A DNA stretch of 29,311 nucleotides from a virus. Under the pieces are notes generated by a model. The model had not been told where the DNA came from, made no database searches, and worked only from the letters and a program-made list of their open reading frames with translations. This document shows positions 1-29,311 of this stretch, one piece after another. How positions within the stretch are numbered: position 1 is the stretch's first letter; each line of letters begins with the position of its first letter. The DNA lies in the IMG/VR virus record IMGVR_UViG_3300049489_000601, positions 1-29,311 of that record. The stretch is one strand, 5' to 3'. Made by a program: the position numbers and the translations under genes.

Positions 1-8
1 TTCAATGA
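1..8. repeat. Terminal 8-bp direct repeat (left copy)
   Basis: The first eight bases, TTCAATGA, are identical to the last eight at 29304-29311. Joining the ends through a single copy keeps a minus-strand reading frame open across the junction; keeping both copies introduces a stop. This supports a circular or circularly permuted genome cut inside a gene rather than a functional terminal repeat. Confidence 0.7.
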
Positions 9-27
9 TCATGTTAAAAATTTCCAT
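1..27 (-). CDS. 5' end of the split holin-like gene that continues at 29303-28950
   Basis: An ATG at 27-25 is preceded by AGGAG, which begins in the stop codon of the endolysin gene and lies about seven bases before the start. It begins the peptide MEIFNMIIE. Reading on through the merged 8-bp end repeat into 29303, the frame stays open to the stop at 28950, giving a 126-residue protein. The added N-terminal residues lengthen a hydrophobic segment. Read alone, this stretch is only nine codons and would be missed. The join is an inference from frame continuity, the ribosome binding site and the shared 8 bases. Confidence 0.65.
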
Positions 28-37
28 GGCTTTGCTC

Positions 38-541
38 CTAGTCTATCAATTCGACATGCGGCCAATCGCTCAATTTGCCGGCATTATCAAACAAATTTTG
101 GTCAATATCCCAATTGGCGCCGGATCGGATACGGATGCCGAGGCCATGGCCGATTTGCACCATGGCGCCAACAATCATTGCATAATGCTGCAAAAGCATT
201 TCAGTTGCGGCGCCTCGGCTTATTTTGTAGTAATCCGAAATAATTTTGATTTGTTCCGGCGTGCCAATGAGCAATTGAACCGGCTTTGGTAGCTCGGCAA
301 TAAATGGCGCAAAATCAAAAGCGCGCGCCGGCAATGAATTATGCATGGATTTTGGCCATGGCGTTTTGCTCGCGCCGGATTTGAAAGCGGCGTTTTGTTC
401 CGCCTCGCCTCTGTAACCGCAAATTATAGAAAAATCCCAATGCACAATTGCGGCCTTGGCGATAGCTTGCAAACGCGCATCGCACGTTGCCAAACGCTCA
501 AGGCTTGCGGCGCCGAAACTAGGCATTGCCGCGCGGCTCAT
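38..541 (-). CDS. Endolysin, M15-family peptidase (L-alanyl-D-glutamate endopeptidase type)
   Basis: This 167-residue protein should cut the peptide bridges of peptidoglycan at the end of infection. The zinc-site pattern of M15 peptidases is visible: GYR at 42-44, SMHNSLPARAFDFAP with His67 and Asp76, and DWPHVEL near the C-terminus with Asp159 and His162. The region between the two motifs (about 80-155) looks longer than in compact members. No signal peptide or SAR anchor is seen, so release would depend on a holin. It overlaps the upstream membrane protein gene by 23 bases and is followed directly by the split holin-like gene, forming a lysis cassette. Met6 is an alternative start. Confidence 0.88.
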   Translation of the reverse strand: MSRAAMPSFGAASLERLATCDARLQAIAKAAIVHWDFSIICGYRGEAEQNAAFKSGASKTPWPKSMHNSLPARAFDFAPFIAELPKPVQLLIGTPEQIKIISDYYKISRGAATEMLLQHYAMIVGAMVQIGHGLGIRIRSGANWDIDQNLFDNAGKLSDWPHVELID

Positions 542-722
542 GCCGCCGATCCATCAACGTATTAATAAGCGTTGCCAGTTGAGTTAATGCCGCCGTATTT
601 TCACGGATGATTTTACCCTGAAACCCAATTACATAAATGGCAAGCAATACCACGGCGCCGGCGCTGCCAAATTCACGCAACAACAATGCAATGCTAGGAT
701 CGGCCATTTGTTCCGGCGTCAT
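519..722 (-). CDS. Small single-pass membrane protein, holin candidate
   Basis: This is a 67-residue protein with one hydrophobic segment (about residues 20-36, AGAVVLLAIYVIGF) followed by a charged helical tail that could form a coiled coil. That layout resembles small one-pass phage holins and holin-associated proteins such as the BhlA type, but no family is certain. Its ATG overlaps the stop of the gene upstream (ATGA at 719-722), and its 3' end overlaps the endolysin start, so the two are probably translationally coupled. Position directly before the endolysin is the main argument for a lysis role. It might instead partner the second holin-like gene. Confidence 0.6.
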   Translation of the reverse strand: MTPEQMADPSIALLLREFGSAGAVVLLAIYVIGFQGKIIRENTAALTQLATLINTLMDRRHEPRGNA

Positions 723-1450
723 GGCAAAATGCTCGCATCACGATTGCCCTCAAATTTAACGGCGTTGTATTTTTGCGCATCCGGAACCGGCGCACCATTG
801 GATGAGTTGAAAAGCCAAACGGGTTTTGTTTCGGCCAATGCGGCCGCCGAGCCATCCAAGGTTGTTAATGCTGGAACATGTACCCAAATGCCGCCTTGCT
901 TGTAATATACGTCAATCAATGCGCTTAACCCAACCTCGATAATTTTCAGCCAAATGCCTTGAATCAATGGCATGGCGGCAATTGGCGCGGAACCTAAAAC
1001 GGAAAATATACCGCCGGCGGCGCGAGCCAACGCAATAAAACCGGCGCCGCCGCCGGTTCCGCCGGCAATTATTCCAAACCCATTTTGAAAGCTCGCATCA
1101 ATTTTAAAAACTTGCATTTGGCATTGCACGGTTGCGCTATTTGGCGCGATATAACCCGAAAATCTGGCATCGCCGCGCCGGCTCGGCTCGGCGTTGATTA
1201 ATCCGGCGGACCATTGCGGCGAGTTTGGCGTTTGCGCGTCATAGGATACATGGCCGGCGCCAACAAAAACGCCAATGTTTGACGGTTGCCAAATGGCGCC
1301 GTTTTCAGTATTCCAAGCCGGCGTTAAAAAGTCAAGCAAATACGGCGTTGGCGCAAACGGAACCGGCGGAACAACGGCCGGCGGAATCCTTGGCGGCGCG
1401 ATCCTTGGCGGCGCAATTCTATTTGGCGCAATATGCGGCGGCCGGATCAT
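719..1450 (-). CDS. Putative tail/receptor-binding protein with proline-rich repeat collar and lectin-like body
   Basis: The 243-residue product starts with a proline-rich repetitive stretch (IAPNRIAPPRIAPPRIPP, then PPVPFAPTP, to about residue 37). The remaining roughly 200 residues are beta-rich and rich in Gly, Trp and aromatic residues. The pattern FSGYI...VQCQMQVFK...NGFGIIAG...WLKIIE...DVYYKQGGIWVHV resembles concanavalin A-like lectin sandwiches; this is a fold guess made by eye. Such a rigid collar with a carbohydrate-binding head suits a peripheral tail protein. It lies between tail genes and the lysis cassette and is preceded by GAGGG about ten bases from the ATG. The function is not established. 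Confidence 0.55.
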   Translation of the reverse strand: MIRPPHIAPNRIAPPRIAPPRIPPAVVPPVPFAPTPYLLDFLTPAWNTENGAIWQPSNIGVFVGAGHVSYDAQTPNSPQWSAGLINAEPSRRGDARFSGYIAPNSATVQCQMQVFKIDASFQNGFGIIAGGTGGGAGFIALARAAGGIFSVLGSAPIAAMPLIQGIWLKIIEVGLSALIDVYYKQGGIWVHVPALTTLDGSAAALAETKPVWLFNSSNGAPVPDAQKYNAVKFEGNRDASILP

Positions 1451-1456
1451 GCCGCG

Positions 1457-1807
1457 CTATCCCTCGCAACCTTGCGAAAACCCCTGTATTGCAAAATCAA
1501 GCTCATTGCCGGCGCTCCATCCGGCCGAGCCTGTGCGCACCGCAATACCAGTTGCCGCGCCGAGCTCAACCGTTAAGATTAAGCCATAACCAACGGTTTC
1601 CGAAACCGCAACCGGCACAGCCGGTATATATGCCGTTGGATCATCGCCATAGATTAAGCCAACCGAAATATCACGGCCGGCGGCCGCGCCTGATACTTGG
1701 TACAAAATATTGCAAAAATCAAATCCGGCAACATCAACAACGGTTCCGAGCGTATCATTTGCCGCTATATTTTGAGGAGCCGATTTTGGCCCGCGCCTTT
1801 CGTTCAT
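1457..1807 (-). CDS. Hypothetical tail-region protein
   Basis: This 116-residue protein belongs to no family I recognise. The start is placed at the ATG at 1807, which overlaps the stop of the DUF1353 gene as ATGA and has GAGG six bases upstream. An earlier in-frame ATG at 1831 would overlap that gene by 28 bases. The sequence is Ala/Gly/Val rich with alternating hydrophobic residues, which suggests a small beta-structured virion protein. It sits between the DUF1353 gene and the lectin-like gene. Confidence 0.6.
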   Translation of the reverse strand: MNERRGPKSAPQNIAANDTLGTVVDVAGFDFCNILYQVSGAAAGRDISVGLIYGDDPTAYIPAVPVAVSETVGYGLILTVELGAATGIAVRTGSAGWSAGNELDFAIQGFSQGCEG

Positions 1808-2193
1808 GGTATGCCTCGCCGTTTGTTCCAAGGTTTGCGGCCGCCAATTCTAACGGCCATGAACATGATATTAGCACGGAACCAACCAACGCCCAAAGCG
1901 CGCATGGCCTCATAAAAAACGGCATCGGCAACCAAGCGCGAGGCATGCCCCGTAACATAGAGCCAGTCATGCACAATTGCGGCCTTGGAATACACCCCAT
2001 GCGGCGGCAAAATCGGCCAAAACATGCGCGGTATGCTCGCCAAGTCAGTGCGAAAACCGGCCGGAACCTGAATTATAAACGGCATGCCCTTATCGCCGAT
2101 GGCATACGCAAAAGGCTCGAGCGTTAAAAAATCGCCTTGCGCCGTAAGAGCCAACCGCACAGGCTCATGAAAGGGCAAGCATGGCGGCCTCAT
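1804..2193 (-). CDS. DUF1353 family protein
   Basis: The product (about 129 residues from the ATG at 2193) carries the DUF1353 signature. A Leu/Phe-rich segment is followed by VPAGFRTDLASIPRMFW, an ILPPHGVYSKAAIVHDWLY block and a C-terminal helical part. DUF1353 proteins are common near the tail tip and lysis genes of phages, but their function is unknown. The frame is open to an ATG at 2241, which would overlap the preceding gene by 77 bases; the ATG at 2193 overlaps by 29. Neither start has a strong ribosome binding site, and a GTG further in (VRLAL) is also possible. Confidence 0.8.
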   Translation of the reverse strand: MRPPCLPFHEPVRLALTAQGDFLTLEPFAYAIGDKGMPFIIQVPAGFRTDLASIPRMFWPILPPHGVYSKAAIVHDWLYVTGHASRLVADAVFYEAMRALGVGWFRANIMFMAVRIGGRKPWNKRRGIP

Positions 2194-2725
2194 ATTCCGC
2201 CGCGCGCGCGTCCATGCCTGCCTTGGTTGTTTCCGCAACAATCAGTGCCTTATACTTGCGCCGCAATCCGGCGGTTGTACCAAGCGCCGTTGCCATTGAG
2301 CCAAATTGCGCGGCAATGCTTGCAATTTCGGCGGCATCATCAAAACCCAAAACGGCAAATTGCGCCGGCAAAATCAATTTGTTGGCGCCTTTGATTTGAG
2401 GGCAATCGGCGTCATTTGCAACGCCGGCGGCCTCAAACAGTTTGCCAATATATTCCATTGATCTGTATTGGTCAATTTCGCCAATAATGCGGCGCCTGTG
2501 CGCAACCTCGGCGCCATCAATTCCGGCGGCAAGCTCGGCGGCATAGGCCGCCAATTGTTCCGCGCTTGCGGTTTCAACCCATGCGCCATCAACGCGCCGA
2601 GGCGCAAGCATGTTTGCGTCAAGCTCTACGGCCGCCGCAAGCTCGGCCGGATCAATAACCGCGCCGGCCGGATACAATGACAAAATAAACCCCTCGGCGT
2701 CAATGATTGCGGTATAGTTTGCCAT
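2165..2725 (-). CDS. Hypothetical tail fibre or fibre-assembly type protein
   Basis: The product has 186 residues. The N-terminus (MANYTAIIDAEGFILSLYPAG and a following GAWVETAS) resembles short beta segments at the ends of phage tail-fibre or fibre-assembly proteins. The middle and C-terminus are Ala-rich and helical, with a possible coiled coil near 56-85. No conserved catalytic motif is visible. It follows the three tandem paralogues, and its Shine-Dalgarno-like AGGATTGG is supplied by the last codons of the gene upstream. A structural or assembly role at the tail tip is inferred from position only. Confidence 0.55.
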   Translation of the reverse strand: MANYTAIIDAEGFILSLYPAGAVIDPAELAAAVELDANMLAPRRVDGAWVETASAEQLAAYAAELAAGIDGAEVAHRRRIIGEIDQYRSMEYIGKLFEAAGVANDADCPQIKGANKLILPAQFAVLGFDDAAEIASIAAQFGSMATALGTTAGLRRKYKALIVAETTKAGMDARAAEYEAAMLALS

Positions 2726-2730
2726 AGTAT

Positions 2731-3249
2731 TTAACCAATCCTAGTTGCGAGCGACCATGCGCGAAATACTGCCAATGTTCCGGCGCCGGCGCTACGGTTT
2801 CCGCGCAAGTGGAATTGCGCGGCGGCGTTTGCCAAAACTGTAACGTTGCAAAACGCATTAACAAAAGTTCCGTTCATGGTATCGGAATTTGCAAAAGCGT
2901 ATTGGCTATCGTTGAAACTCAAAATGGAATTATGGCCGGATGGAACAACGTTAAAATCGAAAGTTCCAGCGGCGCCGGCCGTGCGTTGCATTTCGGCCAT
3001 AACCCAAAGGCGCCATGTTGAGGTTTCAAAGGTATTAATTGGGATCACAAGCGGGTTTGTAATATTGACAAACGCCGCGCCGGTTATAACAACGCCAATG
3101 CCCTCGCCGAGTACCGTGCCGATACTCGCGGCCGCTTGGCGCTTGTCTTGCTCGCGCAAAAATTCCGCATTGTCGAGCATGCGCGTATACGTTGGCGTTT
3201 TATCGGCTTTTGTGCCAACGCGCACGGGGTCTATTGCGTTATATGCCAT
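2731..3249 (-). CDS. Tail-tip region small protein, tandem paralogue A
   Basis: This 172-residue protein is the last of three adjacent paralogues. It shares with copy C an N-terminal block (NAEFLREQDKRQAAASIGT against NFEWLRDRDKKQVVQSLGT), a central FVNITNPLVIPIN against PFNITNLLTVPTN, then WVMAEMQR, and a C-terminal FRAWSLATRIG. The body is Gly/Ala/Asn/Thr rich and probably beta-structured. Virion attachment at the tail tip is the likeliest role from position, between the hub-like protein and the lectin-like gene. The family is not recognised. Confidence 0.65.
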   Translation of the reverse strand: MAYNAIDPVRVGTKADKTPTYTRMLDNAEFLREQDKRQAAASIGTVLGEGIGVVITGAAFVNITNPLVIPINTFETSTWRLWVMAEMQRTAGAAGTFDFNVVPSGHNSILSFNDSQYAFANSDTMNGTFVNAFCNVTVLANAAAQFHLRGNRSAGAGTLAVFRAWSLATRIG

Positions 3250-3253
3250 CGCT

Positions 3254-3769
3254 TTAACCGATCCTTATGGCCATGCATGAACCGCGCCATGCAACAATGT
3301 TGCCAACAACGCCGGCGGTTAATATGCCCTGCATTTTAAACGTTCCAATCAAGCCGGCCGCAACCGTTACCATTTTGGCGCATGTCACAAATTGGCCTCG
3401 GTATCGCTCGGAATTGCCGGCCGAGTATATGCCGGAACCGTTGGCCGCGCCAAGCGGCGTTGTATTGGTTGTAGCTATTGAAAATACCGCCGTGCCGTTA
3501 ATGCCGGCGTTTAATTGAACCTCGGCCGATGCCAGAATGAACCAGTTAACAGGCTCCAAAATATTTTGCGGCAAATTATCGGCCGGCGTAACGTCCGTTA
3601 ATGCCGCGCCAATCGTCAAAGGCGCCGCCGCCGCCAATCCCAATTGTTGCACGGCCGCGCGGCCATCGCGCTCAAGCAAAAAACGCGCATTGAACAAATG
3701 TTGGTCATAGTGCGCCTTAAGCATTTCGCCGCCAACGGCCGCCAAATCTAGGGATTGATAAAAACTCAT
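3254..3769 (-). CDS. Tail-tip region small protein, tandem paralogue B
   Basis: This 171-residue protein is the most diverged of the three paralogues. It keeps the N-terminal LFNARFLLERDGRAAVQQLG block, a middle WFILASAEVQLNAGINGTAVFSI that matches copies A and C in spacing, and the C-terminal AWRGSCMAIRIG. Its ATG overlaps the stop of copy C (ATGA, 3766-3769), so translation is probably coupled. Its last codons, AGG ATC GGT TAA, fall just before copy A and could act as that gene's ribosome binding site. The function is unknown; a structural or receptor-related role is inferred. Confidence 0.65.
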   Translation of the reverse strand: MSFYQSLDLAAVGGEMLKAHYDQHLFNARFLLERDGRAAVQQLGLAAAAPLTIGAALTDVTPADNLPQNILEPVNWFILASAEVQLNAGINGTAVFSIATTNTTPLGAANGSGIYSAGNSERYRGQFVTCAKMVTVAAGLIGTFKMQGILTAGVVGNIVAWRGSCMAIRIG

Positions 3770-4281
3770 GCAATTCTCACGGCCAACAATGATGCTCGGT
3801 ATATATTCAAATCGCCGGAACCGGCAACGCGCGATGCCACCATGCGAAATTGTAGCGCCTCATTAATTGCCGCCTGCCGAGTTTGCACGCATTGCACAAA
3901 TGAACCGCGCAAGGTATTGTTGCTAAAAAATTCGTACGTTCCATCGGTTGCCGCGCCGCCGCTGCCGCCTGTAACCGCAATCGAAAACGAAACGCGCGCC
4001 GTTGCATTGGCCGCGCGTTGCACCTCGGCCATGCCAATAAGCGCCCATTGTGCAACCTCGTAATCGTTTGTTGGAACCGTTAACAAATTCGTGATATTGA
4101 AAGGCCCAGCATTGTTAACAAGTATCGGCGAAACGCCGCCGGCCGTGCCGAGCGATTGCACAACCTGTTTTTTGTCCCTATCGCGCAACCATTCAAAATT
4201 CCCATAATGTTGATCTTCATGCATTGCCAAAATCGTTTGCCAATATGGCAAAACGCGCTCGGTATAATCGAAAGTTTCCAT
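3766..4281 (-). CDS. Tail-tip region small protein, tandem paralogue C
   Basis: The 171-residue product starts at METFDYTERV (ATG 4281-4279), two bases after the stop of the 603-residue tail protein. The frame is open upstream to 4476, but that part lies wholly inside the other gene and is rejected. The copy has the family's N-terminal charged block (WLRDRDKKQVVQSLGT), a PFNITNLLTVPTN segment, WALIGMAEVQR and the C-terminal YRASLLAVRIA. It is closest to copy A. As first of the three it may be the ancestral gene, but order alone cannot prove that. Confidence 0.66.
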   Translation of the reverse strand: METFDYTERVLPYWQTILAMHEDQHYGNFEWLRDRDKKQVVQSLGTAGGVSPILVNNAGPFNITNLLTVPTNDYEVAQWALIGMAEVQRAANATARVSFSIAVTGGSGGAATDGTYEFFSNNTLRGSFVQCVQTRQAAINEALQFRMVASRVAGSGDLNIYRASLLAVRIA

Positions 4282-4283
4282 GG

Positions 4284-6095
4284 CTATAAATATACCGTTT
4301 GCGTTGGCGCGCCCCAAATCCCTACAATCTGCGATTGATCCAAATTTGGCGCCATGGAAACATAAGCGCCGGCCGGTTGCGGCGTTGCAAGCGGCGTTGC
4401 CGTTGTGAATCCTGTAGACGTTACGGTTAACATCAAATAGCCGAAACCGCCATTGGTATCGGTTCCGATGTAGCAACGGAAACCGGCCAACAAAATTTGT
4501 TTGTCACAATTTAACACTGTAAATGATACGGCACCGGCAAGCGCCGGCGCGTACAAATAACCGCCAACCCCCCAACGTGATGCCAAGCCAATGCTTGCCG
4601 TTTGGTATGCCTTGACTTGTACGGATGCCGCTAGCAAATCCCACATGAGCGCGCGCACATATACCGGCGCGGTTTGTAGGTTGCGATAGTTGATAGTTAA
4701 CAGGTCTAACAGTTCCAAATTAAACCTTGGATCGGCGGCGTCCTCAAACGGAACCGAAACCGAAACAACATTTGGCGAGTTAACCCAATAAAAAATCCAA
4801 CGCTCAAGTTGCCGTTGTACGGCGCTTTGCAAATACTGCCATGCAAAATCAACGTTGGTTTGAACCTCGCGGCCTTGATACCGCGCAACCGCCGTTGCGT
4901 CTAGCTCGGTTAAATCTGCATGGCTTTTGCCGTTGTAATCCGAAAATGTTGCCGAAATTTTATTGGCATACGTTCTGTCTGGATCGCTCGCAAAATTAAA
5001 TGTTTCCTGAGCAAAATCCATTTTGCCGGCGTCAAGCGCCAAAACCGCCGCCGATTTTGGCAGGTTGTACTGTATTGCCGTTTTTGATTCCGGCGTCAAA
5101 TAAATAGTATAGTTACATTCAAACGCAAGGCGCTCGATTTCGTAAGATTGCGCAATGGCGCTTTGAATATCACGGCGCACCGTTATTGGCTCGCCATCGG
5201 CCTTTGCTTGTACAAACGTTGGCAAATCAATATACGCCGTACTGCCAAATAATAGGCGCGTGCAAAGCCATTGCAAAACGTCTACAGGGTGAAATGAGGC
5301 CGGCGATACACCGGCGCCGCCGCCAACCGCACATTTGCATGCCACCTTGATAACATCGGCCGCAAGTATTCCGGCAACGCCGGAACAATCAACGGTTCCG
5401 CCGAGCGCATTAAAAACGCATGATGCCGTAACATCAACAAACGCGCCGCCGGCGGTTGAGCGATACGCGCGGAAAGGCGCGGCAATTGGCAAATCATTAA
5501 TCAGCCATTGAAACGATCCGGCGTTAATACAGATCGCATCAAGCGCATTTTCGCCAACGATATCGGCCGTGCTAAAATCGCCAACGCGCACCGGCTTGTT
5601 TTGGCCGATTGAATTGGCCGGCGCGCTAGGATATACGGCCGCCGTGATTTTTTCACCGCCGATAGTTGCCAAATCCTCAATCAAGAAAGGCAAAACCGAA
5701 AATGAAATTATGCCCTCGGCCATTGTCCATGATCCATTGGTTATTGTTCCGAAAACGTAGCGCGGCGCCGTTAGCAAATCGGTTGCCGTAGTCCCGCCAA
5801 TGAACAATGACGCAGTGCCACCATGCCAAAATGGCACGTTGGCGGAACCGCCGGTTAAATACGGATCAAAAAACCCGTCCTGATTGTCAAGCGTTATTTG
5901 CATTGGTGCGGGGTCCGCTTTCGCGCGTTTCAAATCGCCAATCCCTCGCGCTACAGTGCAACCAATCAGGCGCGGCGGTATCGGTACAACGGCCGCACCG
6001 TTCATGCGCTGCGTTGGCTCGTTTCCGGCGTAAATAAGCACGTTGGCGCCGAGCGCATCAACCACGTTTAAAACCAATGTAACGGTTAAAGCCAT
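4284..6095 (-). CDS. Large tail protein, probable tail-tip hub or baseplate component
   Basis: At 603 residues this is the second largest tail gene product after the tape measure. The N-terminal half contains LKRAKADPAPMQITLDNQDGFFDPYL; an LDN-DG-F-P segment of this kind recurs in phage tail-tip proteins. A following region (about 80-330) is beta-rich. The second half has Trp/Tyr-rich segments and ends in a Gly/Thr-rich stretch. No peptidase motif was found. It overlaps the preceding 310-residue tail gene by 10 bases and precedes the paralogue triplet, the position in which siphoviruses carry hub and baseplate genes. The exact role is uncertain. Confidence 0.7.
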   Translation of the reverse strand: MALTVTLVLNVVDALGANVLIYAGNEPTQRMNGAAVVPIPPRLIGCTVARGIGDLKRAKADPAPMQITLDNQDGFFDPYLTGGSANVPFWHGGTASLFIGGTTATDLLTAPRYVFGTITNGSWTMAEGIISFSVLPFLIEDLATIGGEKITAAVYPSAPANSIGQNKPVRVGDFSTADIVGENALDAICINAGSFQWLINDLPIAAPFRAYRSTAGGAFVDVTASCVFNALGGTVDCSGVAGILAADVIKVACKCAVGGGAGVSPASFHPVDVLQWLCTRLLFGSTAYIDLPTFVQAKADGEPITVRRDIQSAIAQSYEIERLAFECNYTIYLTPESKTAIQYNLPKSAAVLALDAGKMDFAQETFNFASDPDRTYANKISATFSDYNGKSHADLTELDATAVARYQGREVQTNVDFAWQYLQSAVQRQLERWIFYWVNSPNVVSVSVPFEDAADPRFNLELLDLLTINYRNLQTAPVYVRALMWDLLAASVQVKAYQTASIGLASRWGVGGYLYAPALAGAVSFTVLNCDKQILLAGFRCYIGTDTNGGFGYLMLTVTSTGFTTATPLATPQPAGAYVSMAPNLDQSQIVGIWGAPTQTVYL

Positions 6096-7018
6096 TCTAC
6101 CAACGGCAAAACGCCGGTTCCGTTAAAACGCTTTGCACTGTATTGTTGTTGCATTGCAAATTGCATGGATTGATCGGCAAGCATGGGCATGCTATGCAAA
6201 TGCCGGCCGCCGGTTTCCGTTTCGCTGTCAAAATCCATGGATATGACGCTGATTTTTTTATCATTTCCGGCGAAAATTCCGCCGAGTAATCCATTTTGCA
6301 ACGTTGCAAAATTTGATGTTAACGCATATCTAAACGGCAACTCAACCGAGCGCTTAAAGTCACGCTCAAAAATGCCGGTTCCGCCGTGCGCTTGCGGCGT
6401 GTAGGCATTGCGGTTTTCAAACGTGTATGCCGGTTCGCCCTCAACAACCATTTCGCCCTCGCTCAAAAGGCAAATTTTGGCCATGGATATTGTATTTGCC
6501 GCCGCGCCGTTAACAAATCGGATGCGGTAAAACCGATACAGCGCCGAGCTAACCGCAACGCCGCCGGCCAACATCCAAACGCGCGAAAAATTAACGCGCG
6601 TATATGCCGAAAACAAACCGGCGTTTAAATCGGCCGCGCTTAATGCGCCGATTGTAACTTGCTCGCCGGCAAATAGCCCCGTTGGCGATGCCTCGGCCGT
6701 TACGCTTGCAAGGCTTGAGCCTGTTAAAAATGAATCAGCCGAGGCCGCCGGAAACCATAGCGCGATAGCATCAACATTGAAAACAAAACAACCCACAGGA
6801 AAGGTTAACAGAATATCCCAAACCGCCGCCGGCGCAATGCTTTGGCTTTTGGTAATAAGCTCGCGTCGCCAATTCAAAACGTTTGCGGCGGCATAACCGG
6901 CCGCCAAGCTCGTTTGAGTTACGGCCGGAATTTGCAACGGAAATGTTGCACCGTTGTTGCGTTGCGTCCATGTATCGCTCGCCCAATCAACCCCGAAAGT
7001 GATTTTGCCAACTGCCAT
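6086..7018 (-). CDS. Tail protein downstream of the tape measure, possible distal tail protein
   Basis: This 310-residue protein is encoded right after the tape measure gene (stop at 7020, ATG at 7018). It is rich in beta-prone and aromatic residues. It includes a segment FKRSVELPFRYALTSNFATLQ and a C-terminal region KKISVISMDFDSETETGGRHL. In siphoviruses this slot usually holds the distal tail protein or the first tail-tip protein. No specific family is recognised, so the assignment rests on gene order. Confidence 0.65.
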   Translation of the reverse strand: MAVGKITFGVDWASDTWTQRNNGATFPLQIPAVTQTSLAAGYAAANVLNWRRELITKSQSIAPAAVWDILLTFPVGCFVFNVDAIALWFPAASADSFLTGSSLASVTAEASPTGLFAGEQVTIGALSAADLNAGLFSAYTRVNFSRVWMLAGGVAVSSALYRFYRIRFVNGAAANTISMAKICLLSEGEMVVEGEPAYTFENRNAYTPQAHGGTGIFERDFKRSVELPFRYALTSNFATLQNGLLGGIFAGNDKKISVISMDFDSETETGGRHLHSMPMLADQSMQFAMQQQYSAKRFNGTGVLPLVEWL

Positions 7019-7019
7019 T

Positions 7020-9386
7020 TCACGCCGCCGAGGTTACAGGGTTAAAATTAAAGGGGTTTGCGTTGCGCGGTATCGCGCCGATCATTTCCGCCGAGCGAAA
7101 CGCCGCCTTTAATTTGTTCACAACATCCATGCCATTGTTGGTTGTAACCGCTACGTTAATTGTAACGTTTGCGCCGCCGCTTTGGTTCGGAACAATCATG
7201 CCGGCGCTTGCCGGAACAAACATTTCCGGCCCGCGCTCGCCAACAATATATTTTTGCGATGGCAATACCATGCCACCATCGGCGCGCGCCTGCCATTGGT
7301 TAGAGCTTGGCACAATCCGGCCCCATTGATCGCGCGTTTCGCCGGTTTCGTTTGCATACATGTTGCGCGTGTATTCCTCGGCCGCCGCGCGTTGTTGCTC
7401 ATTGTAGGCCAAGCCGGAAAGGCTTGTTTGTCCGGCGTACTGTTGAGCCTTGGCGGCGTCCTCGATTTTTTTGGCCTCCTCGGCGCGCAACTTATCAACG
7501 GCGGCGGCATATTGCGCATCAGTCATATAGCCGGCCTTATACAAGCCAGTCAATGATCTGTATTTTTCATCGGCGCTTTGCTCTTTTTCGGCTTTATCTT
7601 TTTCGAACCATCCGGCAATCGCATCGCCAATTCCTGAAATAGTATCAACAAAACCCGTGATCATGCCGCCGATGGAATCAACCAAACCCGTGATAATTCC
7701 GCCGAGTATTTCCGGCAATGATGCGAGCATTTCAACCATCATGTTGCCAAGGCCGGTTGCGAGCGCCAAAAAAATCTCATCGGCTTTGCCAATAAATGAC
7801 ATGAAAACGTCATCTAAATTTTCAACAAAATTTGTCAAAGTATCGGCGATGCCTTGAAAAAATTCGTCCATTTGCTCGCGCGTTTTTTGCGTCAAATCCA
7901 GCACCAAGCCGGCAACCGCGCCCCATGGGCCTGCCATTGAAAGCGCGCCCTTGGCGGCGCCAATAACATCGCCGCCGGCCAATGATTTAAGCGCCGGCGC
8001 CGAGGCATCGGCGCTTTCCTTTGCCTTGGCATCGGCCTCGGCTTGTTTTTTCTTGGCATCGGCCTCGGTTTGTAGGCGCTCGTCATCCAACCGTTTTTTA
8101 TACGCGCTTAATTCAGTCTCGAAAATTTCCTTGGTTTTGTAGTATTTTTCGAGCTCGGCAAAATCATCGGCGGTTAGACCTGTTAACGCAAAATCAAACT
8201 CATTGGCCGCGCGTTGGCTCGAAAACTCGGCCATGTTTTTGGCGTATTCCTTGGCCCTATCGGCGGCAAGTTTCAATGCCTCGGCCTGCATTTTTGCGTT
8301 TGTATTGCCAACCAATAACTCATCATCAAAACGGATTTGGCCGGCCGTTGCTTTGTCAGTTGCGCCGGCGTGCGCACCAAGCGCGCCCTTGCCGGATTGC
8401 AAACGCTCGGTTAATTCTGTGAGCTTGTCAGATACAACAAAAACCTCAGTTCCGAAACCCTCAAAACGTTTTTTCAGTTCCGGCAATTCTGGCATGTCAA
8501 TGATGCCGCTTAAATTGTCAAGGATGATGCCTAGATCAATCAAAACAGATGTTCCAACAACAACCCCTTGCATGAATCCATTGAAAGCCTGCAAGGCGCC
8601 AATAAACCCAAAGGTTGCCAAATCTATCAAGGTATCTTTATTATCCAAAACCAATTTTTGCAAATCGCCCAAAATTGGTATCAGGCCATCCATGCCGCCT
8701 TTCAATTGCTCGTTTTCAGTAAATGCGGCGCCGATGCTTTCTTGTATATCGTCAAACGCATTGCCGATGCGAGCCAATGAACCGCCGAAAGTTTGGCCGG
8801 CGCCGGCGGAAAATCCGGCATACTGCGAGGCGGCCATTTTGATCGCCTCGCCATTTTTCAATGCCTCATCGGAAAGGCTACGGAAAGCGGGGTTTAATTT
8901 GCCAAGCGTGCCGGCCGTGCCGGAAAGGCTAACGGCCAAACCTTTAACCGCTTGCTCGGCATCAATGCCAAGCGCCGTTGCCATGTTAGTTCCGGCATCA
9001 ACAATGCGGCGCGCCTCATCGGCCGAGGCGCCCATGTTGATTGCCAAGGCTTGCAAACTGGAAATTTGGTCATCACTGTATTTTGTCGTTTTCTGTAATT
9101 GCTCGGCTTGCGCCGCGAGCGCCTTGGAATTTTCGGCCGATGCTTGCCCCGTATTGCGCAAAGCGTTGTTGAGCGTTTGCAAACTATCCTCGGCGCCCAT
9201 GGCGGCCTTGGCCGCAAATGTTAGCTCAACCGCCAAGGCGGCCGCGCCGGCGGCCAAAACGCCGGCCGTTAGCTTGGCAACGTTGGCCGAGGTTTTGCCG
9301 AGTTTTGCCAACTCGGTATCAATTTCCTTGATTGCTGGCGTTGCATTATTTACGGCATTAAAAATTAGAGTCAGTGTGTCAGCCAT
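7020..9386 (-). CDS. Tape measure protein
   Basis: The 788-residue product sets tail length and fills the tube before DNA ejection. It begins with an Ala-rich helical region (residues 30-150) and has several hydrophobic helices: ATFGFIGALQAFNGFMQGVVVG, and a cluster with repeated MVEMLASLPEILGGIITGLVDSI. It also has a Lys/Glu/Ala coiled coil (EADAKKKQAEADAKAKE) and ends with the typical RADGGMV...YIVGERGPEMFVP motif. An LYKAGYMTDAQYAAAVDKL segment resembles short SHOCT-like helices. At about 0.15 nm per residue, the family rule, a tail of roughly 118 nm is expected. The ATG overlaps the chaperone extension by 8 bases. Confidence 0.95.
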   Translation of the reverse strand: MADTLTLIFNAVNNATPAIKEIDTELAKLGKTSANVAKLTAGVLAAGAAALAVELTFAAKAAMGAEDSLQTLNNALRNTGQASAENSKALAAQAEQLQKTTKYSDDQISSLQALAINMGASADEARRIVDAGTNMATALGIDAEQAVKGLAVSLSGTAGTLGKLNPAFRSLSDEALKNGEAIKMAASQYAGFSAGAGQTFGGSLARIGNAFDDIQESIGAAFTENEQLKGGMDGLIPILGDLQKLVLDNKDTLIDLATFGFIGALQAFNGFMQGVVVGTSVLIDLGIILDNLSGIIDMPELPELKKRFEGFGTEVFVVSDKLTELTERLQSGKGALGAHAGATDKATAGQIRFDDELLVGNTNAKMQAEALKLAADRAKEYAKNMAEFSSQRAANEFDFALTGLTADDFAELEKYYKTKEIFETELSAYKKRLDDERLQTEADAKKKQAEADAKAKESADASAPALKSLAGGDVIGAAKGALSMAGPWGAVAGLVLDLTQKTREQMDEFFQGIADTLTNFVENLDDVFMSFIGKADEIFLALATGLGNMMVEMLASLPEILGGIITGLVDSIGGMITGFVDTISGIGDAIAGWFEKDKAEKEQSADEKYRSLTGLYKAGYMTDAQYAAAVDKLRAEEAKKIEDAAKAQQYAGQTSLSGLAYNEQQRAAAEEYTRNMYANETGETRDQWGRIVPSSNQWQARADGGMVLPSQKYIVGERGPEMFVPASAGMIVPNQSGGANVTINVAVTTNNGMDVVNKLKAAFRSAEMIGAIPRNANPFNFNPVTSAA

Positions 9387-9708
9387 AAATTAACCGCCTA
9401 TGTGCAACAATCGTTTCGTTAATAATAGCGTAAGCATCGCGGCCGGCTGCCGATAATTCCGGCAATGGCAAGCCGGCTTGCGCTTGCGCCCAAAGCTCAA
9501 CCAAATAGTTTGCCGGCGCATAACCCAATGAATCAGGGCATGCCCAATCATAGAAAAAAACCGGTTGATTTCCGCGCTTGCCGGATCGCGCGGCCGTTTC
9601 GATTGCCCAAACCGGCGCGCCGGATTTTGGCAACTTGCAACGGCCTTTGCAGGTTTTGCATGGCATTGGCGGTTTGTATACATGCCGCAACGCCGCGCCA
9701 ATCAACTT
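9379..9708 (-). CDS. Frameshift extension of the tail assembly chaperone (gpGT-type C-terminal part)
   Basis: This frame lies -1 relative to the upstream chaperone gene and meets it at the nine-A run (T run on the plus strand, 9707-9715). Slippage there would join 150 residues of the upstream protein to about 109 residues starting KLIGAALRHVYK. The extension has a CKTCKGRCKLPKSG motif that could bind a metal, then a Trp-rich segment. It ends 8 bases into the tape measure gene. The open frame extends back to an ATG at 9792, but that part lies inside the upstream gene and is not needed. In lambda, gpGT bridges the tail tube protein and the tape measure. Confidence 0.8.
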   Translation of the reverse strand, partial: KLIGAALRHVYKPPMPCKTCKGRCKLPKSGAPVWAIETAARSGKRGNQPVFFYDWACPDSLGYAPANYLVELWAQAQAGLPLPELSAAGRDAYAIINETIVAHRRLIYG

Positions 9709-10157
9709 TTTTTTTCGGCCTCGCTCGGTTGGCCTTTCATGAGGGTTTGCGCCAAGGCATCCAAATCGGCGCCGAGGAGCGCATGCTCGCACAATTCCGA
9801 AATAAGCACATGCGGAACCATTGGAAGCATCAAACCGCCGATCATTTCCGGCGCGCGCGGCAACTCGAGCAAATCACCCTCGGTTTCGCGCGATACGCCG
9901 CGCAAGCCAATCAAGCAACCGCGCATGACGAGGATGCCAATTTCAATGCGCCGGCCTAATAGCGTATCAATAACCGTTTTGTTGGCCAATGCGGCAACAT
10001 CGGTTCCGGCCTCGGCCTTGGTAGTCTCGGCCAATGCGGCCGCGCTCAACATCATTTGTACGGCGTTGCGCAAGGCCAACGGCATCGGCCTATGCAATAG
10101 AACCACGCCGGAATTTGCGCCGGTTGCCTCGAGCAAAGTATTTGCCAAATAGATCAT
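9702..10157 (-). CDS. Tail assembly chaperone (gpG-type)
   Basis: This 151-residue protein lies between the major tail gene and the tape measure, the conserved place for tail assembly chaperones. It is largely helical (LALRNAVQMMLSAAALAETTKAEAG) and ends in the charged sequence PSEAEKKS. Its last codons contain the A-rich slippery run that leads into the extension frame. The short form would be made in excess and the fusion form rarely, as in lambda gpG and gpGT. Confidence comes from gene order and the frameshift site, not from clear sequence similarity. Confidence 0.8.
   Translation of the reverse strand: MIYLANTLLEATGANSGVVLLHRPMPLALRNAVQMMLSAAALAETTKAEAGTDVAALANKTVIDTLLGRRIEIGILVMRGCLIGLRGVSRETEGDLLELPRAPEMIGGLMLPMVPHVLISELCEHALLGADLDALAQTLMKGQPSEAEKKS
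9708..9714 (-). other. Slippery heptamer for programmed -1 frameshift
   Basis: In the reading frame of the upstream gene the message reads GCC GAA AAA AAA AGT TGA. The heptamer A-AAA-AAA fits the X-XXY-YYZ pattern and lies at the end of the gene, three bases before its stop codon. A one-base backward slip enters the downstream frame. The run of nine A residues may also cause sequencing or polymerase slippage, but the gene order (tail tube, this pair, tape measure) fits a programmed event. Confidence 0.8.
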
Positions 10158-10160
10158 GGC

Positions 10161-11324
10161 TTAATAGCTCGTTTTGATTTGGATGGAATCATTGGTCAAT
10201 CCAGTTTTGAGCGCAATGCCGGTTGCCTTGATCATAATTTGCTCAACCTCGGGAATTTCGAGCTCATCCAAATTAAATTCAAATTTTGGCATGCGCAATT
10301 CAATGCGGTTTGGCGTTGCCGAGCCGAGTACCAAAATTGCAAGGCCATTTTCAAAGCGCGCCGAGTTGGCCCATTGCACAATTTGCGCCTTTGTGCCAAA
10401 CAGAGTAAATGATGCGTTAACCCGTTGGTCTACAATTTCGGCGCGCGTGTAGCTCGTTTCGCCGAATTGCTCTAGGTTTGTATTAACCACGTTTTCAACC
10501 GTGATTTCGGCATCCGTTATGTCAATGGATGCGCCGGCAAAAACCAATGAACCGGCGATGCCAACTAACGGCGTGCCAACTGTCGGCAAGTCTGGAATAA
10601 ACGGCACAACCTCGGCGCCGGCCGAAAGGCCGGAAACAAGCGCCGGCGAAATAGTTATTTGGTTAAGCGCAATGTCGCTTGCCATTACCTCATAACCGGC
10701 GCCGCCGTTGTTTTCACCTGTAAATTGAACAAATGAACCGGCAAGGAAATTGCGCGCATTGACAACCGAAATGATTGTTTGGCCGAGCAATTCAGGCGCC
10801 GAAAGTTCCGAGCAACCGGCGCGCGCAACATCGGCAACCATGCCAGAAAATGCAATGCGAGCCTCGGCGGAACCTTTAACCGAAATTTTCAGGCTTTCAA
10901 CAACGCATCCATTGCCGTATTGGCCGGCAACATCGGAATCCAACAAAAGGCCGCTTGTTATCAATGTGTTAGTTGGATTATATACCGCCGAAACGCCAAC
11001 GTTGATTGTTTCCGCAAATCCGGCGGCGCGTAGCAAATCGCGATAATCCGGCGCAACGCCAACCGCCGCGCAAACGGCGTACATTTCAATCTCAAATTTG
11101 CCGGAATTTTTGCCCTGCAAACGCTCATCAATGTTGGCGGTTTGGCGCTTGTTAACTTTTTCTATGCGCTCGCTCGTTTCTGTGATTTTGCCGGAAATAA
11201 TATCAACGCGCCGGCCTGTATTAATCGCGCCGGATCGCACGCCAACGGTTGTTTCCTGAATTGTTAGCGCCGCTTGTTTGCGGCCAATGCCGATTGCACT
11301 AGGTAGTTGGCCGGATACTGTCAT
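10161..11324 (-). CDS. Major tail tube protein
   Basis: The product has 387 residues. The segment FEIEMYAVCAAVGVAPDYRDLLRAAGFAET followed by VYNPTN is typical of siphovirus tail tube subunits. The length is above the usual 150-250 residues, and a Gly/Ala-rich region at about 180-265 (FVQFTGENNGGAGYEV...) looks like an inserted domain that could project from the tail surface. The gene lies between the tail terminator candidate and the chaperone pair. No separate sheath gene exists, so a non-contractile tail is inferred. Confidence 0.85.
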   Translation of the reverse strand: MTVSGQLPSAIGIGRKQAALTIQETTVGVRSGAINTGRRVDIISGKITETSERIEKVNKRQTANIDERLQGKNSGKFEIEMYAVCAAVGVAPDYRDLLRAAGFAETINVGVSAVYNPTNTLITSGLLLDSDVAGQYGNGCVVESLKISVKGSAEARIAFSGMVADVARAGCSELSAPELLGQTIISVVNARNFLAGSFVQFTGENNGGAGYEVMASDIALNQITISPALVSGLSAGAEVVPFIPDLPTVGTPLVGIAGSLVFAGASIDITDAEITVENVVNTNLEQFGETSYTRAEIVDQRVNASFTLFGTKAQIVQWANSARFENGLAILVLGSATPNRIELRMPKFEFNLDELEIPEVEQIMIKATGIALKTGLTNDSIQIKTSY

Positions 11325-11338
11325 GGCTTGCTCACTTG

Positions 11339-11866
11339 TTAAACGGTTTCGGTTGAGGTCTTGGCCCTCAGTGAAAATGTAATTGATCCAAATTGCACAA
11401 TTGAATCCCCCGCAGTTGAGGCCAAGGCCGCGCCCATGGATGATTCAATTGGTTTGCTATCAAATATATTAGCATTGGCGCCGGTTTGGCGCATTGCGCG
11501 CGTTATGGTTGCCGCCGCTGCGTCCATGTAGGCTTGGCACATGCGCAAGGCGCGCGGAAATTGGCCGCCATCAACTCGGCACCCAACAATGAATTTAAAG
11601 AAAAATTCTACGGTTGCAATATTGGCCGAGCCCCATTGCGTATAAACATGCCGATCAAACGGAACCATGAAAACCGGCCATGCGTTACCCTCGAGCGTTT
11701 CAAATCTGAAAACGTCTATGCCCTCGCCGCTTGGCGGCGGCAACTCGGCATAATCCATGGCGTATTTCAGGCGCGCCGCAACCAAATCGGCCGCAAATTC
11801 CGCGCCGGTTAGAACCTCGACAACGCGGTTTTGCGCCTCAAGTATGCCAACGCTCGGCGTGGTCAT
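11339..11866 (-). CDS. Probable tail terminator / neck protein
   Basis: This 175-residue protein is encoded between the tail-completion protein and the tail tube gene, where siphoviruses carry the tail terminator (lambda gpU class). It has an N-terminal helix (LEAQNRVVEVLTGAEFAADLVAARLKYAM) and later beta-prone segments with aromatic residues (TVEFFFKFIVGCRV), which suits that small alpha/beta fold. Its ATG overlaps the upstream stop (ATGA, 11863-11866). The assignment is by position and general layout; direct similarity is not obvious. Confidence 0.65.
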   Translation of the reverse strand: MTTPSVGILEAQNRVVEVLTGAEFAADLVAARLKYAMDYAELPPPSGEGIDVFRFETLEGNAWPVFMVPFDRHVYTQWGSANIATVEFFFKFIVGCRVDGGQFPRALRMCQAYMDAAAATITRAMRQTGANANIFDSKPIESSMGAALASTAGDSIVQFGSITFSLRAKTSTETV

Positions 11867-12459
11867 CCGAAAATTCCGCCGCGCGTGCGCCGGCCGCCGG
11901 CTGTGCCGAAAATATAGCCTTGCAACGTGCGGATAATTTCGCCAAAGTTGGCCGAGGTTACGCCGAGGATGACGCGCTTTGGCACAATGTAAAAATATTT
12001 TGCCTTATTCTTGGCGCGCTTTGGAACCCAACCCATGCCCGTGCCGGTTTGGTGGCCTTTGGCATACGGCAACGCAGTACCGAAAACAAACCCGTGCGCG
12101 CTTTCGCGCCAAATATGGTTTTGATCATGGCTTTCGGTTAAGCTTGGAAATAGACGTTCATGGCCGTTGCTCCATCGCATGAGCCGTTCCTCATCGGTTC
12201 CCAAAACCGCCGATTTCATTTTTTTATAGAACCTTTCGGCATGATTGTACGGCACCCAACGTTGGCCGAGGTTTGCGCCCTCGCTTTCGAAAACATCGCG
12301 CTCGCCCTCGAGCAAATGGCCATGAACCGCCGGCAATGCCGGCCTAATATCGCCGGCGCGCTCGGCAACCTGCAAAAATTCCATGCCGGATCGGCCGCGC
12401 ATCGCATCAAAACCAAACGTGCGCTCCTCGCCGTTTACGCTCAAATTAAATTTGATCAT
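11863..12459 (-). CDS. Phage virion morphogenesis / tail completion protein (gpS / Mu gpG-like)
   Basis: The 198-residue product has the layout of the phage virion morphogenesis family. It has a helical N-terminal half with a charged RFYKKMKSAVLGTDEERLMRW segment, then HGFVFGTALPYAKGHQTGTG and a C-terminal VPKRVILGVTSANFGEIIRTLQGYI block. The motif (V/I)P-x-R-x-x-L-G-(L/V)(T/S) followed by a helix is characteristic. The family acts at the head-tail joint. The C-terminus is Gly/Arg rich. It follows the connector gene and is coupled by ATGA to the tail terminator candidate. Confidence 0.75.
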   Translation of the reverse strand: MIKFNLSVNGEERTFGFDAMRGRSGMEFLQVAERAGDIRPALPAVHGHLLEGERDVFESEGANLGQRWVPYNHAERFYKKMKSAVLGTDEERLMRWSNGHERLFPSLTESHDQNHIWRESAHGFVFGTALPYAKGHQTGTGMGWVPKRAKNKAKYFYIVPKRVILGVTSANFGEIIRTLQGYIFGTAGGRRTRGGIFG

Positions 12460-12461
12460 TG

Positions 12462-13097
12462 CTAGAAAATCTCACCATCGGCAACATGAAACGGCGAGGC
12501 ATTTGTTGCGGGGTCTGGAAAGTTATGTGCAATGGTTGTTGCCGCGCCAAACATAGTTGCATGCGTTTCGATCATTTCCACAAAATCGGCGTACTGTTTT
12601 GCAAATACGCCGCGCCGCTGGCTTTCGTTTTGTGGGTTTTGCAAATATAGTTGCGCCTCAATGATTGCGGCAACGCCGGCGCAAGCGCCATTTGTAACCA
12701 TGGCCGCAATTGCCGGATCAACGGCCAAGGGCAAGCCAACGCCGTACATGGCAAAATACCTTTCGAGCTCGAGCGAAACGCGCGAGCATAAATTAAGGAT
12801 TGCCGAGCGCGTTGGCAGTGTTTGCTCAATCGCCGCCGCAATGGTTGCCGTTTCAAGCGATGTTGCGCCGGTTATGTTTTCGCCTTTCTGGAATTTTGCA
12901 AGCTCGGGATATTCAACCACGCATTGCATGATCGGCGAGGCATAGACGGTTACAATGCCGGATGCGCCGGAAAGCGCGCCGGCAACAACCTCGCCAACTG
13001 TAAACGGCCCCGAAATTGTGCCGAGCTTTAACATGGCATCGCGATATTGTTGGCCGGTTATTTCCGAAACTTGCGCCGGCGTGCAATAAACGGCCAT
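12462..13097 (-). CDS. Head-tail connector-like protein with inserted beta repeat
   Basis: The product has 211 residues. The N-terminus MAVYCTPAQVSEITGQQYRD and the helical C-terminal part (about 95-190) resemble short head-completion adaptors. Between them (about residues 25-90) lie two beta-type units with F-x-x-GE-x-(V/I)-x-G-A: GPFTVGEVVAGALSGASG and AKFQKGENITGATS. This type of unit occurs as an add-on in various phage structural proteins. The protein probably caps the head after packaging. The family assignment is by position and general form. Confidence 0.65.
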   Translation of the reverse strand: MAVYCTPAQVSEITGQQYRDAMLKLGTISGPFTVGEVVAGALSGASGIVTVYASPIMQCVVEYPELAKFQKGENITGATSLETATIAAAIEQTLPTRSAILNLCSRVSLELERYFAMYGVGLPLAVDPAIAAMVTNGACAGVAAIIEAQLYLQNPQNESQRRGVFAKQYADFVEMIETHATMFGAATTIAHNFPDPATNASPFHVADGEIF

Positions 13098-13099
13098 GG

Positions 13100-13354
13100 T
13101 TATGCCCTCGCCAAAATATCGGAATTAGCCGCAAATTGCGCGGCCGTAACCTCAACCCATGAGCCATTGAGGCCAAAGGGTAAATCACGGCCGGCCGGCG
13201 TATCCGAAAGCAACCGCGCGCGGATCATTTGCGAGGCCATAGGCGCGGCCGGCTCGGCAACCTGTGCCGATGCCTCAACCGCTACGGCCGCAACGCTTGG
13301 CGCCGTTTTCTGTGCCTTTGGCACGGCCTCGGCCGGCTTGCTATGTTTGGCCAT
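13100..13354 (-). CDS. Small head-region protein
   Basis: The 84-residue product has an Ala/Lys/Pro-rich disordered N-terminus (about 1-40) and a short folded C-terminal part (RARLLSDTPAGRDLPFGLNGSWVEVTAAQFAANSDILARA). Similar short proteins lie between the capsid gene and the connector genes in several phages, with no proven function. It is the first gene after the terminator at 13383-13422 and has AGGAG nine bases before its ATG, with a TATACA between them. Confidence 0.65.
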   Translation of the reverse strand: MAKHSKPAEAVPKAQKTAPSVAAVAVEASAQVAEPAAPMASQMIRARLLSDTPAGRDLPFGLNGSWVEVTAAQFAANSDILARA

Positions 13355-13382
13355 GCTTGTATACTCCTATCAAACAACCATC

Positions 13383-13422
13383 AAACAAAAAAGGCGGCGC
13401 ACAGGAAACCCCATGCGCCGCC
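13383..13422 (-). terminator. Rho-independent terminator after the capsid gene
   Basis: On the minus strand a perfect nine-base stem, GGCGGCGCA (13422-13414) with TGCGCCGCC (13401-13393), encloses a 12-base loop and is followed by TTTTTTGTTTG. It lies in the 92-base gap between the major capsid gene and the small gene at 13354. It could limit transcription of connector and tail genes relative to capsid genes. Confidence 0.9.
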
Positions 13423-13446
13423 GTGCCAATCGTTTTGCGTCCCTAC

Positions 13447-14445
13447 TTAGGAAACAACGCCGGTCAAGCGGATCAATGCCGCATCGGCCGTAACAAACGC
13501 GCGGCGTTTCAGCTTTGAAACAACCGTTGTCAAGTTACGCGCGGCATCATTGTCGGGGTCAATGCCATTGACAAAAACGCCCTCTTGATCGGGGATGTAA
13601 AACTGAGTTACGCCGGAAATATCGGCGCGTACGCCATCCTCGCCACGGCGCCACAAATAAACACTTGAGGCCGTCCATGCCTCGGCAAACGTTACGGTTT
13701 GCAGATTATCAGGTTGCGCGGCGTTGTATGCTTGACTGGAAACATGCACGCGCACGCGCCGGCCAATGATTGCCTCCAGCGCCGTTTCAACATCGGCAAG
13801 TCCCATGATTCCGCTATTAACACCGCCCTTGACATAGTCGCGAAAACTATCATTGGTGCGCAAGGCTTGCAAAGCCTTAAACCCAATGATGCAATCGGTT
13901 GGCAAAAGTCCCAATGAATTATCGCGGAATTGCTCGGCGGTTATGCGAAAATCGTTAACCGGATCGCCGGCGCTCGGCGTCCAAACGCCACCGGTCACGG
14001 CCTGCGTTTTGGTGCCAGAATTGAAAACGGCCGCAAGGTTGATATTGTAATCAAGGCTCGTTTGTTGCACGGCCTCGATTGTTTTATCGTTTTGCATGTC
14101 GCTTTCGGAAATGCCACGGTTCGCCAAATCGCTCGGCGTATACCGCGCACCAAATCGAAATTCTTGCCCCAAACTTGCCGGCACCATTTCGCGCTCCTTG
14201 TCATAGTACCGAGTATCACCGCGCGAGGAGTTGCGCGTATTTTGGCGCGTCAAATTGGCAACGTCAAAACCCTCATATTCAAAAACATCGCCGCCAACTG
14301 AAACCTCGCGAACAACGGCCTTTCCATCACGTTTCATGAAAGCGATGACGTTGTCTTCCTTGGCCTTGGCGCCAAGCCAATCGGCGCCAAAGTTTGTCAG
14401 AAATTCAGATTTTGCACCAACAATTGTTGTACTGGAATTTGCCAT
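13447..14445 (-). CDS. Major capsid protein
   Basis: The 332-residue product builds the icosahedral shell. It follows the protease/scaffold and decoration genes and lies upstream of the connector genes, the standard place. It starts with a helical N-terminal region (SEFLTNFGADWLGAKAKEDNVIAFMKRDG) and has a beta-rich E-loop-like stretch (VSVGGDVFEYEGFDVANLTRQNT). The long mixed core ends in KRRAFVTADAALIRLTG, in keeping with HK97-fold capsid proteins. It has no long N-terminal delta domain, which agrees with a separate scaffold. A strong terminator follows. Confidence 0.88.
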   Translation of the reverse strand: MANSSTTIVGAKSEFLTNFGADWLGAKAKEDNVIAFMKRDGKAVVREVSVGGDVFEYEGFDVANLTRQNTRNSSRGDTRYYDKEREMVPASLGQEFRFGARYTPSDLANRGISESDMQNDKTIEAVQQTSLDYNINLAAVFNSGTKTQAVTGGVWTPSAGDPVNDFRITAEQFRDNSLGLLPTDCIIGFKALQALRTNDSFRDYVKGGVNSGIMGLADVETALEAIIGRRVRVHVSSQAYNAAQPDNLQTVTFAEAWTASSVYLWRRGEDGVRADISGVTQFYIPDQEGVFVNGIDPDNDAARNLTTVVSKLKRRAFVTADAALIRLTGVVS

Positions 14446-14460
14446 GATCTGTTTGCCCCC

Positions 14461-14829
14461 TTACTTTTGAACAATGACGATTTGCCCGTCAGCCGTTGCG
14501 GCCTCAAGCAAAATGCCAAAAATTGAATCAGTGCCGATAACCGCCGCGCGCAATTTGCCGTTTGCATCACTGCAAACCTCAATGCCGGCTGTTAATGGCC
14601 CGCTTGCCATCGCAGGAATTTCGCCGGATCGCGCAACGCTTGTTTGCAGGCCGGCCGCATCCGGCAATTTTGCCATGCCGCCGGAAACAAGCGAGCCAAT
14701 TGCCGGCTCGCCATCGCCGCAAAGCGCAACGCCGGTTGCCGTTTGTTTCATGAGCTTGTACTCATCGGCCGAAAGGTTGCCGGCCGCTGTGAGCGTGTCT
14801 AGGGTTTGGTAATTTTGTGGCAGTGACAT
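14461..14829 (-). CDS. Capsid decoration protein candidate
   Basis: This 122-residue protein is encoded between the protease/scaffold gene and the major capsid gene, where lambda gpD-like or DUF2190-type decoration proteins usually lie. It is beta-rich and small-residue rich, with a central MKQTATGVALCGDGEPAIGSLVSGGM segment and a final DGQIVIVQK strand. GGAG lies about nine bases before the ATG. It would sit on the capsid surface and stabilise it after expansion. The assignment is by position and composition. Confidence 0.65.
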   Translation of the reverse strand: MSLPQNYQTLDTLTAAGNLSADEYKLMKQTATGVALCGDGEPAIGSLVSGGMAKLPDAAGLQTSVARSGEIPAMASGPLTAGIEVCSDANGKLRAAVIGTDSIFGILLEAATADGQIVIVQK

Positions 14830-14835
14830 GTTTTT

Positions 14836-15480
14836 TTACTCCGTGATTTGCGCGGCGAGCTTTGCAGCCTCGGCCGGCGTTTTATTTTGGGATAGGGCAT
14901 GCTTGTACGCAACATCGCGCCGCGCATCAAGCGTTTCGTCCTCAACCTTTCCGCCAACGCCGGTTGATTGACCAAGCGCGGAAAGCACCGGCAAGGTATC
15001 AACAACCGATTGCGCGGCCTTTGGATCGGTTAAGTATAGTTGCACAAACGTTTCGCGTTGCGCCGGAATCAAGCGGCGATTTGTTGCCGATAGCATAAAG
15101 CCATCAACCCATTTTTCCGCCTCGGCTTGTTTCACGGTTGCCGTTAACGCTTGCAATTTCGCCGCCTGTTCGTCCACAGTTTGCGAAAGTTTTTTTGCTT
15201 TTGCCTCGGCCTCGGCGGCCGCGCTTTGGCTCATTGCCACCGCTTGAGCGCCGGATTGTTTCATGGCCTCATAATCGCAAGCCAATTGCAATTTTGCCTT
15301 GAGCATTTCGATTAAATCGGCCTCGGTTGTATCGGCCGGAACCGTCATGATTTCCTTAACCGTATCGGCAAAGGTTTTGCCAGTTGGCACGGCCGGCGCC
15401 GGTTCGGTTGGCTCGAGGCCGCCGCCTGCATCCGGCGTTTCAATTTCAATTTCCGTTTCCGATGCTTTTGTTTTGGCCAT
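14836..15480 (-). CDS. Internal start: scaffold protein alone (Mu gpZ / lambda Nu3 type)
   Basis: Met166 of the protease gene is preceded by AAGGAA six bases upstream, one of the best ribosome binding sites in the window although it lies inside a gene. Translation from this ATG gives a 214-residue protein beginning MAKTKASETEIEIE. It contains only the acidic linker and the helical scaffold region (QLACDYEAMKQSGAQ and the following coiled coil). Mu gpI/Z and lambda C/Nu3 use the same nested arrangement. Confidence 0.75.
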   Translation of the reverse strand: MAKTKASETEIEIETPDAGGGLEPTEPAPAVPTGKTFADTVKEIMTVPADTTEADLIEMLKAKLQLACDYEAMKQSGAQAVAMSQSAAAEAEAKAKKLSQTVDEQAAKLQALTATVKQAEAEKWVDGFMLSATNRRLIPAQRETFVQLYLTDPKAAQSVVDTLPVLSALGQSTGVGGKVEDETLDARRDVAYKHALSQNKTPAEAAKLAAQITE

Positions 15481-15975
15481 GTTGTTTCCTTGGTTCGGCA
15501 TGTTAGCATTTGCAAAAAAATGTGCAAACGGGGTATTTCCTTGCGATAGGGCAAAGGCCGGCCGCAAGCTTTCGAGTTGCGGATCATTGACAAGCGCGGC
15601 GCCGGTAAACGTGAAACCCTGATTTTTGCCGGTTTCCTTATTCCGCCAAGTCTCGAAAAATTCCGGCGAAATGAACCGTTGCAATTGTTCCTTGACTGCC
15701 TTGCGGCCTTGTTTCGTCCATTGCACCAACGCCATGACAACCATGCGGCCTTTGCGCTCGGTTGGCATCATGGCTTTGATCCATCCGGCGGCATCGGTTC
15801 CGGCGTCATGCGTGCCGTACTTGATAGGCAAATCGCGAGCCTCGGCCGGCCGGTTGTAAAAATTCTCAACCCCTTGCAAAAGCGAATCACGGTTAAGGTC
15901 AATCCAACCAACGCCGTTTTGAAATGTCCGGCCCTCAATCGCCAATTCTATCAAGCCCTCATTTTCAATATCCAT
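14836..15975 (-). CDS. Prohead protease with C-terminal scaffold (Mu gpI-like)
   Basis: The 379-residue product joins a protease to a scaffold. Residues 1-145 match the Mu-I protease layout: VGWIDLNRDSLLQGVENFY, LPIKYGTHDAG with His56, AAGWIKAM, a Val-Gln-Trp-Thr segment, RFISPEFFE with candidate Ser103, and FTGAALVNDPQLESLRPA. The rest is charged, Ala/Glu/Lys rich and helical, fitting a scaffold. The protease would process the prohead and remove the scaffold. The start has GGGGG five bases upstream. An internal start at 15480 makes the scaffold alone. Confidence 0.85.
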   Translation of the reverse strand: MDIENEGLIELAIEGRTFQNGVGWIDLNRDSLLQGVENFYNRPAEARDLPIKYGTHDAGTDAAGWIKAMMPTERKGRMVVMALVQWTKQGRKAVKEQLQRFISPEFFETWRNKETGKNQGFTFTGAALVNDPQLESLRPAFALSQGNTPFAHFFANANMPNQGNNMAKTKASETEIEIETPDAGGGLEPTEPAPAVPTGKTFADTVKEIMTVPADTTEADLIEMLKAKLQLACDYEAMKQSGAQAVAMSQSAAAEAEAKAKKLSQTVDEQAAKLQALTATVKQAEAEKWVDGFMLSATNRRLIPAQRETFVQLYLTDPKAAQSVVDTLPVLSALGQSTGVGGKVEDETLDARRDVAYKHALSQNKTPAEAAKLAAQITE

Positions 15976-15987
15976 TTTTGCCCCCTG

Positions 15988-18042
15988 CTAAAATTCAAAA
16001 ACATGTATGCAACGGCATCGGCTCGCGCCATCGCATTGCGGATTTGGCGCGGCCGGCAATCCATCGAGCACCTCGGCGCCATCAACCTCGGCGCAATTAT
16101 CGCATGTGTTGGAATCCATCACAGCGGAATAGAACGTTTTTTTAACCTCGAGCTCGGCCGCCGCATCGGCGCGCCCTACTTGATACGCCGTTGGCGGCAA
16201 AGTTGCGGCCAAATCATTGATTAACGCCGCCGCGCGTTGGCCGTATGCTTGCACCAAAGCGCCGGCAATGTCCTCAGGATCAACTGCCAAATTGCCAATC
16301 AGGGTTAACCCCGTTGTTGTGATAGCATCGGCCGCCGCATTGGCGATATTTTCGGCGCGTTGCTCGATCAAAGCCTTAATTGCCGCTTGCCGTTGTTTGG
16401 TTAGACGGTTAAGGCCGCTATCAAATTGAACCGCGCGCTTTCGGATTGTATCGCCGGTTTGTTTTTTATACTCGGCATATACATCAACGGCGCCGCGCTC
16501 AATGAGCCGGTTAACAATGCCGAGCATTGCCGTTTTTAATTCTGGAATATAGCGCGCCTTAATTTTGCGGATTTCGGCGGCATCGCCTTTTTCAATGATC
16601 GGCAAAGCCCATGCAATATAGGTTGCGCCGGCGCGGTTCAATGTTTCCATGAGGCGCTTGCGCAAATCCTCGCGCCCCTCATCCAAATCGGCCGTGATCG
16701 CCTCAAACTCAACCAGCGTTTCCAAGGCCGTTAACGCTCGGCGCTCGGCCTTTGGCTTTCCTTGAGCAAGCCCATGAGGTTTGCCGCATCCGCACGCCGC
16801 CGGCTTGCCTTGGCGCATTTCCGTTTTTGGCTCGCCGCCGGTTGTGCCGGCGGCCTCAAAATCGGTTAATCCGGCGTAACGTTTCAAAATAGACCAATCG
16901 GCGGCATTGAAAAATCCGGCCGGCAATATTGTTGAAAGTTGCGCAATAAATGCGCCGGCTTGCTCGGCGGAAACCTTGTTAATGCCGGAAACCGTAACGG
17001 TTGGCATGTTGGCCGCATCGGCATCCAAAAAATTCATGCGAGTCAATCTGTGCGCGCGTTGTTGCGTGAAAATTCCGGCCATATATTGCGCCTTGGAATT
17101 AACAAAAGCATAAAAACGTTCTACCAATTCCCGCACCAACTCGGCCGCGCCGCCCAATGAACCGGCCTGAAACGTCATGAATTGTGCCAACATCGCTTGC
17201 GCGATTTCCTTGTTAAATGAATCAACCTTTATTTCGGCGTTGTACGGTTGGCCGGTTGCCTGCAAAACGCCAATTTCCGCAATGTTGTTTTGCTTGCCGC
17301 GCACAATAAAGGTATTGGCGCCGGAACCGAAACGCCGGCCGAGCTCATTGGCCGCATCAAAATCCGGCTTGGTTGCATTGCTCGCCATGTTAATATCTAG
17401 CGTGCCATTGGCCCAACGTTGCGCGCCGAAAATATCCTGCAAACGATGCTCGTTTTTAAGTTTCCATCCGGCATAGGCGCCTCGATACAGGCTCACACCC
17501 TCAAGGTTTTGCATCATTTCGGAATCATTGACCAAAAAAACCATTGATTCCGGCGTCAAAGTTCCGAGGCCGTTAACGCTTGACTGTTCAATGCTTGCGA
17601 GTTTGTTGGATTTGTCGCGCGTGTATCGAATAAACGTATGCGGTTGGCGCGGTTGCACGTCATCAACAATTGCAATGCGCTCGCGCCCGCCGATGTTTGT
17701 TACAATCGGCATCCAAACTTGCTCAAATGCATAGCTGCCATATTGCAAGTATAGGCAAGCGGCGCGCAAAAAATCGTTTTGGTTGTGCGCAAACCATTTG
17801 GCAACAAATTCGTTTTGTTCCGGCGTGCCACCCTCAATTTGCCATGTTGCGCCCTCAATGGTAGAGCGTAGCATTTCAAACAAGCCGGAAACTTGCGCAT
17901 CCGTGCTCATCATGTCGAAAATCGGATACTTGCGCGAGCCGATTAAATCACGGTTGAGCTCCTTGCCGAGCGCATTGGTGCCGCTTTCGTTGTACCGTGT
18001 AACGCCTTTCGCATGCCTTTCGGTTTTCGCCATGCCGCGCAT
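15988..18042 (-). CDS. Portal protein fused to a MuF-like minor head domain
   Basis: The product has 684 residues. The first 400 or so form a DUF935/Mu gp29-type portal, with STDAQVSGLFEMLRSTIEGATWQIE near the start and later DSFNKEIAQAMLAQFMTF. A Cys/Lys-rich linker follows (about 415-435, CGCGKPHG). The last 230 residues resemble the Mu gpF head morphogenesis domain, ending SAVMDSNTCDNCAEVDGAEV...CDGASRCRCIHVFEF. In Mu the two parts are separate genes. The portal forms the DNA entry ring; MuF domains enter the head with the genome. Met4 is an alternative start. The ribosome binding site is weak. Confidence 0.85.
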   Translation of the reverse strand: MRGMAKTERHAKGVTRYNESGTNALGKELNRDLIGSRKYPIFDMMSTDAQVSGLFEMLRSTIEGATWQIEGGTPEQNEFVAKWFAHNQNDFLRAACLYLQYGSYAFEQVWMPIVTNIGGRERIAIVDDVQPRQPHTFIRYTRDKSNKLASIEQSSVNGLGTLTPESMVFLVNDSEMMQNLEGVSLYRGAYAGWKLKNEHRLQDIFGAQRWANGTLDINMASNATKPDFDAANELGRRFGSGANTFIVRGKQNNIAEIGVLQATGQPYNAEIKVDSFNKEIAQAMLAQFMTFQAGSLGGAAELVRELVERFYAFVNSKAQYMAGIFTQQRAHRLTRMNFLDADAANMPTVTVSGINKVSAEQAGAFIAQLSTILPAGFFNAADWSILKRYAGLTDFEAAGTTGGEPKTEMRQGKPAACGCGKPHGLAQGKPKAERRALTALETLVEFEAITADLDEGREDLRKRLMETLNRAGATYIAWALPIIEKGDAAEIRKIKARYIPELKTAMLGIVNRLIERGAVDVYAEYKKQTGDTIRKRAVQFDSGLNRLTKQRQAAIKALIEQRAENIANAAADAITTTGLTLIGNLAVDPEDIAGALVQAYGQRAAALINDLAATLPPTAYQVGRADAAAELEVKKTFYSAVMDSNTCDNCAEVDGAEVLDGLPAAPNPQCDGASRCRCIHVFEF

Positions 18043-18075
18043 GTTAGCATGGGCAAATCCAACCGCGCCATGGGC

Positions 18076-19671
18076 CTAAAATCCAAACCCGCCGGCGTTG
18101 CGGCCGCCGGCAACCATGATTGTTTCCGCCTTGTATCCTATCGCGCCGCTTGAATAAGCCATGGCAACGGCATCGGCCAAATTCGGCGAGCGCCCAAGGC
18201 GCGCACGGATCAATTTTTTGTCCTCGAGTTGGATGCGGCCGTTTCGATCAGAATAGCGCACGGCGGCGAGCTCATCGGCGAGCATTTGAACCTCGCGCGT
18301 ATCAACTGGCAACGCTATCGCAATGGAACCAATGCGGAACATTTCGCGCAATTGCCAATACAATTGCGCCCTCAAGTTGGCGAACATGGGGTCATCGGCC
18401 GAGCTACCAAAATTGCACGGCGCCGCATTGTGGCCCCGTTGTATCAGTTGCGCGAGCGCGCCGGAACCAACGCCGATGGAATCAACGTACACCATGCCGG
18501 TTTTGGTTTGCAGTGCCACCGCCGCCAAATCGGCCGCGCGGTTAACGTCTATCCTATCGCCAACGGTTTGAACCTCGGCCAAATCGTATAGGATAGAACC
18601 GCGCCGGCTTGCCAGTGCATGAGGATCGCCACCATCGCCAACATCCAAGCCATGCGCCCAATCCCAACGCGCCGCCGCCGCATCAAGCTCGGCGCGCCGA
18701 TCCTGATACAACGCGCACGCAGCAAAAACCCATGAGCGTGGTATTAATCCATCCGTGCCATCGGCCGGAAACTCGGCACAAACCCGCGCTTGCCAATATC
18801 CTGATTGCTCGCCATACTTGGCGCGCGTGCGCTCAATCCATGCAACCGTAACCGCGCCGGCGATGCTATCGCGCGGCAATGTTTCCGGCCAATCGGCTTG
18901 CGGCAAAATTGCGCCATCCGGCGCCGTTATCAATTCGGCGATTTCCGGCCGCAACCTGTATTGGTTATCGGTTCCGCGCGTGTATGCCCATGAAACGTTT
19001 GGATGCGAAAATGCATGTATTTTGATCGCCTCGCCGCCTTGGCAATCCTTAAAAAATGCCGTGCCTGAAAACGTTGGATTGCCAATTTTCAATGAGCGAT
19101 TGTTTGCGCCGGTCAAACAGGATTTAAATGCATTGTCTATGCTTTCGGAAATGCCGTTTGCCTCATCCTGTATTGCGAGCAAGCGGTCTTCATGTATGCC
19201 CTGAAATGCCGTTTCGTCCGTATCCTTGGCGCTCAAGCCATAGGCCATGGCGGAATCAGTTAGCTTAAGCTGTAACGTATCGCAAGCGCCGTACAATGCG
19301 CCGTTGTTCCTGTGAAATTTGTTAATTTCGCGCCAAAGTAATCGTTTTACTTGCCGCCAAGTTGGCGCGGTTGTGATACAAAGGCCGCCAACGGCATAAA
19401 CCCACCAAAGCACAAGGCACGCCGCAATGAATGTTTTGCCTTGGCCGTTGGCCGCTTGTACGTTGGTTTCGGCTCTATCGCGCACGCTAACCAAAATGCG
19501 TTCCTGCTCATCGGTTAGCGTGGAAACCTTTAAAATTTCCTTGACAAATCCAACGGGGTTTTTGGCGTAACTGTGAAACGGCGCGGAATTGCCGCGCCGG
19601 CGCCGGTTCAATTCAAGCGCCGCCGCCGCCTGTATCTTTAATTGTTCCGGCGTGCGGTATTGCGTTTGCAT
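18076..19671 (-). CDS. terL: Terminase large subunit
   Basis: This 531-residue ATPase/nuclease pumps and cuts the genome. The ATPase half has Walker A AANGQGKT (Lys79, Thr80), Walker B LLAIQDEA (Asp169, Glu170) and a coupling-type KIGNPT at 195-200. The nuclease half has RNase H-like acidic residues in HGLDVGDGGDP (Asp343, Asp349), VYVDSIG (Asp397) and SPNLADA (Asp500). It starts inside the terS gene with AGGG nine bases before the ATG and overlaps it by 59 bases. The packaging type (cos or headful) cannot be judged by eye; the permuted ends suggest headful packaging. Confidence 0.95.
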   Translation of the reverse strand: MQTQYRTPEQLKIQAAAALELNRRRRGNSAPFHSYAKNPVGFVKEILKVSTLTDEQERILVSVRDRAETNVQAANGQGKTFIAACLVLWWVYAVGGLCITTAPTWRQVKRLLWREINKFHRNNGALYGACDTLQLKLTDSAMAYGLSAKDTDETAFQGIHEDRLLAIQDEANGISESIDNAFKSCLTGANNRSLKIGNPTFSGTAFFKDCQGGEAIKIHAFSHPNVSWAYTRGTDNQYRLRPEIAELITAPDGAILPQADWPETLPRDSIAGAVTVAWIERTRAKYGEQSGYWQARVCAEFPADGTDGLIPRSWVFAACALYQDRRAELDAAAARWDWAHGLDVGDGGDPHALASRRGSILYDLAEVQTVGDRIDVNRAADLAAVALQTKTGMVYVDSIGVGSGALAQLIQRGHNAAPCNFGSSADDPMFANLRAQLYWQLREMFRIGSIAIALPVDTREVQMLADELAAVRYSDRNGRIQLEDKKLIRARLGRSPNLADAVAMAYSSGAIGYKAETIMVAGGRNAGGFGF

Positions 19672-20194
19672 TTGTTCTATCCCTTAAAATTGCATCTATG
19701 CTTTCGCCTTGAGCAAGCCGGATTAATTCGGCATCCGTCCATGTGCCGAGGTCTAAATTGCCATTGATCGCAACGGCCTTGCCATAGCCTCGAGCCTTGC
19801 CATGCGCGTCAAGTATATATTTGGCCGCATTGACGCGCGCGCCGGCTGTAAATCTATCACGGCCGCGCACCAACGCCAAAAGCGCGCTTTCGCTTTCGTC
19901 AATCAGGATTTCGCGCGCCTCGGTTGCGGCATCGGCGCAAACCTCATGCATGGCGATATACTTGCGCACGGTTGCCGGCGTGCAACCTAGAATTGCCGCC
20001 GCATCGGTTACATTGGCCGAAACCATGATTGCCTCGGCAACGTTTTCAGGATTGAGCATGCCGCGCGGCGGCGCCGGCGGCGTTTCCGGCTCGTTTGGCG
20101 CAATCGGATCGGCCGGCGGTATGCTTGCCGGCGTTTCCGCGCCGGATGCCTTGGCGGCCTTGCGCTTGCCTTTTGGCGTGGTATGCTTTGCCAT
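19613..20194 (-). CDS. terS: Terminase small subunit
   Basis: This 193-residue protein probably recognises the packaging start site and hands DNA to TerL. It has a Lys/Pro/Ala-rich disordered N-terminus (1-45) and a helix-turn-helix (NVTDAAAILGCTPATVRKYIAMH, about 61-83). A helical oligomerisation region follows (EILIDESESALLALVRGRDRFTAGARVNAAKYILDAHGKARGYG). Position directly before terL, with a 59-base overlap, supports the call. AGG lies eight bases before the ATG. Confidence 0.85.
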   Translation of the reverse strand: MAKHTTPKGKRKAAKASGAETPASIPPADPIAPNEPETPPAPPRGMLNPENVAEAIMVSANVTDAAAILGCTPATVRKYIAMHEVCADAATEAREILIDESESALLALVRGRDRFTAGARVNAAKYILDAHGKARGYGKAVAINGNLDLGTWTDAELIRLAQGESIDAILRDRTNANAIPHAGTIKDTGGGGA

Positions 20195-20197
20195 TGT

Positions 20198-20491
20198 TTA
20201 ACCTGCTACATCATGGCCGCAATCGGCGGAACCGTCAAGCGCGGCCGGAACCTCGGCGGCCGGCGGCGCAATCTGAATTGCCGGAAACTCATGCACGCCA
20301 ACGGCGGTTTCAATCCGTACCATGCCGGCGGCAACCGGCCGGCGCGGATCGGCGGCAATTGGCAACTCGAGGCCAAGCCAACGCGCTAGCATTTTAACGG
20401 CGGTTTCCGGCGCAACGGCCTCGGCGGCAACGCCATCGCAATTAACCCATGCCTCGCCATTGTCAAAAACAACAACGCCAAATGATTTCAT
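20198..20491 (-). CDS. Hypothetical small protein before terS
   Basis: The product has 97 residues. The start is set at the ATG at 20491 (MKSFGVVVFDNGEAW), which forms ATGA with the stop of the gene upstream and has AAGGAA five bases before it. A longer frame to 20572 lies inside that gene and is rejected. No family is recognised. The sequence begins with beta-prone residues and has an Ala/Pro-rich C-terminal half. Confidence 0.65.
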   Translation of the reverse strand: MKSFGVVVFDNGEAWVNCDGVAAEAVAPETAVKMLARWLGLELPIAADPRRPVAAGMVRIETAVGVHEFPAIQIAPPAAEVPAALDGSADCGHDVAG

Positions 20492-20709
20492 GGCTTTCCT
20501 TGCAATGGCCGGATTGTTCCGGCGGTTATGTTGCCAGAATTGGCGCCGTAAAACTTGCCATTTGACAACCAAAAAACGAAAACCTCAATGCGCATGATTT
20601 TCACGGTTTCCGGCTTTCCGTTTGGCGCCTTGCGATATTCTACGGCATCGCCAACCTTAAGCGATGCGAGCCAAGCGCGGCGCGCCTCGGCCTTATTGGC
20701 CGGCGGCAT
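20488..20709 (-). CDS. Hypothetical small protein
   Basis: The product has 73 residues. After a helical start it has a beta-rich centre (KVGDAVEYRKAPNGKPETVKIMRIEVFVFWLSNGKFYG) that looks like a small SH3-like or barrel fold; this is a visual guess. It overlaps the HTH gene by 17 bases and is linked by ATGA to the following gene. It shares a transcript with the terminase genes. No function is recognised. Confidence 0.6.
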   Translation of the reverse strand: MPPANKAEARRAWLASLKVGDAVEYRKAPNGKPETVKIMRIEVFVFWLSNGKFYGANSGNITAGTIRPLQGKP

Positions 20710-20893
20710 CGTTCATGAGTTGTTCCAAGGCTTGCAACGCTGCCATGGGCTTGGCGCCAATCGCTCGCGCGCCGCGCGCAATGCAAAAAAAATGCGTATG
20801 CGAAACGCCGAGGCGCTCGGCAAGTTCCGTTTTGGAAATGTGCAAGCGTTTTGCCAGCACAGAAAACTTGCGTTTGTATTTTGGATGCCTCAT
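20693..20893 (-). CDS. Small helix-turn-helix DNA-binding protein
   Basis: The product has 66 residues starting at MRHPKYKRKF. The core HISKTELAERLGVSHTHFFCIARGARAIGAKPMAALQALEQLM reads as a Cro/CI-type helix-turn-helix with the turn at LGVSHTH. It is almost all DNA-binding domain and could be a Cro-like regulator. The ATG forms ATGA with the preceding gene. A -10-like TACAAT ends eight bases before the start codon, so a near-leaderless message is possible. A longer frame to 21049 lies in the other gene and is rejected. Confidence 0.72.
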   Translation of the reverse strand: MRHPKYKRKFSVLAKRLHISKTELAERLGVSHTHFFCIARGARAIGAKPMAALQALEQLMNDAAGQ

Positions 20894-21171
20894 GACGTTG
20901 ATTGTATCACGGTTGCCAATTCGATTGCCACAAACCGCCAAGCGGTTGCGCGCCCCTGTATCAATGTTATTTTCGCGCGAGGGTACATGCGCCGTGCCTC
21001 GGCCAAGGCGCCAAGCGCGCAATTGGCATGTAGCCAACCTTGGAAACAAAAATCATGAGGCGGCGCAACGTTTGGCGCGCTGCGTGGTCTGCCGGCGGCC
21101 GCCTCATGTACTGTACTTTCCATCGGCCAAATTAAAGCGCGCCGGCGGCGCAATGTCCAACCGGCGCGCAT
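20890..21171 (-). CDS. Hypothetical protein
   Basis: The product has 93 residues from the ATG at 21171, four bases after the stop of the membrane protein gene. An earlier ATG at 21240 would overlap that gene by 65 bases. The N-terminal part is Arg/Ala rich. The C-terminal part, FCFQGWLHANCALGALAEARRMYPRAKITLIQGRATAWRFVAIEL, looks like a folded alpha/beta unit. The gene is linked to the HTH gene by ATGA. No family is recognised, and the ribosome binding site is weak. Confidence 0.5.
   Translation of the reverse strand: MRAGWTLRRRRALIWPMESTVHEAAAGRPRSAPNVAPPHDFCFQGWLHANCALGALAEARRMYPRAKITLIQGRATAWRFVAIELATVIQSTS
20901..20930 (-). promoter_or_regulatory. Candidate leftward promoter with shared early motif
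   Basis: On the minus strand TACAAT (20906-20901) is preceded after 18 bases by TGGCAA (20930-20925). The core ATTGTATCACGG on the plus strand is also found at 23366, 25106 and 27441. Here it lies in the 3' end of a coding region, directly before the HTH gene, so it may owe part of its sequence to coding. Confidence 0.5.
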
Positions 21172-21175
21172 AGGA

Positions 21176-21481
21176 TCAAATAACCGCGCAACCGTTAAGG
21201 CTTGAGCTTTGGCCGCATCGCTCGAGCAAATATGCCCCAATCACGCGCACGGTTTCCGATGCCCATGCAGTGTCATAGCTCGCAATAGAGACAACCGGCG
21301 GCGTGCCTTGCTTGGTTGAGGTTATGCGCACAATATGCGGAATTGCCGGCGCCTCAACCGTCCATGCGGCGGCGTCTATTTGCCACAGGGCAAAAGCCCA
21401 TGCCAAATAAACCAACAACGCCGGAATTGCCAAGGCCGCAACCAATAGGCCAACGGCATCGCCTTTGGGTTTGTTGCTCAT
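21176..21481 (-). CDS. Small membrane protein with soluble C-terminal part
   Basis: The product has 101 residues starting MSNKPKGDAVG. GAGGG lies seven bases before the ATG, and the start forms ATGA with the 48-residue gene upstream. One membrane segment (about 11-32, LLVAALAIPALLVYLAWAFALW) is followed by a roughly 65-residue soluble part with beta-prone residues and two Cys near the end (RCGQSSSLNGC). A longer frame to 21721 lies in other genes and is rejected. Its place among early genes makes a lysis role unlikely. Confidence 0.65.
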   Translation of the reverse strand: MSNKPKGDAVGLLVAALAIPALLVYLAWAFALWQIDAAAWTVEAPAIPHIVRITSTKQGTPPVVSIASYDTAWASETVRVIGAYLLERCGQSSSLNGCAVI

Positions 21482-21624
21482 TGCCAACCCTCGCATGCGG
21501 CCGATATTGCCGCCGCCAAAATGAATACCACGCAAGGCGCCGGCGATGCTAGCAACCCGAAAATTGCCATGACGCCAAAGCCGGAACCGATCAAGCCGAG
21601 GCCGATGGTTAACGCGCGGCTCAT
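21478..21624 (-). CDS. 48-residue small membrane protein
   Basis: This short gene joins its neighbours at both ends by ATGA: its start overlaps the stop at 21621 and its stop overlaps the start at 21481. The peptide MSRALTIGLGLIGSGFGVMAIF continues through a Pro-containing turn into a second hydrophobic stretch (CVVFILAAAISAAC), giving a hairpin of two membrane helices. The exact double coupling is the main evidence that it is translated. The function is unknown. Confidence 0.6.
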   Translation of the reverse strand: MSRALTIGLGLIGSGFGVMAIFGLLASPAPCVVFILAAAISAACEGWQ

Positions 21625-21992
21625 GGTTGGCCTGCTTTGGCTTGCGCGCGCACATGCTCGGCGTATGCCTTGGCGCGTGCGCCAATATCGTTAAGGCTCG
21701 AGCGCTCAAACGGGCTTTCAAGTTTTACGGAATCAAAAGCGCGTGCCAACTCCTCGCCGCCATCCGCAATACATTTGGCGTAAAATGCGCCAAAATCGCC
21801 GCCGGTTTTTTCAATAAACCAATCAGCCAAACCGCCAAACATAAAAAACGGAACATCATTTTCGCCGGTTCCGCCAATTTCCTTAAGGCTGTATTTACCT
21901 TGGCCTATCAACGTACAAACAACGGCGGCAACGGCAACGCTTTCGCTTTCCATTGTATACGGATCGGATGGATTAACAATTTCAAATTTCAT
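21621..21992 (-). CDS. Hypothetical phage protein
   Basis: The 123-residue product begins MKFEIVNPSDPYTMESESVAVAAV, followed by LIGQGKYSLKEI and DVPFFMFGGLADWFIEKTGG. I believe similar soluble alpha/beta proteins occur in other phage early regions without a known role, but I cannot search. It is coupled to both neighbours by ATGA-type overlaps. Confidence 0.7.
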   Translation of the reverse strand: MKFEIVNPSDPYTMESESVAVAAVVCTLIGQGKYSLKEIGGTGENDVPFFMFGGLADWFIEKTGGDFGAFYAKCIADGGEELARAFDSVKLESPFERSSLNDIGARAKAYAEHVRAQAKAGQP

Positions 21993-23023
21993 TTTTCGCC
22001 GCCTTGCTCGAGTATTGCCAACGCCGATTGCAATAGCCCATGCGCCTCGGCCAATCGCTCGGCCAAAACTTTAACCGCCGGAATTGGCACGGATCGCAAC
22101 CCGCCGGCGTATGCCTGCAAACGTTCTATTTCCGGCGCCATCGCCAACCGCCTTGCCTCGGCATCGGCTTTGGCTTTTGCATCGGCCTTGGCCTTGGCTT
22201 TGGCATCGGCATCGGCCTTGGCCTTTGCTTGCGCCTTTGCCAGTGCATCGGCCTCGGCCTTGAGCTCGGCCGCCTTTTTTTCAAGCTCGGCGGCGTGCGC
22301 CTTGTTTGCGGCGGCAACGCGCGCATTTTCGGCGGCATCCAACTCGGCTTTGTGTTTTCGCTCGGCCTCGAGCCTTGCGGCCTCATCCTTGGCGGCCTGA
22401 ATTTCGGCGGCGCGCTTGGTTGCGGCGGCCTCAATTGCGGCCAACGCCTCGGCCTTGGCTTGCGCCTCGGCGGCATCGCGCTCGGCTTTTGCCTTGGCCT
22501 CGGCCGCTTGCTTGGCCTGAAATGCGGCGGTTGATTGCTCGAGCATCGCATTAAAATCGGCATCGGAAATTGCGGCCAATACGCTCGGCATCGGAATTGC
22601 GCCAACGGCGGCCAACTTGGCGGCCATGGAATCAACGCGCGCGGCCTTTGCTTTGGCCTCGGCGGCCTTTTGTTCCGCAATCCAAGCATCATGGGCATCC
22701 TCGGCGGCGGCAAGCGGTTTTTCGATTGTCTCAATTAACCCCGTGATGCGCTCGGCCTCGGCATCAACCTTTCGGCCGTATTCCAGCGCATCGGCCTTGA
22801 GCGCCTTGCGCGTGCGCTCAACCTCGCCGCGCTTGGCTTTGCAGTCCAAACGCGCCGCGCGCACAACCAAATATTGCGTTTTGTCATGGTTTTCGATTTT
22901 TAGGCCGGAATACTTGCCGGCCAATTCTGCCAATGCCGCATCACGGATTGAATATACAACCGGAGGCAATACGGCGGCCGGAACATCCGGCACAACCTCA
23001 ACAATGGTTTCGGCTTGGTTCAT
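21989..23023 (-). CDS. Long coiled-coil protein (DUF1351-like)
   Basis: The product has 344 residues. The first 110 (KYSGLKIENHDKTQYLVVRAARLDCKAKRGEVERTRKALKADALEYGRKVDAEAERI) resemble the DUF1351 type found in phage recombination/replication modules. Residues 115-315 are an almost unbroken Ala/Glu/Lys coiled coil with repeated ADAKAKAKADAKAKAD. The encoding DNA at 22150-22270 is low-complexity because of this. A role in holding early proteins or DNA together is possible but not shown. It is linked by ATGA to both neighbours. Confidence 0.7.
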   Translation of the reverse strand: MNQAETIVEVVPDVPAAVLPPVVYSIRDAALAELAGKYSGLKIENHDKTQYLVVRAARLDCKAKRGEVERTRKALKADALEYGRKVDAEAERITGLIETIEKPLAAAEDAHDAWIAEQKAAEAKAKAARVDSMAAKLAAVGAIPMPSVLAAISDADFNAMLEQSTAAFQAKQAAEAKAKAERDAAEAQAKAEALAAIEAAATKRAAEIQAAKDEAARLEAERKHKAELDAAENARVAAANKAHAAELEKKAAELKAEADALAKAQAKAKADADAKAKAKADAKAKADAEARRLAMAPEIERLQAYAGGLRSVPIPAVKVLAERLAEAHGLLQSALAILEQGGEK

Positions 23024-23313
23024 TTTGTCACCTTGCCGCGCGTGATATTGTTTTGCTTAATGTACTTGGCTTGCGCCGCCTCATGATCGCGCACCAACTG
23101 CCAAACAATCGCCGGCCGCCGGCTATCAGTCAAACGGCGTTTGCCAGTATCACGGATGCAACCTCGATTGCGCAAATGCGTCAAGGTTGCGCTTGCGGTT
23201 TGGTGCAAAAGGTTTGAGCGTTTGACAATTTCAAAGCATGCGAAATTGCCGCGCCGCAAAACTAGCACAACGGCGGCCTCATGGCTTGCAAACAGGGTTA
23301 ACGGTTTTTTCAT
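23020..23313 (-). CDS. Winged-helix type DNA-binding protein
   Basis: The product has 97 residues. FACFEIVKRSNLLHQTASATLTHLRNRGCIRDTGKRRLTDSRRPAIVWQLV reads as a helix-turn-helix followed by a wing, with the recognition helix near QTASATLTHLRNRG. It is the first gene after the promoter at 23366-23394, with AAAGG five bases before the ATG. It could regulate that promoter and its relatives; this is inference. Alternatively it could act in replication. Confidence 0.7.
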   Translation of the reverse strand: MKKPLTLFASHEAAVVLVLRRGNFACFEIVKRSNLLHQTASATLTHLRNRGCIRDTGKRRLTDSRRPAIVWQLVRDHEAAQAKYIKQNNITRGKVTK

Positions 23314-23365
23314 TTTTGCCTTTTTTTCGGCACGCTCGCGCGGCCGGTTGATTGTTCAATGCATC

Positions 23366-23394
23366 ATTGTACCACGGCACAATGCGGCGCGCAA
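23366..23394 (-). promoter_or_regulatory. Leftward early promoter with overlapping dyad operator
   Basis: Minus-strand TTGCGC (23394-23389), a 17-base spacer and TACAAT (23371-23366) give a good sigma70-type promoter, 46-52 bases before the winged-helix gene. On the plus strand ATTGTACCACGGCACAAT at 23366-23383 is a near-perfect dyad (ATTGT-x-CC-xx-GG-x-ACAAT) covering the -10 and part of the spacer, as expected for an operator. A near-identical copy is at 27441-27469. Confidence 0.75.
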
Positions 23395-23409
23395 CCCGAG
23401 CGCGCAAGC

Positions 23410-24180
23410 CTATTGGCCGCGCTCATATAGTCTAAAATCCGGCTCATTGTCGCTTATTTCCAGATAATCCGAAAGGCCGCGCAACCGGCTCGCCGCGCGT
23501 TTGCCGTATTGCTCAACCATGGTTTCGATTGAAATATTGGCCGAAATATAGATTTTGGCGCCGGTTCCGATCCATTTGGCAAGCGCCTCGCCGATCAAGG
23601 CCGCGCTTTCGCCTTGGCCGTATGCCGCCATGGCCGGCTCGGTTCCCAAATCCTCAATCACGCAAACGGCGTTTTTGTGCAATGAGGCATTGAACCGCTT
23701 GCAACCGGCCGCCATGTCTCGCACCAATTCCGATGCCGTTAGCCAATGAACCGAGCGCGGCGCAACCTCATCGGCAACCAAGCGCGAGGCAATGGCAAAA
23801 TCCTTGCCGCGCCCTGTGCCGGATGCCAAAATTACAATTTGCCGGTTGGCGTGCGCGATTAAATCAAGCGCCTTTGACGCGCGCGGGTTTAATATATCGC
23901 CGCCGGTTGCCTCGGCGCTCAAAAATTCCACATGGCAAATCCTGTCACAAATCGCCAAGGCGCGTTTTTTACGCTCAACCCTGCCAAGGGTACATGCCGA
24001 GCCATAAAAAGGGCAAGGCGCGCCAAATCCGGCCTCGGCATGGCCCTGAAATTTGCCGGTTCCAAAATGGTACTCAAGAAAACGGCCGCCGCATCCGGCC
24101 GGCAATGGGCATGCTTGCAAACTGGAAACAACAACGCGCTCGCGCTCTTTCCAACCGGTCAAAACCGCATTGTTGCTCAT
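23410..24180 (-). CDS. DnaC/IstB-like helicase loader ATPase
   Basis: The 256-residue product should load the host replicative helicase at the phage origin. AAA+ features are visible: a P-loop SGTGRGKDFA (Lys126), Walker B AVCVIEDLG (Glu176, Asp177), a sensor-like YISANIS (Asn215) and an Arg finger region RAASRLRG. Asp127 stands where the P-loop normally has Ser or Thr, which is unusual. The N-terminal 90 residues hold paired cysteines (24/30, 56/63, 78/82) that may bind zinc. ATGA overlap with the initiator gene supports a joint role. Confidence 0.85.
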   Translation of the reverse strand: MSNNAVLTGWKERERVVVSSLQACPLPAGCGGRFLEYHFGTGKFQGHAEAGFGAPCPFYGSACTLGRVERKKRALAICDRICHVEFLSAEATGGDILNPRASKALDLIAHANRQIVILASGTGRGKDFAIASRLVADEVAPRSVHWLTASELVRDMAAGCKRFNASLHKNAVCVIEDLGTEPAMAAYGQGESAALIGEALAKWIGTGAKIYISANISIETMVEQYGKRAASRLRGLSDYLEISDNEPDFRLYERGQ

Positions 24181-24971
24181 TGCGCACCGCCAAATGAATC
24201 AATTGCCGTTTGCTTTCGCTTTCCGGCCGATGCCTTGCCGGCCTTGGTTGTCAGTCTAACCGCATCACGGCGCAACCATGAGGTTATAAAACCGGCCATG
24301 GCGCTTGGCGCCTTGCGCTTTTGCTCGTTATCCTTGAGCCAATTTTGTATGTCATTGAGGGTTTCGGCCATGTTTATTTGCGGATACCTTGCGGCCAAAT
24401 CAACCACGCTTTGCCGGCTCAAGTCAAACATGCTGCCATCGGCGCACGGAAACAAACCCCATGAATTTTCAACCCCTGCATTGTTCAAAAACAAAATCAC
24501 TTTGCCCCCTTTTGTATTAATATTCTCTTTTCTTATTCTTAAATCTAGGCTAGCATTGCGCTTGCAACCTGCTAGCGTTTCGCCGTTTTGACCTTGTAAC
24601 CCGTTGGAATCCTTGGTTACTATTTCCAGATAACCGCGCGCTATCAGGTCATGCAAATCCGGCTCGGTTTCGGTTCCGATGCGCCGTTGCACATATTTTG
24701 AATTAAGCGGTATTGAATTATTACAACGGCTTGCAAGCAACCAAATCAAAATAACGTGCAATTTGGCGGAATCTGCCAAACACTCAAAATTGAATGAATC
24801 CAACAACCTAGCGTGCAACTTAATCCAGTCCGGCCGGCGCTCGCCGTAATGTTGATATTTGGCCCAATCCTTGACGCCGAAATATTGCAAAGGCTCGGCC
24901 GGTTGGCTTGGTTCCGGCGATGTTGCCGGCCTGCTAGGATCGCGCGGCGGTTGGCTTTCTGGATTTGTCAT
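24177..24971 (-). CDS. Replication initiation protein (lambda O / DnaT-like)
   Basis: The product has 264 residues. After a Pro/Ser-rich tail (1-28) comes a probable winged-helix region: DWIKLHARLLDSFNFECLADSAKLHVILIWLLASRCNN...YVQRRIGTETEPDLHDLIARGYLEIV. The C-terminal part has AETLNDIQNWLKDNEQKRKAPSAMAGFITSWLRRDAVRL, a form seen where initiators contact the helicase loader. Its stop overlaps the loader start (ATGA, 24177-24180), forming an initiator-loader pair. GAGG lies seven bases before the ATG, after a terminator-like structure. Confidence 0.78.
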   Translation of the reverse strand: MTNPESQPPRDPSRPATSPEPSQPAEPLQYFGVKDWAKYQHYGERRPDWIKLHARLLDSFNFECLADSAKLHVILIWLLASRCNNSIPLNSKYVQRRIGTETEPDLHDLIARGYLEIVTKDSNGLQGQNGETLAGCKRNASLDLRIRKENINTKGGKVILFLNNAGVENSWGLFPCADGSMFDLSRQSVVDLAARYPQINMAETLNDIQNWLKDNEQKRKAPSAMAGFITSWLRRDAVRLTTKAGKASAGKRKQTAIDSFGGAQ

Positions 24972-24990
24972 TTTTGCGCCTCGATTGAAT

Positions 24991-25067
24991 AAAAAGGCCG
25001 CATGGGGTTTTGCAGGAAATGATTAACCCGTGCCGTTTTTTTCTATGGCGGCAACTACCCATGCGGC
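24991..25067 (-). terminator. Terminator-like or attenuator structure in the replication leader
   Basis: A perfect ten-base inverted repeat, GCCGCATGGG (minus strand 25067-25058) with CCCATGCGGC (25006-24997), encloses 51 bases and is followed by CTTTTTATT. A smaller GCCG/CGGC stem lies inside. It lies between the promoter at 25106-25134 and the initiator gene, so transcripts must read through it. This suggests attenuation, antitermination or production of a short RNA. Confidence 0.6.
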
Positions 25068-25099
25068 GTCAAACTTGAATTTTCAACAATCATTTTTGC
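24991..25099 (-). ncRNA. Candidate short leader RNA
   Basis: A transcript from the promoter at 25106-25134, starting near 25099 and ending in the T run at 24991-24995, would be about 105-110 bases. It would contain the ten-base outer stem, an inner stem and an A-rich loop, and no open frame of note. No known family is recognised. It may be only an untranslated leader. Confidence 0.35.
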
Positions 25100-25105
25100 G
25101 CAATC

Positions 25106-25134
25106 ATTGTACCACGGTTGTTAATTAGTTGCCA
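25106..25134 (-). promoter_or_regulatory. Leftward promoter for the replication genes
   Basis: Minus-strand TGGCAA (25134-25129), a 17-base spacer and TACAAT (25111-25106) form the element. The plus-strand core ATTGTACCACGG matches the other early promoters, but the ACAAT half of the dyad is absent here. The -35 overlaps the last codons of the 34-residue gene. The leader to the initiator ATG would be about 128 bases. Confidence 0.65.
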
Positions 25135-25229
25135 TACACATTGCGCGCGGCATCATAGGCCAATGCCCCGCCGGAAACAAGCGCCCAAAATAGCGCGGTT
25201 CCGATACGGTTAATGGTTTGAATTGTCAT
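25125..25229 (-). CDS. 34-residue small membrane protein
   Basis: The ATG at 25229 forms ATGA with the stop of the 85-residue gene upstream. The peptide MTIQTINRIGTALFWALVSGGALAYD ends with AARNVYGN. One short hydrophobic segment (about 9-25) suggests a single membrane pass. It closes the recombination gene cluster and its 3' end overlaps the next promoter. The coupling to the upstream gene is the evidence for translation. No function can be given. Confidence 0.5.
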   Translation of the reverse strand: MTIQTINRIGTALFWALVSGGALAYDAARNVYGN

Positions 25230-25483
25230 GGCGCAATTCCATCGGCGGCCGGCGGCGGCAATTGATCCAACAATTTTTGCAAGCCTCGGCCATCCTTGAT
25301 AGTTGCGCCGCTATGCCATCCGGAATAAGGCCAAAATTGTACCGTGCGGCCGGCATGCTCAAACAATAGCGCATTGGTTCCGGCATGTTTTATTTTGTAA
25401 CCTCGGCGCCGTAGCTCGGCAACGGCCGTTTCCATCCGTGCCGGTTCCAACCGCGCTTGCCTTTCGGAATCCAACCGGCTCAT
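25226..25483 (-). CDS. Hypothetical phage protein
   Basis: The 85-residue product has an Arg/Glu-rich helical N-terminus and then a compact beta-type part, METAVAELRRRGYKIKHAGTNALLFEHAGRTVQFWPYSGWHSGATIKDGRGLQKLLDQL. Small proteins with an F-x-P-Y-x-G-W-x-x-G...DGRG pattern occur in phage recombination/replication clusters, with no known function. The ATG forms ATGA with the bet stop, so it is probably coupled to Bet. Confidence 0.72.
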   Translation of the reverse strand: MSRLDSERQARLEPARMETAVAELRRRGYKIKHAGTNALLFEHAGRTVQFWPYSGWHSGATIKDGRGLQKLLDQLPPPAADGIAP

Positions 25484-26313
25484 GGTATTTCCGTTTCCTT
25501 AACCGGCGAGGCATCCGGCGCGCTCGGCGCGGCCGGTTCCGTTTCCGGCTCGGTTGGCTCGGCCTGTGCCTCGGCCTCAACCAATGTTTCAGATTGCGCC
25601 GGCGCGGTTGGATTGAGGCCAAGCGCGGTATTTAAATCGGCGGCGGCATTGGCTCGAGCGCCTTGCGCCGAAACGTTGGCGGCCGATCCATCGCCGCCAA
25701 ACTCCTCGGCGGCATAAGTTCCGCCAATTTCCACAGGAAAGGCAACGCGCAATGCGGCGGCCAAGGTTGTTTTTGCCAGTTGGCCGCGCGGCCGCTTGCC
25801 CCACATGTAATTTAACGTTTTGGCGCCGGTTTTTTGGCCGCTTTTGTATTCGTCCTTGGTTGCCGCACACTCGGCGAAAAATTCCATGGCCGTGAATCCA
25901 ACGCGCTCGCCATTGACGCGCCGCCAAACTGTGACTTTGCACCAATCCGGCACGGTTGCGCCGAAAACCTCAACCATTGGCCCAAATTCCGGCTCATCCT
26001 TGCCGACAAACTCACCCGTGCGCGAGGCCGTTGCCAAAAGCTCGTTAATTCCAACCATCACAACATCGCGCCATGCTTTTTCACCTGTGCGCGCGTCCTT
26101 AATTTCCATCGGTACAATGTGAACCGGCTTTTTTAACGGGTCAAGGTTACGCGCGCGGCAATACTGGATTGCCAAAAGTATTGATTGCGGATTTGCGCCA
26201 ACGTAAATGCTTGACTGCAAAGCGCCCCAAACGTCTGAATTGATATTATTTTTGGCGAGCCAAGCATTTTGCGCCGGCGTCAATTCGATTGCCATTAACT
26301 CATTTTTGCTCAT
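25480..26313 (-). CDS. bet: Bet/RecT-family single-strand annealing protein
   Basis: This 277-residue protein anneals single strands made by the partner exonuclease, in phage recombination and possibly concatemer formation. Residues 10-200 carry the Bet pattern: SIYVGANPQSILLAIQYCRARNLDPLKKPVHIVPM, then DVVMVGINELLATASRTGEFVGKDEPEFG, and a late TTLAAALRVAFP. The last 75 residues are an Ala/Pro/Glu-rich acidic tail, as often seen where annealing proteins contact partners. AGGA lies about eight bases before the ATG, next to the exonuclease stop. It probably pairs with that exonuclease as in lambda Red or RecET. Confidence 0.9.
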   Translation of the reverse strand: MSKNELMAIELTPAQNAWLAKNNINSDVWGALQSSIYVGANPQSILLAIQYCRARNLDPLKKPVHIVPMEIKDARTGEKAWRDVVMVGINELLATASRTGEFVGKDEPEFGPMVEVFGATVPDWCKVTVWRRVNGERVGFTAMEFFAECAATKDEYKSGQKTGAKTLNYMWGKRPRGQLAKTTLAAALRVAFPVEIGGTYAAEEFGGDGSAANVSAQGARANAAADLNTALGLNPTAPAQSETLVEAEAQAEPTEPETEPAAPSAPDASPVKETEIP

Positions 26314-26322
26314 GATTTTGTC

Positions 26323-27096
26323 CTATGCCCATGCGGGCAAAAAAAGGTTTTCGATTTTTTCAGAATAAGCCGGCCATGATCCTGTAGCCTTGCACTCGGC
26401 GTACCGCTCGAGCTCATTGCGCCGAGCCTCGCCGCCTTTGGAAACATCGGCATCGGCCAAAACATAGACGCCAACGGCGAAAGGCGGCGTTTTTTCTACT
26501 GCTATAACAATGAACCTTTCGCGCTCAAGCCCTGCCAAATAGTGCGCCGCTTGCACATGATAGCGGTATTTCGCAACCGATTTTGCAAAACCATTTGGGC
26601 TCGCATCCTCGGTTGTTTTCACATCGCAAACAACGTTGGCGAGCCAATCCGGCCGGCATTTGCACGGTTGGCCGGTTACAGGATCAACCCAAAACGCCGA
26701 TAATTCCGGCGCACCGTCAAGGTTGAGCAACGCGCGCGCCGCCGGATGCCGCATGATGCTTTCGCGCATGGCCTTGGTTGCCTCGAGCTCGGCCGCCGAA
26801 ACCGTCAATTTGCCGGCGTTGGCCGCCTCAAATTCCGCAAGCCCTGCCTTGCCGGCGGTTGTGCGGCCATCAAACTTAGGCATGACAACAAAATCACGCG
26901 CGAAAATATCAGGCTCGAGCACCGCGCAATGCACAATGCGGCCGAGGCGCAAAGCCTTGGTTTCCGGCTTGTCATTGTCTAAATAATGCCGCAAATGCGC
27001 CGGCGATTGCTTGAGCTTGTCAAGCCATGATTTGCTCACATGCTCGCGGTTGGCGTGGTATTCCACGGCCGGCACGTTTAAGATTTCGGCGCTCAT
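26323..27096 (-). CDS. PD-(D/E)XK exonuclease (RecE C-terminal / DUF3799 type)
   Basis: This 257-residue nuclease probably digests one strand of double-stranded ends to feed the Bet protein. The fold's motifs are present: LGRIVHCAVLEP (His56), a Glu near 131 in APELSAFW, CKCRPDWL, CDVKTTEDASP with Asp158 and Lys160 as the D-x-K, and a helix YRYHVQAAHYLAGL with Gln182. This matches the catalytic part of RecE and related phage exonucleases. The gene overlaps its upstream neighbour by ATGA (27093-27096). Confidence 0.88.
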   Translation of the reverse strand: MSAEILNVPAVEYHANREHVSKSWLDKLKQSPAHLRHYLDNDKPETKALRLGRIVHCAVLEPDIFARDFVVMPKFDGRTTAGKAGLAEFEAANAGKLTVSAAELEATKAMRESIMRHPAARALLNLDGAPELSAFWVDPVTGQPCKCRPDWLANVVCDVKTTEDASPNGFAKSVAKYRYHVQAAHYLAGLERERFIVIAVEKTPPFAVGVYVLADADVSKGGEARRNELERYAECKATGSWPAYSEKIENLFLPAWA

Positions 27097-27395
27097 TGTG
27101 CCACCGCCTCGGCTTGCGCCGTTTCCAGTTCCGCACGGATCGCATGACGCTCGGCTTTGGCGCGCGTTGCTTGCCCTGAATCAATCATGCGTTTCATGCG
27201 TACCATCGCCAACAATGCAACGGCCTCGGCTCGGCCCAAATCGGCATCGGATTTGTCCAACGCGCGAGCCATGGCGGCATCGCTTGCAATGATTGCGCGC
27301 GCCTTGCTTGCCAGTTGCCGGCGCTCGGCGCGGTTCCGGCCGCTTTCGGCGGCGCAATCCTCGGTTGCCTTTCGTATCAATTTTCGATCATTCAT
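27093..27395 (-). CDS. Small charged helical protein, first gene of the early leftward operon
   Basis: The 100-residue product is rich in Ala, Arg, Glu and Lys and appears entirely helical, with DRKLIRKATEDCAAESGRNRAERRQLASKARAI at its start and a possible coiled coil at the end. It is the promoter-proximal gene, with a leader of about 40 bases that holds a hairpin. AAGG lies about eight bases before the ATG. It may assist the exonuclease, but no family is recognised. Confidence 0.65.
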   Translation of the reverse strand: MNDRKLIRKATEDCAAESGRNRAERRQLASKARAIIASDAAMARALDKSDADLGRAEAVALLAMVRMKRMIDSGQATRAKAERHAIRAELETAQAEAVAQ

Positions 27396-27416
27396 TTTTG
27401 CTTGCCTTTTGGTTGG

Positions 27417-27434
27417 CCGCCGGAATTGGCGGCA
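27417..27434 (-). other. Hairpin at the 5' end of the early transcript
   Basis: A perfect inverted repeat (GCCGCC, six-base loop GGAATT, GGCGGC on the plus strand) begins at about the predicted start of transcription from the promoter at 27441-27469. A stem at the very 5' end commonly protects messages from decay. There is no T run, so it is not a terminator. Confidence 0.5.
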
Positions 27435-27440
27435 TATCTT

Positions 27441-27469
27441 ATTGTATCACGGCACAATATGGCGCGCAA
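27441..27469 (-). promoter_or_regulatory. Main leftward early promoter with dyad operator
   Basis: Minus-strand TTGCGC (27469-27464), a 17-base spacer and TACAAT (27446-27441) lie 46-51 bases before the first early gene. The plus-strand sequence ATTGTATCACGGCACAAT contains the ATTGT-N8-ACAAT dyad. This element and the one at 23366 agree over about 31 bases with three mismatches, far beyond what -10 and -35 elements require, which points to a shared regulator site. Confidence 0.78.
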
Positions 27470-27577
27470 CCGCGCGTGCGGCCTTGGTTTGCCGCAAATC
27501 CATCGGCGCAAATCGTTGTATTTATTGGCCTTTTTCACTTTCCGGCCCTTGGGGCTAGTATTTTGCCGGCATTTCGG

Positions 27578-27583
27578 TATACT
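27578..27583 (+). promoter_or_regulatory. Candidate rightward promoter -10
   Basis: TATACT lies seven bases before the ATG at 27590, and about 60 bases before the preferred start of the first rightward gene. A convincing -35 is not seen at 17 bases (the sequence there is CTAGTA-like), so the promoter may need an activator. The gap 27396-27643 is a divergent control region between the leftward and rightward units. Confidence 0.4.
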
Positions 27584-27643
27584 GTAACTATGAAAAACGC
27601 AACAACAACCGGCGCCTCGGCGCCAATTACAGGAAACGCAAAA

Positions 27644-27973
27644 ATGAAAAAATCAACCCTCGCAATACTGATTGCCAACGCAACCGAGCGCGGCGAAACG
27701 TGCCTTAAAATCTACGCCAACGCCGGCGAGCATACGGCCGCCATGACATGCGCCGCCGTAGTTTGCGGCATGATGCGCGATTTGCGCGCCGTTGCATACG
27801 GCCAACGCATCACGGCCGCCGAGCTTGACGCCATCATGGCGGCTTTCATGGCCGCCGCCAATGTTGAAATTGTGCGCGATGCCTTTGGCGCCGATGTTGT
27901 GCGCGCAATCAAGGCCGAGCCATTGCGCCGCCTTGAAACCGGCAACGATTTCATGCCCTCGGTTCTATACTAA
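27644..27973 (+). CDS. Hypothetical protein, first gene of the rightward cassette
   Basis: The product has 109 residues from MKKSTLAILIANATERGE, chosen because AGGAAAC lies about eight bases before this ATG. An upstream ATG at 27590 would add 18 residues but lies at the predicted transcript start. The protein appears helical and soluble, with Cys residues in ERGETCLKIYANAGEHTAAMTCAAVVCGMMRDL. No family is recognised. All eight Arg codons are CGC and all six Gly codons are GGC, like the rest of the genome, so recent import is unlikely. Confidence 0.7.
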   Translation: MKKSTLAILIANATERGETCLKIYANAGEHTAAMTCAAVVCGMMRDLRAVAYGQRITAAELDAIMAAFMAAANVEIVRDAFGADVVRAIKAEPLRRLETGNDFMPSVLY

Positions 27974-28006
27974 CAACCCGCACCAATTCCACAGGAAACA
28001 AAACCC

Positions 28007-28402
28007 ATGTACAAAATCCAAAACATTGAAACGCCGGCCGCCGAGTTTGTTGCGCTATTCAAATCATGGCTTGACGCGCCGGCGCTCGCCGTTGCCAAAG
28101 GTTCCATCAAGCCGGCGCCGCGCATTGCGCCGGATGCCGTGATTCAATACGCAATGAGCCGAGACAAAAACGGCCATGCGCTTGTGGCACGGTTCATGCT
28201 CGGCGTAGATTGTGCCGCCTTGGTTACGGTTTCGCATACTGCCGATGTCGAAATTGTGCAACCGCGCGCCGAGGATTCTAGCAAATACGGAAACCCATTT
28301 TGCAGCGTAACCGATGACATGCACAATCGCGGCGCCCTGCTACAAATGGCGGCCGCAATCGCGGCTGGATGCTCGGCGCACGTTGCGGCGGCGGTATACT
28401 GA
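28007..28402 (+). CDS. Hypothetical protein, second gene of the rightward cassette
   Basis: The product has 131 residues. AGGAAAC precedes the ATG by about eight bases, in the same ACAGGAAAC context as the first gene. The N-terminal part is helical (AAEFVALFKSWLDAPALAVAKG). The middle looks beta-structured (HALVARFMLGVDCAALVTVSHTADVEIVQP), and an Ala-rich helix closes the chain. No motif or family is recognised. Its place between the early and lysis operons, on its own strand, suggests an accessory role such as host takeover or defence evasion; that is inference. Confidence 0.68.
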   Translation: MYKIQNIETPAAEFVALFKSWLDAPALAVAKGSIKPAPRIAPDAVIQYAMSRDKNGHALVARFMLGVDCAALVTVSHTADVEIVQPRAEDSSKYGNPFCSVTDDMHNRGALLQMAAAIAAGCSAHVAAAVY

Positions 28403-28404
28403 TC

Positions 28405-28611
28405 ATGGCGCGCCCAAAAGTCAATCAAAACCCGCGCCGCTTGCTTGTTTTGGTTTGCGATGATGCCACATGGCGGTTAATCCTTGGCAACTTGCCGGCC
28501 TCGGCTCAATCAAAAGCCAACTGGATTGCCGAGCGCATAGAACGGCAATACACCATGGGCAAGCGCAAACCGCAATTTGCCACAGCCAAGGCGCCAAAGG
28601 TTGCGCCCTAG
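28405..28611 (+). CDS. Small basic protein, third gene of the rightward cassette
   Basis: The 68-residue product starts two bases after the stop of the second gene. It is rich in Lys, Arg and Pro, with a central folded segment RRLLVLVCDDATWRLILGNLPASAQSKANWIAERIERQYTMG and a basic tail, so it may bind nucleic acid. An upstream in-frame ATG at 28369 lies inside the neighbour and is rejected. A rho-independent terminator follows after 22 bases. Confidence 0.6.
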   Translation: MARPKVNQNPRRLLVLVCDDATWRLILGNLPASAQSKANWIAERIERQYTMGKRKPQFATAKAPKVAP

Positions 28612-28633
28612 CGCCTCGCGCGTCCTAACCCTT

Positions 28634-28657
28634 GCCGGCCATTGCGCCGGCTTTTTT
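28634..28657 (+). terminator. Rho-independent terminator of the rightward cassette
   Basis: GCCGGC (28634-28639) pairs with GCCGGC (28646-28651) around a six-base loop and is followed by six T residues. It ends the rightward unit just before the convergent end of the lysis-side operon at 28673. On the minus strand the stem lacks a T run, so it should not stop leftward transcripts efficiently. Confidence 0.85.
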
Positions 28658-28672
28658 ATGCCTGAAAACGGT

Positions 28673-28882
28673 TTATTTTGGCAAAATGGCCGAAACGGCC
28701 GCCGATGCCTTATTTTTGGCAACGCCGAGCAAGGCATGGCCGGCGGCAAATACGACCTCGCCAGTGCCCCTGCCAATCAAGCGACCTGCCATGCGTGCCT
28801 TGATTTGGCCATCACTCAAGGTATCGCCGCGCTCGGCGGCCAATTCCAGTACCCGTGCGCGTGCGCGCTCGCGCCAATTCAT
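28673..28882 (-). CDS. Small protein, last gene of the leftward operon
   Basis: The product has 69 residues. A charged N-terminal half (MNWRERARARVLELAAERGDTLSDGQIKARMAGRLIGRG) precedes an Ala/Val-rich half (GEVVFAAGHALLGVAKNKASAAVSAILPK) that is only weakly hydrophobic. Its ATG forms ATGA with the 24-residue frame upstream. It follows the holin-like gene, but it has no lipobox and no clear membrane segment, so it does not look like a spanin. The function is unknown. Confidence 0.55.
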   Translation of the reverse strand: MNWRERARARVLELAAERGDTLSDGQIKARMAGRLIGRGTGEVVFAAGHALLGVAKNKASAAVSAILPK

Positions 28883-28953
28883 GAGCCGATACCGTGCGCG
28901 GCCAAGGCCGCCGCAATTGCCGCTTGCATTGCTGCCAATTGTTCCGGCGTCAT
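28879..28953 (-). CDS. 24-residue micro-ORF coupled on both sides
   Basis: ATG at 28953 forms ATGA with the stop of the holin-like gene, and its stop forms ATGA with the next gene. The peptide MTPEQLAAMQAAIAAALAAH ends GIGS and would be one amphipathic helix. It may matter only as a ribosome relay between the two larger genes. Exact double overlap argues that it is read. Confidence 0.4.
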   Translation of the reverse strand: MTPEQLAAMQAAIAAALAAHGIGS

Positions 28954-29311
28954 GGCTTGCCCTCAGTTGGCGCGGCCGCCGCCGGCGCCTTGCGCTTGCG
29001 TTTCACAGGTTGAGGAGTTGCGGCATTATGCTTGCCAATTGTAGCCTCAATTGATCGCGCCAACGTTTCCGGCTTGGTCATGAGGCGCACAGCATACGGC
29101 AATGATGCGTTTGCGGCCTCGATTGCTTTGGCTTTGGCATCGGCGCCGCTTGTTACCTCGCCGCGCCGTTTCATTTGCTCGGCGAAATGCACGCCGATTT
29201 GCGCCGCGCGATCAATTGCCGCGCGGTTTTGCGTTGGCAAATAGGTTGCGAGCCATCCGGCCGCCGCCAAGGCCAAGGCCGCGCCGGCCTCAGTATTCAA
29301 AAATTCAATGA
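28950..29311 (-). CDS. Holin-like membrane protein (LLH-type), 5' end cut by the window end
   Basis: Joined with bases 1-27 this encodes 126 residues. The N-terminal part (EIFNMIIEFLNTEAGAALALAAAGWLATYLP) holds a membrane segment. The rest is soluble and charged: IDRAAQIGVHFAEQMKRRGEVTSGADAKAKAIEAANASL. That layout resembles Holin_LLH-type proteins, where a helix-Gly-Lys segment follows one membrane pass. It follows the endolysin gene, supporting a lysis role. Within the window alone the first possible start would be a TTG at 29300 without a good ribosome binding site, which is why the circular join is preferred. The Lys/Arg/Pro-rich C-terminus is typical of holin tails. Confidence 0.6.
   Translation of the reverse strand, partial: IEFLNTEAGAALALAAAGWLATYLPTQNRAAIDRAAQIGVHFAEQMKRRGEVTSGADAKAKAIEAANASLPYAVRLMTKPETLARSIEATIGKHNAATPQPVKRKRKAPAAAAPTEGKP
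29304..29311. repeat. Terminal 8-bp direct repeat (right copy)
   Basis: TTCAATGA is identical to bases 1-8. See the left copy: one shared copy keeps the holin-like reading frame open across the ends. Confidence 0.7.

Follow-up and report, generated by a model that had tools for sequence, protein, structure and literature searches.

Leaders with premature termination

Premature termination within a leader is an already known type of control. In satellite phage P4 it controls the replication genes, and the P4 immunity RNA is a processed RNA of the antisense type with repeated complementary boxes. The GraL/greA region of E. coli consists of a promoter, a premature terminator in the leader and then the gene, giving both short RNAs and a read-through mRNA; its terminator is compact, the products measured 37-59 nt and about two thirds of the transcripts terminate (PMC6829880). 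In the IsrK / orf45-anrP region of Salmonella prophage Gifsy-1, transcripts start at a promoter, meet a leaky terminator and in part extend into a small ORF and a phage gene; this read-through RNA is acted on in trans by IsrK, which controls an antirepressor (PMC4825925). In attenuation by a leader ORF (uORF), as in mdtU-mdtJI, a short leader ORF lies beside a termination signal, in the case of mdtU acting via Rho (PMC7815308).

The phage leader described here is a candidate for this type of control, with an ordinary mechanism, and by analogy would most likely work like GraL or like the cis part of IsrK. It shares with GraL the order of promoter, terminator-like hairpin with U tract in the 5' leader, and gene. 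It differs from GraL in its 51-nt loop, its predicted RNA of ~105-112 nt and a 12-codon ORF over the 5' arm of the hairpin, and no homology is claimed. With IsrK it has in common a phage-borne promoter followed by a candidate leaky-terminator-like hairpin; however, the small ORF is here located upstream of the hairpin and the likeness is confined to the part of IsrK that acts in cis. As in trp-type leaders and mdtU-mdtJI, a short leader ORF adjoins a termination-like signal, but the locus has no Shine-Dalgarno sequence for this ORF, no regulatory codon run and no antiterminator better than chance. The likeness to P4 lies in the proposed control of replication genes by premature leader termination; no antisense-type RNA with repeated boxes of the P4 kind was noted at this locus.

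Gene layout and relatives

The window analyzed is the whole virus record of 29,311 bases, in which nearly all genes are transcribed leftward. The recombination operon runs from 27395 to 25125 on the minus strand, and its exonuclease and RecT genes are followed by an 85-aa ORF, a 34-aa ORF and then the gap that contains the leader:

Leftward, recombination block: exonuclease (PF12684)
Leftward, recombination block: RecT (PF03837)
25125-25229, minus strand: 34-aa ORF, the last ORF before the gap
24972-25124, minus strand: gap of 153 nt, from the stop of the 34-aa ORF to the ATG of the replication protein (24971)
24969-24987, minus strand: ribosome-binding region and start codon of the replication gene, GAGGCGCAAAAATG, with GAGG 7 nt before the ATG
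24177-24971, minus strand: replication protein of 264 aa, first gene downstream of the leader
23410-24180, minus strand: ATP-binding protein of 256 aa, candidate DnaC-like helicase loader from a weak NCBIfam match and its position

The gap is the second longest intergenic gap in the window, where seven gaps exceed 50 nt. The replication protein matches PHROG 26426 'replication protein' (E 9e-11) and resembles, in sequence and fold, the putative replication protein gp04 of PhiPLPE. A fold search of BFVD retrieved phage proteins, one replication protein among them, and a search of its fold against the PDB gave no match. An HNH endonuclease match was present in 3 of the 27 viral relatives sharing the N-terminal domain of this protein, which suggests that the domain may join different partners. 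The loader candidate, placed after the replication protein, matched an NCBIfam ATP-binding model at 3e-8, far under the cut-off. Past it lie structural genes, including a Mu-type portal.

Relatives were sought in viral contigs, in genome contigs and by blastn and tblastn of phage records. The collections searched contained no close relative: identity reached at most 54 % in RecT and 46 % in the replication protein, no synteny was shared with the distant relatives, and tblastn of the presumed capsid protein against 50,697 phage records gave no match. Despite its Mu-type portal and RecT/exonuclease genes, the phage is an orphan. Most of the distant relatives have the replication gene right behind its neighbour, and those with a gap upstream of it had no comparable hairpin with a T run.

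The promoter and its family

On the minus strand, the gap reads in the order promoter, ATG of the 12-codon ORF, 5' arm, TAG, 3' arm, CTTTTTATT, GAGG and the ATG at 24971:

25106..25135, minus strand: promoter with extended -10 TGGTACAAT (25106-25114) and weak -35; core CCGTGGTACAAT at 25106-25117
25055..25093, minus strand: candidate 12-codon ORF, from sequence, MIVENSSLTPHG followed by its stop
25058-25067, minus strand: 5' arm of the hairpin, GCCGCATGGG, within the final codons of the ORF
25031-25053, minus strand: inner stem-loop TGCCG...CGGCA with a loop of 13 nt, nested in the outer hairpin
24997-25006, minus strand: 3' arm, CCCATGCGGC, pairing perfectly over 10 bp with the 5' arm
24988-24996, minus strand: U tract CTTTTTATT, directly after the 3' arm

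The -10 element, TACAAT at 25106-25111, has a TG extension (promoter scan 9/12 with TG). Its -35 is either ATGGCA at 18-nt spacing (4/6) or TGGCAA at 17 nt; the scanner rates this -35 as weak, so the extended -10 may be what gives the promoter its activity. Exact matches to CCGTGRTACAAT occur four times on the minus strand of the window and never on the plus strand, with 0.03 expected from shuffles:

20901-20912, 23366-23377, 25106-25117 and 27441-27452, minus strand: copies of CCGTGRTACAAT

In each case a leftward ORF starts 7-60 nt downstream of the copy. By their sequence and placement, the four copies form a promoter family of the phage, and the 25106 promoter is the best-supported part of the leader. 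The original prediction had placed a promoter before the hairpin, and this family gives that claim stronger support than was then known. The copies at 27441 and 23366 share a longer block, TTGCGCGCC-N2-ATTGTGCCGTGRTACAAT (TTGCGC, 17 nt, TACAAT), while those at 25106 and 20901 keep its right half only, CAACCGTGRTACAAT, with TGGCAA at 17-18 nt.

The hairpin and coincidence

The gap of exactly 153 nt and the perfect 10-bp arms, with 51 nt between them and a T run after them, were re-found as originally described. The outer stem has G-C in 8 of its 10 pairs and encloses two small inner stems. Its T run adjoins the stem in the direction of transcription only, the plus strand there reading GTCAAACTTG. 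The hairpin folds at -28 kcal/mol with outer-stem pair probabilities of 0.93-1.0, which were the same when upstream read-through RNA was added. No covariance model of Rfam 15 matched anywhere in the window, and 24900-25260 gave no hit even with E allowed up to 5.

When the gap was dinucleotide-shuffled 4000 times, 134 of the shuffles contained a perfect repeat of at least 10 bp. Combined with TTTTT, such a repeat occurred in 0 of 4000 and one of at least 8 bp in 14 of 4000. The 78-nt hairpin folded better than all of 200 shuffles (z -2.8), for a stretch chosen for its folding; the whole gap, unselected, had a z of -1.7 and beat 942 of 1000 shuffles, 58 being as good. Repeats of at least 10 bp with a T run were also found in coding DNA, at 26430-26489 (plus strand) and 21054-21108 (minus strand), one of them antisense. 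With about one such hairpin per strand per 29 kb, ~0.005 are expected in the gap; as there are seven gaps >50 nt, the surprise is only modest (p of the order of 0.02, our own estimate). The hairpin exceeds the expectation from composition for this gap, yet is not extreme.

Pure coincidence, in which a real promoter and leader happen to contain an inverted repeat and a T run, is one of the two simplest rivals to a regulatory leader, the other being a plain structured leader. Consistent with it are the similar hairpins within genes and antisense in the rest of the window, the modest fold score of the whole gap and the lack of conservation in distant relatives. The hairpin nevertheless lies directly between a promoter and the gene that it faces, where so few are expected and where the shuffles gave none, and coincidence is considered unlikely.

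Comparison with intrinsic terminators

With a GC-rich stem directly before a U tract, the hairpin has the canonical make-up of a terminator. Its geometry is different: the loop of 51 nt and the stem-loop of 71 nt in all lie outside the limits of TransTermHP, which are 3-13 nt for the loop and up to 59 nt in total, and measured loops have a median of 4 nt (PMC12207403). Its d-score is -32, where a canonical terminator would score above zero; terminators elsewhere in the phage score +59 (13393-13422) and +28 (28634-28651). The tail term is 2.6 for the U tract of the gap versus 5.1 for the terminator at 13393. The latter is a strong classic terminator on the minus strand (13 bp, loop of 4 nt, TTTTTTGTTT), directly after the presumed capsid gene. 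Of the terminator-like hairpin originally proposed, its presence and its improbability by chance in this gap thus stand, whereas its geometry is abnormal for an intrinsic terminator and its d-score low. As the loop is in effect made shorter by the inner stems, and as the fold is stable, partial termination is plausible and strong termination less so. At the sequence level, the arrangement is that of an attenuator, with a promoter and then a terminator-like hairpin before the first gene.

On the best reading, the gap may hold a leader that resembles a premature terminator and works leakily ahead of the replication genes, composed of promoter, hairpin and U tract and possibly tuned by translation of the 12-codon ORF; this reading is quite possible without being probable. 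The phage-type promoter at 25106 would start leftward transcription ~130 nt before the replication protein. In the leader RNA, the 10-bp GC-rich outer stem would close the two small inner stems, with the short U tract after it, and RNA polymerase would stop at the U tract in a fraction of passes. From a start near 25099, the terminated RNA is predicted to be ~105-112 nt long, in agreement with the 105-110 bases first predicted. The remaining polymerases would read through into the genes for the replication protein and the loader candidate. The hairpin would thereby be a weak brake that sets or tunes expression of the replication genes from their own promoter, and the same brake would apply to transcripts arriving from the upstream RecT/exonuclease operon. 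If polymerase does terminate here, the leader is where this orphan phage sets the dose of its replication proteins, by halting part of the transcripts. Such control would be simple, might be coupled to host translation, and would add a case from phage replication to the leaders of the GraL and IsrK type.

The hairpin might instead be a weak 3' terminator of the recombination operon, placed after the 34-aa ORF, with an overlapping promoter that restarts transcription for the replication genes. It starts 58 nt past the stop of that ORF, where terminators are often found. Against this, the hairpin comes after the promoter and would thus block the promoter's own transcripts, and a phage capable of the strong terminator at 13393-13422 has made none such here. 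This explanation is rather unlikely.

In the second of the simple rivals, the promoter is real and the hairpin is an ordinary structured 5' leader that does not terminate, protecting the 5' end of the mRNA or restraining access to the ribosome-binding site. The poor d-score and the 51-nt loop suit a structural role. Furthermore, in the untranslated leaders of the other two leftward promoters that have one, a hairpin likewise lies between the start site and the ribosome-binding site (-13.0 kcal/mol at P27441 and -12.7 kcal/mol at P23366), and the fold of the full leader mostly pairs the bases in and beside the Shine-Dalgarno sequence. Such a leader needs no U tract right after its 3' arm, though, and the combination of arm and TTTTT was absent from the shuffles. 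A purely structural role is held to be somewhat unlikely.

Alternative folds and the 12-codon ORF

The original prediction also saw a switch in an alternative stem within the loop. The TGCCG/CGGCA stem does exist, but it sits inside the outer hairpin and the two can form together, so that it is no alternative to the hairpin. In the growing RNA, AAATGATT, where the 12-codon ORF begins, first forms pairs with AATCATTT that break up when the 3' arm appears. This transient fold is no more stable than is usual after shuffling (293 of 500 shuffles were equally stable), and blocking the 3' arm costs ~15 kcal/mol (-36.4 to -21.8). Folding of the leader gave no mutually exclusive antiterminator fold better than chance. 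With the outer stem dominant and its one exclusive competitor matched by shuffled sequence, the proposed switch is not supported.

The 12-codon ORF had been overlooked in the original prediction. It starts ~4-8 nt after the predicted transcription start, its last codons are overlapped by the 5' arm, and its TAG stop (25057-25055) abuts that arm. When the ORF region was covered, the fold lost the outer stem (-17.5). In this folding model, keeping the arms apart would plausibly require a ribosome on the 12-codon ORF; translation of the ORF, if it occurs, could open the stem and give more read-through. The ORF was examined for a Shine-Dalgarno sequence and for sensor codons, and has neither a Shine-Dalgarno sequence nor a diagnostic or regulatory codon run; the duplex energy with the anti-SD is -2.8 at the ORF versus -5.9 at the replication gene. 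Its start context, GCAAAAATG, is common to the ORF and five gene starts and has 8 copies in the window, with 3.8 expected:

15975, 23313, 24971 and 27395, minus strand, and 27644, plus strand: gene starts with GCAAAAATG
25093, minus strand: start of the 12-codon ORF with GCAAAAATG

All five gene starts have G-rich, SD-like bases upstream. At 20893 the phage seems to use a leaderless start: the ATG of a gene for a helix-turn-helix protein lies there 7 nt downstream of TACAAT, the -10 also seen in the leader promoter, so that this gene is probably leaderless. A translation-coupled attenuator, in which a nearly leaderless 12-codon ORF over the 5' arm lets the translation state of the host set transcription of the replication operon, is decidedly doubtful.

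The 12-bp direct repeats GCGCAAAAATGA that flank the hairpin raised the idea of an insertion. It was set aside because GCGCAAAAATGA contains the common gene-start context of the phage.

Origin of replication

An origin beside the initiator gene had been proposed from the position of the gap, and its position by the replication gene is the sole point in favour of an origin, or of a protein-binding inverted repeat, at this place. Neither iterons nor DnaA-box-like sites were found in the gap and replication gene; the search for iterons gave only weak two-copy repeats, DnaA-box-like 9-mers were rarer than chance and GC skew showed no change. The T run moreover gives the inverted repeat a direction. 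Both the origin and the binding repeat are regarded as very improbable, and the proposed origin was not retained.

Operator-like repeat and candidate regulator

An 18-bp near-palindrome, ATTGTGCCGTGRTACAAT, covers the -10 of two of the promoters:

23366-23383 and 27441-27458, minus strand: near-palindrome ATTGTGCCGTGRTACAAT
20693-20893, minus strand: 66-aa helix-turn-helix protein, from weak HTH matches

The near-palindrome looks like a repressor operator. The viral contigs scanned contained no match to it, and the copies of the operator-like core in 17 contigs were dismissed as chance matches in unrelated sequence. The 66-aa protein is a candidate regulator that may bind the putative operator. 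The long-loop hairpin at 21054-21108 (minus strand), within or close to a small ORF, is found a short way upstream of the HTH gene and has an 11-bp perfect stem, a 33-nt loop and then ATTTTTG (-29 kcal/mol).
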